A stretch of DNA of 64,000 nt from Candidatus Nitrosocaldus schleperae (GTDB lineage Archaea; Thermoproteota; Nitrososphaeria; Nitrososphaerales; Nitrosocaldaceae), in contig JABXGR010000003.1 in assembly GCA_013538805.1 (NCBI GenBank), positions 1 through 64,000 of the forward strand. Reading direction: 5' to 3'. Shown piece by piece: positions 1-64,000 of this stretch. Below the pieces are notes generated by a model. It did no database searches and was not told the origin of the DNA. It saw only the letters and a program-made list of their open reading frames with translations. Position 1 is the first letter of the stretch, and each line of letters begins with the position of its first letter. The position numbers and the translations under genes were made by a program.

Positions 1-65
1 CCTCTCCTCCTGCTATTACTCCTGCTCCTGCTCTTTGAACCCTTTGCTATATCTATTGCAGCCAT
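1..65 (-). CDS. Archaellin, N-terminal leader only (cut by window edge)
   Basis: The minus-strand ATG at 65 opens a class III leader, MAAIDIAKGSKSRSRSNSRR, followed by R-G, and then runs off the window start. The leader matches the archaellin at 274-1052 base for base except that it has one extra T near 15, which keeps it in frame. Archaellins are the filament subunits of the archaellum; the basic R-R-R-G stretch is where the preflagellin peptidase would cut before the hydrophobic assembly helix. This copy looks intact as far as it can be seen; the body of the protein lies outside the window. Confidence 0.72.
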   Translation of the reverse strand, partial: MAAIDIAKGSKSRSRSNSRRR

Positions 66-99
66 AGCATTAGATTCATGGTATGGATGATATGCTTTA

Positions 100-121
100 G
101 TTTGTAAGCATAGTTACAAAC
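100..121. promoter_or_regulatory. Palindrome upstream of archaellin copy A
   Basis: Perfect inverted repeat GTTTGTAA (100-107), 6-nt spacer GCATAG, TTACAAAC (114-121). It lies 34 nt before the ATG at 65 and close to the start site expected from the TATA-like stretch at about 146-157. It could be an operator or a 5'UTR hairpin. The same element sits in front of the second archaellin. Confidence 0.55.
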
Positions 122-231
122 AGGTAATGGCAAGCATATATGTGTAATATTATATTAAATCATCGAGGGTTAAGGGTTATTACAATTAATTGTAAAGAGG
201 TAACCGAGTAAAAACATATGTTATAATTAAA

Positions 232-258
232 AAATAAAAAATAAATTCTTGGAAGGGG
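232..258 (-). terminator. T-run terminator after archaellin
   Basis: Read on the minus strand just past the stop at 274, this stretch is almost pure T with two T6 runs. That is the usual archaeal intrinsic termination signal, with no hairpin needed. Confidence 0.5.
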
Positions 259-273
259 ATTCAGATCGGTTGA

Positions 274-1052
274 TTAACCCATATTTACTACATCGGTTGT
301 CAAGACTGGTACTACCCTCTCTACTGTTAAGACTGAAGCACCTGCTGGTACCAACTCTACACGTAAGGAATCACCCTGTTCTGGTCTTTCATGTACGTTA
401 ACCTTACCATCAGGCGTGGCCTCATTATCTAGTGCCTTAAATACTATTGTTAGCACTGCAACCTCACCACCATCGAGTATAGGATTCTTATCTCCAACTA
501 TATTACTGAACCATATAAATGCACATGTCTCAGAACTCTCATTAGCATATTGGCCAGTATTAACATCACTTAATTTACAAGTACTTGCAGTAAAAGCCTC
601 ATCCACACTACCGAAGGAGCCATTACCAGTAGAATTGAACACCACGCCCTTATATATATTGTCGTACTTTATTGTATTGCTGAAGTACCTTACTGCTGTC
701 AACTCCTTCTGTAGATTAACTGCATTTGCTCCACTAGCCAACTTGATGGGTATGCTGTAGTATGCAAGAGTAGTTTTGCTATTGTTCGATTGATCGTTAA
801 ATGTCTCTTTCTTCCCAGTCACAATACCTGCTACCTCAACTGCACCAGTTGCAGATGCTAATCCTTCACTTATCGTTGTCTTGCTCTTCTGTGTAGTCCC
901 AAATCCTGCATTAAGGACTACAAATGCCAGTGCTGCTGCAACCACAACAAATGCTATCATCACTATTGCAGACTCTATACCTAGGATACCTCTCCTCCTG
1001 CTATACTCCTGCTCCTGCTCTTTGAACCCTTTGCTATATCTATTGCAGCCAT
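274..1052 (-). pseudogene. Archaellin with a 1-nt frameshift in the leader
   Basis: From the ATG at 1052 the leader starts like copy A, but one T is missing near 1004, so translation would stop within about 25 codons. Past the deletion the frame is open to 274 and encodes a typical archaellin: R-R-R-G, then ILGIESAIVMIAFVVVAAAL, the hydrophobic helix that forms the filament core, then a roughly 200-residue beta-rich, Asn/Ser-rich outer domain with several N-x-S/T sequons. The open body without a leader starts at the internal ATG at 963. The gene is a near-complete filament subunit that is off as written. It may be a silent cassette, a phase-off copy or a consensus error; the intact body argues against old decay. 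Confidence 0.75.
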
Positions 1053-1114
1053 AGCATTAGATTCATGGTATGGATGATATGCTTTAGTTTGTAAGCATAG
1101 TTACAAACAGGTAA
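989..1114. repeat. Direct repeat, copy B (archaellin leader and 5'UTR)
   Basis: Second copy of the 127-bp element at 1-127, identical apart from one missing T near 1004. Homology ends at 1114, so this copy has a different upstream promoter region, shared divergently with the radical SAM gene. Confidence 0.9.
1087..1108. promoter_or_regulatory. Palindrome upstream of archaellin copy B
   Basis: GTTTGTAA (1087-1094), spacer GCATAG, TTACAAAC (1101-1108), identical to 100-121 and at the same distance from the archaellin start at 1052. Confidence 0.55.
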
Positions 1115-1190
1115 GAATCAAAAATCAATCAAACAACAAGCATGAGGATCATAAAATAATCCTTAAATATTTATCTCATAATTAATTGAT

Positions 1191-2210
1191 GTGGTCCATG
1201 CTAGCGATGCAAGGAATATAGTAAATATGCTAAAGGATCCTATGTATTGGAGGATAGCATCCAAGGCTATAAGGTCCATGCTTGGTAAGAGGAGCCCATT
1301 CTATGGCTCTGTAGATGTAACCAATTACTGCAACCTACATTGCTCACACTGTTACTGGTGGACCAGCAGGAACTCATCCCTTCAAGAGTTGAGTGTAGAA
1401 GGCTGGAAGTATGTTATAGATGAAATATTCAAGAAGAGGTACAATGTTGTACATGTATATCTGCTTGGAGGAGAGCCTTATCTTAGACCTGATGTTATAG
1501 AACTCTTCAGCAATGAGATGTATGGCAAGTGCACTGTAGTAACCAACGCTACTCTACCCATCAAGTTCTTCAAGGGTATAGTGCTCTACATCTTCTCTGT
1601 AGATGGACCTAGAGAGGTTCATGATATGATAAGAGGCAAGACATACGATAAGGTAAGGCAGAACATAGTAGAGTTCACAGGCACTTATGGAAAGAAGGGC
1701 AAGGGCTTCTATACCACAGTAAACGTTACTATAAACTCCTTGAACTATAAGCATGTGGCAGAGATGGTTAAGGAGTGGTATGGTATAGTTGAGGGCATAG
1801 TCTTCCAGTTCCATACACCATTCAGTGAGAACGATCCCCTCTGGCTCCCATTTGGTAGAGAGAGGGATGCACTTATAGACGAACTTATAAGGCTGAAGAG
1901 GGAGCATTATGAATTCATCCTCAACACTGAAGCACAGTTGAATGTTAGCAGGAGGCCTTGGGGCAATAGATGTCCAAACTGGATGTGCATAGCAGTGGAT
2001 GCCTTTGGTAGGATAAAGAGCCCATGCAGTATGGGTAGTGCAGACCCAAACATGCCAAGCCCAATATGCGAGAGATGTGGCTGCCTTGGCAATTGCTTAG
2101 CATACACATATGGGTTGAGGGGAGATCCAAGCAAGGAGTACGATATATATGCTAGGGATATGGCAAATAATGATATACGCTTTAGGCAACCATCTCTAAT
2201 GCATAGATAA
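1191..2210 (+). CDS. Radical SAM protein with C-terminal Cys cluster
   Basis: A 339-residue radical SAM enzyme. The [4Fe-4S] motif C-x3-C-x2-C is at C47, C51 and C54 (CNLHCSHC), followed by a glycine-rich LLGGEPYLRPD segment typical of SAM binding. The C-terminal third holds seven or more cysteines (about residues 262-305), resembling a SPASM or Twitch domain that binds extra Fe-S clusters. Families like this modify peptides or make cofactors and lipids; I cannot assign a substrate. A GTG start at 1191 is chosen because a TATA-like ATTTAAATAT-type stretch at about 1161-1170 fits a leaderless mRNA; the ATG at 1189 is out of frame and stops at once. It is transcribed divergently from the archaellin. 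Confidence 0.8.
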   Translation: MVHASDARNIVNMLKDPMYWRIASKAIRSMLGKRSPFYGSVDVTNYCNLHCSHCYWWTSRNSSLQELSVEGWKYVIDEIFKKRYNVVHVYLLGGEPYLRPDVIELFSNEMYGKCTVVTNATLPIKFFKGIVLYIFSVDGPREVHDMIRGKTYDKVRQNIVEFTGTYGKKGKGFYTTVNVTINSLNYKHVAEMVKEWYGIVEGIVFQFHTPFSENDPLWLPFGRERDALIDELIRLKREHYEFILNTEAQLNVSRRPWGNRCPNWMCIAVDAFGRIKSPCSMGSADPNMPSPICERCGCLGNCLAYTYGLRGDPSKEYDIYARDMANNDIRFRQPSLMHR

Positions 2211-2303
2211 TTGGTAATGCAGATAGTAGGCATATAGCAGTATGTATTACGCTGCAGGTCTACTCTTTTATACACAGCAACTAAAAAGTATGTTAAGCAA
2301 ACC

Positions 2304-2894
2304 TTGCTAGATTTGGACCTCTACTACCTTGATGAACTTGCAGCAAGGATAAAGGTGAACAGGGATAAGATAGCAAGGCTAAGGCAGGAACTTGCTGATC
2401 TTAATGCAAGGATGAGGGATAAGGCTATAGACCAAGAGTTTGCTAGGCTCATAGGCTACCAGCAGGAGGATGAGGATGTTGAGAGCATTAGAGCAAGGAT
2501 CAATAGTGAGATAGATGCCCTTGAAGAGACTGTGAAGAATGATATGGAGGCATTCATAAATGGTTTAGCATCATCAGAACTCATCATACCTATAGATCCA
2601 CATCCAATAATTGATGAGCACTCTACAACCAATTCGAGTATAGGAAGAGGTAAGATAATCTACAAGTATAGAGATGGTGCAATATTTACAAATTTTGTTG
2701 GGATGTTCTCACTTATATTTAACAATTGTAGTGTAAAAGATATTATATTTACACCTGAGTACGTGCTTGTTAATGCTAAGGATGAGAGGGAGGCAAGGTA
2801 TAGGTTCGTTAATAGCATAAGGGAGATGCAGAGGATGCTAGTTAAGAAAGCTAATGCTATAGCATTGAGCGTTGAGCAACATGTTAAAAGGTGA
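2304..2894 (+). CDS. Hypothetical coiled-coil protein
   Basis: 196 residues, not recognised. The first about 85 residues are rich in K, R, E, L and A in heptad-like order and should form a coiled coil; the rest looks like a small mixed alpha/beta domain. A TTG start at 2304 is used because a TATA-like CTTTTATACA lies at about 2264-2273 and no ATG or GTG is available in frame nearby. It is followed 18 bp later by another small protein, probably in the same transcript. Confidence 0.55.
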   Translation: MLDLDLYYLDELAARIKVNRDKIARLRQELADLNARMRDKAIDQEFARLIGYQQEDEDVESIRARINSEIDALEETVKNDMEAFINGLASSELIIPIDPHPIIDEHSTTNSSIGRGKIIYKYRDGAIFTNFVGMFSLIFNNCSVKDIIFTPEYVLVNAKDEREARYRFVNSIREMQRMLVKKANAIALSVEQHVKR

Positions 2895-2912
2895 TTAAAC
2901 AGGTAGTATAGT

Positions 2913-3215
2913 ATGGATGAGAGGATAAGGAATGTTATAAACTCAAAGATAGAGGAGTGTATTAGCGATATGGCTAGGGTTAGCATGCTTGTAGATGCAC
3001 TAGCCCCATTGCATGAGATGGATGGTAAACATGCCCTAGCACTAGGCATAATCCTTGGTAGGGTATACAACTCATTCTATTATCAGAGCAGGCGTATGCT
3101 CATGCGTGATCCAAGTGATGAGGAGTTTCAGGAGTTGATAGCATTATTATTAGCAAGGGTTGATGAGCTGAATGATGCTGTTATGAAGGTAGGGGCATAT
3201 AATATAGATAGGTAG
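2913..3215 (+). CDS. Hypothetical small helical protein
   Basis: 100 residues, not recognised. The sequence is almost entirely predicted helix, with a charged N-terminus and a central hydrophobic HALALGIILGRVYNSFYYQS stretch that is too polar for a clear membrane span. It follows the coiled-coil gene at 2304 closely and is probably co-transcribed with it. Confidence 0.55.
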   Translation: MDERIRNVINSKIEECISDMARVSMLVDALAPLHEMDGKHALALGIILGRVYNSFYYQSRRMLMRDPSDEEFQELIALLLARVDELNDAVMKVGAYNIDR

Positions 3216-3314
3216 GTAGGAAGGTAGGGAGGAAGGAAGAGGAGTAATGATGACTGTTTATATGCTACTGATAAGGTTTATTAACCTAGCAGTTGCACCA
3301 TTTTAGCAAGCGAG

Positions 3315-4949
3315 ATGGGCTTTAATTTCGATATAAGAAGGTTTGACTGTTCAAGTTACGATGCCTTATGCAGGAGCTTTGTATGGGAGTTGCCAGAGTA
3401 CTTCAACATGGGTGTTGAGATGCTTGATAAGCATGCAGATACCAACAGGATAGCAATGTACTATGAGGGTAGCGATGGTAATGCAAGGATATACAGGTTC
3501 AAGGACCTCCTGAACATGTCAAACAGGTTTGCAAATACACTAACAGATCTCAAGATAGGTAGGGGGGATAGGTTAGCAGTACTTGTACCTCAAGGTCCAG
3601 AGGCTCTGGTTGCTATGCTAACAGCATACAGGATTGGTGCAATAGCATTGTCAATGAGCACACTATTTGGTACTGATGCCATAAAGTACAGGCTAGCAGA
3701 TAGCGGTGCAAAAGTGCTTGTATTTGATGATTCCCTTAAGGATAAGGTAAGACCAGCACTAGATGGACTAAACATAGAGGTATTCTCTGTGCACAGTAGC
3801 AGCAATGAGTTCCATGATCTTAACAGTATACTCAAGAATGGCTCAACAAACTTCAAGCCAGTATATACAAGGATAGGAGATCCTGCACACATGCTCTACA
3901 CATCAGGCACAACTGGTCTTCCAAAAGGTGTGCTCTTACCTCACAGCTTCCTGCTTGGATGCATACCATGCTACCAACTCTACCTTGAGATGGCACCAAG
4001 GGAAGGGGATATATTCTGGACACCATCTGAATGGGCTTGGGTAGCAGCGATAGGTGATGTGCTATTCCCATCACTCTACTTTGGTTATCCTGTTGTTGTA
4101 ACCCCTAGGAGTGGGAAGTTCGATCCAGCATGGGCATACAGCATAATGGAACGTTACAGGGTAACATGTGCATATATAGTGCCTACAGCGTTGAGGATGA
4201 TGCGTAAGTTCAAGGATGAGCCTAGGAAGGAGTACGATCTCTCACTAAGAGCATTGGGAAGTGCTGGGGAGCCAGTTGGTGCAGAACTGGTTAGATGGTG
4301 CATGGATAAACTTAATGTGCCATTGAACGAGATATATGGGCAGACAGAGGCAAACATAATAGTTACCAACTGCTACTCACTCATGGGTCCAAAACCAGGC
4401 TCTATAGGGAAGCCAACTCCAGGGTTCATAGTTGAGGTTCTTGATGAGAATGGTAACATAGCAAAGCCCAATGAGATTGGGGAGATAGCAGTTAAGATGC
4501 CAAACCCAGTAGCATTCATAGGTTACTGGAACAGGCAGGAGGATACTGCAAGGAAGGTAAGGAATGGTTGGCTATACACTGGAGATAATGGATACAAGGA
4601 TGCTGATGGCTTTATATGGTTTGTAGCAAGGACAGATGATCTTATCAAGGCAGCAGGATACAGGATAGGCCCTGCAGAGGTTGAAGAAGCTATAAACCAG
4701 CATCCAGCAGTACTTGAGAGTGCAGTAGTACCATGGCATGATGAGATAAGGGGGCATGTGATCAAGGCATACGTTGTACTCAAGCCAGGGTACGAGCCAT
4801 CTGAAGCATTGAAGGATGAGATACAGCAGTCAGTTAGGAAGAGGCTTGCAGAGTATGCATATCCAAGGATAATAGAGTTCATAAACGAGTTACCAAAGAC
4901 AGATACAGGGAAGATAAAGAGGAAGGAGTTAAGGGCTATGCATACATAA
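3315..4949 (+). CDS. AMP-forming acyl-CoA synthetase
   Basis: A 544-residue member of the ANL superfamily that activates a carboxylic acid to its CoA thioester via an acyl-AMP. The AMP-binding P-loop YTSGTTGLPKGVLL, the YGQTEAN motif, the hinge GWLYTGDNG with the following ARTDDLIKAAGYRIGP, and the catalytic lysine in KTDTGKIKRKEL are all present. Length and sequence resemble the medium-chain/acetyl-CoA synthetase group. The substrate (acetate, propionate, 3-hydroxypropionate or a longer acid) cannot be read from sequence. AOA use ADP-forming synthetases for the core carbon cycle, so this may serve acetate or fatty acid scavenging. A TATA-like TTTATTAA lies at about 3279-3286, consistent with the ATG at 3315. 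Confidence 0.88.
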   Translation: MGFNFDIRRFDCSSYDALCRSFVWELPEYFNMGVEMLDKHADTNRIAMYYEGSDGNARIYRFKDLLNMSNRFANTLTDLKIGRGDRLAVLVPQGPEALVAMLTAYRIGAIALSMSTLFGTDAIKYRLADSGAKVLVFDDSLKDKVRPALDGLNIEVFSVHSSSNEFHDLNSILKNGSTNFKPVYTRIGDPAHMLYTSGTTGLPKGVLLPHSFLLGCIPCYQLYLEMAPREGDIFWTPSEWAWVAAIGDVLFPSLYFGYPVVVTPRSGKFDPAWAYSIMERYRVTCAYIVPTALRMMRKFKDEPRKEYDLSLRALGSAGEPVGAELVRWCMDKLNVPLNEIYGQTEANIIVTNCYSLMGPKPGSIGKPTPGFIVEVLDENGNIAKPNEIGEIAVKMPNPVAFIGYWNRQEDTARKVRNGWLYTGDNGYKDADGFIWFVARTDDLIKAAGYRIGPAEVEEAINQHPAVLESAVVPWHDEIRGHVIKAYVVLKPGYEPSEALKDEIQQSVRKRLAEYAYPRIIEFINELPKTDTGKIKRKELRAMHT

Positions 4950-4983
4950 CATCTTTTATTGCTAAATTCTTTTCTTACCTTCC

Positions 4984-5601
4984 TTACAGTTCATTACCAC
5001 ACTCAGTACAGTAAGCATCAAGGATGGAGTTCTCATACCTACACTTACTACATACCTTGCCCTTTACATTCACACCATCATGCTTTATGCCTTCAACGGC
5101 ATTCCATGGTACAAGTTCATCATTTGAGTCATCCTTTTCTACCAATAGCCAGATATTCCTCCCTTTTACAACTACATCCTTGATCAAGCCTATCCTGTTA
5201 CCTTTGTAGAATACACCAACTCTACCCTCTATAACCCTCCTTAGACTTACATCATAATGCTTCCTACCTTCAACCATTATAGCATTGGGATCTTTGCCTG
5301 GCTTGTTGAAGACCTTGTACCTTGCTATTATAGCATTGCACTCTCTACATATATACTCACCCTGCTCCATCAAGATATGCCCTTTAGCAACCTCCTCTCT
5401 AGCCTCATCACTCCTTATTATAGGCGAGCCTTCAATCTCCTTGCTGCATGAGTTACAGTAGTATGAGAGTATCCTATACTCATCAACCTTGCCTAGTGCG
5501 CCTATGAAGAGTTCCCCAGCAAGCCTTGCTCTGCCTATCTCATCCTCACTAAGATCTGCAAGTATGTAGCCCCCAGAGCCCTTGACCCTTGCTATCAACA
5601 T
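4984..5601 (-). CDS. Zinc-ribbon protein with PRC-barrel-like middle
   Basis: 205 residues. Two cysteine pairs, C49-x2-C52 and C85-x2-C88, could bind one zinc; a C-terminal ribbon has C184-x2-C187 and C198-x2-C201. Between them, about residues 125-172, the pattern VGVFYKGNRIGLIKDVVVKG followed by LVPWNAVEGI looks like a PRC-barrel, a small beta-barrel found in RNA-processing and regulatory proteins. Function unknown. It is convergent with the acyl-CoA synthetase and divergent from thioredoxin. Confidence 0.6.
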   Translation of the reverse strand: MLIARVKGSGGYILADLSEDEIGRARLAGELFIGALGKVDEYRILSYYCNSCSKEIEGSPIIRSDEAREEVAKGHILMEQGEYICRECNAIIARYKVFNKPGKDPNAIMVEGRKHYDVSLRRVIEGRVGVFYKGNRIGLIKDVVVKGRNIWLLVEKDDSNDELVPWNAVEGIKHDGVNVKGKVCSKCRYENSILDAYCTECGNEL

Positions 5602-5699
5602 TCTACATTCTCCTACCTTAAATATAACCTCTCTCTACTCTACTATAACATGCTACCCATTCCTAAAAAATTATTAATAGGTTGCCCCTCTACCCATCC

Positions 5700-6029
5700 A
5701 TGACAAAAGTGCAGAAGACCAGTATGGAGTCATGGGAGAAGGATGTATTGAACTCCAACATACCAGTTCTTGTTGATTTCTGGGCAGATTGGTGTGGACC
5801 ATGCAGGATGGTTGCTCCAGTCCTTGAAGAACTTGCTGGTGAGTATGATGGAAGGGTGAGGTTCCTCAAACTTAACGTTGATGAGAACCAAGATGTTGCA
5901 AGGGAGTATGAGATATATAGCATACCAACACTCCTGCTCTTCAAGAATGGGCAGGTTGTAGGGCAGCATATAGGTGCTGCACCAAAGGATGTGATAAGGA
6001 GATTCATAGAGGAGTCGTTGAGGAGTTAG
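5700..6029 (+). CDS. Thioredoxin
   Basis: 109 residues from the ATG at 5700, the normal thioredoxin length. The active site WCGPC is at 31-35, preceded by VDFWAD, and the cis-proline segment SIPTLLLFKNG follows. It reduces protein disulfides in the cytosol. The ATG at 5700 is preferred over an in-frame TTG at 5682 because the TATA-like TTATTAATA at about 5671-5679 lies 20-28 nt upstream of it, giving a leaderless transcript. Confidence 0.93.
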   Translation: MTKVQKTSMESWEKDVLNSNIPVLVDFWADWCGPCRMVAPVLEELAGEYDGRVRFLKLNVDENQDVAREYEIYSIPTLLLFKNGQVVGQHIGAAPKDVIRRFIEESLRS

Positions 6030-6136
6030 TTAGACACAAGTAGTTACATGGATAATTATTATTACTTAATAAAGGGATGCTCTAACCACTGCCAAATATA
6101 AAAACACTTAATTTATTCCATCATCCAATCCTATCC

Positions 6137-6727
6137 ATGGGTCAACTTGGTTACAATACACGTGGACCATTGGTAGATAAGTTGAAGAACTTGCTCAACG
6201 ATGTGCAGAGTAGTTATGAAGCCTTCCTAGATGCACATACACTCTACCAAGAGGGTAAGATGGATGAGAGGGCATACTTCATAAGGATGGGTGATTTCCT
6301 TAGGCAGTTCTCATCCCTTGGCTTCTTGATGGTCAAAGTGATACTTGAGCTTGATGCAAGTATAGGGAGGGAGAAGCAGCAACAACAGCAAGAGGCAAGG
6401 CAGGGAGCAGCAACAACAGCAGCAGCGGTGGCAATGGTTAAACCATCTCCATCCATAGAGCAGTTTATGCAGGGTGTAGCAAGAACCCCTCCTGTAAGAG
6501 AGGTGCAGAAGGATACGAAGGTATGCATCCATTGTAATGCTATAATACCTGCAAGGGCAAAGTTCTGTCCAAAGTGTGGTAAGAAGCAGCAGAGTAAGGG
6601 CGAGGGTGAGGGTGAAGCAGTAAGCAAGGAAGGAGGAGGTAGCAGCAGTGGGGTTGTAGCAGCAGAGACAGATAAGGAGAAGGAGGGTAAGAAGAAAGGT
6701 AGTAGTAGGAGTAGAAAGGCAGCATAG
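6137..6727 (+). CDS. Hypothetical protein with one zinc ribbon
   Basis: 196 residues, no known family. A helical N-terminal domain (1-78) leads into a low-complexity Gln/Ala linker, then a zinc ribbon with C130-x2-C133 and C144-x2-C147 (PKCGKK type), then a Gly/Ser/Lys-rich tail. The layout, a helical domain plus one ribbon, is repeated in the next gene at 6880, so the two may be functional partners. Such ribbons usually mediate nucleic acid or protein contacts. Confidence 0.6.
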   Translation: MGQLGYNTRGPLVDKLKNLLNDVQSSYEAFLDAHTLYQEGKMDERAYFIRMGDFLRQFSSLGFLMVKVILELDASIGREKQQQQQEARQGAATTAAAVAMVKPSPSIEQFMQGVARTPPVREVQKDTKVCIHCNAIIPARAKFCPKCGKKQQSKGEGEGEAVSKEGGGSSSGVVAAETDKEKEGKKKGSSRSRKAA

Positions 6728-6879
6728 TTGGAAGTATTATTGGTTTGCAGATGGGAAGGAGAAGAGGATGTTGTTGTTTGCTTGCTTGCTTATTTGTTAA
6801 CACCCCCGTGTTGAATAGTATTTACCTTATGCATCATGCCATAGTATAAAATAAATAATAATGGTGCATAGATCTTCTC

Positions 6880-7323
6880 ATGAAGGTATTCAACGCAAAG
6901 AACGCTGCAGAGGATTACATGTCATTGCATACCCTAACCTACTCTACACCAGAGATGACACTCCTCAGGTTTGCAAAGTGGCTTGGCGAGATCGTTGATG
7001 TAGAATGCAAGATGGATGCAGATAAATGTCCCAACGATGATGGTATGCATCCAAAGCATAGGATGCCTAGACTTATGCTTTACATAGAAGAGAGGGCAGA
7101 GGAGTACAAGATCGATGTGAGTGAGGAGTTCCTGCCCACTGGGGCTGTTACAACCCTCTTCTCAAAGGTTAAGGGTCAAGCGCAGAGGAGAGAGGAGGCT
7201 AAGGAGAGGAGTGGGAAGAGTGAGGATAATGAAGGCAAGAACTTTAAATTCTGCATATCTTGTGGAGCAAGACTTGATATGGATGCTAGTTTCTGTATAG
7301 AGTGTGGTGCGGAACAAGCATAA
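6880..7323 (+). CDS. Hypothetical protein with C-terminal zinc ribbon
   Basis: 147 residues, not recognised. The N-terminal about 100 residues are helical and acidic; the extreme C-terminus is a zinc ribbon, C125-x2-C128 and C139-x2-C142. Same general plan as the gene at 6137. A TATA-like ATAAAATAAATAA stretch at about 6845-6858 lies about 28 nt before the ATG. Confidence 0.6.
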   Translation: MKVFNAKNAAEDYMSLHTLTYSTPEMTLLRFAKWLGEIVDVECKMDADKCPNDDGMHPKHRMPRLMLYIEERAEEYKIDVSEEFLPTGAVTTLFSKVKGQAQRREEAKERSGKSEDNEGKNFKFCISCGARLDMDASFCIECGAEQA

Positions 7324-7405
7324 ATAGATAGATGAATAGATGGATCTGAATGAACAGCATGCTAGATCAAACCTTTAATGGTCATCACATCATCGTAAAT
7401 ATGCT

Positions 7406-7520
7406 GGGCCGGTAGTTCAGCGGTAGAATGTCCGCCTCGCACGCGGATGATCCCACGCTAGATGAATTTAGGCTCGATGGGGTCAGCGAGAGGTCGCGGG
7501 TTCGAATCCCGCCCGGTCCA
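7406..7520 (+). tRNA. tRNA-Ala(CGC) with intron in the variable region
   Basis: Acceptor GGGCCGG (7406-7412) pairs with CCGGTCC (7513-7519), with discriminator A at 7520. D-stem GTTC/GAAT, anticodon stem TCCGC/GCGGA with loop CTCGCAC (7436-7442), so the anticodon is CGC (Ala). T-arm is GCGGG-TTCGAAT-CCCGC. About 43 nt (about 7448-7490) separate the anticodon stem from the variable loop AGGTC; removing them gives a standard 72-nt tRNA. The insert holds GATCCC (7449-7454), which pairs with GGGGTC (7479-7484), as expected for a splicing-endonuclease substrate. The canonical 37/38 site is uninterrupted, so this is a non-canonical position. No CCA is encoded. Confidence 0.9.
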
Positions 7521-7582
7521 CTAACTAAACATAGAATATTTTATAATAACAATCGCTAGCCATATACATTATCTTATTCTTA

Positions 7583-8401
7583 TCATCTTGCTCTAGCAAT
7601 TGGTGTACCAGCATAAAGCATCTCAAATAAACCTATCATCTGTTTGGCAATATTCCCATCACTTATATGTACTGCTGCATAGAACCTCTCTGGGTTATTT
7701 GCATTAACCAACTCTATACATGTCTCTTTCCCATCTATTATCATGAAGCTGAATGGTACATCTGTTATCTTCCTATCTACATTCTCTGGATAGAATGGTA
7801 CAGTTGTTACCATCATCCTCTCCTTTACTGCTTTCTCCCTCTGCTCTTCTATAAGCATCCTATCCATTACCATCTTCACATCAATGCCACGCTTACGTAC
7901 CTCGATGATTTCGTTTATGATACGCTCGTTGAAGAACCTTGCTGCATACAACACGCTATTGGATGCATTACTCATCTTCTCTACCAGCATATTGGTAAGC
8001 TCACCATAGTCGGTGAATATCTTTGCATTATCCTCATCAACCTTTATTGAGAGCAGCCTGTAGATCTCATCCATATCGAACTTCCCACTGCTCTTGAGTA
8101 CATCAAGCATCTGTAGCTTCTTTGCATTCCTAACCTGCTCAAAGAGTAGTTGCAATGCCTTCTCATAGATTATCTTGCCTAGAGTGGTCTGTACATACTT
8201 ACCCTTGCTCTTCTCTATCAGCCCAGCATCAACCAACTGCTTGAGTCTTGTGTAGTACTGCTTCTTGGTCAAGCCTATCTTCTCTGGTGCACTCGTCTCA
8301 GCCTCTATCCCCTCTACACTCTGCAGAAATATCTTCAAGGCATCATATTTAGAGAGTATTGTCAATACCTTGGAAGCTTCCTTTATCACTTCATCTTCCA
8401 T
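7583..8401 (-). CDS. Winged-helix regulator with PLD-like domain
   Basis: 272 residues from the ATG at 8401. The N-terminus (about 1-85) is a winged helix with the segment GLTKKQYYTRLKQLVDAGLI followed by a basic wing. The C-terminal half resembles the phospholipase-D-like sensor domain of TrmB-type archaeal regulators, ending in a strand-rich part that includes FMIIDGKE. It is probably a transcription factor; the ligand is unknown. The start at 8401 is preferred over the upstream in-frame ATG at 8452 because the TATA box (TATATAAT on the minus strand, about 8415-8423) fits a leaderless transcript. It is divergent from thiD-thiN. Confidence 0.65.
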   Translation of the reverse strand: MEDEVIKEASKVLTILSKYDALKIFLQSVEGIEAETSAPEKIGLTKKQYYTRLKQLVDAGLIEKSKGKYVQTTLGKIIYEKALQLLFEQVRNAKKLQMLDVLKSSGKFDMDEIYRLLSIKVDEDNAKIFTDYGELTNMLVEKMSNASNSVLYAARFFNERIINEIIEVRKRGIDVKMVMDRMLIEEQREKAVKERMMVTTVPFYPENVDRKITDVPFSFMIIDGKETCIELVNANNPERFYAAVHISDGNIAKQMIGLFEMLYAGTPIARAR

Positions 8402-8632
8402 GCTAAAATTAACGATTATATACTTTTTAAAGTTAGTGTGTAATAACCACATTTTACACGCATAAATTATAAATATTGTATTTATTGCAGAGTTTCACTT
8501 ATATAATATATATTATCATGAATACTAACGCATATTATGCATTTATATATGAAAAAATGCTCATTCGATGAATATACTATAATGAATCCATTGGGGATAA
8601 GCAGATATCTGATCTATGCATGCAAATATCTA

Positions 8633-10072
8633 ATGTATGTAGTTAGTATAGGAGGATCTGATAGTAGCGCTGGCGCTGGTGTACAAGCAGATATAAGGAC
8701 ATGCTCTGCTCTAGGTGTGTACTGTATGAGTGTTATAACAGCAGTTACAGCACAGAACGCATCTCGCATAATCAAGATCAAGCCAATGGATGCTGATACT
8801 GTAAGGGCACAGCTATCAGCACTTGAAGGTGTGCATGAGTTAGTGGTGAAGATAAGCATGCTCTACAGCAAGAGCATAATAGATGTTGTTGCTGATGTAT
8901 TAAGGCATATGAATGGTAATGTTAGTGTTGTTGTTGATCCAGTACTTAGGTCAGGTAGTGGTAGATACCTCCTCAAGAGAGATGCCAGATCATACTATAT
9001 GGAGAAGATAATACCTTCTGCAACTATCATAACGCCAAATATCATGGAGGCTGAGTGGTTATCATCTATGAGGATAAGGGATTATGATGATATGTGTAGA
9101 GCAGCAGAGAGGATAGCATCTCTAGGAGCAAGGGATGTTGTGATAAAAGGTGGGCATATGCAGAGAGGAGAGGATGTACATGTTACTGATCTACTCTACC
9201 ACGATGGTAAGTTCTATAGGTTCACAAATAGAAGGATTAAGGGCCCAAGGTTGCATGGTGCTGGCACTATATTCTCAGCAGCAATAGCAGCAGAGTTGGC
9301 AAAGGGCAACGATACAGTATCAGCAGTTAGGATAGCAAACATCTTCACACATAATGCTATAATGAATGCAGGTATAGATGGCTCAAGAGTACCGTTGATA
9401 GGTAATGAATGTATTTATAATGATGATATTATAGCAACCCTTAGAAGGGCAATAGATATACTTCAGTTCACTGATGGTATTGCTCTACTTATACCTGAGT
9501 CACAGAGTAATCTTGTATTTGCTAGAGTAGGAGCAGAATCCCGTGATGATGTTGTTGGCGTTACTGGCAGAATAGTTAGATATGAGTATGGTTATGATGG
9601 CAAAGATATGAAGTACTATTATGAATATGCTAGAGCAGTAGGACCTATACGTTATGGTGCATCCAAGCATGTTGCAGATGCAGTGCTAACAGCGATGAGA
9701 TACGATGCTAGCATGAGATCTGCAATGAACATAAGGTATGATGATGCTATACTTGATATATGCAAAGGATTAGGCTTGAGTATAGCAGGTTATGATAGAA
9801 GCAAGGAGCCAGAGCATATCAAGAAGAGGGAAGGCATGAGCGTCAGATGGGGTATAGAGCAGGCTATATTATCATCATCAAGAGTACCAGATGTGGTATA
9901 CCATACAGGGGATTGGGGTAAGGAGCCTATGATGATAGTATTTGGTCATGATCCCATGGATGTTCTAAAGAAGGTAATCAGCATAATCTCTAGATATAAA
10001 GGTTCAGTTGAAGATAAGGATAAGGATAACAAGATTGAGTTAGGGAGAGGCAAGGACTGTTATGGGCAATAG
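8633..10072 (+). CDS. HMP-P kinase / thiamine-phosphate synthase fusion (ThiD-ThiN)
   Basis: Bifunctional thiamine enzyme, 479 residues from the ATG at 8633. Residues 1 to about 265 are ThiD: GGSDSSAGAGVQADIRT, ITPNIMEAEWLS and VIKGGH, phosphorylating hydroxymethylpyrimidine phosphate. From about 285 on it is ThiN, which joins the pyrimidine and thiazole phosphates (GRIVRYEY, GASKHVADAVLTAMRYD, NIRYDDAIL, GKEPMM). The anion-hole loop that usually reads GTGC here reads GAGT, so the conserved Cys is absent. An upstream in-frame ATG at 8582 (or 8537) is possible because the nearest TATA-like box is at 8540-8550, but the family begins at 8633. It overlaps the next gene by 11 nt. Confidence 0.9.
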   Translation: MYVVSIGGSDSSAGAGVQADIRTCSALGVYCMSVITAVTAQNASRIIKIKPMDADTVRAQLSALEGVHELVVKISMLYSKSIIDVVADVLRHMNGNVSVVVDPVLRSGSGRYLLKRDARSYYMEKIIPSATIITPNIMEAEWLSSMRIRDYDDMCRAAERIASLGARDVVIKGGHMQRGEDVHVTDLLYHDGKFYRFTNRRIKGPRLHGAGTIFSAAIAAELAKGNDTVSAVRIANIFTHNAIMNAGIDGSRVPLIGNECIYNDDIIATLRRAIDILQFTDGIALLIPESQSNLVFARVGAESRDDVVGVTGRIVRYEYGYDGKDMKYYYEYARAVGPIRYGASKHVADAVLTAMRYDASMRSAMNIRYDDAILDICKGLGLSIAGYDRSKEPEHIKKREGMSVRWGIEQAILSSSRVPDVVYHTGDWGKEPMMIVFGHDPMDVLKKVISIISRYKGSVEDKDKDNKIELGRGKDCYGQ

Positions 10073-10814
10073 CGTTAGTGTTGTTGATGATGATGTTGCA
10101 GTTATACTTGCTGGAGGACTTGGTAGAAGGCTCCATCCATTAACACTCGTCATGCCCAAACCAATGCTCCCAGTTGCAGATAAACCATTGCTTGAACACA
10201 CTATAGAGTGGTTACGCTTGAATGGGATAACGCATATTATTATATGCATAAGTTATCTAGGCAGGGTTATAGAGAACTACTTTGGTGATGGAAGTATGCT
10301 TGATGTGAAGATAGAGTATGCTAGAGCAAGTAGACCATTGGGTACTGCTGGTCAGTTGAAGAGTGCTGAACATCTGCTCTCAAATCATGAGAGGTTCATA
10401 TGCTTGTATGGAGACTCTCTATACGAGTTCAACCTTCATGCTATGGTTGATGCTCACAATGCAAGACTTGATGAGGATCATAGCACTATAGCAACTATGG
10501 CTGTAATGCATTATACAACAAGGCTAGATTATGGGTTCATGGATGTTGATGATGCTAACAGGGTTGTAGCATGGAGGGAGAAGCCAGAGTTTAAAGGATT
10601 AATAAATATAGGTTGCTATGTGATGGAGAGAGATGTGTTAGAGTTCATACCAAGGGATGAGGTTAGCAGCATGAACAAGGTATTCATGGATGCTATGGCA
10701 AGGGGTAGGAGCATCTATGCATACAAGATAGATGGGCGGTTCTGGGATATAGGGAATGAGAAGGCATACATGGATGTATATAGAGAGTATGTTAAGAGGC
10801 TTGGAGATATTTAA
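10062..10814 (+). CDS. Sugar-phosphate nucleotidyltransferase
   Basis: 250 residues of the GlmU/RmlA-like fold. The N-terminal nucleotide loop ILAGGLGRRLHPLT and the following MPKPMLPVADKP are diagnostic; LYGDSLYEF is the metal-binding region, and FWDIGNEKAYMDV ends the catalytic domain. It makes an NDP-sugar (perhaps UDP-GlcNAc, dTDP-Glc or GDP-Man) for glycans. There is no left-handed beta-helix acyltransferase domain, so it is the short form. It overlaps the end of thiD-thiN by 11 nt and is probably translated from the same mRNA. A paralogue is at 43562. Confidence 0.85.
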   Translation: MGNSVSVVDDDVAVILAGGLGRRLHPLTLVMPKPMLPVADKPLLEHTIEWLRLNGITHIIICISYLGRVIENYFGDGSMLDVKIEYARASRPLGTAGQLKSAEHLLSNHERFICLYGDSLYEFNLHAMVDAHNARLDEDHSTIATMAVMHYTTRLDYGFMDVDDANRVVAWREKPEFKGLINIGCYVMERDVLEFIPRDEVSSMNKVFMDAMARGRSIYAYKIDGRFWDIGNEKAYMDVYREYVKRLGDI

Positions 10815-10871
10815 TCATCTCCTCATCTATAAGCGTATTTATTAATCGTGTATCGTATGATATTAACACTG

Positions 10872-13800
10872 CTATCTTGCTAAAGGTATCCTATACCTTA
10901 TAACTTGTGATACACCATCCCTTGCATACACTCCATATATCATATCCGCACTTGCAACAAGTGCATCCTTTAAAGTCACCATTATTATCTGACTTATATT
11001 AGCCCTCTCCCTTATTATCCTCTTCAACCTCTCTGTATTAACACTATCAAGATGTGCATCTATCTCATCGAATAGGTAGAATGGTGCTGGTTTGAGTGAT
11101 TGTAATGCTAGAAGGAATGTTATTGCTGCTATGGTCTTCTCTCCTCCACTCAACGAGTTAGACTCTCTAGCAGGCTTGTTTGGGAACTGTACAATGAATG
11201 TTAGACCAGATGAGAAGATATCACCATCACCATCAGTATCATCAATCTCAAGCCATGCTGCACCAGCACTATCAGTCATGGTAGCAAATATGCTCCTAAC
11301 CTCTCTATCGACCCTGCTGAACGCATCTAGGAAGAGTTGCCTCTTCTCCCCCTCTATCTGCTCTATGAACCTTACTATTGCATTCCTCTCCTCCTCAAGT
11401 TGGTTCTTCTTCTCAGACATGCCTCTATACCCATCTATGAGTTGTATGTAACTCCTGTTTGCAAGTTGGTTTACATTACTCTTGAGCATATTGTACTCCT
11501 CCTCCAATCCCTTCAGAATGGTGTTGATGTAAGAGCCATCATCATATCCATATTCATCATCATATCCATATTCATCATCTCCAGAGCCAAGTTCTCTAAT
11601 CAGACCCTCTTCCTTTGATTTAAGGTCACCGTACTCTTTGTTGTAAAGTACCAACTCCCTCTCAAGATTTGATAGTTGCTTGCTTAACCTCTTCTCATCA
11701 CTAACCAATGATCTCAACTCCTCATCATACCTCTGCAACCTTGCAAGTGATGAGGATGATACATCAATAACCTCTTGCTCCTTATCCCTCATAACCCTTA
11801 ACTCCTCTACCAGCATATTCAACTCATCACCACACCTCCTCACTGTCTGAGCACTCTCTCTTGCATCTGCCTTTGCCTGCTCTAAACTCTTCCTTATATC
11901 CTCTATACGCCTTAGCATACCATCCCTCTCTGAGTTCCTTGATGATATGCTGCTCATAAGACCCCTCATCTCTCTATCTATCTGCTCAAGTTTGGATGTA
12001 AGTAGGCTCTTCATATCATTCATCTCCTCCATAGCCTTCTCTAAACCAGCCTTATCCCTACCTAAAGCCTCCATACGCCCCTTCAGGATAGAGATCTTCC
12101 CTTCTATTGCAGAGCGCTCAGATATTAGTGCATTAATCTGCCTCTGCATACTAAGCATCTCCTCCCTTAACCTTCCAATCCTATCGCTATTATCCTTGAG
12201 AATCTGCTCGTATCTAGCAACTGTACCTTTAACCTGCTCCATCTCCGCATCTATCTTTGCTATATTTGTCATGATCTCTCTCCTCTTACCCTCTATATCC
12301 TGCATAATTGCATCCATATTCTTTACCTCTTCTCTTTTCTTCTCTATAACCTGTCTTAGTAGTGATATAGCATCTCTTAACTCTCTAACAGATCTGCTCC
12401 TTGCTATCATTCTTACTATATCACTTACCTTTGTGTTGATATCTAGTGTTGCTGCCTTCATACTAGGTTCGAAGAACTCCCCATCCATGGTAACTGCTCT
12501 ATAGCCCCTTCTTGCTATGACTATAGCATCATCCCTAGAGTATGTTAGGATGGTATCACCAAATATGAAGTTCACAAGACCCCTGTACCTTGATGTTATA
12601 AAGTGCGATAATGGATGCAATACATGCTCATAGTTGATTATGCTGTTAGCCTCATCTTCAGCACCAACAGTCCTAGCAGAGTTATTGGCATGAGTACTAC
12701 TGTTATCAGCATTTCTGTAACTATCAGCATCTCCATTCTTGCTTTTACCACCACCATTATTACTATTATTAATACCACTCCTCTTCTTCCTAAGCCTTAT
12801 ACTCTTGATCTCTTCACACCTCTCAACCATATCAAGGGGTATGATTGCAATCCTTCCCAACCCTGAACCCTTCACATGCTCAAGTATTGCAAGCATAGAT
12901 CCAACATCCCTTACTACCAATGCCTTCAGCCAGTTAGAGCCAACAGCCATTACAGCTCTAGCATACCTTGCATCCCATCCTATGAGACCTTGAAGTATGC
13001 CAACTATCCCAAGCCTATGAGCATCACTCTCCATCAACCTTGCTATTGTACCATCTTCTCCCTGCATAGCCACATCTATCTCTGCCTGGTACCTTGTTGT
13101 AACATACTCAGCCCTCTCTAGTATGCTTGATGCTCCATCGATCTGCTTAACTAGTCCCCTCTTCCTTGTCTCTATCTTCTTAAGGGTATCATCAAGCATA
13201 TCCAACTCTCCAGCATACTCAGCCCTCTTGCTTGATAGCCTTGAGAGTAGTAGGTTTAGATTGTTGATCTCCTCAAGCATCCCCTCATTCCTCCTCTGCA
13301 ATGTCATGATGCTCTCATTTGATACCTTGATCCTCTCATCCAACGATGCTATCCTTAACTCTATGCTTGAATAGTCATTCATAAGCATCTTAACCTCATC
13401 CTCTACACCCTTCTCCTCCTCCCTCTTCTCTGAGTAACTCTTGCTTAGCATGCTTAACCTACTACTAACATTATTCTTCAACTCCTCCTCCACCTTCCTC
13501 TTCTCCTCTATGAGCCTATTGAGTGCATCTTTTAGCCTGCTAATCTCTTGCTCAACAACCTTGACTCTTGTAAGAATGGTATCCTTCTCCCTTATGAGCA
13601 TGGGGATACTCTTCCCTATCGTTAGTACCCTACTCTGATTTGCATTGAGCATAGCCTTTAACTGCTCAACCCTCATTATCATGCTGGATAATTGCCTGCT
13701 TATCTCTGCCTTTGCCTTTGATGACTCCTCAACCTGTTTTATGAACCTGCTCCTCTCATCCTCAAGAGCGGTTATCCTACCCCTCAACTCCTCTATACTC

Positions 13801-14714
13801 TTGCTTATATGCTCAGCCTCTTCCTTCCTCTGTCTTATGATATTATCGAGTGCAGCAAGCCTCTCCCTTGTATGCTTGAGGGCATGCCTCATCTGTATAC
13901 GCTTGAGCCTCTCTATCTCCCTTGCAAGGAACTCAAGCCTCAGTTGATCGTTACGCTCCTGCTCAAGCTCATCTATCCTGCTCCTTATCTCACCCATCCT
14001 TGCAAGTGCAACCTCAAGCCTCCTATCTGCTTCTCCCAACTGCTTCATAGCCTCCTCCTTCTTCTCATCAAAGTATGATAAGCCTATTATCTCCTCTATT
14101 ATCCTGCGCCTCTCCTCAGGGTTGAGTTCTGCTATGCGCATTACCATACCTTGCTGCACTATGTTCAACTTGTTAGGGGTTGCAAGTGCAACATCTAGCA
14201 GGTTTGTTATGGTTGATTTGTTTACATGTTTACCATTAAGGTAGTAGTGGTTCTCTCCATTCTCGTACATCTCCCTTGCTATGGTTATTGTATTTGAGTC
14301 CATTGGTATCCTCCTATCGCTGTTATCGAATGTTATGCTAACCTTGATGGCTCTCCTCCTACCATCTACCTTATCCTTCCTGATCTTAACTGTACCATCA
14401 CCACTACCATAATCATCATCAACCACAGTAACATTACCAACATCCTTCTCCATACCTTCCCCCTCATCATCATTAATCCCATCACCTTCTCTATCTCTAC
14501 CATCGCTATCATGTATGAGTGATTGTAGCCTATCTACCCTGAGCGCTCTTACACTATTCTCCCCAAGGGCAAATGCTATAGCATCAAGTATGTTGCTCTT
14601 ACCAGAACCATTAGGTCCTGTTATGCATACAAGCCCTTTATCAAGGTTTAGGATGGTGCTCTTCCTAGCAAATGATTTGAAGCCAGATATCTCAACCCTC
14701 TTTATATATACCAT
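10872..14714 (-). CDS. smc: Chromosome segregation ATPase SMC
   Basis: 1280 residues. Walker A GPNGSGKSN at 33-41, a long coiled coil, a hinge at about 555-790, a second coiled coil, the ABC signature LSGGEKT and Walker B FYLFDEIDAHLD near the C-terminus. It organises and segregates the chromosome as a dimer. At 1280 residues it is longer than most archaeal SMCs because of low-complexity inserts: an Asp/Gly-rich one after Walker A (DNA about 14380-14515), an Asn/Ser-rich one inside the hinge (about 12645-12795) and a tandem D-E-Y-G-Y repeat (about 11535-11585). No kleisin gene is adjacent. Confidence 0.95.
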   Translation of the reverse strand: MVYIKRVEISGFKSFARKSTILNLDKGLVCITGPNGSGKSNILDAIAFALGENSVRALRVDRLQSLIHDSDGRDREGDGINDDEGEGMEKDVGNVTVVDDDYGSGDGTVKIRKDKVDGRRRAIKVSITFDNSDRRIPMDSNTITIAREMYENGENHYYLNGKHVNKSTITNLLDVALATPNKLNIVQQGMVMRIAELNPEERRRIIEEIIGLSYFDEKKEEAMKQLGEADRRLEVALARMGEIRSRIDELEQERNDQLRLEFLAREIERLKRIQMRHALKHTRERLAALDNIIRQRKEEAEHISKSIEELRGRITALEDERSRFIKQVEESSKAKAEISRQLSSMIMRVEQLKAMLNANQSRVLTIGKSIPMLIREKDTILTRVKVVEQEISRLKDALNRLIEEKRKVEEELKNNVSSRLSMLSKSYSEKREEEKGVEDEVKMLMNDYSSIELRIASLDERIKVSNESIMTLQRRNEGMLEEINNLNLLLSRLSSKRAEYAGELDMLDDTLKKIETRKRGLVKQIDGASSILERAEYVTTRYQAEIDVAMQGEDGTIARLMESDAHRLGIVGILQGLIGWDARYARAVMAVGSNWLKALVVRDVGSMLAILEHVKGSGLGRIAIIPLDMVERCEEIKSIRLRKKRSGINNSNNGGGKSKNGDADSYRNADNSSTHANNSARTVGAEDEANSIINYEHVLHPLSHFITSRYRGLVNFIFGDTILTYSRDDAIVIARRGYRAVTMDGEFFEPSMKAATLDINTKVSDIVRMIARSRSVRELRDAISLLRQVIEKKREEVKNMDAIMQDIEGKRREIMTNIAKIDAEMEQVKGTVARYEQILKDNSDRIGRLREEMLSMQRQINALISERSAIEGKISILKGRMEALGRDKAGLEKAMEEMNDMKSLLTSKLEQIDREMRGLMSSISSRNSERDGMLRRIEDIRKSLEQAKADARESAQTVRRCGDELNMLVEELRVMRDKEQEVIDVSSSSLARLQRYDEELRSLVSDEKRLSKQLSNLERELVLYNKEYGDLKSKEEGLIRELGSGDDEYGYDDEYGYDDGSYINTILKGLEEEYNMLKSNVNQLANRSYIQLIDGYRGMSEKKNQLEEERNAIVRFIEQIEGEKRQLFLDAFSRVDREVRSIFATMTDSAGAAWLEIDDTDGDGDIFSSGLTFIVQFPNKPARESNSLSGGEKTIAAITFLLALQSLKPAPFYLFDEIDAHLDSVNTERLKRIIRERANISQIIMVTLKDALVASADMIYGVYARDGVSQVIRYRIPLAR

Positions 14715-14829
14715 GAATCCTTACCTCTCATGCTTGAATAAATAGGTAGGGGTGAACTATTTTTATGTCTAGTGAAAAAGAAAGGAGATGGATGGATGGA
14801 TAGTAATAAATTAATTATCATTTAATTAT

Positions 14830-15676
14830 ATGATGGGGATGACAAGGGTAGCGCTCCTTCAGTTGGAGTTGAAGGATAGTCCAGATGAGGCGATGGAGCA
14901 TGCTGTAAAACTATTGCAGCATGTAGGGGCAGCAAACTCTGAGATAGTATGCTTACCAGAGCAGTGGTACCCAAAGCATCTAGCAAGTATAGAGGAACTC
15001 AAACCAATACAGGATGTTGCAAGGGAGCATAACATGGTTGTTATAGCAGGGGCATTCTTAGAGTATGTTGATGAAGATTTGGATCATGATAATAATAAAT
15101 GATGATGGTAACGTTAGCAGTAGTAACAGCAGTAGTAACAGCAATAATGCTAGAAGAGTATACATCTCAGCCCCAGTTATAGGTGCAGATGGTAGCATAG
15201 TTGGTAGACAGTTCAAACTACATCCATTCGGTAGGGAGTTGAGTATGGCTAAGCCAGGAAAGGGGATAAGGATCTTCGAGTATAATGGTGTAAGGTTTGG
15301 TATAGGCATATGCCACGATGTTGTATTCCCTGAGGTTGCAAGGCTTGCAGCAAGGAATGGTGCAGATATACTATTCTTCCCCTCTAAGATAGTTAATGAG
15401 GGCATTGAGCCATGGCATATATATGTTAAGGCTAGAGCGTTGGAGAACAGGACGCCTGTGGTAGCACCAAACCTATGCAGTAAGGAGTATGGAGGGATGA
15501 GCATAATAGTTGATCTAGTACGTAATGAGTCATTGGAGATAGTACTGCCTTATGCAGTTGTAGCATCTGCTGGAGAGCATGTACTCATAAGCGATGTAGA
15601 TGTGGAGTTGAGTAGAAGAGTTAGAAGGGAGAGGATGATGGAGTTGAGGGATGAAGATTATTACATCATAAGATAA
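14830..15676 (+). pseudogene. Carbon-nitrogen hydrolase (nitrilase family), frameshifted
   Basis: Two overlapping frames make one nitrilase-family amidohydrolase. The first (14830-15102) has the catalytic Glu in CLPEQWYP; the second (open from 15065 to 15676) has the Lys in QFKLHPFGRE and the Cys in GICHDVVFPE, so the Glu-Lys-Cys triad is complete. The break is in AATAATAAATGATG at about 15091-15106: dropping one A restores an uninterrupted frame of about 281 codons. It falls inside an Asn/Ser-rich low-complexity loop, so it might be tolerated, recoded or a sequence error. Such enzymes hydrolyse amides such as omega-amidates or N-carbamoyl compounds. The TATA-like AATTAATTAT at 14812-14821 precedes the start. 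Confidence 0.8.
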
Positions 15677-15748
15677 ATGGATTTACCTCTACATACAGCA
15701 TAACTTCTTAACTATATGCATGATATACGTACATGAGTATGTATGTAC

Positions 15749-16819
15749 TTACCTCTCCCTCTTACCCTGAACAAACTCCATGAATGCTTGCTTAGCCTCG
15801 TTGTATGGCATCTGTACTGGAGGGTGTTTGAAGCAGTATGCAGACACACTCACCAATGGACCAGAGATGCCTCTATCCAATGCTATCCTTGCAGCCCTAA
15901 TAGCATCTATCATGACACCAGCACTGTTGAATGCATCTATAACGTTGAGTTTAACGTTTATCTCCAATGGTACATTGCAGAAGTACCTACCCTTTATGTG
16001 TATGTAGCAGACCTTCTCATTTGCAAGGAATGGTACATAATCGCTAGGTCCTATTCGCATTGGCACCTCATAAGGAAGCATGGCTCTAACTGCACTTGCC
16101 TTGCTCTCCCTCTTCTGCTCAAGCCTATCCTCATCAAGCATATTGTAAAAGTCTGCATCTCCTCCTATGTTCAACTGGTATGTATGCTCAACCTTAACAC
16201 CTCTATCAACAAGGAGCTTGATGAGTGTCTTATGTAGTACTGTTGCACCCAACTGGCTCATAACATCATCCCCTGCTACTGGCAAAGACTGCTCTGCAAA
16301 CCTAGCCTGCCATCCCTCATCTGATGCTATGAATACTGGCATTGCATTTATGAAGCATGTATGAGCCTTGAGTGCCTGTTCAGCATAGTACATTGTACCT
16401 TTAACGCTACCAACTGGTAGATAGTTTATTAGCACATCTGCTTTAACCTCCTTAAGCCTCTTCGCTACATCAACTGGAGCCTCGCTGGATACCTTCACTA
16501 TATTGCTTAGATGCCTCCCTATCCCATCATGAACCTCTCCCTTCTCTATCTTAACACCTAATCTCTCAACATCACAAACCTTCAGTGTGTTGTTAGGCTC
16601 CTCAAATATCCCCTCTGCAAGGTCCTTGCCTACCTTGTTCTCAGCAACATCGAATGCAGCAACGAACTCTATATCCCTTGGCTCTATACCTCCAAGGCTA
16701 TAGGCTATAAGCCCTGTAGCATCATCCTCATGTGCCTGTGCATAATACCTTGTGCCTTGAACTAAGGCTGAGGCACAGTTACCAACACCTGCTATTGCAA
16801 CCCTTACCTTCTTACGCAT
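15749..16819 (-). CDS. myo-Inositol-1-phosphate synthase
   Basis: 356 residues. The NAD-binding GVGNCASALVQG at the N-terminus, the central segment LINYLPVGSVKG, the conserved GDDVMSQLGATVLHKTL and NIGGDADF are hallmark regions of the family. It converts glucose-6-phosphate to inositol-1-phosphate, which archaea use for archaetidylinositol lipids and, in thermophiles, for the solute di-myo-inositol phosphate. Length is right for the short archaeal/bacterial form. It is convergent with the nitrilase and has its own promoter. Confidence 0.93.
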   Translation of the reverse strand: MRKKVRVAIAGVGNCASALVQGTRYYAQAHEDDATGLIAYSLGGIEPRDIEFVAAFDVAENKVGKDLAEGIFEEPNNTLKVCDVERLGVKIEKGEVHDGIGRHLSNIVKVSSEAPVDVAKRLKEVKADVLINYLPVGSVKGTMYYAEQALKAHTCFINAMPVFIASDEGWQARFAEQSLPVAGDDVMSQLGATVLHKTLIKLLVDRGVKVEHTYQLNIGGDADFYNMLDEDRLEQKRESKASAVRAMLPYEVPMRIGPSDYVPFLANEKVCYIHIKGRYFCNVPLEINVKLNVIDAFNSAGVMIDAIRAARIALDRGISGPLVSVSAYCFKHPPVQMPYNEAKQAFMEFVQGKRER

Positions 16820-16894
16820 GCTAGGGCTAACACTGGATTAGAAATAAACTTTCCTCTCTAAACCATTTTATTACATCATGCTATCCTTAATTGT

Positions 16895-18019
16895 ATGCTA
16901 ATACTTGTTGGCATGGGCATTCATGGCTACAAAGGTTTGAGTGTAGAGGCTATTGATGCTATAAAGGGTGCAAGCAGGGTGTACATTGAGGCATACACAA
17001 GCCCTGTGATGAGTAAGGATATTGATACGTTAAGGGCTTTAAGGGATGATGTGGTTGAGGTGCATAGATGGTTCGTTGAGGATGGTAGAAGGATACTGGA
17101 TGAGGCTAGAGTAGGGGATGTTGTGCTCCTATCATATGGAGACCCCTTAATTGCAACAACGCATATAGAGCTTCTTGTTAGGGCAAGGAGTGCAGGGATA
17201 GCATGCAAGGTTATACACTCATCATCCATAGTAACAGCAGCCCTAGGTGAGTGTGGCTTACATGTGTACAAGTTAGGTAAGGTAGCAAGCGTAGTAGTAT
17301 CAAACCCTATAGCAAATACAAGCACATACTATGCTATCTACAGCAACCTTATGCAGATGAACCATACACTACTCTTGCTTGAGTATGATAAGGAGCATGG
17401 CTACTTCCTTGCTGTAGATTCTGCACTTATGCTACTGCTTGATTGTGAGGCTAGAGAGCATATGCATGTAATAGATGAAGATACATTTGCAGTAGTTGCA
17501 TCTAGGGTTGGTATGGAGGATATGAGCATAGTTGGAGGCAGGATAGGCTCATTGCTCAAGTATAGCAAGGAGCATGGGTTTGGAGAACCTCCACATACAA
17601 TTATAGTGACAGGCTCACTACACTTCACCGAGGTTGAGGCTCTAAAGGTATCTGCAACCCTACTAGATGAGCCTATAGATAATAGTAAGAGGGTTATGAG
17701 AAAGGCTGAGATCATGCTCTCAAACTACATAGCAAGAGCATATGGTGCACTATCTAAGGCTAGAGAGTATATCATGCATGCTAAGGGTGATGATGTGAAT
17801 AAGGCTAACGATATGGATATGGATGATACTATTGGGAGGTTAAAGGATATGATAGATAATGCAGAGTACTACCTGAGTGATGCTGAGAGGTTTGCTAGAG
17901 AGCATAGGTATGAGAATGCAATCTTAGCACTAGGTTATGCTGAAGGGCTTATAGATGCATTAAGGTACCTTAGGGATATAGACCCATGGGAAAGCAAGAA
18001 GGGAAGAGCACCACAGTAA
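16895..18019 (+). CDS. Diphthine synthase fused to DUF357 (Dph5-DUF357)
   Basis: 374 residues. The first about 255 are Dph5, an SAM-dependent methyltransferase of the tetrapyrrole-methylase fold that methylates the histidine-derived residue of elongation factor 2 during diphthamide synthesis (LILVGMGIHGYKGLS, LLSYGDPLIATTH, SIVTAALGECGLH). Residues about 265-365 match DUF357, an archaeal helical domain (YYLSDAERFAREHRYENAIL, ALGYAEGLIDALRYL), separated by an Asp-rich linker. The two domains are separate genes in many archaea. The fusion suggests DUF357 acts in diphthamide or translation. Confidence 0.88.
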   Translation: MLILVGMGIHGYKGLSVEAIDAIKGASRVYIEAYTSPVMSKDIDTLRALRDDVVEVHRWFVEDGRRILDEARVGDVVLLSYGDPLIATTHIELLVRARSAGIACKVIHSSSIVTAALGECGLHVYKLGKVASVVVSNPIANTSTYYAIYSNLMQMNHTLLLLEYDKEHGYFLAVDSALMLLLDCEAREHMHVIDEDTFAVVASRVGMEDMSIVGGRIGSLLKYSKEHGFGEPPHTIIVTGSLHFTEVEALKVSATLLDEPIDNSKRVMRKAEIMLSNYIARAYGALSKAREYIMHAKGDDVNKANDMDMDDTIGRLKDMIDNAEYYLSDAERFAREHRYENAILALGYAEGLIDALRYLRDIDPWESKKGRAPQ

Positions 18020-18126
18020 CCTGACCTACTACTAACCTAGCCTAACCTAACCTAACTGAATTACAATAAATAAATAATAAGCAGTTACTCTAAACTTATA
18101 TTATGGTATGATATAGCAAGGCTCAA

Positions 18127-18528
18127 ATGACGGTCTTGGATAAGGCAGTTAACTCGTACAAGGACCTACTCGCATTCCTTAAAGCAAAGCTAGGTTCCAT
18201 GTACGATGAGATCTACCCAGTACTCAATGCTTACCTTGAGGGAAAGAATGTAAGGAAGAAGGTAAACCTAGATGAACTTGATGGGGATATAGATAGGCTA
18301 ATGGAACTTATAGTGAACCCAGTTGTGCACAAGATAGTTAGGGAGAATGCACCAGACTTCTCATGGATACCTGTTGTTGGGAATGATCTTAGCAGGAAGG
18401 TTAGGGATGAGTTGCATAAGAAGACTGAGGAAGGTATAAGGCAGGCTAGGTATTATCTAAAGAAGGATAAGAAGCTGAGAGAGAATCTCCAACTCTTTCT
18501 ACAGGATGTTGTAGATAGATACCAGTAA
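18127..18528 (+). CDS. Hypothetical helical protein
   Basis: 133 residues, charged and helical, not recognised. No cysteines, membrane span or motif visible. The ATG at 18127 sits about 25 nt downstream of a TATA-like TTATATTATGG (18098-18108). It lies between dph5 and the RibL-like gene on the same strand and may be transcribed with either. Confidence 0.55.
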   Translation: MTVLDKAVNSYKDLLAFLKAKLGSMYDEIYPVLNAYLEGKNVRKKVNLDELDGDIDRLMELIVNPVVHKIVRENAPDFSWIPVVGNDLSRKVRDELHKKTEEGIRQARYYLKKDKKLRENLQLFLQDVVDRYQ

Positions 18529-18578
18529 AGGCAGACAGCAAATAACTTTTATTATCTCAGTGAAGATGGTTGGTTGGG

Positions 18579-19199
18579 ATGGATGCGATAGATAAAGGCA
18601 TACTTGCATCCCTCTACATAGAGGATGTGGTTAAGAGGACTGGGATTGGATCTCCCATAAGTAAGGGTATGCTGGATCATCTTTATGATAGCATAGTTGC
18701 AGAGCATATCAGCATGTTAGAGTCCCTAGGAATGATCAAGGATGGCATGCTTACAGAGCTTGGAAGGAGTGCTATAAGGGTTGTTCTTACTGGGGGCGTA
18801 TTCGATATAATACATCCAGGACATATACATACGTTAAGGGCAGCAAAGAGCCTAGGCGATCTGTTGGTAGTTGTTATAGCAAGGGACTCTACCGTTGAGA
18901 GGCTAAAGGGCAAGAAGCCATTGCATGATGAGGGTAAGAGGAGGGAGCTGGTAGCATCCATTCGCTTTGTTGATCTAGCAATTATAGGGCATGAGAGCGA
19001 TATATTCAAGACTGTAGAGGTTGTCAAGCCTGATGTAATTGCTCTAGGCTATGATCAGGTTCATGAGGAGCAGTTCATAAGCAAGGAGTGTCAGAGGAGA
19101 GGTTTGAAGGCACATATAGTAAGACTAACATCCCCCATTCCAGATCTCAAGAGCTCAGTGATAAAGGTAGAGTTGGGATCAACAATATACACAATATAG
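18579..19199 (+). CDS. Cytidylyltransferase-fold nucleotidyltransferase, RibL-like
   Basis: 206 residues from the ATG at 18579; the TATA-like ACTTTTATTAT at about 18545-18555 lies 26-30 nt upstream. A short N-terminal helical domain (about 1-65) precedes the catalytic domain: TGGVFDIIHPGHIHTLRAAK carries the HxGH motif and is followed by the GYDQ loop. Archaeal RibL uses this fold as FAD synthase, and close relatives are glycerol-3-phosphate or pantetheine-phosphate transferases. FAD synthase is my best guess; other substrates are possible. It is 9 bp from meaB. Confidence 0.75.
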   Translation: MDAIDKGILASLYIEDVVKRTGIGSPISKGMLDHLYDSIVAEHISMLESLGMIKDGMLTELGRSAIRVVLTGGVFDIIHPGHIHTLRAAKSLGDLLVVVIARDSTVERLKGKKPLHDEGKRRELVASIRFVDLAIIGHESDIFKTVEVVKPDVIALGYDQVHEEQFISKECQRRGLKAHIVRLTSPIPDLKSSVIKVELGSTIYTI

Positions 19200-19207
19200 C
19201 ATAAGGA

Positions 19208-20170
19208 ATGTTTTTAACACCTTATAGCATAACTCTACCATTGGCTAGCATAGTTGATGCAATACTCAAAGGTGAGCGTTGGGCTATAGCAAAGGCAATC
19301 TCAATACTTGAGGATGATGGTGTTCAGGCTAGAGAGATAGTTGGGATGATATTCAAGCACTCTGGTAATGCAAGGGTTATAGGCGTTACAGGACCTGCAG
19401 GTGCAGGTAAGAGCACTCTAGTTGGTAAGATGATTGGTGCATATAGGGCTAGAGGGTTCAAGGTTGGTGTTCTAGCAGTAGATCCTAGCAGTAGTATCTC
19501 AGGCGGAGCAATCCTAGGGGATAGGGTAAGGATGCAGGAGCATGCACTCGATGATGGTACATACATAAGGAGTATGGCATCTAGGGGTGCGAGTGGAGGG
19601 GTATCATCAGCATTAAGGGATGCAATAAGGGTTCTTGATGTTGCAGGGTTCAACAGGATAATAGTTGAGAGCGTTGGTGCTGGGCAGTTGGATGTGAAGA
19701 TATCAAGCATAGTTGATGTTACAATAGTGGTTCTTAACCCACAGACTGGGGATAGCATACAGGCAATAAAGGCTGGTCTAACAGAGGTTGGCGATATCTA
19801 TGTTGTTAACAAGGCAGATATACAAGGTGCAAACACACTCTACAATGACATAAAGTCACTAGTTGTTGATGGTAGGGATGCTATAGCACTCAAGACTGTA
19901 GCAGTGACAGGCAAGGGTGTGGATGAGTTGATAGATGCTGTTGAGCATACATTAAGCAAGAAGCTTAGCAATGGTTATAAGGAGATGGTGAGGAAGAGGG
20001 TTGAGAGTGAGTTGATGGATATAATGCTCAGCATGCTATCCAAGGTGGTGCAGGAGAGGATTAAGAGGGAGGATGAAGAACATAGGATCATAGAGAAGGT
20101 CTTGAACAAGGAGATGGATCCTTACAATGCTGCTGAGCGTATAGTTGCAAAGGTGATAAGGGATGAGTAG
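19208..20170 (+). CDS. meaB: MeaB-type G-protein chaperone for methylmalonyl-CoA mutase
   Basis: 320 residues of the MeaB/ArgK family. Walker [10 protein letters not shown] at 62-70, [18 protein letters not shown] as the family-specific switch region, and VVNKAD as the guanine-specifying motif. It protects and reactivates the B12-dependent methylmalonyl-CoA mutase. The next gene encodes the catalytic subunit of the mutase and starts 8 bp inside this one, so they are translationally coupled. Confidence 0.93.
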
Positions 20171-21851
20171 TGATAGTAGCAAGAGTAGCAATAGTAGCAA
20201 GAGTAGTAGCAAAGATAAGGGTAATGTTAGAAGAGGTAAAGCAGGAGTGGTAGAGGGTAGCAATACTGCTAAGGTACTATTCACTGACTCTGGCATAAAG
20301 GTGGAGAGGATATACACAAGCAAGGACCTTAAGGGTAAGAGTAGGGATAGGGGGGTTGAGGATGCTGGCAAGTACCCATTCACTCGGGGCATATACCCAG
20401 AGATGTATAGGGAGAGGATATGGACCATGCGTCAGTATACAGGCTTTGGGAGTGCAGAGGAGACAAACAAGAGGTTCAAGTTCCTACTTGAGAATGGTCA
20501 GACTGGGCTAAGCCTTGCGTTTGATCTCCCAACCCAGACAGGCTATGACTCTGATGATCCTAGGGCTGAAGGGGAGGTTGGGAGGGTTGGGGTAGCAATA
20601 AGTTGTATAGATGATATGATGAGATGCTTCGATGGCATCCCTCTAGATAAGGTAAGCACATCCATGACTATAAACTCAACTGCAACTACCCTTCTAGCAT
20701 TCTACATTGGTGTTGCTGAGTCACAAGGTGTACCAATAAACGTGCTTAGAGGTACGCTTCAGAACGATATACTCAAGGAGTACATTGCAAGGAACACATA
20801 CATATACCCTCCAGAGCCATCGATGAGGCTCTTCGTAGACTCTATGGAGTTCTGTAGCAAGAATATGCCATCATGGTACCCTGTAAGCATCTCAGGCTAC
20901 CATATAAGGGAGGCAGGGGCAAACGCTATACAAGAACTTGCATTCACATTCTCAAATGCCATAGCATATGTTGATGCATGCTTGGAGAGGGGCTTGAATG
21001 TTGATGATTTTGCCCCTAGGCTCTCATTCTTCTTCTGTTGCACCATGGATATACTTGAGGAGATAGCAAAGTTTAGAGCGGCAAGGAGGATATGGGCTAC
21101 TATAATGAAGGAGAGGTACAATGCAAGGAATGAGAAGAGTATGCATCTTCGCTTCCATGTTCAGACTAGTGGTGAGTCTCTAACTGCACAGCAGCCAGAT
21201 AACAACATAATCAGGGTTACCCTTCAAGCACTTGCAGCAGTGCTTGGAGGATGCCAATCACTCCATACAAACTCTAGGGATGAGGCACTCTCATTACCAA
21301 CTGAGGAGTCAGTTAGGATAGCGTTGAGGACACAACAGATAATAGCATATGAGAGTGGAGTAACAAGGGTTGTGGATCCACTTGGAGGCTCATACTACAT
21401 AGAGTATCTAACAGATGAGATAGAGGATAGGGTATGGAGGTATCTAAGGAGGATAGAACGCATGGGAGGCTCCCTCAAGGCTATAGAGAAGGGCTACTTC
21501 CAGCAGGAGATAAGGGAGAATGCATATAGGATAAAGAAGGAGGTTGATGAGGGCTCAAGGATAATAGTTGGTGTTAACAAGTTCGTTGATAAGGAGGCTG
21601 AGGTGCCTGAGGTGCTTAGGATAGATCCAGCATTGGAGAGGAAGCAGGTTGAGCGCCTTAAAGAGTTCAAGGCTAAGAGGGATATGGTTAAGGTTGAGCA
21701 TATGATCTCTAGCCTAGAGGAGGCTGCTGAGAAGGGCTATAACCTAATGCCATACATAATTGAGAGTGTCAAGGCACGTGTCACACTGGGCGAGATAAGT
21801 AATGCACTAAGGAGGGTCTTTGGTGTATACCAGCCTAAGCTTGTGATCTGA
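20163..21851 (+). CDS. Methylmalonyl-CoA mutase, catalytic (large) subunit
   Basis: 562 residues, the size of the substrate-binding subunit that works with a separate B12-binding subunit, which is not in the window. Typical stretches are [49 protein letters not shown] and [20 protein letters not shown]. It interconverts methylmalonyl-CoA and succinyl-CoA in the 3-hydroxypropionate/4-hydroxybutyrate cycle. It starts inside meaB and has a Ser/Lys-rich N-terminal tail of about 30 residues that is not part of the family. Confidence 0.95.
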
Positions 21852-21887
21852 AGAACTCTTATATAATTCTCCATGCAACTCCTCAGC

Positions 21888-22286
21888 ATGAGGATAGACC
21901 ATGTTGCAATAGCAGTCAACAACGTTGAGGAGGCATTGAAGACATTTGAGAAGGTACTCAAGGTTGATAGGAAGCAGATCATGGTCGTTGAGCATGAGAA
22001 GGTGAAGTTGGCTATGCTCCAGTTGGAGGATACAAGGATAGAATTACTTGAGCCATTAACAGATGATAGCCCAATAAAGAAGTTCCTGCAGGAGAGAGGT
22101 GAAGGTATACATCACATCTCCATATGCACAGATACCCTTGAGCAGGATGTGGAGAATGCAAGCAAGAATGGTGTTAGGATAATAGGGGGTATAAGACCTG
22201 GGAGTTATGGAAGGAAGATAACATTCATACATCCAAGGTCTATGCATGGAGTACTCATGGAATTATGCGAGCCTCATCCAGAGTAG
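21888..22286 (+). CDS. Methylmalonyl-CoA epimerase
   Basis: 132 residues from the ATG at 21888, of the vicinal-oxygen-chelate superfamily. Metal ligands are expected at the His in RIDHVAIAV, the pair in GIHHISI and the Glu in LMELCEP. It interconverts (S)- and (R)-methylmalonyl-CoA, feeding the mutase 36 bp upstream. The in-frame ATG at 21873 is rejected because a TATA box (TTATATAATT, 21859-21868) lies about 25 nt before 21888 and the family begins with MRIDHVAIAV. Confidence 0.93.
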   Translation: MRIDHVAIAVNNVEEALKTFEKVLKVDRKQIMVVEHEKVKLAMLQLEDTRIELLEPLTDDSPIKKFLQERGEGIHHISICTDTLEQDVENASKNGVRIIGGIRPGSYGRKITFIHPRSMHGVLMELCEPHPE

Positions 22287-22382
22287 GTAGATGTATGGAT
22301 AAATAATAGTGGGTTAGTTAACAAGCGTAGCAAAAGCATAGTAGTAGGCAAGTAGGAATGCAAGCAGCATATTGTTGGTAGG

Positions 22383-23009
22383 TCATGGGAGTTCTACTAT
22401 CCTTATATTTCTTGCAACATTTATGATACGACTACCTTCTAGCATACCTTCCTTGCCTCCCTGCTCATGTATATGCCCACAGAAATGTGCTAATGGCTTC
22501 TCCTGAATAACATAACTTGCTATAGCATTTGAGCCTACATGCATACCCTTTCTTGGCTCATCAACGATGCCATATGGCGGGCAGTGTGTTAAGAGCACCA
22601 ACCTCCCATCCCTATTTATTCCCTTCAACTTACTCAAGAGTTCATTGAACTGATCCTCTCCAAGTTCATAGGGCGTTGAGAATGGGCTTATGTTGCCTCC
22701 TCCACACCCAGCAAACACATAACCTTTAACCTCTATATACTTGCCATGTAGATCTGTCCAGTTGAGTTCCTTGCATGCAGTGCGTAGATCATTGGGCATC
22801 TCAAAGTTCCCTGGCACAACCAGAGTCCTTACCCCTAGATCTCCTATCATCCTTGCTGCCTCTATAGTGCTTCCATGTACAGGGGTTATATCACCACAGC
22901 ATACAGCAACATCTATGCTTGCTCTTGAGATGCTTAAGGTATGCTTGAGCCTTGCTACCAATTCTCTATCTCCATGGATATCTGAGAAGGCTAGTATCCT
23001 AATACCCAT
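22383..23009 (-). CDS. Calcineurin-like metallophosphoesterase
   Basis: 208 residues. Metal-binding motifs are FSDIHGD near the N-terminus, CCGDITPVHG, a GNFE motif (usually GNHE or GNHD), LLTHCPPYG and FCGHIHEQGG. The family hydrolyses phosphodiesters or phosphomonoesters with a two-metal centre. The His of the GNH motif is replaced by Phe, which occurs in some subfamilies and may change the substrate. It is a single gene, convergent with the epimerase. Confidence 0.85.
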   Translation of the reverse strand: MGIRILAFSDIHGDRELVARLKHTLSISRASIDVAVCCGDITPVHGSTIEAARMIGDLGVRTLVVPGNFEMPNDLRTACKELNWTDLHGKYIEVKGYVFAGCGGGNISPFSTPYELGEDQFNELLSKLKGINRDGRLVLLTHCPPYGIVDEPRKGMHVGSNAIASYVIQEKPLAHFCGHIHEQGGKEGMLEGSRIINVARNIRIVELP

Positions 23010-23084
23010 GCTTATCTTGCCTTAACTTATAGGTTGTTGATAAACCTTTTCAAAGTATAAATATGCTATTGTAGAAGGTGTAGC

Positions 23085-23258
23085 ATGGTTAAGATAAAGA
23101 TATACGCTGTAGAGAATGGACCATATGTTGTTGAGTTGGATGGTAAGACACACTCTGCATTATGTAGATGTGGAGCATCAAACAATAAGCCATATTGTGA
23201 TGGCTCACATAGAAGGGTTGGGTTCAAGGCTAGTGCCTCTAACATAGTGGAGGTATAA
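23085..23258 (+). CDS. CDGSH-type iron-sulfur protein
   Basis: A 57-residue protein with a perfect CDGSH iron-sulfur signature, CRCGASNNKPYCDGSH (residues about 27-42): three Cys and one His bind a [2Fe-2S] cluster. It has no other domain, no membrane anchor and a typical short length for a stand-alone mitoNEET-like fold. It probably acts in electron transfer or Fe-S delivery. The ATG at 23085 follows a TATA-like AAAGTATAAATATG (23052-23065). Confidence 0.92.
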   Translation: MVKIKIYAVENGPYVVELDGKTHSALCRCGASNNKPYCDGSHRRVGFKASASNIVEV

Positions 23259-23360
23259 GGTAAACAGTTACTCTGGTGTAGGAATAGCATTATTTTTTAA
23301 TTTCTTGCCTTAAACCCTCTTATTACTCTAACCTTCTTTCTAACATCTTATCTCATGTAA

Positions 23361-23717
23361 TTAACCTTCTGTCTTGCTTGATTTTTCATCTGTAGTGCTA
23401 CTACCCTTCTCTTTAGACCCCTCTTCCACATTCTTACCTGCATCTCCCTCCTGCTTGTAAGGTTTCACTCTTACAACTCCTGATGCATCCTTGCTTATAA
23501 TAACCCTGATCTTCCTTGGTGGGCTCCTTATACCCCTAGCCCATACCAACTCGTTCAACTCCTCATCTATTATAACCTCTTCACTCTTCATATGCCTAGT
23601 AGCAAACTCCCTTATCATGTTTATAGCCCTCTTGCTCCTCCTGTTATCTGGGGCAAGTACAACCTTGCTTAGGTTTATGGTATAGACCCTCTCCTCAACC
23701 CCCTCCTCACTACCCAT
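23361..23717 (-). CDS. rpl31e: Ribosomal protein L31e
   Basis: 118 residues. Residues 8-95 are the L31e family: RVYTINLSKVVLAPDNRRSK, AINMIREFATRHMK and VWARGIRSPPRKIRVIISKD. A component of the 50S subunit near the exit tunnel. A charged, Glu/Lys/Ser-rich C-terminal tail of about 25 residues is extra. It lies 19 bp downstream of L39e and is co-transcribed, an order common in archaea. Confidence 0.95.
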   Translation of the reverse strand: MGSEEGVEERVYTINLSKVVLAPDNRRSKRAINMIREFATRHMKSEEVIIDEELNELVWARGIRSPPRKIRVIISKDASGVVRVKPYKQEGDAGKNVEEGSKEKGSSTTDEKSSKTEG

Positions 23718-23736
23718 CCTATCTCACTCTCCTAAA

Positions 23737-23895
23737 CTAACCAACATCAACACTGCTCCTCCTCCAGTGCCTCTGCTGGGGGTTCCTCCTCACCCTCCTG
23801 TTTGTCTTGAGTATAACCCAGAGTGGAACAGGGGAGTTCTGCTTGGTCTTCTTCATCAACCTGTTCTTCCTGGGCTTTGTCTTCCTTGAACCCAT
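23737..23895 (-). CDS. rpl39e: Ribosomal protein L39e
   Basis: 52 residues, MGSRKTKPRKNRLMKKTKQN followed by SPVPLWVILKTNRRVRRNPQ, QRHWRRSSVD and VG. The size, extreme basicity and PVPLWV motif identify L39e, which lines the ribosome exit tunnel. Start at 23895 and stop at 23737-23739. A TATA-like AATTTAAAAAG lies at about 23938-23948 on this strand. Confidence 0.96.
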   Translation of the reverse strand: MGSRKTKPRKNRLMKKTKQNSPVPLWVILKTNRRVRRNPQQRHWRRSSVDVG

Positions 23896-23959
23896 ACCTA
23901 CCTGCCTCTCTAACCTCTCTAAGATCTTGCTGATGGGCTTTTTAAATTATTCTATTATA

Positions 23960-25024
23960 TTATACTTCTTGCTTAGGATGGATCGATCCATTACTCATAT
24001 ATGAAAGAACAGCAGGCAAGTTAACTGCACCTACCCTTTTAAGTATCTTCAACGAACTAATCCTAATAGTTTGTTCTGTTCTTGAATCACATGCAATCTG
24101 TGCTAGTACTACCCTGAGCATATCCTTACCATCTGCATCAGCATGCTTATACATCAACTCCACATGGTCAGCATGATCACTACTCCTTAGCATATCAAGA
24201 AGATCATCCCTAAGCCTCTTCTTCTCCTCAGCATAACCTTTGTTGTACTTCTGCAAGAGCATCTGGAATGGATCATCCTCAACACTCCATGCACGATAGT
24301 TACCATTGCAATCTATCAATGATGCAAATGGATCTACCTGTATGATGCAACTCATCTGCTCTGGCACTGGTGTTGGATACCTTATACGCTTAAGTATTAC
24401 ATCTGGCATGAGGTGTGTATGTGCACCCTCAACCCTCCCTATCCTCTGCTTGACCAGTATAGATGCCTTCTTGGTCATGAATAGTCTGTATGGAGATACC
24501 TTCACTATCTCATCCAGTATAGATTGCTCATTCAGGATGTTCTTACCCTCCATCTCCCTTAATCTGTTGTTAAGAGCATCATCCTCCACTATTATGTATA
24601 CATCAAGGGTATCATCCCCAATACCCATATCCCAGATGTGGGAGTAACCATCATTCTCATTATTATCATCATACCTGCCTACATAGGTTAGCATTCCTCT
24701 AGAGTTCATCCTTGCCTCATCCCTGTACATGCATAGATAGATGCACTGTGTCCATGGCATGCATCTATACTCAGCACTCTCAGCAACTATAGCATACATG
24801 TTACTATTGCTATCAATATCAAGATCCATAGAGCCATACTCGCTCTCTACACTTATCCTATCCATGCTTATCCTTACATCATTCAGAGAGCCTGATGAGA
24901 ACTCTGCAACAGCACCATCCCTAACTATTGCCCATGCTACATCGCTCCTCCTTGCAGCACTCCTCAGCACATCTCTGATCTGCTCATCCAGTCTTACAGG
25001 AAGAGCATTCATCATCAATGCCAT
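23960..25024 (-). CDS. Hypothetical protein
   Basis: 354 residues, not recognised. The N-terminal half has beta-strand patterns with an Asp/Asn/Ser-rich insertion; the last about 110 residues are helical, with a HEAT-like QTIRISSLKILKRVG. No signal peptide, membrane span or catalytic motif. Another start is possible at the ATG at 25009 (MNALPVRL). It lies between the L39e operon and a Nudix gene on the same strand. Confidence 0.55.
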   Translation of the reverse strand: MALMMNALPVRLDEQIRDVLRSAARRSDVAWAIVRDGAVAEFSSGSLNDVRISMDRISVESEYGSMDLDIDSNSNMYAIVAESAEYRCMPWTQCIYLCMYRDEARMNSRGMLTYVGRYDDNNENDGYSHIWDMGIGDDTLDVYIIVEDDALNNRLREMEGKNILNEQSILDEIVKVSPYRLFMTKKASILVKQRIGRVEGAHTHLMPDVILKRIRYPTPVPEQMSCIIQVDPFASLIDCNGNYRAWSVEDDPFQMLLQKYNKGYAEEKKRLRDDLLDMLRSSDHADHVELMYKHADADGKDMLRVVLAQIACDSRTEQTIRISSLKILKRVGAVNLPAVLSYMSNGSIHPKQEV

Positions 25025-25078
25025 CAGCCTCTCTACTTATAAGCATCTTTCTTTATTATAACTATCAAGATGATCAGT

Positions 25079-25702
25079 TCAATGGTATAATATAATATCC
25101 TCAAGCACATCCCTCAACTGCTTGAGCATCCTTGCAGTTGCGCCCCATATAACATGCCCATTGTATGTGAACCTATAAGCCTCCCTATATCCATGCTCCT
25201 CATCCTTGCTCATGCTACTCAACAACTCAACCAATGGAGCATCTATTATGTAATCAACCTCCCTCCCATCTATCTTGATACTGCTTATGCTATCTAGAAC
25301 TGCTACAAATGGCTTCACCGTGAAGTTTGATGAGTATGTATTAACATCATCTAGGGAGCCTAGTATAGAGTCCTTGCTTATATCAATACCTATCTCCTCT
25401 CTTGCTTCCCTTAGTGCTGTATCCAATAGGCTACCATCCTCAGGTTTGAATATACCGCCAGGGAAGGATATCTGCCCAGCATGGTTCCTAAGCCTCTCAC
25501 TCCTCTTGCATAGGAGTATCTTTGCATAACCATCTGTAAAGTGTATTATAAGGAGTACAGCAGCTGGTATCCTCTTGCTATAATCATGATTGCTTCTACT
25601 ACTGCTACCCTCTTTCTGGTTTGTACTTGTACATCTTGCAAGCCTAGATTTAAGTACCCTTGTTAAAGCAATCCTATCAATATCCATCTGCATATACATC
25701 AA
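25079..25702 (-). CDS. Nudix hydrolase, CoA diphosphatase-like
   Basis: 207 residues with a complete Nudix box: GGIFKPEDGSLLDTALREAR followed by EEIGI. Just upstream, RNHAGQISFPGG is characteristic of the CoA diphosphatase subgroup (NudL/NUDT7), which cleaves CoA and its derivatives to phosphopantetheine and ADP. Its start overlaps the end of the VWA gene by 4 nt, so they form one operon. Confidence 0.85.
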   Translation of the reverse strand: MMYMQMDIDRIALTRVLKSRLARCTSTNQKEGSSSRSNHDYSKRIPAAVLLIIHFTDGYAKILLCKRSERLRNHAGQISFPGGIFKPEDGSLLDTALREAREEIGIDISKDSILGSLDDVNTYSSNFTVKPFVAVLDSISSIKIDGREVDYIIDAPLVELLSSMSKDEEHGYREAYRFTYNGHVIWGATARMLKQLRDVLEDIILYH

Positions 25703-27246
25703 CTTGCAAGTAGTGCTAGTACCTTCTTTGGTATCTCGTTTAGCCTACTTACTGCTACACATCTATCATAGCCTAGATCCTTTAGGTTCTGTGCTATGCT
25801 CAGTGCCCTTGCTGTGTTGTTGCTTATCCCGAATGAGACCATATCTATCCCCATCCCCTTGAACCTCTTTATTGCTTCCCTCGTTGCTGCAGGATCGTTC
25901 GGCTCGCCATCTGAGAATGTCATGAATATATCTGGCTTGAATGCTCTAGCCAATGGCTCAATCTTCTCATAAACCTCAGCAAGGGGTGTGCCTCCACTTG
26001 CCTTGACTGCTTGCATCCTCCTCTCACATGATTTGCTCCAATGCTCTCCTTCACCCTTTATAACCCAGCATCTAGCCTTGCCTCTTGTAGTGTTGAATGC
26101 TAATGCTATGAAGTTAACACCTAGATAATCAAGAACTTTGCAGAGTGCAGTGAAGACCCTCTTGTACTCCTGCTCATCGCTTGAGATACTACTTGAATGG
26201 TCTAGCAGGAGCATGAGTTTGCCTTTGATCTTCATATCCTGCTCACTTATGAATGGCTTATTTGCATGCATAGTTAACATCTCAGTATCAAGCTCATCAC
26301 CAGCACTTGCATAGAGTTCAACCATGCCCCTCTTCCAATCTCTAAGCATCCTCTTCAGCCTATTCACAAGATCTGGATCGTGCTGTGCGTAATCATCAGC
26401 CAACTCTGGTACATCCAATGCCTTAGCAATGCTAACCTCTTCCCTCTTCCCTGCTATAGCACTCATCCTCTTCACCATCTCATACTCCCTCCTAACCTCC
26501 CTCCCATCCATTATGCTCCTAACCCTTCTCTCTAACTCATCATTACTCTCATCCTTAAGTCTGAGTAGTCTCCTAAGTGCAAGGTATACCTCCTCATCCT
26601 TCAACCTTATCCCAATCCTTACCCTTGCAAAAGGTACTGGTATGGTTATGAGAGGATTTGCACCAAGGGCATCAAGGACCTTAGGCACTTGCTTCTCAAC
26701 CCATTCTGTACCATACCCATTCTTTATAGCCTCATCAACTATCTTGTTTGCTATGTTTGTTGCATTATCAACCTTGACTAGATCGAAGCCATCAAGATCT
26801 CCCTTTATGTAACCTGTAAGGAAGTACTGGGAGAATGCTATGACCCTCCTATGTATGCCATACAGTGAGTTTACCAATGGCTTATCCTGCCATGATACTG
26901 CCTCATCGTAGAGCAGTTCATCAAGCATACCAGGCCACTCCTTCAAGCCAAGTATGGTTACCCTCTTCTGCTCTAAAGCGTTAAGAACATGCCCAAAGGC
27001 TATATCATCAGAGAGGTACTTGCTTGAGTGCTTGAACCTCATCGCAAGGATCCAGCATGCTACCCTCCACTGCCTATACCTTGAGAACTCATCCCCAGCA
27101 AACACATCCATATTTGGGATCGTTATTGTATTCTTCTCATAGTTTATCCTCTGTGCTCTAGCTATGCGTAAGGTAGCATCCTTACCAGACCATGCACGTA
27201 TCAGGAACGTTCCTATATCAAGCAGGGCATCATCCTTTAGTACCAT
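25699..27246 (-). CDS. VWA-domain protein, partner of MoxR-like ATPase
   Basis: 515 residues. The C-terminal about 190 hold a von Willebrand A fold with the MIDAS motif DHSSSIS (LMLLLDHSSSISSDEQEYKR), the MIDAS threonine region GGTPLAEV, and FSDGEPND. The N-terminal about 300 residues are helical and of unknown fold. VWA proteins pair with MoxR-family AAA+ ATPases, as here (27306), and usually install metals or remodel complexes; CobT and CoxE are examples. The substrate is unknown. Its end overlaps the Nudix gene by 4 nt. Confidence 0.85.
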   Translation of the reverse strand: MVLKDDALLDIGTFLIRAWSGKDATLRIARAQRINYEKNTITIPNMDVFAGDEFSRYRQWRVACWILAMRFKHSSKYLSDDIAFGHVLNALEQKRVTILGLKEWPGMLDELLYDEAVSWQDKPLVNSLYGIHRRVIAFSQYFLTGYIKGDLDGFDLVKVDNATNIANKIVDEAIKNGYGTEWVEKQVPKVLDALGANPLITIPVPFARVRIGIRLKDEEVYLALRRLLRLKDESNDELERRVRSIMDGREVRREYEMVKRMSAIAGKREEVSIAKALDVPELADDYAQHDPDLVNRLKRMLRDWKRGMVELYASAGDELDTEMLTMHANKPFISEQDMKIKGKLMLLLDHSSSISSDEQEYKRVFTALCKVLDYLGVNFIALAFNTTRGKARCWVIKGEGEHWSKSCERRMQAVKASGGTPLAEVYEKIEPLARAFKPDIFMTFSDGEPNDPAATREAIKRFKGMGIDMVSFGISNNTARALSIAQNLKDLGYDRCVAVSRLNEIPKKVLALLAS

Positions 27247-27305
27247 ATCCTCTTCTTATATATGGGGAAGATAATAATAACCATTACATAGGAGATCAAG
27301 CATAT

Positions 27306-28112
27306 CTAAGTGAAGAGCGATGTTATCAAGTCCATAACCTTCCTATACTCAGTCTCCCCCCACTGCTCATACACATTTGCAAATACAGCCTCTGCTGCAA
27401 GTTTGGGGGCAACCCCTTGCTTTATAAGCTTTGCAAATGCTATGCTCTCCCTTATGCTAGGGCTATAGTAGAGTTCTTCTACAGATGCAGCCTCTCTTAG
27501 CGTATTTGCAAGCTTTATTGCCCTCCTTACAATCTCCTCATCCTTGCTGCTCAACTGCACATGTGCACCTATTATCTTCATCTCAGTCTCTGCTGGAGGG
27601 TACTCCATCCTTATCCTAACAGGGAACCTGCTAAGGAGTTGTGGAGGCAACTCTTTAGTGCCCATATGGGAGAGCGGGTTTATAGTTGCTATAACGAACC
27701 AATCATCTCTAGCCTTGATTATCTGCCCTCCTGCCTCCTTTAGCACTATCTGCCTCCTATCATCCAATGCTTCATCAAGCCTTAGCAGTACATCTGCTTC
27801 AGCAGCATTCAACTCATCAAGGTAGAGGATGGAGCCATTCTTCATAGACTTGATGAGCAGACCTTCAACGAACTCAACATTGCCATTGTGTATTGTTTGC
27901 ATACCTATAAGATGGCTCTCCCTTGTGCGTAGAGAGAAGTTTATAGTGTACAGTTCTTTATTACGTATATGTGCAAACTTTCTCACCAGTGTTGTCTTGC
28001 CAGTACCCTTTGCCCCTATTATAAGCACGAATATGCCTGCATCGTATGCCTTGTTAAGTATCTCCAGAGAGTTATTCCAGTCTATATAAACTGGCTCAAC
28101 CTGGCTAAGCAT
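27306..28112 (-). CDS. MoxR-family AAA+ ATPase
   Basis: 268 residues. Walker A GAKGTGKTT, Walker B YLDELNAA, the sensor-1 region FVIATINPLSHMGTKELPP with arginine finger SRFPVRI. MoxR ATPases unfold or activate protein complexes together with a VWA partner, which is the next gene, 59 bp downstream. The pair resembles CobS/CobT, NorQ/NorD and CoxD/CoxE; the target here is not visible. Confidence 0.88.
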   Translation of the reverse strand: MLSQVEPVYIDWNNSLEILNKAYDAGIFVLIIGAKGTGKTTLVRKFAHIRNKELYTINFSLRTRESHLIGMQTIHNGNVEFVEGLLIKSMKNGSILYLDELNAAEADVLLRLDEALDDRRQIVLKEAGGQIIKARDDWFVIATINPLSHMGTKELPPQLLSRFPVRIRMEYPPAETEMKIIGAHVQLSSKDEEIVRRAIKLANTLREAASVEELYYSPSIRESIAFAKLIKQGVAPKLAAEAVFANVYEQWGETEYRKVMDLITSLFT

Positions 28113-28222
28113 ACAGCCTCTTATAGTATATTAATTAATATAAAGTTTGCCTAGTGCTAGCATGCATCATGCTAGATGCTAATATAATAACCTTTATAGC
28201 ATCAAGTATTGGTGTTGATTGA

Positions 28223-28498
28223 CTATGTTAGAGCATCAAGCGTTATCTTAACCTTACAATCGTTGCAGTAGAACTCATCCTTGTATATACATAAACACTT
28301 GTTCCTTGCATATATGTTTGGTCTCTTACTCTTTAACGCCTTCTCATAGTCTATGAACTCTAATGCAAGTAGGTTGCATCTCAAGCATATAACATCATGT
28401 CCCTTATGTTCAATATGTTTAGCCTTTGCCTCTCCACCACCACTCCTTGTATCCTTATTCCTCTCTCCCTCCTCCTTAAACTCCTCTTCCCAATCCAA
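28223..28498 (-). CDS. Hypothetical cysteine-rich protein
   Basis: 91 residues. Glu/Lys-rich N-terminus, then ICLRCN (C-x2-C), and a C-terminal half with KCLC and CNDC that could bind zinc. No family recognised. A TATA-like ATTTTATACC on the minus strand (about 28528-28537) supports the start. It stands alone between the MoxR ATPase and lysK. Confidence 0.5.
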   Translation of the reverse strand: MDWEEEFKEEGERNKDTRSGGGEAKAKHIEHKGHDVICLRCNLLALEFIDYEKALKSKRPNIYARNKCLCIYKDEFYCNDCKVKITLDALT

Positions 28499-28837
28499 TC
28501 TGTGTCGATTATTGGGTATGGTAAGTGGTATAAAATCCTTTTAATTTTTATGCTTGTTTTGTTGCATAACTAGTCTATCACTAATATTATGCTATACTAA
28601 TATCATCTTTAACTATTCTACTACTCTATTACTACTGTATTGTATAACAATAGCCCTCCCTCCATCTATTGGCCATATATAGCAACAATTCTATTCTCAT
28701 CCTTTGTAGATATGGTCTATTGTTATTCACTACTAATCTAGCCTTAGTTAATAACCTTCACGCATCTTGATGCGAGTAGATATGCCCTTATTATGAAGGA
28801 TAGAGATGAACCTATCCTCTTGCTATTATATATACTA
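28499..28837. other. Intergenic region without a gene
   Basis: 339 bp, AT-rich, no credible ORF. It contains the promoter of the 28223 gene near 28530 and two hairpins: CGCATC-TT-GATGCG (28761-28774) and AGGATAG with 8-nt loop and CTATCCT (28797-28818). The second is directly downstream of lysK. Confidence 0.7.
28797..28818 (-). terminator. Hairpin downstream of lysK
   Basis: AGGATAG (28797-28803), 8-nt loop, CTATCCT (28812-28818), 20 nt past the lysK stop. It could mark the 3' end of the lysW-lysX-lysK mRNA. No long T-run follows, so the call is weak. Confidence 0.35.
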
Positions 28838-29944
28838 CTACTTACCTACCTCCCTCTTGTGCAGTCTTGAGAGATGGTAGAGCGTTCTCTTCAGAACATC
28901 TATGCTTGCTATATACTCATCTATGCTTACATGCTCATCTGCAGAGTGTGATGAGTGTGAATCACCAGGCCCATATGTGACTATTGGTATGTTGAGGGCA
29001 TTGCCTAGAACATTCATATCCCCAGTGCCACTCTTCCTTATAAGCATTGGTCTCTTGCCTCTAACATCCATCACTGCAAGTACAAGTGCCCTAACAAGAG
29101 GTGAGTCATGCTTTGCCTCGAATGCCTCTGTCCTATCCTCTACACTATACTCTACTTTGATACCCTTCTTCCCTGCTACCCTGTTAAGTGTAAAGTCGAG
29201 CAGGTTAAGTACGTTCAATGTACTTAGCCCATTTGGAACCCTGATATCTATGGTTATGGAGCATCTTGCAGGTGTTACATTATGACTGCTACCTCCCTTT
29301 ATCTCTGTTATACAGTATGTTAAGCCTTTGTTGTTCATGCTAGCAAGTGCATCCTTTATGCTCTGCCAGAGTTCATACGCTTCTTCTATGGCATTACCAG
29401 CAAGCATTGGTGCACTAGCATGTGCACTATCACCAACATCGCATGTTATGTTGAGTGCTACCCTTCCCTTGTATGCTATAGTTATCTTCTCCAACCCGCT
29501 AGGCTCACCAAATATTGCATAGTCAGCATCTATGTTGTTCCTCATCAGATTCTTTACCCCTGTTGCATTACCCTCCTCATCAACAAGCCCAGCAAAGGTT
29601 ATAGTACCACAGTCCCTAGCAAGTGATGCTGCAAGTAGCAATGCTAGAAGGGGAGCCTTTGCATCAGATGCCCCTCTCCCATATATAAGCCCATCCCTTA
29701 TGCTTACAGGCATATACCCTGGAACAGTATCCATGTGCCCGCAGAGGAGTACTCTAGGGCTACCATAGCCCTTCCTTGCTATAACATTGCCAACATCATC
29801 TATGTGAACATGCTCGAAGCCAAGTTCACTTGCTGCTTTATCAGCAATAAGTCTTGCTAAGGGATACTCCTGCTTCGATGGAGTGTACAACTCCAATGCT
29901 TGCTTGAGGAGTTCTATTGCATACGAGTTTGATACTGTAACCAT
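28838..29944 (-). CDS. lysK: [LysW]-lysine/ornithine hydrolase (M20 family)
   Basis: 368 residues of the M20 metallopeptidase family. LLCGHMDTVPG, YGRGASDAKAPLLALLLA, LVDEEGNATG and the substrate-site region SGTGDMNV and HSSHSADEHVSIDEY are visible; two zinc ions should be bound by His, Asp and Glu. LysK removes the LysW carrier protein from the finished amino acid. It is the last gene of lysW-lysX-lysK; the dual lysine/ornithine role is inferred from the family. Confidence 0.9.
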   Translation of the reverse strand: MVTVSNSYAIELLKQALELYTPSKQEYPLARLIADKAASELGFEHVHIDDVGNVIARKGYGSPRVLLCGHMDTVPGYMPVSIRDGLIYGRGASDAKAPLLALLLAASLARDCGTITFAGLVDEEGNATGVKNLMRNNIDADYAIFGEPSGLEKITIAYKGRVALNITCDVGDSAHASAPMLAGNAIEEAYELWQSIKDALASMNNKGLTYCITEIKGGSSHNVTPARCSITIDIRVPNGLSTLNVLNLLDFTLNRVAGKKGIKVEYSVEDRTEAFEAKHDSPLVRALVLAVMDVRGKRPMLIRKSGTGDMNVLGNALNIPIVTYGPGDSHSSHSADEHVSIDEYIASIDVLKRTLYHLSRLHKREVGK

Positions 29945-29995
29945 ACCTTTATTCCTCTCTTCCTACCTCCCTCCTTCCCTCTCTCCATCCACCAC

Positions 29996-30886
29996 CTATT
30001 CTCTTTGCACTATATAGTCTATAATCTCATCTGCTATCTTTGAATTAGATACCCTAGCAACGTTCTTGAACTCAGTTGTAGGATTAACCTCATGAACAAG
30101 CAATCCTCTCGCCTCATCCTCCATGAGATCAACGCCAACAACCTCACCATTTACTGCCTTGCATGCCCTTATGCATATATCCTCCAACTCTTTGCTTATT
30201 GGGCATGGTTCTGCTCTACCTCCTAGAGCCATATTCGTCTTCCATTGCCCATCTCCAGCATACCTGTATATTGCTCCAAGCACTCTATCACCAGCAACTA
30301 TTGCCCTTATATCCCTTGGCGGTCTCCTAACATACTCTTGCAAGTAGTATATATGGTAGAGTGGGAACATATGCTCCCTATCCTCAACTACTGCTTCAGC
30401 AGCATCCCTATCCCTTATAAGTGCTATAAGCCTACCCCAACTACCAACCGTAGGCTTGAGCACAACAGGGTAGCCTAGAGCATCTATAGCCTTGAACACT
30501 GTATCCTGTGTGAATGCAAGCATGCTTCTAGGAGCATTTACACCATGCTTGATTAGCGCTAGATGAGCAAAGAGCTTGTTCCCTGCTATCATGCTACACT
30601 GGAATGGGTTTATTACACTATAACCTTTGGCTTCTAACGCAGCAGTGAGATGAAGGTTCCTGAAGTAACTAACACACCTCTGTAGGAATATCCCATTTAG
30701 AGGCTCAGATATAGAGCCATAGATTATGCTAGAGCCATTGCTACCATTGCTATTAAGGTCGATCAAAATATCCTTGCTGTCGAGCATCTTAACGTACAAG
30801 CCCTTCCTTACTGCTGCATCGTATAGTGCCTTCTCCTCCCACCTTACTAGATCGTACAGTATGTAGAGTTTGCTTACTGACCCCAA
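29996..30886 (-). CDS. lysX: LysW ligase (LysX/ArgX, ATP-grasp)
   Basis: 296 residues of the ATP-grasp family. N-terminal ILYDLVRWEEKAL, the grasp region VLKPTVGSWGRLIALI, and HEVNPTTEFKN with the metal-binding Glu/Asn. LysX joins the C-terminal Glu side chain of LysW to the amino group of alpha-aminoadipate or glutamate. The start is a TTG at 30886 that overlaps the end of lysW by 13 nt; no ATG lies in frame nearby. Whether it is lysine- or arginine-specific cannot be told from the sequence alone. Confidence 0.88.
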   Translation of the reverse strand: MGSVSKLYILYDLVRWEEKALYDAAVRKGLYVKMLDSKDILIDLNSNGSNGSSIIYGSISEPLNGIFLQRCVSYFRNLHLTAALEAKGYSVINPFQCSMIAGNKLFAHLALIKHGVNAPRSMLAFTQDTVFKAIDALGYPVVLKPTVGSWGRLIALIRDRDAAEAVVEDREHMFPLYHIYYLQEYVRRPPRDIRAIVAGDRVLGAIYRYAGDGQWKTNMALGGRAEPCPISKELEDICIRACKAVNGEVVGVDLMEDEARGLLVHEVNPTTEFKNVARVSNSKIADEIIDYIVQRE

Positions 30887-31047
30887 TCCTCTCCAACGAC
30901 TTGTGCAGGTTTGATATTAAATCCTTCCCCTTGCCTCTCCAGTTCGTAACTTGCTCCACAGTCTGGGCATGTGAGTATCTCACCCTCTATAGCATCGCTA
31001 GGCACTTTAAGATCTGCCTCGCACTCAAGACATCTAACCTTGATCAT
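30874..31047 (-). CDS. lysW: Amino-group carrier protein LysW, C-terminal Gln
   Basis: A 57-residue carrier. Zinc ribbon C6-x2-C9 and C27-x2-C30 (MIKVRCLECE and LTCPDCGASYELE), and a C-terminal EDWG tail. The canonical tail ends in EDWGE, where the last Glu is the site of substrate attachment; here the last codon is CAG, so the protein ends in EDWGQ. The reading was checked on the minus strand: stop TAA at 30874-30876, Q codon at 30877-30879. The TATA-like AAGTATAATTA at about 31074-31084 lies 27-37 nt before the ATG at 31047. Confidence 0.92.
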   Translation of the reverse strand: MIKVRCLECEADLKVPSDAIEGEILTCPDCGASYELERQGEGFNIKPAQVVGEDWGQ

Positions 31048-31548
31048 AACAGGCTAGTTGATGAGAGGTTAATTATACTTTGCTAGCGCTTCTAGCATAT
31101 GGTTAGATCAATCTAGCATCCTTATAGACTAGCTATAGGAGGCTAATGGTACCTGTTCCCTTTATAAGTGATCAGTAGTATGGTATATGCATGAATCTGA
31201 AGGGATCATCTATTGCTCTATTTGCTATCTACAATCCATCTCTCTGCTAGATGAACCCTCTATAATACTTGCTGGAGTGGCAGGTATATAGTATCGGTAT
31301 ATAGTACAATGGCATCTGAGCCTATATTACACCTCATATGAATAGCATAGCATAGCAGTTAGGAGTTTATTATTATTCTACTCATCTTTCTAGGCAAAGG
31401 ATCATAATATAATTAATATAATGCTAGAGCAACTGGCTTGATATTTGCATTTGGTTCTATATATACTGATAAACATTATAAATGGGAATACTCTCCCAAT
31501 CCCCTACACATTGATTAAAAAAATGGGTTGTGATTAGAATACTCTATT
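31048..31548. other. Intergenic region without a gene
   Basis: About 500 bp with no convincing ORF. It holds the lysW promoter (about 31074-31084), many CTAG-containing short words near 31080-31145, the T-run terminator of the pilin gene near 31515-31521 and a 15-bp duplication at its end (31534-31548). Nothing else is recognised. Confidence 0.7.
31513..31522 (-). terminator. T-run terminator after the pilin gene
   Basis: On the minus strand a T7 run lies 27 nt beyond the pilin stop codon at 31549, typical of archaeal termination. Confidence 0.5.
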
Positions 31549-31563
31549 TTAGAATACTCTATT
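31534..31563. repeat. 15-bp tandem duplication at the pilin 3' end
   Basis: TTAGAATACTCTATT occurs twice in direct succession (31534-31548 and 31549-31563). On the minus strand each unit ends in codons for Asn-Arg-Val-Phe-stop, so the last codons and the stop are duplicated. Confidence 0.9.
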
Positions 31564-32106
31564 TCCTGCAACTATCTCATACTTGAACTGCTGCCCACCT
31601 GCACTCTCTATTATTACAGTCAGGTTTGTACCAGCACTAACTGTTGATGATAATCTTAGCAGTAGTGTATCAGTACTTGCTGCATTGATGGTATTTGTAC
31701 CGCTACTTGTGCTTGAACCTATATGGAACTGTGAGGCTGCTAATGCACCACTGTTAAAGTTGTACTGTGCTCCATTAACATATACCTTGCTTATCTGTAG
31801 TGATGATGGCGAGTTATTCTTTATGTAGAGTGCAGCATATGTTATAGAGGCTCCATTGTTTGCTCCAGCGATTCCTCCACCAAGGTGGTTCTGTATAGGA
31901 TTAACTTGCCTCACATCGTAACCTACAAGTTGTATATTCTCTGCTACAGTGCTCTGTGGTGCTACTTTGCTAGATATGTTCTGGAAGTATGTATATACCA
32001 CAACACCTCCAACCACTGCTATTGCAACTAGCATGAGCGTTGCTATTATCGGCGATACACCTCTCTTTACTGCTCTCACCTCTTTGAATTTAGGCATCTC
32101 TGCCAT
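31549..32106 (-). CDS. Type IV pilin (probable major subunit)
   Basis: 185 residues. The class III leader ends in KRG and is followed by VSPIIATLMLVAIAVVGGVV, the archaeal pilin assembly helix. The rest is a Ser/Gly/Asn-rich beta domain ending in KYEIVAGNRVF. It is homologous to the pilin at 39999: both share GYD-x-R, LYIKN-x-SP and the C-terminal IVAG. It is transcribed away from the rest of the pilus operon with its own promoter and terminator, as a strongly expressed major pilin would be. A 16-bp palindrome at 32124-32139 lies just upstream. Confidence 0.85.
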   Translation of the reverse strand: MAEMPKFKEVRAVKRGVSPIIATLMLVAIAVVGGVVVYTYFQNISSKVAPQSTVAENIQLVGYDVRQVNPIQNHLGGGIAGANNGASITYAALYIKNNSPSSLQISKVYVNGAQYNFNSGALAASQFHIGSSTSSGTNTINAASTDTLLLRLSSTVSAGTNLTVIIESAGGQQFKYEIVAGNRVF

Positions 32107-32123
32107 GCAGTGTATTCCTACTT

Positions 32124-32139
32124 AGTATTTGAAAATACT
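32124..32139. promoter_or_regulatory. Palindrome between pilin and adhesin genes
   Basis: Perfect inverted repeat AGTATTT-GA-AAATACT, 18 nt before the pilin ATG and about 90 nt before the adhesin ATG. It lies where the pilin promoter should be, and is a candidate operator for the divergent pair. Confidence 0.5.
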
Positions 32140-32230
32140 TTAGAAGTTATTGTAATTACATACATAGCATGTGTAAGTATCAACTCTTATCTTACTTAAG
32201 AATATCTTTGGATATTTCAGGTTTATATCT

Positions 32231-35053
32231 ATGCGGATATGGAAGTGCATGTTGATCTGCTCTCTGCTATACCTGCTAACATTGCCTGTTGAATCATACA
32301 CGTATCCAGAAGGGTATACCAACTATATCATATTGAACCTATCCATTATGCCAGAGATAATAGAATATGGAGGAAAGGCTAGCGGTTTCATCTACCTAAC
32401 TGATGTTAATGGTAAGCCTGTACTTGCGGAAGATGATGTAAGGATACAACTCTCCCATTCCTCAGATATTGTATCTATACCAGATGAGGTTGTGATAAAG
32501 GCTAATGACTTCTATACAGTCTTTGAGATTGAAACTAAGGGTATTGGGGAAGCAAATATAACAGCAGTGAGCAATTCAACATCTTTAATACATCAACAGA
32601 ATATAACAAAATCATTAAAGATAGTAGAGGCAAATATACAATATTCACAAGAGAATGTAGAGGATATAAGAGTAGAGATCGAATCTCCTACAGGTAATTT
32701 CATCATGCTTACAGATTCTGAACTACCATTGCTTATAGTAATAAAGGATAGTTATGGAAGATACGTACCTGCTCCACACGATCTACAGATCAAGTTATCA
32801 TACAGCACTGAACTTATAACTCTTGAATATAATCCATATATACCTAAAGGAAGTTCATATATGATTGCAAAGGTAACTAGTTACAACTTATCAGGAATAG
32901 CATATCTTACTGCAAAGATAGATATAGATGGGAAGGAGGTAGTTACATCTACAAGCATAAGTATAACATCAGATAGAGCAAGCAGGCTTGAGATCTATGT
33001 GATGCCCCCAATAATAGGAAAGGGTTTCATGCCTATAGATATACTGATAATAACAACAGATTCTAATGGCGTGCCAGTACCTGCAGATAGAGATATTATA
33101 GTTAAGGTTACATCAAGCTCACCATCTCTATCAAAGCTTGATGAGAACTCTGCATTATCAAAGTATATCATAAGAAAAGGAGAGTATAGTATTAGCATAA
33201 GAGAGTACGGTATGTTCACATCAACAGGAAGAGTTAGTATAAGTGTTAGTGCATCTGGTATGGTTGGTACATCTGCAATATTGGATGTTGTAGAACCATT
33301 AATGGATAATAACAAGAAGATCAAGGAGAGGGTTCTTAAATTATTCATGCCTGAGCATATTGCAGAAAGAGGCATAATAACAGGAGTATATCAATCATAT
33401 GCTGTTGAGTATGATGAGGATGATTGTCCACTACTACAAGATATAACCATACAGGAAGGTATGCATGTAGGAATGGTTGATATAAGTAGTATTGTTGATG
33501 AATGTAAGAATGAAGGCTATATAGTACATAACATAGATCTACTCGATAAAGGTGGTTTATACCCAATCAGTAATGTAAGTATCAATAGAGCCTATGTTAC
33601 TATAAGCAATACACTAGTAGATGTTGTAGCAAATAATGTAGTTAACAATATGTATGGAGTTATCACCATTAAGAGTAATGGGAGCAATAACAGAGGTGGT
33701 GATGTAACAGTAACTGTGAATCTACAAGGTGTAGGTAATGCAACATCAACACTACATATAGTTGGTAATAGAATACCAGATAGAACTATAACTCTATTAC
33801 ATGAGACTCGATCCGAATATCATATCTTTGTAACTACTGTAGAATATGGTAATAGGCCAGTACGCACTAATATGCAATATATTGTAAACCCAATTGCAAC
33901 AAAACTCGAGATGGAAGGTTCATCTTATACAATGATTGTAATTCCAAAGGATTCGATCAGAGATAGGAGGCTTAGCATAATGCCTATAGGAATAGATGTT
34001 GATGATACTCTTGCAGTACATGTGGAACTTCCTAATGATAGTTTTGATGTAAAGTTGATGTTTCCATTCACAACAATAGTACCAATCAAGAATGAGTACA
34101 GAATAGGCTATATACAATTATTCAAGGATGGTATGATATATACTGCTACTAGTGATATCAATATAAAGATTACATCATCAAGCGATAATGTAATTATAAA
34201 CAATGCTATAGTAAGAAAAGGCTCATCCTATGCTCAATTCACACTTACAATAAGTAACCTGCTAAGAGAGGATAATGTTAAGTTAAGTATACCAGATAAG
34301 GGAATAGAGACAGAGATAAATATAGTGCTGCTTGATCTCGATGAGCCTAATATAATAGCATATAGTAATGATATAAATGATTCTATAGAGGTAAGAATAT
34401 ACACAAGAAAGGGCGCCAACATTGTATGGAAAGATACTTCTAACTATATTGAGAAGGATGATAATGCTATTAGAGTTGATGGAAAGGGTTTCTATGCTAG
34501 AGCATTGCTTAAACCATATCGTGATGTACAGCTTGATATAGTTGCTAGCATAGTTGCCCCAGGCTATAGGATATACAACATAAACCAGAGTATATATGAG
34601 TTCATACCCTATGCAGAGAGGGATGATGATGTATATGGTGCATTGAATCTATCTGTAAAGAGAGCAACACTTTACGCTGGCATTACTGGCTATATAGAGG
34701 TTGTTGTTAATGATAGCCATGGTAACCCAGTAAGTATGGCAAAAGTTAATGTGTATGGTGGTGATGATGTTGAAATACTTACTAACACACTCTACACCAA
34801 TGATGATGGTATTGCAAGAATATTCATAAAGACTATGAAAGACTCTACACTCAACATAGATGTTAGCAAGGCTGGGTATACTACATTGAGCATACAAGTA
34901 CCTATAACTGTCAGAGTAGAGCAAGAGAATGATGGCACAAAGATGGATATGGTTCAGTATATACTCATGAGTACATCCATAGGCGGTGTAGCATCCATAC
35001 TTGCCTTCATATTAAAGAGTAGAAGGAACAATAGAGGTGGTGAAGAAGAATAG
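32231..35053 (+). CDS. Large secreted Ig-like surface protein, pilus-linked
   Basis: 940 residues with signal peptide (CMLICSLLYLLTLPVESYTY near the N-terminus) and one C-terminal membrane span (about 909-930) with a basic cytoplasmic tail, RRNNRGGEEE. The body is a string of beta-sandwich repeats sharing a loose pattern: G-x-P-V or G-x-Y-V near a turn, a D-I-x-I-K-x-S-S strand and an I-x-K-G-x-x-Y strand; the last (GNPVSMAKVNVYGGDDVEIL) looks like a bacterial Ig-like Big domain. Many N-x-S/T sequons suggest glycosylation. It lies first in the pilus operon and ends 17 nt inside the ATPase gene. An adhesin or pilus-docking role is inferred. Confidence 0.75.
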   Translation: MRIWKCMLICSLLYLLTLPVESYTYPEGYTNYIILNLSIMPEIIEYGGKASGFIYLTDVNGKPVLAEDDVRIQLSHSSDIVSIPDEVVIKANDFYTVFEIETKGIGEANITAVSNSTSLIHQQNITKSLKIVEANIQYSQENVEDIRVEIESPTGNFIMLTDSELPLLIVIKDSYGRYVPAPHDLQIKLSYSTELITLEYNPYIPKGSSYMIAKVTSYNLSGIAYLTAKIDIDGKEVVTSTSISITSDRASRLEIYVMPPIIGKGFMPIDILIITTDSNGVPVPADRDIIVKVTSSSPSLSKLDENSALSKYIIRKGEYSISIREYGMFTSTGRVSISVSASGMVGTSAILDVVEPLMDNNKKIKERVLKLFMPEHIAERGIITGVYQSYAVEYDEDDCPLLQDITIQEGMHVGMVDISSIVDECKNEGYIVHNIDLLDKGGLYPISNVSINRAYVTISNTLVDVVANNVVNNMYGVITIKSNGSNNRGGDVTVTVNLQGVGNATSTLHIVGNRIPDRTITLLHETRSEYHIFVTTVEYGNRPVRTNMQYIVNPIATKLEMEGSSYTMIVIPKDSIRDRRLSIMPIGIDVDDTLAVHVELPNDSFDVKLMFPFTTIVPIKNEYRIGYIQLFKDGMIYTATSDINIKITSSSDNVIINNAIVRKGSSYAQFTLTISNLLREDNVKLSIPDKGIETEINIVLLDLDEPNIIAYSNDINDSIEVRIYTRKGANIVWKDTSNYIEKDDNAIRVDGKGFYARALLKPYRDVQLDIVASIVAPGYRIYNINQSIYEFIPYAERDDDVYGALNLSVKRATLYAGITGYIEVVVNDSHGNPVSMAKVNVYGGDDVEILTNTLYTNDDGIARIFIKTMKDSTLNIDVSKAGYTTLSIQVPITVRVEQENDGTKMDMVQYILMSTSIGGVASILAFILKSRRNNRGGEEE

Positions 35054-36767
35054 GAGGAGGCGATTATCTATGAGGAAGGAAGAGGAGAATAGGTTTTGTG
35101 ATTATGATAATATAACAATTAGTAGAGCTATTAGTATAGATAAGATCACATCTAAATTAAATACAGTATTCAAGTATAAAGGTATTAAGATTCTACCATT
35201 ATTAAAGAACATTAATAACAACAAGAGTTATATGGTTAACAATGAAAATCACATTGCTAATTATAATTATCTCAAGCCTAAATATAGTATAGCCTCAATC
35301 CAGCATATAGAGTTATTCAACACAACGATCTATACTGCAATAGTTAATGATGATAGTGTGAAGGGTGGCAAGCGCTATGTTGTCATAGAACCTACACTAA
35401 CAGCAAAAGATCTAAAGAACCTTGAGTTCATAAAACAAGTCATCCTGGATGAACTTATAATCGATATAAGCAAGATGAGGAATCTACATGAAGGAAAGGA
35501 GTATGAGCTTAATAAACTTCTGCTTGAAGTTGATAAGATAGTACGAAGATATGATATGAAGATCAATAGATCATTAAATAAACTTAAGTATTATATAGTG
35601 AGAGATCTCCTTTACCTTGGTAAGATAGAACCACTCATGCATGATCATATGATAGAGGAGGTTAATTGTGATGGACCAAATATACCAGTGTATATATGGC
35701 ATAGGGAGTATGAATCATTACCAACAAACATAGTGTTTACTGAGAAGGAATTAGATAGTTTAGTTATTAAGATTGCATATCTTGCAGGGAAGCACATCTC
35801 TCTATCCTTACCTATACTTGATGCATCACTTACTGATGGAAGTAGGGTTAACATTACATTTGGTAAGGAGATAACTAGAAAAGGTAGTACATTCACTATA
35901 AGGAGATTTAGAGCAGATCCTATAACCATCATCGATCTTATACAATTCAAGACCATAACATCCCAACTTTGTGCATATCTTTGGTACTGTGTAGAGAAGG
36001 GTATGACTATGCTTATAGCAGGGGGTACAGCAAGTGGTAAGACTGTATTGCTCAATGCAATAGCATCACTCATCCCACCAAACAATAAAATTGTGAGCAT
36101 AGAGGATACTGCTGAGATAAATCTACCACATGAGAACTGGATACAGTCAGTATCAAGACAGAGTTTTATTGGTTCATCAAGTAATGAGATAACATTATTC
36201 GATCTGTTAAGAGCAGCACTAAGACAGAGACCAGATATTATAATAGTTGGAGAGACTAGAGGAAGGGAAGCATACACACTATTCCAGGCTATGGCTACAG
36301 GACATGGAGGATTATCAACAATACATGGCGACTCTGTAGATGCTGTAATAAGTAGACTTGTATCGCCTCCAATGGATGTGCCCCTCCAACTCATAACATC
36401 AAGCCTTGATATGATAATATTACAGACTAGATTCAAGAATAAGGAGGGAAGGAGTGTAAGGCGGGTTATGCAGATTGCAGAGATAAATGGTATTAATGAT
36501 GATAATAGTATAGAATATGTGGATTCCTTCGTTTATGATGCTAATATTGATGAACAGATATATACTGATAAGAGTGTAGTTCTTGATAAGATAGCAAAGA
36601 GATTTGGGCTTGATGAGAAGACTATAAGTGATAACATAAGGATAAGGAAATACATACTTGATTGGCTTGCAATGAAAGGGATAAGGAGGTTCAACGAGGT
36701 TAATAAATACATTAGCGAATTCTATACCAATCCAAGAATGCTCTATGAGAGGCTGAGGATAAGCTAA
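35037..36767 (+). CDS. Type IV pilus/Tad secretion ATPase
   Basis: 576 residues of the VirB11/FlaI/TadA family. Walker A GGTASGKT, Asp box IEDTAEINL, Walker B IIIVGETRGREA and His box TGHGGLSTIHGDSV. It powers pilin assembly from the cytoplasm. The N-terminal about 120 residues are Lys/Asn/Ile-rich and not conserved. The start is GTG at 35037 (or ATG at 35070), overlapping the adhesin gene. The next two genes encode its membrane platform. Confidence 0.9.
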   Translation: MVKKNRRRRLSMRKEEENRFCDYDNITISRAISIDKITSKLNTVFKYKGIKILPLLKNINNNKSYMVNNENHIANYNYLKPKYSIASIQHIELFNTTIYTAIVNDDSVKGGKRYVVIEPTLTAKDLKNLEFIKQVILDELIIDISKMRNLHEGKEYELNKLLLEVDKIVRRYDMKINRSLNKLKYYIVRDLLYLGKIEPLMHDHMIEEVNCDGPNIPVYIWHREYESLPTNIVFTEKELDSLVIKIAYLAGKHISLSLPILDASLTDGSRVNITFGKEITRKGSTFTIRRFRADPITIIDLIQFKTITSQLCAYLWYCVEKGMTMLIAGGTASGKTVLLNAIASLIPPNNKIVSIEDTAEINLPHENWIQSVSRQSFIGSSSNEITLFDLLRAALRQRPDIIIVGETRGREAYTLFQAMATGHGGLSTIHGDSVDAVISRLVSPPMDVPLQLITSSLDMIILQTRFKNKEGRSVRRVMQIAEINGINDDNSIEYVDSFVYDANIDEQIYTDKSVVLDKIAKRFGLDEKTISDNIRIRKYILDWLAMKGIRRFNEVNKYISEFYTNPRMLYERLRIS

Positions 36768-36778
36768 GGTGTATTATT

Positions 36779-37663
36779 ATGGATGCAAAGGTTGATGTTA
36801 GCGATAAGTCATCATATCCATTACAGAATATTGCTTATAGGTTGTTTGGAGGCATAGCATCATTACTTTACATACCATCATTAGAGAACAGTCTTAATAT
36901 TGCAATGATGCATATCCATCCATCTTCATACATCTCATACATGATATTCATTAGTATAATAGTTAGTGTTGCATCTTCTGCTCTACTATATATTATAAGT
37001 GATGCTCTTAAGAACTATATTCACATACTCCCCGTAATACCTCTCTATCTCTTTATGTTAACATTCTTACTCTTCTATGTATATCCACGTATAAAAGCAA
37101 ATGAGAGAATGAATAAGATAGAACAGGAGATGGTTAGTAGTATAGGTCTTATGGCAATTCTTGCAAGTACTGGTATGAGGTTAGAGGAGATAATAACATA
37201 TCTAGCAAGAGGATCTGGCCAGTTTGCAAATGATATGAAGTGGGTTATTAGCAAGATCGAAGTAGTAGGTATGGATACCATTACTGCTTTACGTATGCTG
37301 GAAGAGAGATCTACTGGTAAATACAAGAAGTTTATCACAGGGTTGATAGATGCATATAGGATAGGTAATATTACAGAGTATCTTATTAATACATCAAATG
37401 TAATGATGAATGATAAGAGAAGTAAGATACAGAAGAGCATAGAGAATATGAATCTGATTGGAGAGATGTATATAATGATGATGATAGTCTTCCCTATATT
37501 AGCAATAGTCATGCTTGTTATATTAGGTATGCTTGACTCTAATGGCATGATAGGAATTAGTACAATAGACATGATGAGACTTTTGGTATATGTGTTTATA
37601 CCATTAATAGGCATCATCATGTTAATTATATCAGATAGCATGATAGGCAAGGTGATTAGATAA
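36779..37663 (+). CDS. Pilus platform protein, TadB/TadC-like half
   Basis: 294 residues. Hydrophobic segments at about 55-75 and 85-105 near the N-terminus, a cytoplasmic helical domain (about 110-215) of the T2SF type with GLMAILASTGMRLEEIITYL, and two more spans at the C-terminus. At half the size of archaellum FlaJ, it resembles a Tad platform subunit; the second half is the next gene. Confidence 0.8.
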   Translation: MDAKVDVSDKSSYPLQNIAYRLFGGIASLLYIPSLENSLNIAMMHIHPSSYISYMIFISIIVSVASSALLYIISDALKNYIHILPVIPLYLFMLTFLLFYVYPRIKANERMNKIEQEMVSSIGLMAILASTGMRLEEIITYLARGSGQFANDMKWVISKIEVVGMDTITALRMLEERSTGKYKKFITGLIDAYRIGNITEYLINTSNVMMNDKRSKIQKSIENMNLIGEMYIMMMIVFPILAIVMLVILGMLDSNGMIGISTIDMMRLLVYVFIPLIGIIMLIISDSMIGKVIR

Positions 37664-37694
37664 TATGCTAGTATTATGTAGAAGGTGAGTTAAG

Positions 37695-38537
37695 ATGGGC
37701 AATATGAAAAGCATAATTTCAAGATTCAAGATGCTAATGATCATAGGAGTAGTATGTGGAATAGTTGTAGCAGTAATACAGTATGAGAGACCAATCCTTG
37801 CATTGATGCTAGGCTCTATAATAGGTGTTGCACCATTTATGGTAAGGATAGTATATATGAATAGGATTATATCTTCTATAGATAAAGGCATACCTTATCT
37901 TCTTCTTCACCTACTAGAATCGACCAAGAATGGCTTAAATATAATAGTAGCACTTCAAAGCATACCAGATATCAAGTCAGATCATCTTAGAGATGCAGTG
38001 AATAGATTGCTTATGAATATAGTAAGTGGGTCTAGCATAGATGTTGCATTCGATAGGTTTGAGAATGATCTTGTAACACCATTAGCAAAGAGTATATCTA
38101 ATGTTATAAGAATACTCATCATAAATGGTGGTAATATACCTCTTATATTAGAGAGAACGTATAACAATGTATATACGATGTATGTACTTGAAGAGGAAAG
38201 GAAGGCAAAACTTGAATCTTATAAGCATATAGTCTATATCTCTTACATCATCTATATTGCTATTGCAGTAATGCTATCAACCAACTTATTCAATAGTGTA
38301 AGTGATATGGTTAATACATATACAGATGTTAATATTAGTAATTCACTATTTAGACTGAATGTAACTAATATAGATGAGATGAGAGATATAATGTTGCATA
38401 TGGGCATAATAGAGGCTATAATTGGTGGACTAGGTATAGGTAAGATATGCTATGGTTCAATGCTTAACGGATTAAGACACTCAATAGTAATGTTGGTTAT
38501 ATGCCTTCTAGGCTTCTATATAGGTGGTGTTATATGA
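37695..38537 (+). CDS. Second pilus platform protein, TadB/TadC-like half
   Basis: 280 residues. Two N-terminal spans (MLMIIGVVCGIVVAVIQYER and ILALMLGSIIGVAPFMV), a cytoplasmic T2SF-like domain with LLHLLESTKNGLNIIVALQS, and three C-terminal spans. Partner of the 36779 protein. Its stop overlaps the next start as ATGA. Confidence 0.8.
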   Translation: MGNMKSIISRFKMLMIIGVVCGIVVAVIQYERPILALMLGSIIGVAPFMVRIVYMNRIISSIDKGIPYLLLHLLESTKNGLNIIVALQSIPDIKSDHLRDAVNRLLMNIVSGSSIDVAFDRFENDLVTPLAKSISNVIRILIINGGNIPLILERTYNNVYTMYVLEEERKAKLESYKHIVYISYIIYIAIAVMLSTNLFNSVSDMVNTYTDVNISNSLFRLNVTNIDEMRDIMLHMGIIEAIIGGLGIGKICYGSMLNGLRHSIVMLVICLLGFYIGGVI

Positions 38538-39475
38538 TTAGTGCAAGTATTGAAGACATTATAACAAAGTTAGTTGCTAACAATGTAGATAGCATAATTC
38601 CTACTATAGATGATGAGGGAAATATAAGTTATCCTGTATTAGAAGGATTAAGTATACCAGTAGAGATGTTAGAGGATGCAGTTAAGGATAATATACTTGA
38701 GAGGCATATATACAAAAGGATGCTTATATGCCCAATACATGTAAAGGTTCTTAGTCTTCCAACTCTACACTGCCCACAGTGCAAATCAAATGATATAAAG
38801 AAGATCAATTTAATAGAGCATATAACCTGTGGATTTATAGGCGAGAGGGATAGATTCGATAGCGGTGGAAGACTCGTATGCCCCTCATGCGATATTCAGA
38901 TCACGGAAAAGAACTCAAACATGCTAGGAGCATGGTATACATGCAATCTATGTTCAGCAAAGTTCAATGCTCCACTCATACTCTTCCAATGCAATAATCA
39001 CCAGCTTGATATAGCAATGGTAGATATCAAGGACATCTTCTACTATACTGTCAGAAAGGGTCTAATAAATAATGAATATGATGTGAACGAGGTTTTCACT
39101 ACAATATATCAGATACTTGAGAGTAAGAATATAAGCGTTATGAAGATGCATCCTATTAAGGGAAGGAGCGGGGTAGTACATACAGTACCCCTTTACATAA
39201 ATGATTACAGAGGTAATGATATAGTAATAGAATATTGTATAGACAATAATGATACTAACATAAGCAATAATAATTTCATACAAGTGATTATCAAGTTGAT
39301 AGATCTACAGGCAAAGCATATGATACTGATATGTATACCAAAGATGAGAGATGAGTTAAGATATATGGCTGCAACAAACAACATAATGGTTATAGAAGGA
39401 AATAATAAGAATGTGATTATAGCCAACCTTCTAGATATAGTAAATAGTAAAATACTCCAGAATAGAAGAGGATAG
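38534..39475 (+). CDS. Zinc-rich protein, likely TackOD1-like
   Basis: 313 residues from the ATG at 38534 (ATGA overlap with the platform gene), which I prefer over the upstream in-frame start at 38501. It has a run of Cys-x2-Cys pairs: CPQCK, CPSCD and CNLCSAKF, with EHITCGFIGERDRF between them. This order resembles the thaumarchaeal output domain TackOD1, a signalling module seen on response regulators. The C-terminal about 120 residues have strands and a hydrophobic core but no cysteines. It may sense or regulate the pilus. The family assignment is from memory and moderately certain. Confidence 0.55.
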   Translation: MISASIEDIITKLVANNVDSIIPTIDDEGNISYPVLEGLSIPVEMLEDAVKDNILERHIYKRMLICPIHVKVLSLPTLHCPQCKSNDIKKINLIEHITCGFIGERDRFDSGGRLVCPSCDIQITEKNSNMLGAWYTCNLCSAKFNAPLILFQCNNHQLDIAMVDIKDIFYYTVRKGLINNEYDVNEVFTTIYQILESKNISVMKMHPIKGRSGVVHTVPLYINDYRGNDIVIEYCIDNNDTNISNNNFIQVIIKLIDLQAKHMILICIPKMRDELRYMAATNNIMVIEGNNKNVIIANLLDIVNSKILQNRRG

Positions 39476-39482
39476 AGTTGAT

Positions 39483-39929
39483 ATGCATAAAAATTATTCA
39501 AGAAGAGGGGTTAATGCCATAATAGGCTCTATGCTTATGCTACTCATAGTAGTAGCAGTAGGTTCAGCAATTCTTGCTCTAGCACTTAATAATATAAATA
39601 TGTTCAATCTAGCATTGAAGGTTGAGGAGACTAACCTCTCAGGATATAAAAGTGATATTGTTATAGAGAATATAGCCATTAATACCAATAGTAATAGGGT
39701 TACCATCTGGCTTAGAAACCTTGGCAATGATCCTGTTCATATAACGAGGATTGCAATATTTGATATGGATACACAACAACTAATCATGCAGCAGGATACT
39801 AATATGATACTTGCGACAAAACAGTTGAGAGATGTTACCTATAATCTTACTCCTGTAATAGGACATGCATACAAGGTTGTTATAAACACAGCTGATGATG
39901 GTTCAGTAAGCGAGTACTTTAGTCCATAA
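39483..39929 (+). CDS. Type IV pilin-like protein (minor)
   Basis: 148 residues: RRG leader end, then VNAIIGSMLMLLIVVAVGSA and ILALAL as the assembly helix. The rest is a small beta domain. It starts 8 bp after the TackOD1-like gene in the same operon. No cysteines. Confidence 0.8.
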   Translation: MHKNYSRRGVNAIIGSMLMLLIVVAVGSAILALALNNINMFNLALKVEETNLSGYKSDIVIENIAINTNSNRVTIWLRNLGNDPVHITRIAIFDMDTQQLIMQQDTNMILATKQLRDVTYNLTPVIGHAYKVVINTADDGSVSEYFSP

Positions 39930-39998
39930 AATTGTTAAGTTGTATGTTCTTGCTATTATTTACATCATCTTATCTACTATCATATTAGATAAGATAAC

Positions 39999-40592
39999 AT
40001 GAATATAAGGAAGGAGAGTAAGGTAGGAGTTAGTGAGATAATATCAACACTCATCATAGTCTCTCTAACTGTTGTTGGTTCCTTATTCCTCTACAACTAT
40101 ATTAATGGCTATGTACACATCGAGAATCTTAGGGTTAAACATACTAATATTATGGTTATAGGTTATGATAGTAGAGATGGGGGCAGGATAGGTGGAATCC
40201 AAGGCATAGATAATCGTACGGATGGGGTACTCTGTGCTAAGAGTTGTAACCCTAATAGAATTCCAGCACAAGGTGGTACAGAGTTCATAGTACTTTACAT
40301 AAAGAATATCTCACCAACTAGTATAACAATAAATGAGATAGTAATTAATGGAGCAATGCATAGATGGAATAATACTCTCCCATTATCTGGAGGCTCATTC
40401 ATTATAATCAATGGTAATAATATAGTGCAAGGTAATGGTAGGAATGATATACCCTCGCTTACAACATCAACAGTACTAATAAAATTAAGTAATAATATAG
40501 AGGATGTACGATTAGGTAGCACAATTGAGATAGGTATACCACTAGATGGTTACATGTATAGAGAGAAGATAGTAGCAGGTGATGTAAGATGA
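39999..40592 (+). CDS. Type IV pilin, paralogue of the 31549 pilin
   Basis: 197 residues. Leader end KVG, then VSEIISTLIIVSLTVVGSLF. The globular part shares GYDSRDG, LYIKNISP, NGA and the C-terminal KIVAG with the major pilin at 31549. It has two cysteines in CAKSC that may form a disulfide. Overlaps the next gene by 4 nt (ATGA). Confidence 0.82.
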   Translation: MNIRKESKVGVSEIISTLIIVSLTVVGSLFLYNYINGYVHIENLRVKHTNIMVIGYDSRDGGRIGGIQGIDNRTDGVLCAKSCNPNRIPAQGGTEFIVLYIKNISPTSITINEIVINGAMHRWNNTLPLSGGSFIIINGNNIVQGNGRNDIPSLTTSTVLIKLSNNIEDVRLGSTIEIGIPLDGYMYREKIVAGDVR

Positions 40593-41335
40593 ATAGGAGG
40601 GGAAGGAGAAGAGGAGTAGCTAGCATAGTTGGAAATCTCTTCACACTAATAATATTGTTTGCATCTTTTGCATCAATATTTGCATTCATCCAATACCAAC
40701 GTTCATCCATGCAGGTTCAGAGTATGTTGCTGAACAAGATAGATTATGATATAATAACAAACATAGTTAGGTGTAACAATACTAACAATTATTGTATAAC
40801 CATAGGCATAATTAATAAATCTACAGAGAAGATAGATATACTCTCCCTCTGGATAACTGATAAGTATGGCATGCCTCTCCTGCAGAGAGATACCAACATC
40901 ATGCTAGAGAAAGGTAGGAGTGCAGTTCTATTGGATTCGTATAGCATGAGCAGTCTTAATGATAATGATAGAATAAGGATAAAGATAGTAACATCAGATG
41001 GTACAGTTAAGAGTGAAGAGTTTGTCATACCCTATCCTATGCTCAAGATAAAAACTATACCTATAAAGAGTTTAAGTTGCGTTGGTCAAACAATTCTAAT
41101 CCATGTCATCAATAATGAGGATACACCAATAGATAATATAAAGATCTATATTAATAATGATAGAAATAATAATATTGCAGTGCTTGATGTTGGAAGGCTT
41201 GATGGTAAGAGCAATGTTATATTACAGCATAACCTCTCAATTGCAGTAAATAACCTAACCATCTATGCAGAAGGGATTAGTATATTAGAGAGATCTATAA
41301 GGAGTAATACAGAGACGGTAAGATTAGATTGTTAA
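40589..41335 (+). CDS. Pilin-like protein, last gene of the pilus operon
   Basis: 248 residues. Short leader RRGRRRG, then VASIVGNLFTLIILFASFAS as the hydrophobic helix. The rest is a two-part beta-rich region with cysteines in RCNNTNNYC and a C-terminal LDC. It could be a minor or tip pilin. Starts 4 nt inside the preceding pilin gene. Confidence 0.75.
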   Translation: MNRRGRRRGVASIVGNLFTLIILFASFASIFAFIQYQRSSMQVQSMLLNKIDYDIITNIVRCNNTNNYCITIGIINKSTEKIDILSLWITDKYGMPLLQRDTNIMLEKGRSAVLLDSYSMSSLNDNDRIRIKIVTSDGTVKSEEFVIPYPMLKIKTIPIKSLSCVGQTILIHVINNEDTPIDNIKIYINNDRNNNIAVLDVGRLDGKSNVILQHNLSIAVNNLTIYAEGISILERSIRSNTETVRLDC

Positions 41336-41370
41336 TAAGATGATGGTTTAGAATGATGCTAGATAAGATA

Positions 41371-42528
41371 TCAGCCCTGTATAAGTACTATAACACTTGC
41401 ATGCGTTCCAGCAGCAGCCATGTTATGCACTAACCCTATTCTACAATCCTTTATCTGCCTATCTCCTGCTTTATGCATCAACTGTCTTGTAACCTCAACA
41501 ACTTGAGCAATACCAGTTGTGCCAGATGAGTGTCCTCTACCCAGTATGCCTCCATCTGTGTTAACTGCTGGTATGCTTATCTTCCCTTCAACAGCATAAC
41601 CTCCCTTACCCTTCTCAACGAAGCCCAGATCCTCATATGCTAGTATCTCAAGTATTGTGAATGAGTCATGTACTTGAGCAACATCAACCATCTCTGGCTT
41701 TACATTACTCATCCTATATGCTTGCCTTGCAGCATCTACACTTGCATGCATAGTTGTAAGATCTATGCTATTTATACTAGCACCAATACTACTTGAACCT
41801 ATACCCTTTATCCATACTGGTTCCTTGCAGATACTCTTTGCAAGATCTGCACTTGCAAGGAGTATAGATGCTGCTCCATTGCATGCTATAGAGCAATCGT
41901 ATAGCCTTAATGGTTCAACTATAGGCTTTGAGTTCAATACATCATCAACATCTATAGCATCTTTGCCATAAAAGTATGCCTTATCATTAGTTAATGCATT
42001 TATCCTGTTCTTAACAGCAACCATGGCAAGTTGCTCCCTGCTTGTTCCAAACTCCTGCATATGCTTCATACTATATAGAGCAGCCCAGTGTGCAGGATGC
42101 CTCATATCTCCTCTTGCTACATCCCAATCCAATAGCATACCTGAGTTGCTAGAATCAAACCCAACAACAAGTGCTAGATTGGATAGCCCAGATGCTATGT
42201 ATGAGTATGCTGCTATTAGTGCATCTACCCCAGAACTACACATACTCTCTACCCTATTAACTATCCTTGCCCTTATGCCTAGCATATCAGCCAGTATGTT
42301 TGCTGTATATGCACTGCTATCTGTCGTTGAGGTTATTAGAGCATCTATCCCATCCTTCAATGATCTTGCATCATACTCCATATTGCTAAACATATCAACA
42401 ACAGATTGGATAGCAAGTTCATAGAGTGAGTACTTGATCTCCCTGTTGAACCTTGCTAAACCATAGCCTATGATAGCAACATTAGCATTAGCATTAGCAT
42501 TAGTGCCATTAACATCAGCATTACTCAT
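41371..42528 (-). CDS. Thiolase (SCP-x/acetyl-CoA acetyltransferase type)
   Basis: 385 residues. The acyl-accepting Cys is in VESMCSSGVDALIAAY; the His is in VHDSFTILE and LVHNMAAAGTHASV marks the C-terminal motif. The usual second Cys of CxG is replaced (AAGTHA), as in SCP-x and archaeal thiolases. It may act in acetoacetyl-CoA cleavage of the carbon cycle or in isoprenoid synthesis; AOA carry several. No DUF35 partner is adjacent. The first residues are an Asn/Ala run encoded by ATTAGC repeats. It overlaps the end of the LLM gene by 8 nt. Confidence 0.82.
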   Translation of the reverse strand: MSNADVNGTNANANANVAIIGYGLARFNREIKYSLYELAIQSVVDMFSNMEYDARSLKDGIDALITSTTDSSAYTANILADMLGIRARIVNRVESMCSSGVDALIAAYSYIASGLSNLALVVGFDSSNSGMLLDWDVARGDMRHPAHWAALYSMKHMQEFGTSREQLAMVAVKNRINALTNDKAYFYGKDAIDVDDVLNSKPIVEPLRLYDCSIACNGAASILLASADLAKSICKEPVWIKGIGSSSIGASINSIDLTTMHASVDAARQAYRMSNVKPEMVDVAQVHDSFTILEILAYEDLGFVEKGKGGYAVEGKISIPAVNTDGGILGRGHSSGTTGIAQVVEVTRQLMHKAGDRQIKDCRIGLVHNMAAAGTHASVIVLIQG

Positions 42529-43504
42529 CTCTAACCATAGCCTCCATCATATGCTCAAATATAATGTAATCCTCCTCAGCATTATATACTGGATTTATAA
42601 GAAGTATAGGTAGATCTATATCCTTTATGAACGATCTAAGTTGCTTCACACAATCCTCTACGCTACCTGCCAATGCAAGTGAGTTGAGCATCCTATCACT
42701 TACAAGCATGTGTAAATCCTTGAGTCCACTCCTCCTATACTCTTCTCTTATATGCTCAACCTCATCCCTGAATCCATGCTCTGCCAAGAATCTAGCATAT
42801 ATGGAGCCTACTGCAGTGTAGAATGCTATGCTCTTCTTAGCCCTCTCAATAGCCCTTTGAGTATCGTTGGAGACTGCTGTTATAAGAACTAATGCAACAT
42901 CCAACCTTGGATTTGTATCCTTTAGCATTCTAACTCGCTCACCAAGTTCATCCTTAGGCATGAGGAATAGGATTGCACCATCACCAACCTCGCTAGCAAG
43001 CTTTAGCATACCTTGGTTGGTTCCTGCTATGTATATTGGTATATTGCTCCTTAGAGGCTTAAAGCCTAGCCTCATACCATTAACCCTTACAACTCTTCCA
43101 TTGTAATCAACCCTCTCCCCTCTTGATATCAATCTTATAACATCAACATACTCCTTCATCCTTGCTATATTATCCTTGAACTCTAGACCATGCCAGTCCT
43201 CAGCAAGCCTCTTGCTTCCTGCTCCTAAACCTAGTATCGCTCTGCCATTAGAGTATAAATCTAGGGTATTAACTGCCATTGCAGTACTTGCTGCGCTCCT
43301 AGCATATATGTTGACTATAGCAGTACCTAGCATAACACCTCTAGTTAGCGATGCTATATAAGCAAGTGTTACAAATGCATCCCTCCCCCATGACTCTGGC
43401 ACCCATATGGAGTGTAGGTTCATGCTCTCAGCTCTCCTTGCATACTCTATAACCTGTCTATCATCCAAGAGCATCCCTAGGCTCAGCCCTATCCTCCTCC
43501 CCAT
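42521..43504 (-). CDS. LLM-class oxidoreductase (F420- or FMN-dependent)
   Basis: 327 residues of the luciferase-like monooxygenase fold: GLSLGMLLDDRQVIEYARRA, MNLHSIWVPESWGRDAF, TAIVNIYARSAASTAM and GRAILGLGAGSK. In archaea this fold includes the F420-dependent methylenetetrahydromethanopterin reductase Mer, but the sequence does not decide it; other F420 or FMN enzymes are equally possible. Coupled to the thiolase gene by an 8-nt overlap. Confidence 0.8.
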   Translation of the reverse strand: MGRRIGLSLGMLLDDRQVIEYARRAESMNLHSIWVPESWGRDAFVTLAYIASLTRGVMLGTAIVNIYARSAASTAMAVNTLDLYSNGRAILGLGAGSKRLAEDWHGLEFKDNIARMKEYVDVIRLISRGERVDYNGRVVRVNGMRLGFKPLRSNIPIYIAGTNQGMLKLASEVGDGAILFLMPKDELGERVRMLKDTNPRLDVALVLITAVSNDTQRAIERAKKSIAFYTAVGSIYARFLAEHGFRDEVEHIREEYRRSGLKDLHMLVSDRMLNSLALAGSVEDCVKQLRSFIKDIDLPILLINPVYNAEEDYIIFEHMMEAMVRDE

Positions 43505-43561
43505 TCCTCCATCTCCTCCCCTTCCCTTCCTCCTCTTCTATCACTATTGCTTATACTATTA

Positions 43562-44242
43562 TCATCTTTTGTACTCCCTCAACTCCTTACTTGCCTCTTC
43601 AATATCCTTGTGTGTATCTATAGATCTCCAGTACACATCCTTATACTTTACAGCGTAAAGCATCCCCTTTCTTGCTAGTTGTGGGAATGTATCATACTCT
43701 ATACTCCCCTTATCTGGAAGGTATGCTAGTACATCATGGTTAAGGCAGTAGACCCCAGCATTTATCCAGAACTGATCAAGCTTAGGCTTCTCCTTAAAAC
43801 CAGTTATCCTTGCATCACTGCTCATCTCAACTATCCCATATGGGCTTGGCAATGGAACTACTGCTATGCTATTATTCTGCATCATAACCATCCTTGCTAT
43901 GTTAAGATCGGTTATGATATCACCATTAACAACTATGAACCTCTCCTCACCATTCAGGAGTTGCCTAGCATTCTTAATAGCCCCTCCAGTACCCAATGGC
44001 TCATCCTCAACAACATAATCTATGCTTACTGAGTACCTGCTACCATTGCCAAGATAATCCATTATACGCTCTCTCATGTAGCCAACGCAGAGTATGAGTT
44101 CATCTATGCCATTCAGTCTAAGCCATTCTATCTGCCATGCTACTATTGGCTTTTCAAGTATCTCAACCATTGGCTTTGGTCTATCATCAGTTAGAGGCTT
44201 CAACCTCTTCCCAAAGCCTCCAGCAAGTATCACAGCCTTCAT
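43562..44242 (-). CDS. Sugar-phosphate nucleotidyltransferase (second copy)
   Basis: 226 residues from the ATG at 44242, beginning MKAVILAGGFGKRLKPLTDD, followed by RPKPMVEI. Metal-binding VVNGDIITDL and the C-terminal YWRSIDTHKDIEEA. Paralogue of the gene at 10062; it may make GDP-mannose, UDP-glucose or dTDP-glucose. The start at 44287 is rejected because the TATA-like AAGTTTATTAG (about 44266-44276 on this strand) lies about 29 nt before 44242. Confidence 0.83.
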   Translation of the reverse strand: MKAVILAGGFGKRLKPLTDDRPKPMVEILEKPIVAWQIEWLRLNGIDELILCVGYMRERIMDYLGNGSRYSVSIDYVVEDEPLGTGGAIKNARQLLNGEERFIVVNGDIITDLNIARMVMMQNNSIAVVPLPSPYGIVEMSSDARITGFKEKPKLDQFWINAGVYCLNHDVLAYLPDKGSIEYDTFPQLARKGMLYAVKYKDVYWRSIDTHKDIEEASKELREYKR

Positions 44243-44279
44243 GTGATGAAGGGTAGTATGGGCGCTAATAAACTTAAAC

Positions 44280-44405
44280 TTATCCACGCTCTGTAAGCTT
44301 GTAATGTATCTCCTGATAACATTCTACGCATACCTCCTCATCGTTGGTATGCTCACATGAAAGCATCCTCTTGACTTCTCTCATGCAGATAGGGCATATA
44401 GGCAT
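44280..44405 (-). CDS. Small zinc-finger-like protein
   Basis: 41 residues, MPICPICMREVKRMLSCEHT, then NDEEVCVECYQEIHYKLTER and G. CPIC, C17, H19 and CVEC (C26, C29) could make one or two zinc sites. It is just upstream of the nucleotidyltransferase at 43562 on the same strand. Short but cysteine-patterned, so I consider it real; a similar small protein is at 46285. Confidence 0.55.
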   Translation of the reverse strand: MPICPICMREVKRMLSCEHTNDEEVCVECYQEIHYKLTERG

Positions 44406-44417
44406 ACCATTACACCT

Positions 44418-44902
44418 TCAGAATATCTGGCAACAGAATATCTGGCGAAGATAAGAAATGACTGGATTATTAGCTGCCATGACATTCTGTAGGAATGCCT
44501 TGAAGTTAGTATTTGTTTTAATATTTGTATTACCTGTTATGCGATGTAACTCAGCATTAGTAGAAGGTAGACCGAACTCTTTAACATTAATATTCATGGT
44601 ATTTGCAAGTCTTAATAAGAATCCTTCAAGGTCTGGTCTTAAAACTACTAATATACTATTTTTCGTTTTGTATACTATAATATAGTTATTATTAAGGAGC
44701 ATCTGATAACTATTTAATCTTCTATCCTTATAACTGTTTGGATCTTCATCTATAACTGCCTTTATATTTTCGCTACATTCATGTATTTTCTTAATTATCT
44801 AGATCTACCTACGCTATGTATTATCCTCGCATCTCTATCCTTGTTACCTAACAGTGCTCTAATGAATAACTCATCAGCATAACACTCAACCAGTATCTTC
44901 AT
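44418..44902 (-). pseudogene. TOPRIM-like partner of the ATPase, frameshifted
   Basis: The ATG at 44902, 17 nt inside the ATPase gene end, opens MKILVECYADELFIRALLGN, which runs 35 codons to a TAA at 44795-44797. The next frame continues without a start as IIKKIHECSENIKAVIDEDP and on to 44418. One A inserted at about 44797 (TAGATAATT to TAGAATAATT) joins them into about 160 residues. VEC-x-ADE and the later DEDP fit the TOPRIM metal site (Glu, then D-x-D), and the middle IILVVLRPDLEGFLLRLA-like part is hydrophobic. Such short proteins accompany OLD-type ATPases and are nucleases. Whether the frameshift is real is unknown. Confidence 0.65.
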
Positions 44903-46193
44903 CTTCTCCACCTATTGATTTCTCTACGTTAAAGAAGAGATCGTAATCATACTCTAACAGTTGCTGTATCTCTTCCTCCCTCAATGACTTCACACAGGTA
45001 GTTCTATTTTTATCCAGATAAGTAACAAGTATGTTTATATCCTCCTTCTTACATTTCTCAACTAGTGTTAACAAGAAGTATGGATTATGTGTAGAGATGA
45101 AGAACTGGTTATTATTCTCATCATATGCTATTAACTCTGCTATGTGCTTTGTGAATACAGGGAATATATGTGCTTCAGGTTCCTCTAGTACTATCACTGC
45201 ATTCTTGTTGGATAATATTGCAGCTGCATAGAATATAATCCTTTGTAGACCATCGGATAATGTATTGTAAGGTATCTCAACTGTTCTTATATCATCAATT
45301 ATCATATCATCACCAACCTTCTTCTCTCCTAATACTATAAGTATCTCAGAGTATGTAGGGAACAAGCTAGGACCGTAGCCCTTTAGTATTTCATTTACAT
45401 ATTTCCTCACATCTTTATTATTCTTTATTATATGATTAAGATTACTACCGTGAGGTGTATATAGATATTCTCCATACGGTGCCATACTATAAATAGGTTC
45501 TCTAAATCTATAGAATCTTAAGATAGGGTAATGAGAATCCGTGTTCTTACTTACTATAATTCTACCTATCATCCATGGATGCAAATAACATACGTATGGA
45601 TGTTCTCCAAGTTCTGTAAGTTTTATACTCCAGCTGCCATTTTGCGGTATCTGACCAGAGTCGAACTTTGGATTCCCTAACTGCCATGTAGTACTATCTA
45701 GAGGGTTTCTTGCAAATACTATTGCATGGCTTGCTGTATCCTTATTAACAAAGAATACAGTACTACCTGCTGGTACTGTTAGTGTTGATGGTTTGAAGCA
45801 TTTATCGCTCAGCATCTTCTTCCAATCTCCAGTTGGTGAGTATGCTGGATTACATGATTCATTACTTGCTCCCTCTGGGATCTCTATGTAAAATTGTGGT
45901 ATTAATCCTTCAGCACGATAGTTGTTCGCAGAATAGAACTCAACTTTCTTCCCATCCATGACAATACGTATGGGCTTACCTTCTTTGAAGTGATAAAGAT
46001 CACTTACCTCTCTGTATCTTATAAACTCACTTATATTGCCTGATGTTTGGAGAGCACATACAAGTCCTAGAGCCTCAAGTATGTTGCTCTTGCCAGTATT
46101 TGGTTCCCCTATAAGAACATTGACCTTTTTACACTCTATCTCCAAATGCTTTATAGATTTGAAATTTTCTATACCTAGTCTCTTTATCATCAA
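44886..46193 (-). CDS. OLD-like AAA ATPase with inserted cupredoxin domain
   Basis: 435 residues in one uninterrupted frame. ATPase parts: Walker A GEPNTGKSN (29-37), ABC-like signature LSDGLQRII (312-320), Walker B AVIVLEEPEAH (332-342) and H-loop ISTHNPYF (366-373). Residues about 103-214 (DNA about 45552-45887) are instead a complete type-1 copper domain: IPEGAS start, TVPAGSTVFFVNKD core, first ligand H156, then C202-x2-H205-x2-M208 in YVCYLHPWM. Two more cysteines, C114 and C132, could form a disulfide. No signal peptide, so it is cytosolic. AOA cupredoxins are normally secreted. I read it as an OLD-family ATPase paired with a TOPRIM-like gene, possibly anti-mobile-element, that has gained a copper/redox module. 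The fusion is plain; the function is inferred. Confidence 0.85.
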   Translation of the reverse strand: MMIKRLGIENFKSIKHLEIECKKVNVLIGEPNTGKSNILEALGLVCALQTSGNISEFIRYREVSDLYHFKEGKPIRIVMDGKKVEFYSANNYRAEGLIPQFYIEIPEGASNESCNPAYSPTGDWKKMLSDKCFKPSTLTVPAGSTVFFVNKDTASHAIVFARNPLDSTTWQLGNPKFDSGQIPQNGSWSIKLTELGEHPYVCYLHPWMIGRIIVSKNTDSHYPILRFYRFREPIYSMAPYGEYLYTPHGSNLNHIIKNNKDVRKYVNEILKGYGPSLFPTYSEILIVLGEKKVGDDMIIDDIRTVEIPYNTLSDGLQRIIFYAAAILSNKNAVIVLEEPEAHIFPVFTKHIAELIAYDENNNQFFISTHNPYFLLTLVEKCKKEDINILVTYLDKNRTTCVKSLREEEIQQLLEYDYDLFFNVEKSIGGEDEDTG

Positions 46194-46284
46194 TAAATGA
46201 TTAAATATTAAGTATAAGATAAGTCTTTCTAAATACTATCTATATAGCATCTTTCCTTAACTCTATTTATCGATTCATAATATA

Positions 46285-46446
46285 TCAAGTCACATCTATA
46301 TCTGAGAAGCCTTTATCCTTTATGCTCTCAACATACTTCCTTATTATCTCCCTAACACAGTCATGGCATATTATGTACACCTTCTGCTCAACAGGCACAA
46401 GTACAAATTCGTTAGTATCTCTATGGCATCTAACACACTCTACCAT
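46285..46446 (-). CDS. Small CxxC-CxxC protein
   Basis: 53 residues: MVECVRCHRDTNEFVLVPVE, then QKVYIICHDCVREIIRKYVE and SIKDKGFSDIDVT. C4-x2-C7 and C27-x2-C30 likely form one zinc site. Independent small gene between the ATPase and a membrane protein, same strand. Confidence 0.65.
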   Translation of the reverse strand: MVECVRCHRDTNEFVLVPVEQKVYIICHDCVREIIRKYVESIKDKGFSDIDVT

Positions 46447-46493
46447 TAATTGTATGGTTTAACCATACACTATTTATAAATTCTTATCTTTAT

Positions 46494-46859
46494 CTATGCC
46501 ATCCTTGCTATCTTTGCATCTCTGAACCTCTTTATTATCCCTAATGCTATCACAAGTGCACCAAGCCCTGCTACAGGGGCTGAGCCAGCTATTGCTCCTC
46601 CTGCTGCTATCAGCACACCATTTATGATGAGCATTATCCACACAAAGGTTGAGACCTCTCTAGCAACGAAGAATGCTGCTATGGATAATGCTATAGCAGA
46701 ACCTCCAAATGCTAACCCTCTAACCATTGCGTTAGTAGGCAGAAATCCAGTCTCCCTTGCATCTTCTCCATCTATGCTCCTGCTTGCTGCCTCATCTGCA
46801 CCGTAGATTATGAGGAGTGCTAGAGCAGTTATGACTAGACCCTTCGCAATCTTTAACAT
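46494..46859 (-). CDS. Membrane protein, hypothetical
   Basis: 121 residues with about four hydrophobic segments (residues about 4-20, 45-65, 70-88 and 92-108) and a short basic tail. No family recognised. It lies alone between bioD and the small zinc protein. Confidence 0.6.
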   Translation of the reverse strand: MLKIAKGLVITALALLIIYGADEAASRSIDGEDARETGFLPTNAMVRGLAFGGSAIALSIAAFFVAREVSTFVWIMLIINGVLIAAGGAIAGSAPVAGLGALVIALGIIKRFRDAKIARMA

Positions 46860-46917
46860 GATATAAATTAGTGCTATCCCGTTAATAAACTATAATATGA
46901 CGATGGGATCATGATGG

Positions 46918-47598
46918 CTAGGTTAGCAGCAGGTCATACCTTATATACTTTGCAATGGAAGGTATATCATCAGGATCCTTGATGTATGGTATGCTCCCTA
47001 TCACTGGCACGTTACTCAACTCCTGTATTATGCTTCCAACATTAGCCTCAACTGGATTGCTGTAATCTACCATATTCATTACTATACCCATTACCTCTAC
47101 GCCCCTGCTCTTGCACGCTTCAATGGTTAGTAGTGTATGATTTATAGTACCTAACCTTGCCCTCGCAACTACTACTGCTGGTAGTGCAATCTCCTTGATG
47201 AGATCAAGTACATAGTAATCCCTCTTTATAGGCACCATAACACCACCTATACCCTCAACTACAAGGAACTCATGCCTCTCCTTCAGCATCTTGTATGCTC
47301 TTAACACTCTCTCAATATCTATCTCCTGCTTGAGCATCATGCTTGCCATGTATGGCGATGCTTCTACAGCAAGGAATACAGGGTTCACAAGTTCGTACTC
47401 ACTTCTATCTAGACATGAGTATCTTGCTATGAGTTCAGCATCTGTAGACTTGAATACTGCATCTCTATCTATTCCAGTTGCTACTGGCTTCATACCTACA
47501 GCATCTATGCCATCTCTCCTCAATGCATAAACTATCGCTGCTGTAACTAGAGTCTTGCCTACACCAGTATCTGTACCAGTTATGAATACCCCGCTCAT
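46918..47598 (-). CDS. bioD: Dethiobiotin synthase
   Basis: 226 residues from the ATG at 47598. P-loop GTDTGVGKTLV at about 8-18, KPVATG as the substrate loop, and EGIGGVMVPI as the switch region. It makes dethiobiotin from diaminopelargonate and CO2 with ATP. The longer in-frame opening to 47862 runs through low-complexity sequence and antisense of the transporter, so it is rejected. bioA lies 4 kb away at 51724, so the pathway is split. Confidence 0.9.
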   Translation of the reverse strand: MSGVFITGTDTGVGKTLVTAAIVYALRRDGIDAVGMKPVATGIDRDAVFKSTDAELIARYSCLDRSEYELVNPVFLAVEASPYMASMMLKQEIDIERVLRAYKMLKERHEFLVVEGIGGVMVPIKRDYYVLDLIKEIALPAVVVARARLGTINHTLLTIEACKSRGVEVMGIVMNMVDYSNPVEANVGSIIQELSNVPVIGSIPYIKDPDDIPSIAKYIRYDLLLT

Positions 47599-47656
47599 CC
47601 TCCTATGAGTAGTAGATACCATTATTATGGGTTTTATACCATCTCTATCATCTCGG

Positions 47657-49135
47657 ATGAGTGTTGATACAAGTATGCTTGGTCTAGTGCTAGGCCCAGT
47701 AGTATTCCTTGTAATACTGTTGGTGGAGGGCATGGTTATGATGGATCCTGCTCCAAGGATAGTACTTGCTCTAGTAGCATGGATGGTTGTATGGTGGATA
47801 ACTAATGCTATCCCTTTGTATGCAACAGCACTACTCCCCTTGGTTGTGCTCCCAGCATCCAACGTTATACAGATAAGCAGTATTGCTGCGAACTATGCTG
47901 ATAGGACTATATTCCTCTTACTAGGCAGCCTCATGCTTGCTAGAGCAATAGAGGTATCAGGGTTGCATAGGAGGTTTGCTATAAGGTTGCTACTCATGTT
48001 AGGCAATGATAGTAAGAGCATACTAGGAGGGTTCATCTTAGTTACTGCTCTCCTTAGTGCATTCATGAGCAACACGGTAGTTGCTGCTATGATGATCCCT
48101 CTAGCCTTATCTATAATCTCAGTCATGGATGAGGAGCATAGGAGGAGGATAGCACCAGCACTCATGATAGTCATAGCATACTCTGCAAGCATAGGAGGGG
48201 TTATTACACTTGTAGGCACACCTCCAAATCTTATATTTGCATCTATAGCAAGCGATATGGGTTATGATGTAACATTCCTCTCATGGCTCCCTATAGGGCT
48301 TCCAGTAGGCTCAATACTCCTGCTACTACTCTGGCTCTATCTGCTTTACGTGCATAGGTTGAGGGATGTTAAGGTTATAGAGAGTAGGGATGTTGTAATA
48401 GATGAAGCCAATAGACTTGGAAGGATAAGCAGGAGGGAGAAGGCTGTTCTAGCAGTGTTCATAGCAACGATAGCAGCATGGATGAGTAGGGGTGCATGGG
48501 GCTCATACCTCCCAGGTGTTGATGATGCTGTTATAGCAGTATCTGCAGCACTCTTGCTATTTGTAATAAGGGTTAAGGATGAAGATGAGAGCAAGGAGAA
48601 GGAGGATGGTGCTAACATAAAGGGTAGAGTAGGAGTAGGAGTAGGAGTAGGAAGAGGAGAGGTTAGGCTCTTAACATGGGATGAGGCATCAAGGATACCA
48701 TGGGGTGTGCTAGTCCTCATAGGAGGAAGCCTTGCACTTGCAAATGCATTCACAGCAACAGGGTTAGATAAGATCGTTGCATCAGCCCTAGCCATAGAGG
48801 CTAGCCCTTCACTCATGATACTATTCATAACAACAGTAACAGTATTCATAACTGAGTTGATGAGTAATACAGCAGTAGCAACACTCATGCTTCCTGTAGT
48901 TAGCAGTGTAGCAGAGCATGTTGGTATGGAGCCATTGCAACTCATGCTTGCAGCAACGTTAGCAGCAACCCTAAGCTTCATGCTCCCAGTAGCAACTCCT
49001 CCAAATGCAATGGCATTTGCATCTGGCTACCTTACTGTAGCGTACATGGTAAGGATGGGGTTCATGATGAACCTCTTCAGCATATCAGTGATCACAGCAT
49101 TAGTATATATTATAACACCATATGTTAGATTCTAA
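47657..49135 (+). CDS. DASS-family sodium:anion symporter
   Basis: 492 residues, about 11-12 hydrophobic spans. Duplicated family motifs: FMSNTVVAAMM with VGTPPNLIFASI in the first half, LMSNTAVATLMLPV with VATPPNAMAFAS in the second. The DASS/SLC13 family carries dicarboxylates, sulfate or tricarboxylates with sodium. A cytoplasmic loop (about 310-340) contains a Gly/Val repeat. The ATG at 47657 is chosen because TTTTATACC (47631-47639) is a TATA box 20-26 nt upstream; the in-frame ATG at 47627 would lie before it. Confidence 0.85.
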   Translation: MSVDTSMLGLVLGPVVFLVILLVEGMVMMDPAPRIVLALVAWMVVWWITNAIPLYATALLPLVVLPASNVIQISSIAANYADRTIFLLLGSLMLARAIEVSGLHRRFAIRLLLMLGNDSKSILGGFILVTALLSAFMSNTVVAAMMIPLALSIISVMDEEHRRRIAPALMIVIAYSASIGGVITLVGTPPNLIFASIASDMGYDVTFLSWLPIGLPVGSILLLLLWLYLLYVHRLRDVKVIESRDVVIDEANRLGRISRREKAVLAVFIATIAAWMSRGAWGSYLPGVDDAVIAVSAALLLFVIRVKDEDESKEKEDGANIKGRVGVGVGVGRGEVRLLTWDEASRIPWGVLVLIGGSLALANAFTATGLDKIVASALAIEASPSLMILFITTVTVFITELMSNTAVATLMLPVVSSVAEHVGMEPLQLMLAATLAATLSFMLPVATPPNAMAFASGYLTVAYMVRMGFMMNLFSISVITALVYIITPYVRF

Positions 49136-49255
49136 CACCATATCATAATATCATCTGCCTCTCCTCCCTCCATGAGATACACATCGATTACCAACAGCCA
49201 ACACAATACATACATCTCTCTTTCTCTCCCTCCCTCCCTTCATCCTATCTATCTC

Positions 49256-49897
49256 TTACCCCTTCCCTCCCTTACTTCCCTCTATCCGCCTAATGAAGAG
49301 TATCATTGTTGCACCTGCTATAGCCATACCTACTCCCATAGCAGTAAGCATAGCATCGATCTTAGCCTTGGGGTTAGATAGTGATAACTTTTCCTTTATG
49401 TTGGGATCAAACCTTGCCAACTGATCCTCCACGCTCACATGCTTCATTGGCACAATACCTTCTCCAAGGAATGATAAATCTTCTGATGCATCCTCTATGG
49501 GAGCAGTTCTGCTACCCCACCATGTGAAGTAAAGCATATCATCATCATAAGAGTAAGATCTTCCATAAACAAGATACTCCTTGCCAACCTTGAATGGGTA
49601 ACCACATGTACCATCATCAACCCCTGTGAGTACTACAAGTTCCTTGTAGTATCCATACGCACTCTTCCAGTATCTATCAACCTCGAATATTGCTGCATTG
49701 ATATCCCTTATATCAGTATGTAGCCTCCTAACCTCAAGAACCTTGCCAGTGAATACAACTTTTGATGCATCAAACACTTCCTTTGGTGTGCTGGGTACCC
49801 CTGGCTCACATGCGTAAGCGTTATCTGCAGCAATCAAGATTAGATGAGATAAGATTAAAATCTGTAGACATAGATATGGTAAATTATTATTAACCAT
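49256..49897 (-). CDS. Secreted TIMP/NTR-like protein, possible protease inhibitor
   Basis: 213 residues from the ATG at 49897 (a TATA box, ATTTAAATAC, lies at about 49919-49928). Signal peptide of about 29 residues ends NAYA, then a Cys (CEPGVPST), so cleavage there would expose an N-terminal Cys, as in tissue inhibitors of metalloproteinases, whose Cys1 chelates the zinc of metzincin proteases. The body has KVVFTGKV and a second Cys in GTCGYPFKVGKEYLVYG, the hallmark of NTR/TIMP folds. A C-terminal span (about 190-208) anchors it. A metzincin gene is 841 bp away on the other strand. A lipoprotein reading of the Cys is possible but no good lipobox is seen. Confidence 0.65.
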   Translation of the reverse strand: MVNNNLPYLCLQILILSHLILIAADNAYACEPGVPSTPKEVFDASKVVFTGKVLEVRRLHTDIRDINAAIFEVDRYWKSAYGYYKELVVLTGVDDGTCGYPFKVGKEYLVYGRSYSYDDDMLYFTWWGSRTAPIEDASEDLSFLGEGIVPMKHVSVEDQLARFDPNIKEKLSLSNPKAKIDAMLTAMGVGMAIAGATMILFIRRIEGSKGGKG

Positions 49898-50016
49898 ATA
49901 AAAAATAGTGCTAAAGTTGTATTTAAATACTACTTGCTTCACATCATGTAAAATTGAATATCCTTGTAAATATCATTTGATCTATATATATAGCAGTTAA
50001 TTTATTCATTATTTCA

Positions 50017-50733
50017 ATGAAGTATATGGTAGTAATTGGAGGAATAATAGCAACTGTTATTAGTGTAGTGATGGTATCTAGCCTATTATCTTCACAGGAT
50101 AACAGCAAGAATGATAAATTAAAGGAGATAGAATCAACTGAACCATTACCCAGTAAGATCAACAGGGCAGGAATACCAATACTAACCTCATTCGAGGCAC
50201 CAGATGCGTATGATGATTACTATTCTATACAGGAAGGGGAGTTCAATTATCTTGATCGAGCAATAAAGAAGGGTACAACGCTCATCTCTGATACAGAGAT
50301 AGATAAGTACTTTAAGAATTTCTCAGAGAAAGGTTACAAGTTTGCCTATAAAGCATCTGATGGAAGCCTTAGATATTACACAATAAACTACTTTGAAGTA
50401 CCATTATCACTTGAGAATCATAACATATTGGTAAGCATAATAGATGAGCAGATAGATGAAGCAACAAAGGCAAAGGTCCCTGTATTATCACAAGATGAAG
50501 CAGAATACATCTCAGAAGCATTAAAGAGACCATACAGATGGGTTCAGATAGGAGAAGAGGCAGCCTCTATACTGAAGAGGCGTATAGTAGATGATGGGTA
50601 CATACTTAATGTCAGCGCTGATGAAGGTATCAAAACAATAAGGCTGATGTATGTTGGTCCTTACTCAGAGGAACTACTGCTGTCTGAGTTTCAATCCATG
50701 TATGGCAAAGTAGGCAAGAAATTGGGCAGGTGA
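50017..50733 (+). CDS. Hypothetical membrane-anchored protein
   Basis: 238 residues. N-terminal span (about 3-25, VVIGGIIATVISVVMVSSLL) then an extracellular Asp/Glu/Lys-rich domain. No family recognised. It precedes the metzincin by 4 bp and follows the TIMP-like gene divergently, so the three may form one surface system. Confidence 0.6.
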   Translation: MKYMVVIGGIIATVISVVMVSSLLSSQDNSKNDKLKEIESTEPLPSKINRAGIPILTSFEAPDAYDDYYSIQEGEFNYLDRAIKKGTTLISDTEIDKYFKNFSEKGYKFAYKASDGSLRYYTINYFEVPLSLENHNILVSIIDEQIDEATKAKVPVLSQDEAEYISEALKRPYRWVQIGEEAASILKRRIVDDGYILNVSADEGIKTIRLMYVGPYSEELLLSEFQSMYGKVGKKLGR

Positions 50734-50737
50734 TTAT

Positions 50738-51607
50738 ATGAGATATTTAGTTTACCTTATAGTGATAGTATTAATTATATCCAATTATACGATGCAGCAA
50801 GTGTATGCATACAGTATAACAGGTTATGTGAAGACAGGAGGTACTGGGCTAGCAGATTCTAAGGTAACAGCAGAAAGAGTAGGCGAGTACAAATGGACAA
50901 GGACATCTAGTAGTGGTAATATAGGATCTTATACTCTTACTGTTGATTCAACCAACTCTTACAACGTTGCAGCAATGAAGACACAATATACACGAGCAAA
51001 TGCTACAGTGAATGGTGGAAGTACTGCACCAGATCTTACCCTATCTACTAGATCCTTCGCATATGTTACATTCAAGATAGCCTATGATACCTCTCCAGGA
51101 TCTAGGCTAACCATAGATCAAGCAAGATATTATCTATATTCAGCAGAGCCATGGTTTAGAGAAGAGCATTCAATAGATTTTCAAGAGGCTGGAGCTGGAA
51201 CAGGTTGGTCAACTGATGGAACCCCACAATTTTGTGTTAACTATTTCTTGGATGATTTAGCAAATGATACAGGTTGGCTTTATGGTAATTATAGCGGTGC
51301 CAGCATTCTTATAGGATTTACTGGCAAAACTTTTAATGATTATCCTCCTACCGCTGGTTGCATCAGTCATATTCCAACCTCTGGAGGCACTCATCCATGG
51401 ATTGTAATCTCTAACAATACCCCCGATATGGCAAGGTTGGTGATGCATGAGGTAAGCCATGCATACGGTCTCGAACATATAGTACAGTCATGTAGTAATC
51501 AAATCCCTAATATAATGGCGCCAGGTTGTCCCAGTAACATATACATCAAGAATTGGACACCATCGCATGATGCAACTATGCAGTCACGTAGAAACTGGTA
51601 TAATTGA
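50738..51607 (+). CDS. Secreted metzincin metalloprotease
   Basis: 289 residues. Signal peptide of about 23 residues, a carboxypeptidase-regulatory-like beta domain (25-105), then the catalytic domain. Zinc motif HEVSHAYGLEH at 237-247 gives H237, E238, H241 and H247 with G244, and the Met-turn follows as NIMAPGC (M260). Matrixin-like peptidases have this HExxHxxGxxH plus Met-turn pattern. No obvious Cys-switch propeptide is seen. Substrate unknown; probably cell-surface or external proteins. Confidence 0.82.
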   Translation: MRYLVYLIVIVLIISNYTMQQVYAYSITGYVKTGGTGLADSKVTAERVGEYKWTRTSSSGNIGSYTLTVDSTNSYNVAAMKTQYTRANATVNGGSTAPDLTLSTRSFAYVTFKIAYDTSPGSRLTIDQARYYLYSAEPWFREEHSIDFQEAGAGTGWSTDGTPQFCVNYFLDDLANDTGWLYGNYSGASILIGFTGKTFNDYPPTAGCISHIPTSGGTHPWIVISNNTPDMARLVMHEVSHAYGLEHIVQSCSNQIPNIMAPGCPSNIYIKNWTPSHDATMQSRRNWYN

Positions 51608-51723
51608 TTAACCAATCCTATCTATTTTATTCTGATTTATTCTAATTGTATGTTAACCCGTGTTTCAAACAGGCTCAACTAACAAGAGGATAAGATTATG
51701 TATCTGCATAAAGACTGTATAGT

Positions 51724-53103
51724 ATGCATGAGTATTATGCATATAAAAACGGTAATCTTAAAACCCGAGACAAGACATACGTATGGCATCCATACACACA
51801 GATGAGTGATTGGCTCAGGATGGATGCACCAGTGATAGTTAAGGGAGAGGGCTTCTACCTCATAGATGATAAGGGCAATAGGTATCTTGATGGGGTAGCA
51901 AGTATGTGGTGCAACGTATGGGGGCACTCTAGAAGGGAGATAGTAGATGCTATCATTGAGCAGGTTAGGGTATTGCAACACTCAACCCTATTTGGGCTCT
52001 GCAATGAACCTTCAATAGTGCTTGCTGAACTGCTTGTAAAGATGGCAAAGGGCATGGGCAAGGTATTCTATAGTGATGATGGCTCAACTGCAATGGAGGT
52101 AGCGATAAAGATGGCTATACAGTATTGGCATAACAAGTTAGGTTCAAGCAATAAGAGGAGAGAGATCATTGCATTAGAGCATGGGTACCATGGGGATACG
52201 GTAGGAGCAATGTCCATAGGCTACATAGAGCACTTCTTCAAGCCATATCAACATTTACTCTTCAAGGTTAGGCATGTACCCTCTCCCTATCTATACAGGA
52301 AGGGTAGGGAGATGGGTGATGCTGATTACGTGCAGTACTGCATAGATAGCCTTGAGCATGAACTGAAGGCCAATGAGGGTAGGGTAGCAGCAGTGGTCAT
52401 GGAGAGTGGTGCACAGATTGCTGGAGGGGCAATAGTGTATCCAGATGGGTATCAGAGGGAGGTGAGCAGGTTATGCAAGAGGTACGATACTCTACTTGTG
52501 CTTGATGAGGTTGCAACAGGGCTAGGGAGGTTAGGCTCAATGGTTGAGTATATTGCTCAAGATAGCATGCCAGATATAGTTGCATTTGGGAAGATGCTTA
52601 CAGCAGGGTATCTACCTTTAGCAGCAACACTAGCAAGTGATGAGATCTTCAATGCATTCCTTGGCAGGTATGAGGAAGGGAAGCATCTATTCCATGGACA
52701 TACGTTCACTGGCAACCCAATAGCATGTGCATGTGCAGTAGCAAACCTAAGGCTTTATGAGCAGGAAGGGTTGATCTCAAAGGTTAAGAGTAGTTCAGCA
52801 CTGATTGCTAGGAGGCTTGAGGAGTTCAGATGCTACCCTATAGTTGGGGATGTTAGGCATAAGGGTATGCTTGCTGCTATTGAACTGGTTAAGGCTAATG
52901 GTAAGGATCCTCTATTGACACTCTCTTGCAGAAGGATAAACTATGCTATAATGGAGGAGGCTCTCAAGCGTGGTCTCTTCTTAAGACCATTGGGTCATAT
53001 AATGCTGCTAGTACCTCCACTAGCAATAGGTAGAGAGGAGTTGGATATGCTCATAGATAAGGCGTTGGAGGTTGTTGGTGCTATAGCCAGATTGGTAGAA
53101 TGA
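51724..53103 (+). CDS. bioA: Adenosylmethionine-8-amino-7-oxononanoate aminotransferase
   Basis: 459 residues, class III aminotransferase. WHPYTQMSDW near the N-terminus is the BioA signature, LVLDEVATGLGRLG holds the PLP-phosphate region and AFGKMLTAGYLPLAATL the catalytic Lys. It transfers the amino group of SAM to the biotin precursor. The start at the ATG at 51724 gives normal length. bioD is at 46918 on the other strand; bioF and bioB are not in the window. Confidence 0.93.
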   Translation: MHEYYAYKNGNLKTRDKTYVWHPYTQMSDWLRMDAPVIVKGEGFYLIDDKGNRYLDGVASMWCNVWGHSRREIVDAIIEQVRVLQHSTLFGLCNEPSIVLAELLVKMAKGMGKVFYSDDGSTAMEVAIKMAIQYWHNKLGSSNKRREIIALEHGYHGDTVGAMSIGYIEHFFKPYQHLLFKVRHVPSPYLYRKGREMGDADYVQYCIDSLEHELKANEGRVAAVVMESGAQIAGGAIVYPDGYQREVSRLCKRYDTLLVLDEVATGLGRLGSMVEYIAQDSMPDIVAFGKMLTAGYLPLAATLASDEIFNAFLGRYEEGKHLFHGHTFTGNPIACACAVANLRLYEQEGLISKVKSSSALIARRLEEFRCYPIVGDVRHKGMLAAIELVKANGKDPLLTLSCRRINYAIMEEALKRGLFLRPLGHIMLLVPPLAIGREELDMLIDKALEVVGAIARLVE

Positions 53104-53110
53104 GTTTGTT

Positions 53111-53187
53111 TGGTGCCGCCGGCGTGATTTGAACACGCGACACCTCGGTCTTCAGCCGAGTGCTCTCCCAGGCTGAGCTACGGCGGC
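53111..53187 (-). tRNA. tRNA-Phe(GAA) with encoded CCA
   Basis: On the minus strand GCCGCCG (53187-53181) pairs with CGGCGGC; D-stem GCTC/GAGC; anticodon stem CTCGG/CCGAG with loop CTGAAGA, so the anticodon is GAA (Phe). T-arm GCGTG-TTCAAAT-CACGC. The 74-nt body is followed by an encoded CCA (53111-53113). No intron. Confidence 0.95.
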
Positions 53188-53249
53188 TTGCTTAGGTTAA
53201 TTAGCCAGCACCGATTTATTTGCTTTTGTTATATACTGCTTATCATGCT

Positions 53250-53801
53250 TTAACCTCTCTTACTCTTCCATGGCACATCTTCCATGCCTCTACGCCTATT
53301 CATTACCCTAGCCAGGATAAAGAGTAGTGATGAGAGCCTGTTCATATATGCAATAAGATCATCACTTACATTCCCGCTCTCATCCTTCAATGCAACTATA
53401 GCACGCTCAGCCCTCCTTGCTATTGCCCTAGCAAGATGTAGCAGTGAAGCCTCCTTGCTCCCTCCTGGGATTATAAAGTATGCTATAGAGCCTACCTCCT
53501 CCTCATACCTGTCTATAATCTCTTCAAGCCTATTAACCATCTTAATGCTTACCTTAGGTGTTGATGCACTCATATCTGGATCTGCTAATTCTGCTCCAGC
53601 AATGAAGAGATCGTTCTGTACCTCTTCAAGCACAGCCTTTACATCCTCTTCATCTATGAATGATATGCATAAACCTATGGCAGAGTTGAGTTCATCTATG
53701 CTGCCATATGCCTCTACCCTTAATGCTGCCTTGGATACCCTCTTCCCACCAAGTAGTGATGTGTAGCCTTTATCCCCTCCTCTAGTGTATATCTTTGCCA
53801 T
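53250..53801 (-). CDS. Cob(I)alamin adenosyltransferase, PduO type
   Basis: 183 residues. TRGGDKGYTSLLGGKRVSK at the N-terminus forms the ATP site, followed by EAYGSIDELNSAIGL, and the Arg-rich ARRAERAIVAL helix lies near the C-terminus. It makes adenosylcobalamin, the cofactor of the methylmalonyl-CoA mutase at 20163. Monocistronic, with its promoter divergent to the small gene at 53853. Confidence 0.94.
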   Translation of the reverse strand: MAKIYTRGGDKGYTSLLGGKRVSKAALRVEAYGSIDELNSAIGLCISFIDEEDVKAVLEEVQNDLFIAGAELADPDMSASTPKVSIKMVNRLEEIIDRYEEEVGSIAYFIIPGGSKEASLLHLARAIARRAERAIVALKDESGNVSDDLIAYMNRLSSLLFILARVMNRRRGMEDVPWKSKRG

Positions 53802-53852
53802 GTGTATGGTATTACATGATAAGGTTTAAACATAACTTTCTACCCATCCATC

Positions 53853-54107
53853 ATGGGCATGGGTCATGCTAGGTATGTATTTGCTCTAACTATGATGAGT
53901 TTCAGCATGGCCATAATCCTTGCTATATCTGCCATCATCATAGATTATTATATACTTGGCAAGAGCAATAGTGTTAAGGTGGATATAAGGGAGGCTACAG
54001 ATGACCTTATAAAGGGTAACGTGCTCAAGAGCATAATCAACGAACTCTCAAAGATAGCAGGTAGCGATGTAGGAAGGAGCAATGGTGAGTATATAGTAAG
54101 CAAGTGA
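53853..54107 (+). CDS. Hypothetical single-span membrane protein
   Basis: 84 residues. One hydrophobic span (about 9-33) then a charged tail. Not recognised. Starts 52 bp divergent from the cobalamin adenosyltransferase. Confidence 0.5.
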   Translation: MGMGHARYVFALTMMSFSMAIILAISAIIIDYYILGKSNSVKVDIREATDDLIKGNVLKSIINELSKIAGSDVGRSNGEYIVSK

Positions 54108-54231
54108 TCATGTATGCATTATATGCTGAATGAATGATATCCTGCTGAAGAGCATGATACTTTACTTTACTTTACTTTCAGTAATGATAATCTATGCATA
54201 GCATATATACTTCATTCACTATATGTCAAGT

Positions 54232-54363
54232 ATGAGCAAGGAGAGCAAGGTTAGATGCCCATACTGTGAATCAACCTTTAACAGCAAGGAGGAGTTATCA
54301 AAGCATATAGATAGGATGCATATAGGACCTGGGGTGCTTGAAGGAGACACAAGGAAGCTATAA
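54232..54363 (+). CDS. C2H2 zinc-finger protein
   Basis: 43 residues from the ATG at 54232: MSKESKVRCPYCESTFNSKE, then ELSKHIDRMHIG and a short tail. C-x2-C-x12-H-x4-H is a single C2H2 finger, a family of small archaeal DNA-binding proteins. An upstream ATG (54223) adds three residues; the TATA box TATATA at 54204-54209 fits 54232. Confidence 0.8.
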   Translation: MSKESKVRCPYCESTFNSKEELSKHIDRMHIGPGVLEGDTRKL

Positions 54364-54430
54364 AATTGCATATCAGATACTAAAATAATATAAATCACTA
54401 TATATATCACCTCATACTTATTATAAATAA

Positions 54431-55107
54431 TGAGGGTTAGTTGTCGAATGGCTAGGTTTATGATTGGTCTTGTTGGAGCTGTTATAGCATCATCATTGCT
54501 GCTAGTGTATCTAACCTTTACATATGAGTGTACAGGCAAGCAACAAGCCTGAGATGAGGTATGTACAGATAGGGAAGTGGAAGTGCCCAGATACAGCACT
54601 AGTAATATTAACAGGTGAACCATTCCCTCCAGTAAGGGTACCAACATACATGCCACCTGGTTACATACCAGTAGACTGCTACTACTATCAAGGGACTGAT
54701 CTAGTTATGCACTTCGTGCCTGAGGGTATAGATACCTCTAGTGGAAGGATAGGCAATATGCTATTACATTTACTGCTATATGGCATGGTGCAGAGCATAT
54801 GAAGGAGGTTAGGAAGAAGGTTATAGATAGAGGTGTAGAAGCATTCTACGAGGAGAAGGCAAACTCGCAGAGAGGTGATCTCATGCAGATATTTGAGATC
54901 AATGGTAACCCAGCAATGGGTTGGGAAGTAGGCAACAAAAACAGCCTACTCATCTTGGATGGTAAGGTTATAAGCAGTGAACCATCACCATATCCAGCAG
55001 TTGTAGAAATGATAGATCAGAAGGAGCAGGTTTACTATAGTGTTGGTGGTTATTATGTATTAATGGATGAGTTGAAGAAGATACTAGAGTCGCTAGAGAA
55101 GCCTTAA
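54431..55107 (+). pseudogene. Broken secreted/membrane protein, two frameshifts
   Basis: Three frames join into one reading. Frame 1 (54431-54553) is an N-terminal membrane span, MIGLVGAVIASSLLLVYLTF. Frame 2 (from 54524 to about 54745) continues with KPEMRYVQIGKWKCPDTALV and GEPFPPVRVPTYMPPGYIPV. Frame 3 (about 54748 to 55107) goes on with RQYAITFTAIWHGAEHMKEV and NPAMGWEVGN to LKKILESLEKP. The junctions lie near 54515 (after the T-rich CCTTTACAT) and 54745 (AAGGATAGG). Each needs one base gained or lost. The frames are coherent, so this is probably one protein of about 220 residues. No family recognised. Separate short ORFs are the alternative reading. Confidence 0.5.
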
Positions 55108-55138
55108 GATTTATTTTTATTGGTAGGATAGGCATCTT

Positions 55139-55660
55139 ATGCTAGAGTTCTTCCTTACTGCATGTAGATTGAAGAGGGTTAAGAGGAAGGGGTGGCTTGT
55201 AAAGGCAAAGGTTAGCAGCGATGATGCTGAATCTGTAGCAGATCACTCATACATGTTAGCACTAATTGCTATGATCGCTGCTGATGCTAAAGGCTTGGAT
55301 ACATGCAAGGCTATGAGGATGGCACTACTGCACGATATTGCAGAGTCAATAACAGGAGATTACATGCCAGAGGAGATAGAGGGCGAGAGGAAAAGGGCTA
55401 TTGAGCATGATGCTATGCTTAAACTACTCAACATGCTCCCTGAAGGCTTAAGGGATGAGTATGCAAGGCTCTGGGATGAGTATGCTAACTATAAGAGTGA
55501 GGAGGCTAGACTTGTACATGAACTTGATAAGGTTGAGATGGTCATTCAGGCTAGATGTTATGAGGATATGGGCTATAGAGGAGTGTTGGGGAGATTCTAC
55601 TCCTATGCTGAACCATATGTTAATGATGAGATTGCAAGAAGGTTGATATCATCAGTATAG
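55139..55660 (+). CDS. HD-domain nucleotidase, HDDC2/YfbR-like
   Basis: 173 residues. Metal motifs: VADHSYMLALIAM with the first His, LLHDIAESITGD with the HD pair, and HELDKVEM later. Similar to the 5'-deoxynucleotidase YfbR and human HDDC2, which hydrolyse nucleoside monophosphates. Substrate not certain. Confidence 0.85.
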   Translation: MLEFFLTACRLKRVKRKGWLVKAKVSSDDAESVADHSYMLALIAMIAADAKGLDTCKAMRMALLHDIAESITGDYMPEEIEGERKRAIEHDAMLKLLNMLPEGLRDEYARLWDEYANYKSEEARLVHELDKVEMVIQARCYEDMGYRGVLGRFYSYAEPYVNDEIARRLISSV

Positions 55661-55679
55661 CAAGATACTCATTGTAATG

Positions 55680-56590
55680 ATTTCTTTATATGCAATATTA
55701 GTCATAAACTACAGATACTGCTAACCTTCCTATTCTTTCTTATCATGTATGATCACTTACTTACTAAAATCCTTCCTAGATCTTATAGAGCGGTAGACCC
55801 ATCTCTAACAAGTTATGTAGAGTGCATAATAACTGTTATACCATCTGCCACTGCTAAAGGGATTCAGTCAAGAGTGTACTCTTTCAGTGATATTCTTATC
55901 TACCATATCAATTAGCATCTTCTGCATCTTTTTATACCATCTTCTACCCTCCTATTAGTCAAGGACATCTGATACTTTTTGAGACTCATCTAGGATGTTA
56001 AGATATCAGATGTATTAAGGATGATGTCAAGATAACCACTTCACAGTTAAGTTGCATAGCATAATACTTAACCTATATATACTAGCATTCCATGAACTGT
56101 AGAACTGTCTTAACTTACTCAAGGTCTGAACCATCTCTATCAATACTTCAATGCCTCCTTCAATATCATCTCAGCATCTAGGATGCTTCTTGTGAATTAG
56201 TATTATCTTATCACTAACACCTCTTTCTTTACTATCAATATCTCTAGCATATACGAATAACTGTTCTTTACTAATCTTGGTCTCATCAACTGCTATTGCC
56301 CTTCTATACCTTATATCTAGCATTGGTAATACCTGCCTTAACGCATTGTACCATCATACAGCTTCATGACCAAACCTATCTACCTATCAAGCAAGCATAG
56401 ATACCTTCTGTATGATAATCCTGATTGATAGATCAGTGTTGCAATTACCTTGATATCTACTGATATCTTGTTTGCTTACAGCTTATGCTTTAACCATTGC
56501 TCATGCTATCTATCATTTGTAATGTAATGATAGTTATCTATATGCTAAAATAAGCACATTCATCTAAATTCTTATCTTGACATCATCCTG
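55680..56590 (-). pseudogene. Decayed IS transposase (DDE type)
   Basis: A roughly 950-bp stretch without any real ORF. On the minus strand, in shifting frames with many stops, it reads as a DDE transposase: RRAIAVDETKISKEQLFVYA with the catalytic Asp (about 56250-56310), then RDIDSKERGVSDKIILIHKK (about 56190-56250), and further down a region reminiscent of the C-terminal catalytic part. The AVDETK block is typical of archaeal IS6/IS240-like elements. Terminal repeats were not found. It is an inactive relic; the ends are uncertain. Confidence 0.6.
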
Positions 56591-56609
56591 TATGGAGTAG
56601 GAAACAGAT

Positions 56610-56960
56610 ATGAGGAAGAGATACGAAGGCTATCAGATGCAGTACTTCCAAGCACTCCAGATAGGGCAGGCAAGGATAAGGGATGCAGTAAGCATACTCA
56701 AGAAGTATACAGGCAACGCATTGCCTGCAATAGCATTGAAGGGTTCAAGCCAAGGCAAGGGTTGGGATCCAGTTGGTGAGGAGAACCTCTACTCAGTAGT
56801 TGAAGGGGAGCATGGTTTCATCATCTGCCTATGCGACGCAGATGGTAATGCTAAAGCAATAGCATCATGGTATAGCAAGGAGGAGGCTGAGCAGATAGCA
56901 GTAAAGATGCGTAATGATGGTATCAAGGAGTACAAAGGCAAGGTTAGGCTTCCTGTATGA
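56610..56960 (+). CDS. Hypothetical protein
   Basis: 116 residues, not recognised. N-terminal helix, then a beta-rich domain with EHGFIICLCDADGNAKAIAS and a SKEEAEQIAVKMR helix. It ends 34 bp before the LOR/SDH gene and may be co-transcribed with it. The ATG at 56610 follows the transposase relic. Confidence 0.55.
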   Translation: MRKRYEGYQMQYFQALQIGQARIRDAVSILKKYTGNALPAIALKGSSQGKGWDPVGEENLYSVVEGEHGFIICLCDADGNAKAIASWYSKEEAEQIAVKMRNDGIKEYKGKVRLPV

Positions 56961-56994
56961 TTTTTATTTATCCTTGCTCGTATATACTGCTAAC

Positions 56995-58233
56995 ATGTAT
57001 GAGCAGGAGGTTGAGGTTACTGGTCATCTAATAGACTCTATGATCCTAACAAGGATATTTGATAAGATAATGGATCTCAAGGGTGACTTTGAGGTACTTG
57101 AGTTTAGAATAGGTAAGGAGAAGACATCTCCAAGTTACGCTAGGCTGCTAGTTAAAGGGAAGAGCCAAGAGCATCTTGCAAGGATACTGGAGGAGGTATA
57201 CAGGGAAGGTGCAGTATCAGTAAAGGTTGAGGAGGTTATGCTTGAACCTGCTCCAAGGGATATGGTGCTCCCAGATGAGTTCTATAGCACAACGAACAAT
57301 AGAACGATGATATATGTTGATGGTAAATGGGTTGAGGTTGAGGATATTATGATGGATAAGTGCATAGTCTACGATCCATCAAGCAGGAGAGCGTACTGCA
57401 AAGCAATAAGGGAGGTTAAGAGAGGAGATCTAATAGTGGTTGGGGAGAAAGGTGTAAAGGTGATACCTCCAGAGAGGCCTAGAGAGGGTGTAGATCTCTT
57501 CCAGTTCATGAGTAGTGATGCATCTAGCGAGAGGCCAACGTTGCAGATGATAAGGAAAGTAGCAAGAGATATGCATATGATTAAGCATAATGATGGGAAG
57601 ATAGTTGTGGTTGCAGGTCCTGCAGTTGTGCATACTGGTGCAGCAGATGCATTAGCAGCACTGATAAGGCTTAGGTACGTTAATGGTCTGCTTGCTGGTA
57701 ATGCACTAGCAGTACATGATATAGAGCATGCTCTCTTTGGCACATCCCTAGGCATGTATGTTCATGATGGTACTTTAGCGGTTAGGGGGCATAGGCACCA
57801 TATGCGTGCAATCAACGAGGTCTTCAAGGCAGGTTCGATAAAGGCCATGGTTGAGAGTGGCAGGTTAAAGAAGGGTATAATGTATGAGTGTGTAAGGAAC
57901 AACGTACCCTATGTGCTCATAGGCTCGCCAAGGGATGATGGTCCAATACCAGATGTTGTTACAGATGTTGTTCAAGGTTGGAGGATGTACAGGGAAGTGC
58001 TTAGAGGAGCAGATATGGTTCTCATGCTTAGCACTATGCTCCATAGCATTGCAGTAGGGAATATGCTCCCTTCACATGTCAAGGTTGTTATAGTTGATAT
58101 AAACCATGCAGTAGTTACAAAGTTGATGGATAGAGGTACATGGCAGGCTGTAGGTATAGTCTCTGATGTTGGTGTATTCCTCCCCACACTCCTTGAGAAT
58201 ATAACTGCGCTTGAAGGTAGCCATGGCATGTGA
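56995..58233 (+). CDS. LOR/SDH-type protein, likely ornithine cyclodeaminase
   Basis: 412 residues from the ATG at 56995. The family (TIGR00300) has an N-terminal LOR/SDH-like domain and a C-terminal NAD-binding domain: VVVAGPAVVHTGAADALAAL, NGLLAGNALAVHDIEHALFG and YVLIGSPRDDGPIPDVVTDV. An archaeal member is known as an ornithine cyclodeaminase, making proline from ornithine. This would use ornithine from the LysW pathway. The in-frame ATG at 56914 is rejected: TTTTTATTTATC (56961-56972) is a TATA box about 26 nt before 56995. Confidence 0.85.
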   Translation: MYEQEVEVTGHLIDSMILTRIFDKIMDLKGDFEVLEFRIGKEKTSPSYARLLVKGKSQEHLARILEEVYREGAVSVKVEEVMLEPAPRDMVLPDEFYSTTNNRTMIYVDGKWVEVEDIMMDKCIVYDPSSRRAYCKAIREVKRGDLIVVGEKGVKVIPPERPREGVDLFQFMSSDASSERPTLQMIRKVARDMHMIKHNDGKIVVVAGPAVVHTGAADALAALIRLRYVNGLLAGNALAVHDIEHALFGTSLGMYVHDGTLAVRGHRHHMRAINEVFKAGSIKAMVESGRLKKGIMYECVRNNVPYVLIGSPRDDGPIPDVVTDVVQGWRMYREVLRGADMVLMLSTMLHSIAVGNMLPSHVKVVIVDINHAVVTKLMDRGTWQAVGIVSDVGVFLPTLLENITALEGSHGM

Positions 58234-58462
58234 TATGATGTGATGTGATTAATCAACCTCATCCATATACAGTATTAACCAACCTTCTTCTACACCCATC
58301 AAAGTAGCCATCAAAATACAGATCATCTTTCGCTTACTTACTTGCTTTACATCTGTTCATTACTACACCATATCATGACTGGCTTGTTATACATTCATCC
58401 ATTATAACTCATATTTTAATTATAAATATCCATTTTTATACGAAAAATGTTATATTCTTCTA

Positions 58463-58483
58463 TTCATAAGTTAAACTTATGAA
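58463..58483. promoter_or_regulatory. 21-bp palindrome at a transcription start
   Basis: Perfect inverted repeat TTCATAAGTT-A-AACTTATGAA. The TATA-like TTTTTATA (58433-58440) places the start site inside the left arm. The ATG of the cysteine-rich micro-ORF is in the right arm. It can be an operator or a 5' hairpin. Confidence 0.6.
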
Positions 58484-58550
58484 CATATGTTACTGTGATA
58501 TGTATGGAGATGGGTTGTGCGAGTGTGGATGCTGTGTAGGTGATGGGTGA
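58479..58550 (+). CDS. Cysteine-rich 23-residue micro-protein
   Basis: Six cysteines in 23 residues, C4-x-C6-x7-C14-x-C16-x-C18-C19, ending in a TGA that overlaps the next ATG (TGATG), so the two genes are coupled. It is preceded by a TATA box and a palindrome at the right spacing for a leaderless or near-leaderless mRNA. The pattern resembles metallothionein-like or regulatory metal-binding peptides. Function unknown. A chance ORF is possible because of its size, but the Cys density and coupling argue otherwise. Confidence 0.5.
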   Translation: MNICYCDMYGDGLCECGCCVGDG

Positions 58551-59137
58551 TGGTAGAGCCACTCTATGTACTCTCTCCACGCAAGACTACCTATGCTGGA
58601 GCCATGGCTGGGTTCATAGCAAGTTGGTATGTTACAGTGCTGTTGATTGCTAGTGAGTATGAGATAGGCTTCCCACTGGGTACATTCTACACTGTAATAG
58701 GTGAGATAGCAGGGTTTAGGGGTGTATACGCACTATATGCAGGTTTAGCACTACACATTGCAACAAGCACCATAGTTGGTGCACTATCTTCACTCTTGCT
58801 AGTAACTATACTCAAGCACTGGAGGCTAAGGGGCAAGATATGCATAATCTGTTCATACAGGGCTGCTGGAGTTGGTCTAATACTAGGCTTCATCATATGG
58901 CTTGTACTCTTCCTGCCAGTAACCTTTCTTGTAGTTGAGCCATCTCTAGCATTTAGAGCATCACGTGATGTTAGCATGCTCTACTCCACACAAGTATCGG
59001 TAAATGCACTCCTTGCTATGGTATGGAGCATAACGATAAGTGCATTGCCTTATCACCTTGGCTATGGTGCAACTCTAGGCTACCTCATGAGCAAGTTTGT
59101 GAAGCGTATAGCAGTTGTTAGCAGCAAGAGTATTTAA
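58550..59137 (+). CDS. Multi-span membrane protein
   Basis: 195 residues from the ATG at 58550. Four to five hydrophobic segments (about 15-37, 42-75, 98-125 and 143-170). No family recognised. Its start overlaps the stop of the cysteine-rich micro-ORF (TGATG). The pair, with a palindrome at its promoter, suggests metal or redox homeostasis, by inference only. Confidence 0.65.
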   Translation: MVEPLYVLSPRKTTYAGAMAGFIASWYVTVLLIASEYEIGFPLGTFYTVIGEIAGFRGVYALYAGLALHIATSTIVGALSSLLLVTILKHWRLRGKICIICSYRAAGVGLILGFIIWLVLFLPVTFLVVEPSLAFRASRDVSMLYSTQVSVNALLAMVWSITISALPYHLGYGATLGYLMSKFVKRIAVVSSKSI

Positions 59138-59142
59138 ATACA

Positions 59143-59162
59143 TAATTAGGTCAGACTAATTA
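59143..59162. promoter_or_regulatory. Operator-like inverted repeat at the TFB promoter
   Basis: TAATTAG (59143-59149), 6-nt spacer, CTAATTA (59156-59162). It lies just downstream of the TATA box TATTTAAATA (59131-59140) and about 10 nt before the ATG, where a bound protein would block initiation. Confidence 0.55.
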
Positions 59163-59172
59163 GGTGTAACTA

Positions 59173-59831
59173 ATGCAGAGTAAGAGCAACGATGTTAGTG
59201 GTTGGGTTGAGGATCTAATGAGAATGCTGCATATGCTTGAGGGCGATGATGTGCATAGCATATACAACCTCAATGCAATTGCTTCAAGGACTGCAGAACT
59301 CTACATGGACTTCAGTAGAGTTTACAGGGCAAAGAGTAAGGTAAGAGGGTTATAGCGTATACAGCACTTTATGTAGCACTTAGGTTAGAAGGGCATGCAA
59401 TAACCGTTAATGCATTTGCAAGGAGGGTTGGTATTGATGCAAGGAGCCTTGCAGTATGCTATAGAGCAATGCAGAGGGTGTTAGGATTAACCATACCAAA
59501 GGTAGCACTACACGCATACATAAATGAGATTGTAAGATGCATAGGCAAGGGTATACAGGATAGGTACAAAGGTGTTGATGCTACAGTATTAAAGGATGCA
59601 GCGTACAGGTTAGCAGATGATGTTGATAGGATGATGAATGGCAAGGGCGTGAACCCTGCTGGTGTTGCTGCTGCAATAGTGTATCTAGCATTAGGAGATG
59701 ATATGAGAAGGATGGTTAGCATGAAGTATCTAGCAGCAACTGCAGGTATAAGCATGGTTACTCTGAAGAAGAGGGTTGAAGAGTTGAGGGTTCTGCTGAA
59801 TAGGCATGTGAATGCTATAACTCATACCTAA
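59173..59831 (+). pseudogene. TFB-like transcription factor, no zinc ribbon, frameshifted
   Basis: Two frames form one protein of about 218 residues. The first (59173-59355) holds the start of the first cyclin repeat, LNAIASRTAELYMDFSRVYR; the second, ending at 59831, continues RVIAYTALYVALRLEGHAIT and then the second repeat, PAGVAAAIVYLALGDDMRRM. The frames meet at GTAAGAGGGTTATAGC (59350-59365): one more G (GGGG) reads through as R-G-V-I-A-Y. Real TFBs start with a Zn ribbon, which is missing, and the region between ribbon and core that contacts polymerase is also absent. It could be a dominant-negative or degraded TFB. The frameshift might be an error. Confidence 0.7.
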
Positions 59832-59888
59832 GTAAAGAATAAGTTAGACTAGATTCCATCTATACTTAAATAAGGTAGGTCCAAGAGC

Positions 59889-60245
59889 ATGGCTAAAATA
59901 GTAGTCATAGAGATAGGAAAATCTGTAGTTGGTGCAGTAATAAAGAATCTAGGAAGGCCGTATGCTGTAGTAAGTTATCCTAGAGAGGTTCATATAAGCG
60001 AGTTCAAGAAGATAGTGAAGGAAGCATACCAAAAGATAAATGATGCACTTTCTTCTAATGTAGATAGCAGTGTTGATAGTGATAGTAGCAACAATGAGGT
60101 ATGGCTGATACTATCTGGTCCATTGGCACTCATCTTTCAGTTGGGGCAGATTGTAGGTGAGGTAGATAATGTAAAGGTACTCCAGTACTACAATGGCGAG
60201 TACCATATAGTGCCTTCAATAAGTAAGGATGAGTTAAATAAGTAA
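59889..60245 (+). CDS. Hypothetical protein with SAVED/CARF-like C-terminus
   Basis: 118 residues. The C-terminal VWLILSGPLALIFQLGQIVG with a following strand and Tyr pair (VLQYYNGEYH) resembles the last segment of SAVED/CARF nucleotide-sensing domains, where a Gly-Pro turn precedes a helix and YE-type strand. A Ser/Asp-rich loop lies in the middle. The resemblance is by eye and weak. Confidence 0.35.
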   Translation: MAKIVVIEIGKSVVGAVIKNLGRPYAVVSYPREVHISEFKKIVKEAYQKINDALSSNVDSSVDSDSSNNEVWLILSGPLALIFQLGQIVGEVDNVKVLQYYNGEYHIVPSISKDELNK

Positions 60246-60378
60246 GTGGGTAAGTAGGTAACAAGGTAGCATGTTGTATAAGCAGATGGTTATACTAAAG
60301 GGAGCATTATGCATCATAAGCTAGCATTCTGTAGTAAAATAGAAAGGATTAATAGATTATTCTTATCATGCTATTGTA

Positions 60379-63120
60379 TTGAGTAAGGAGGAGTTGCTTT
60401 CAAGGTTCTCATCAGAACCAGATAGATACTATAGGGTATCCCTATTCGATGATCTTGGGTTCAAGAGGCAGCAGTGTAGTGTATGCAAAGCATACTTCTG
60501 GGCTCTAGATGCTAGGGAGAGGTGTCCAAACTGTGAGCCCTATGGGTTCATAGGCAACCCTCCAACAAGCAAGAGGCTTGATTATATAGAGACATGGAAG
60601 GCTGTAGAGGATTTCTTCATCAAGAATGGGCATACATCTGTGAAGCGTTATCCTGTAGTCTGTAGATGGAGGGAAGATCTATTCTTCACAGTAGCATCTA
60701 TAGTTGACTTTCAGCGTGTTATAGGTGGCAAGGTTGTATTTGAGTTGCCTGCAAACCCATTGATAGTCCCTCAGATGTGCTTAAGGTTCAACGATATAGA
60801 GAATGTTGGTAGGACTGGGAAGCACTATACCTCATTCTGCATGATAGGTCAGCATAGCATCGCTGATGCTGATAATGGGTATTGGAAGGATAGATGCATA
60901 GAACTAGATTATAAGATGCTTACTGATGTTCTAGGCATAAGGAAGGATGAGATTGTATTCGTTGAGGATGTATGGCTTGGTTATGGTGCATTTGGATACT
61001 CCCTAGAGTACTATGTTAGAGGTCTAGAGTTGGGGAATGCTGTATTCACAGAGTTCGAAGGGAACCCAAAGGATTACAGGATTATGAAGGAGAGGGTTGT
61101 TGATATGGGTGCTGGGCTCGAGAGGTTCTCATGGGTCACGATGGGTACACCAACTAGTTATGACTGCACATTTGGCCCTGTTGTTAAGCATATGATCAAC
61201 AGGTTTGGTGTAGAGTATGATCAGGATCTGCTGGGAAGGTACTTCAGGATAGTCTCTAGCAGTAGCAACAGGATGAGCATTGATGCTATTGCTAATATGC
61301 TTGGTGTAGATGCCAGTAGGATTGAGAGGATGATAGTGCCCCTAGAGGCTATATATGCTACAGCAGACCATGTTAGAACATTAACCTTTGCTGTAGCGGA
61401 TGGTGCACTCCCAAGCAACACTGGAGGAGGCTACAATCTAAGGGTAGTGCTTAGGAGGGTCCTTGCAATGCTGAGAAGGCTAGGATGGAGCATAAGGCTT
61501 GAAGAGGTTGCAGATCTGCATATAGATTATCTCTCATCTATGTATCCAGAGTTGAATGAGCAGAGAGAGAGCGTTAGAACCATACTTGGGGTTGAGAGCA
61601 ATAGATATGCAGATGCAATAGAGAGGATGAAGAGTGTAGCAAAGAGGTTATCTGGGAAGAGGTTAAGCAGTGATGATCTCATCAGGCTTTATGAGTCTGA
61701 TGGGATAACACCTGACTTCCTTAAGGAGCATGGCATAATAGATAGGGTGCCAGAGAACTTCTATACCATGCTTGCTGAGAGGCACAATGAGAGGCCTTTG
61801 GTAGAGGAACCAAAGCCTATAATGGATGTAAGCAGCATAGAGCCTACAAGGCTCCTCTTCTATGAGGATCAGTACATGCTAGAGTTCACTGCAAAGGTTG
61901 TTAGGATAAAGATGCCATATGTTGTTTTGGATAGAACAGCATTCTATGCAAGGGCTGGAGGGCAAGAACCAGACCATGGATACATAAACGAGGCTAGGGT
62001 TGTTGATGTTATAAAGCAAGGAGATGTTGTACTTCACAAGATAGAGGATGCTGAGATAAGCTTCAAGGAAGGTGATACTGTAAGATGCAGGGTCGATGGT
62101 GAGAGGAGAGGGTTGATAATGAGGCACCACACTGCTACACATATAATCAATGCAGCATCAAGGAAGGCTCTAGGCCCATGGGTATGGCAGCACTCAGCAT
62201 TCAAGGATGAAGGTTATGCTAGGCTTGATATAACACACCACTCCCCATTGAGTAGAGAGGATGTGAAGAGGATAGAGGAGTATGCAAACGATATAGTACT
62301 TGCTGATCTACCAATAGAGGTTACCCTTATGGATAGGAATCTTGCTGAGCAACTATATGGCTTCAGGATATATCAAGGAGGGTATGTGCCAAACAAGAGC
62401 ATAAGGATAGTCAAGATAAAGGATTGGGATATAGAGGCATGTGGAGGCACTCACTGTGAGAGGAGTGGGGAGGTTGGTATGGTGAAGATAATAAAGGCTG
62501 AGAGGGTACAGGATGGTATAGTTAGGCTTGAGTTTGTTGCAGGCAAGGCAGCATTGAGGTATGCACAGATGCAGGATGAGCAGATAGCATCTATAGCAGG
62601 TATCCTAGGTTCAGGCAAGGATAAGGTTGTAGATGCACTAGCAAGGAAGGTTGAGGAGGCAGATGATGCAAGGAGGAGGTTGAGGTTGATGATAAGGAGG
62701 ATTGCAGATGGTATGGCAAATAGTGTTGTAAGCAACGCAAAGACTGTAACGTTTGGTATGGGTGAGAGCAGTAGCAGTAAGCCTGATAGCATGATTGATG
62801 CAATCAAACTCTATGCTGTATATGATGATATGCTAGATGAGGAGTACCATATAGCGGTAGGGGAGAAGGCAATAGAGATGGAGCCAAGGCTTATGTACTG
62901 TGCACTTATAGGCAAGGATAGCAAGAGTATTAGGGTTATAGTATTCTCTGGCAAATCAGCAAGTAAGAGGTTCAAGGCTAGCATTGTAGCAAAGGGCATA
63001 GCATCCATGCTTGGTGGTTCTGCTGGCGGGGATGATAGGTTTGCTCAGGGGGGAGGTCAGTACAGGGAGGTTAAGGATGCACTTGCTATAGTTGAGAAGG
63101 TCATCAAGGGTTTAGCATAA
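60379..63120 (+). CDS. alaS: Alanyl-tRNA synthetase
   Basis: 913 residues, archaeal type. Catalytic domain with LDYIETWKAVEDFFIKNGHT and RCIELDYKMLTDVLGI, editing domain with the zinc motif HHTATHI (HxxxH) and CGGTHCERSGEVG, and C-terminal GGSAGGDDRFAQGGGQYREV. It attaches Ala to tRNA-Ala, such as the intron-containing one at 7406. Start TTG at 60379: the ATG at 60368 stops after four codons, and ATTAATAGA (60346-60354) gives the TATA spacing. Confidence 0.96.
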   Translation: MSKEELLSRFSSEPDRYYRVSLFDDLGFKRQQCSVCKAYFWALDARERCPNCEPYGFIGNPPTSKRLDYIETWKAVEDFFIKNGHTSVKRYPVVCRWREDLFFTVASIVDFQRVIGGKVVFELPANPLIVPQMCLRFNDIENVGRTGKHYTSFCMIGQHSIADADNGYWKDRCIELDYKMLTDVLGIRKDEIVFVEDVWLGYGAFGYSLEYYVRGLELGNAVFTEFEGNPKDYRIMKERVVDMGAGLERFSWVTMGTPTSYDCTFGPVVKHMINRFGVEYDQDLLGRYFRIVSSSSNRMSIDAIANMLGVDASRIERMIVPLEAIYATADHVRTLTFAVADGALPSNTGGGYNLRVVLRRVLAMLRRLGWSIRLEEVADLHIDYLSSMYPELNEQRESVRTILGVESNRYADAIERMKSVAKRLSGKRLSSDDLIRLYESDGITPDFLKEHGIIDRVPENFYTMLAERHNERPLVEEPKPIMDVSSIEPTRLLFYEDQYMLEFTAKVVRIKMPYVVLDRTAFYARAGGQEPDHGYINEARVVDVIKQGDVVLHKIEDAEISFKEGDTVRCRVDGERRGLIMRHHTATHIINAASRKALGPWVWQHSAFKDEGYARLDITHHSPLSREDVKRIEEYANDIVLADLPIEVTLMDRNLAEQLYGFRIYQGGYVPNKSIRIVKIKDWDIEACGGTHCERSGEVGMVKIIKAERVQDGIVRLEFVAGKAALRYAQMQDEQIASIAGILGSGKDKVVDALARKVEEADDARRRLRLMIRRIADGMANSVVSNAKTVTFGMGESSSSKPDSMIDAIKLYAVYDDMLDEEYHIAVGEKAIEMEPRLMYCALIGKDSKSIRVIVFSGKSASKRFKASIVAKGIASMLGGSAGGDDRFAQGGGQYREVKDALAIVEKVIKGLA

Positions 63121-63143
63121 TTTACAATAGGGTGTTATATACA

Positions 63144-64000
63144 ATGCCCATAGATTGGTCTGCTATTCAGAGGAGATGGATGGATGCCTGGGATGAGGCT
63201 AGGATATTCGAGAGTGATCCCTCAACCAAGGATAAGTACTTCATAACAGTAGCATATCCATACCCAAACTCTCCACAGCATATAGGACATGGAAGAACCT
63301 ATACGCTTGCCGATGTCCATGCAAGATATATGCGTATGAAGGGCTACAATGTGCTCTTCCCCATGGGCTTCCATTATACTGGTACACCAATACTTGCCAT
63401 GTCAAGGCGTATAGCAGAGCATGATAAGGAGTTGGTAGAGACGTTTGTTAACATCTATGGTGTGAAGCCAGAGTACATAGAGTACTTCAAGGACCCAGTT
63501 AATATAGCAAGGTACTTCCATGCGGAGATCAAGGAAGGGATGAGGGAGATGGGCTACTCCATAGACTGGAGGAGGGAGTTCACAACCATAGATCCATTGT
63601 ACAACAGGTTCATAACATGGCAGTTCAAGAGGTTGAAGGATAAAGGGTTGATCTCCCAAGGCTCACATCCAGTTGGATGGTGCCCTAGAGATCAGAGTCC
63701 AGTGAGCCAGCATGATACACTTGGTGATGTTGAGCCAGAGTTCATAGAGTATGTGCTGATAAAGTTCATGCTAGATGCTAGCAGTAATAATAAGAGCAAT
63801 AATAATAGCGACGATGCTAAAATCATGGAGGGACTTATCCTACCTGCAGCAACGCTAAGGGCAGAGACTGTATTTGGGGTAACCAACCTCTGGCTCAATC
63901 CTGATGCAGAGTATGCTATTGCTGTAGTGGATGGGAAGGAGAGGTGGCTTGTAAGTATGGATGCTGCTGAGAGGCTAACCTACCTTAACAGGGATGTACG
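63144..64000 (+). CDS. leuS: Leucyl-tRNA synthetase, N-terminal part
   Basis: The ATG at 63144 begins MPIDWSAIQRRWMDAWDEAR. The HIGH motif HIGHGRTYTLADVHARYM and FPMGFHYTGTPILAMSRRI are typical of the archaeal class I enzyme. The frame stays open to the window end at 64000 (285 codons), so the gene continues outside. It starts 23 bp after alaS. An Asn/Ser-rich insertion (63778-63815) is in the editing region. Confidence 0.94.
   Translation, partial: MPIDWSAIQRRWMDAWDEARIFESDPSTKDKYFITVAYPYPNSPQHIGHGRTYTLADVHARYMRMKGYNVLFPMGFHYTGTPILAMSRRIAEHDKELVETFVNIYGVKPEYIEYFKDPVNIARYFHAEIKEGMREMGYSIDWRREFTTIDPLYNRFITWQFKRLKDKGLISQGSHPVGWCPRDQSPVSQHDTLGDVEPEFIEYVLIKFMLDASSNNKSNNNSDDAKIMEGLILPAATLRAETVFGVTNLWLNPDAEYAIAVVDGKERWLVSMDAAERLTYLNRDV

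Follow-up and report, generated by a model that had tools for sequence, protein, structure and literature searches.

An ATPase reading frame containing a cupredoxin domain

The window analyzed here is a stretch of 64,000 nucleotides from the genome of Candidatus Nitrosocaldus schleperae, an ammonia-oxidising archaeon in which the archaeal AmoA gene was found. Its minus strand carries an open reading frame (44886..46190) of 434 codons, counted from an ATG at 46190 that is a likelier start than the TTG at 46193 (435 codons), with no internal stops. The N-terminal half of an ATPase (residues ~1–99, minus strand, 45897..46193) contains the Walker A motif GEPNTGKSN at residues 29–37. It is followed by a cupredoxin domain (residues ~100–214, minus strand, 45552..45896) with the ligands H156, C202, H205 and M208, and then by the C-terminal ATPase half (minus strand, 44889..45551) with the signature LSDGLQR, the Walker B motif VIVLEEPEAH and the STHNP switch. 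The chimera is known from this one genome, represented by one assembly in 16 contigs.

Both domains scored over the Pfam cut-offs in the same protein: AAA_15 (E 9.9e-24) and AAA_21 (E 9.4e-20) for the ATPase, and Copper-bind (PF00127, E 3.6e-6) for residues 133–214. Comparison of the cupredoxin part with PDB sequences gave matches to plastocyanin, amicyanin and nitrite reductase. An earlier interpretation of the locus from its letters (the sequence-only reading) had described a single 435-codon frame with an ATPase and a complete in-frame cupredoxin domain, at the same Walker A position and with the same ligand numbering. These claims were borne out, and the presence of a cupredoxin inside an OLD/AriA-like ATPase frame is confirmed. 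The cytosolic location that it proposed is supported by context, since the signal peptide of the secreted relatives is absent from the chimera.

Prediction of the full protein, a check proposed in the same reading, was carried out with AlphaFold2 for the whole chimera (21-row alignment), and resulted in a model with a pLDDT of 80 in which the ATPase and cupredoxin folds were both formed. The strand blocks of the cupredoxin reached up to 86–88 and the ATPase core 90+, with a weak linker at 89–95. A Foldseek search with this model matched the OLD, Gabija GajA and retron-Eco8 ATPases, and also a Nitrosopumilus multicopper oxidase that has a cupredoxin domain. With Walker A, signature, Walker B and H-switch placed in an ABC/OLD fold, the chimera is an OLD-like ABC ATPase, and the insert is, by its predicted fold and its His, Cys, His and Met ligands, a type-1 copper protein.

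A two-gene ATPase family with a variable loop

Relatives were searched for using the ATPase as query with the cupredoxin left out. Insert-free relatives are scattered, occurring in Thermoproteota (L060, with 51% identity, and L061, L062, L063, L064 and L065) and Bacteroidota (L057 and L058), and the N-terminal ATPase half of the chimera is 42–48% identical to them. A small partner gene comes after the ATPase in each insert-free relative, which defines a two-gene family. The best PADLOC model for the ATPase was AriA (E 1.8e-25), with HEC-01A, AbiLi and GajA scoring close behind. In the two Bacteroidota (~3990–5650 in L057 and L058), the ATPase and its partner lie within a complex I (nuo) operon, in both genomes at one and the same position between nuoF-like and nuoG-like genes.

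The ATPase of the chimera keeps 49 of the 53 family-invariant residues. Leave-one-out comparison against any four relatives gave 0.89–0.92 for the window ATPase and 0.80–0.98 for a left-out insert-free relative. In the signature region (SDTLQR), the window protein has Gly in place of a family-invariant Thr (45249–45251, residue 314 from the ATG).

In the relatives, the insertion site lies between the Walker A and signature motifs, in a loop whose length varies. The window ATPase lacks ~20 native residues of this loop and the cupredoxin occupies their place; the event was therefore a replacement and not a bare addition. The sequence-only reading had described an ATPase interrupted between these two motifs, which is correct as to position but not as to the kind of event. 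It had also called for relatives with the same insertion. None of those examined carries a cupredoxin at the loop, and no further cupredoxin-bearing member was found among 44 genomes of the best relative's class.

Searches of viral contigs gave no match to either the cupredoxin or the chimera, and a viral source of either was rejected. The family profile detected only three distant ATPases among viral sequences, and a plasmid match was a fragmentary ATPase.

The partner gene

The partner gene in the window (minus strand, 44418..44902) overlaps the end of the ATPase and contains a conserved E (in VEC) and a DxD (in DEDP), with one frameshift near 44800. It is intact in six relatives (L060, L061, L063, L057, L058 and L065), where its length is ~150–180 aa. 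The family as a whole conserves the E and the DxD. The model of the L060 partner has a pLDDT of 94, with E and DxD after strand 1 and after strand 3, as expected for a TOPRIM domain.

This model did not match any solved (PDB) or viral structure, so that a fold search did not identify the partner as TOPRIM, and the intact partners did not match Pfam or PADLOC families at a meaningful level. The ATPase and TOPRIM-like pair of the sequence-only reading thus holds in that an OLD-like ATPase adjoins a gene with E and DxD, but the TOPRIM assignment lacks an HMM or fold match; we call the partner TOPRIM-like because the residues are conserved and suitably placed. Four intact partners likewise gave no match to AriB or DUF4435, and by its partner gene the pair does not qualify as PARIS. 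The window partner, read through its frameshift, gave a weak match to the AriB model (0.006).

The frameshift is either real or an assembly error, and since the gene is otherwise open and has just this one lesion, it may be the latter. If real, it implies a module that is incomplete or recently inactivated. Frameshifts recur in the gene pair at differing positions, affecting the ATPase in L061, both genes in L064, and the partner in L062 and in the window.

Genomic site of the gene pair

The two genes form a lineage-specific segment of 1.87 kb (44414..46278). Within the genus, the pair is present only in the window's genome. The same site is empty in three of five genus mates (G001, G002 and G005), with the flanks there separated by no more than tens of bases, while the G004 contig ends before the insertion site. 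Since the site is empty in genus mates, the pair represents a gain in the window's lineage, or a loss in all others. The low G+C of the ATPase parts (0.34–0.36) fits acquisition. In G003, a SIS-domain (sugar isomerase-like) gene is present at this intergenic site (L085, 3255–4319), marking it as a variable spot in the genus.

Identity around the site is mosaic (window 41371–49135 compared with L083–L087), with G005 being 80% identical in the left flank and 92% in the right. This suggests recombination near the insertion site.

Origin of the cupredoxin domain

The closest relatives of the insert are a secreted cupredoxin present in all six genomes of the genus, and this is the protein from which the domain derives. 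The next-nearest cupredoxin, from a sister genus, is only about 41% identical. Homology begins at the mature N-terminus of the secreted protein and stops at the last strand. The secreted proteins are ~310 aa long with a signal peptide and a C-terminal anchor, whereas the chimera has only the domain itself, set within a cytosolic ATPase.

The DNA-level comparison with cupredoxins of ammonia-oxidising archaea suggested by the sequence-only reading gave 74–79% identity to the genus copies, and 73–75% at the protein level. The genome's own copy (G000:C16:26696-27046), which has the same ligands, is 73% identical in amino acids and 79% in nucleotides, and a recent copy of this gene was rejected as the source. 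The insert falls below the 84–97% protein identity that the secreted cupredoxins of the genus share with each other, and so was not copied recently from the resident gene. The same reading had named two marks of a recent accident, namely absence of the insertion from relatives and near-identity to a neighboring cupredoxin gene. The first was observed; the second was not, and the insert branch is moreover under purifying selection.

Five branches of the genus tree fit the insert about equally well (within 2.3 lnL), and it may have diverged either inside the genus or at its base. The AlaRS species tree was distorted by a fragment from G004 and had weak support.

Selection on the chimera

Selection was assessed with a purpose-written codon model comparing the insert branch with the rest of the tree. 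The dN/dS of the insert branch, which mixes the pre- and post-insertion history of the cupredoxin, was 0.31, compared with 0.086 elsewhere (the secreted genes). Models with one common ratio or with an insert-branch ratio of 1 were each ~6 lnL worse (2ΔlnL about 12) and were rejected. Across all nine placements of the insert, dN/dS was 0.20–0.31 and a ratio of 1 was rejected at each. At 0.1 neutral substitutions per site, 5.5 stops would be expected in the frame, and none was seen.

The sequence-only reading had offered as its alternative a chance insertion into a decaying locus, that is, an accident in a dying gene pair. The frameshift in the partner, and the frameshifts in the pair in several relatives, are in line with such decay. 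However, the 434 codons are free of stops and frameshifts, neutral evolution of the insert branch is rejected, and the ATPase residues are conserved to the same degree as in the relatives. This evidence leaves room for one version of the alternative only, in which the donor had already diverged and its insertion was very recent. Overall, the chimera looks from its sequence to be kept by selection, and a decaying accident is unlikely.

A further possibility is an artifact in which the assembler joined a cupredoxin segment into the ATPase gene. The fusion is absent from relatives and was seen in one genome of 16 contigs, as would be the case for such an artifact. Against this, it requires two in-frame misjoins 345 bp apart together with the loss of ~20 native codons, a free gene with the insert's sequence was not found in the genome or the genus, and a dN/dS near 0.09, not 0.2–0.3, would be expected if the segment came from a free secreted gene of a co-occurring strain. 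We regard a misassembly as quite improbable; the chimera is probably real and unusual, and probably maintained.

Among the positions conserved both in the genus and in distant cupredoxins, the insert keeps 22 of 23, including all four copper ligands; where conservation is limited to the genus, it keeps 51 of 66 (Fisher p 0.06). If the ligands had changed at the same rate as the other genus-invariant sites, all four would still be kept by chance with a probability of about 0.35. It is conceivable, though on balance somewhat doubtful, that the cupredoxin sits in a permissive loop with no role in copper binding or sensing, and is constrained only since its misfolding would ruin the ATPase. The variation in loop length among relatives would make the site tolerant, and the two termini of the cupredoxin fold lie near each other. 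The dN/dS of the insert branch is also about threefold above that of the secreted genes, and a constraint on foldability alone could give a ratio of 0.3. The retention of the ligands and of the deeply conserved positions points the other way, weakly when taken alone, as does the loss of the native loop residues.

Comparison with known systems and proposed function

The cupredoxin-bearing ATPase and its partner resemble PARIS (AriA ATPase sensor and AriB TOPRIM nuclease; class 4 OLD) in consisting of two adjacent genes, an ATPase followed by a small gene with E and DxD. They differ in the partner, which in the window's family is short and without an AriB/DUF4435 match in intact relatives, and in the cupredoxin domain, which is not described for PARIS. 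OLD, Gabija GajA and the retron-Eco8 ATPase share the ATPase fold, but have TOPRIM in the same chain and no cupredoxin, whereas the partner of the chimera is a separate gene. Cran1 (PMC12796447) is likewise an archaeal OLD-family ATPase, of class 5 and involved in the cell cycle; unlike the chimera, it is a single chain with TOPRIM, is apparently not antiviral, and has no cupredoxin. A cupredoxin inside a cytosolic ABC-type ATPase was not found in the literature searched or in the relatives examined. From its sequence, the chimera appears to be a variant of the split-OLD kind, new by its cupredoxin.

In PARIS, AriA forms a hexameric sensor that sequesters the AriB nuclease and frees it upon binding of a trigger (PMC12409363, PMC11455837). 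Our leading explanation, held tentatively, is that the locus is an acquired split-OLD module in which a loop of the AriA-like ATPase was swapped for the genus's own cupredoxin as sensor, in a PARIS-like manner. The module, comprising the ATPase and a small TOPRIM-like nuclease, would have been gained by horizontal transfer, and the mature cupredoxin domain, without its signal peptide, would have taken the place of the variable loop lying between the Walker A and signature motifs. As in PARIS, the ATPase would act as the sensor, keeping the nuclease inactive and freeing it once a trigger binds. By this analogy, the cupredoxin would provide a new surface for sensing or binding copper, redox state or a protein ligand, and replacement of the loop would alter the trigger of the ATPase.

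The occurrence in a single genome, the frameshifted partner and the Thr to Gly change in the signature region count against the sensor swap. For the function of the hybrid protein we infer roles in defence and in sensing, copper loading in the cytosol, and a partner that is functional now or was so recently. Type-1 copper sites are normally loaded outside the cytosol, which counts against a copper-loaded cytosolic domain. Copper sensing, redox sensing, a decoy for a viral protein and a tolerated passenger are all compatible with the observations. More specific forms of the idea, either an integrated decoy in which a copy of the host surface cupredoxin, set into a cytosolic defence ATPase, serves as bait and a viral binder or attacker of the genuine protein triggers the nuclease, or a copper- or redox-gated OLD-type ATPase in the cytosol, are improbable.

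If functional, the chimera would represent a natural sensor swap in which a host protein has taken over the sensing role of a split-OLD module. Ammonia-oxidising archaea would then have a nuclease switch coupled to copper or redox state, or to a surface protein of the host.
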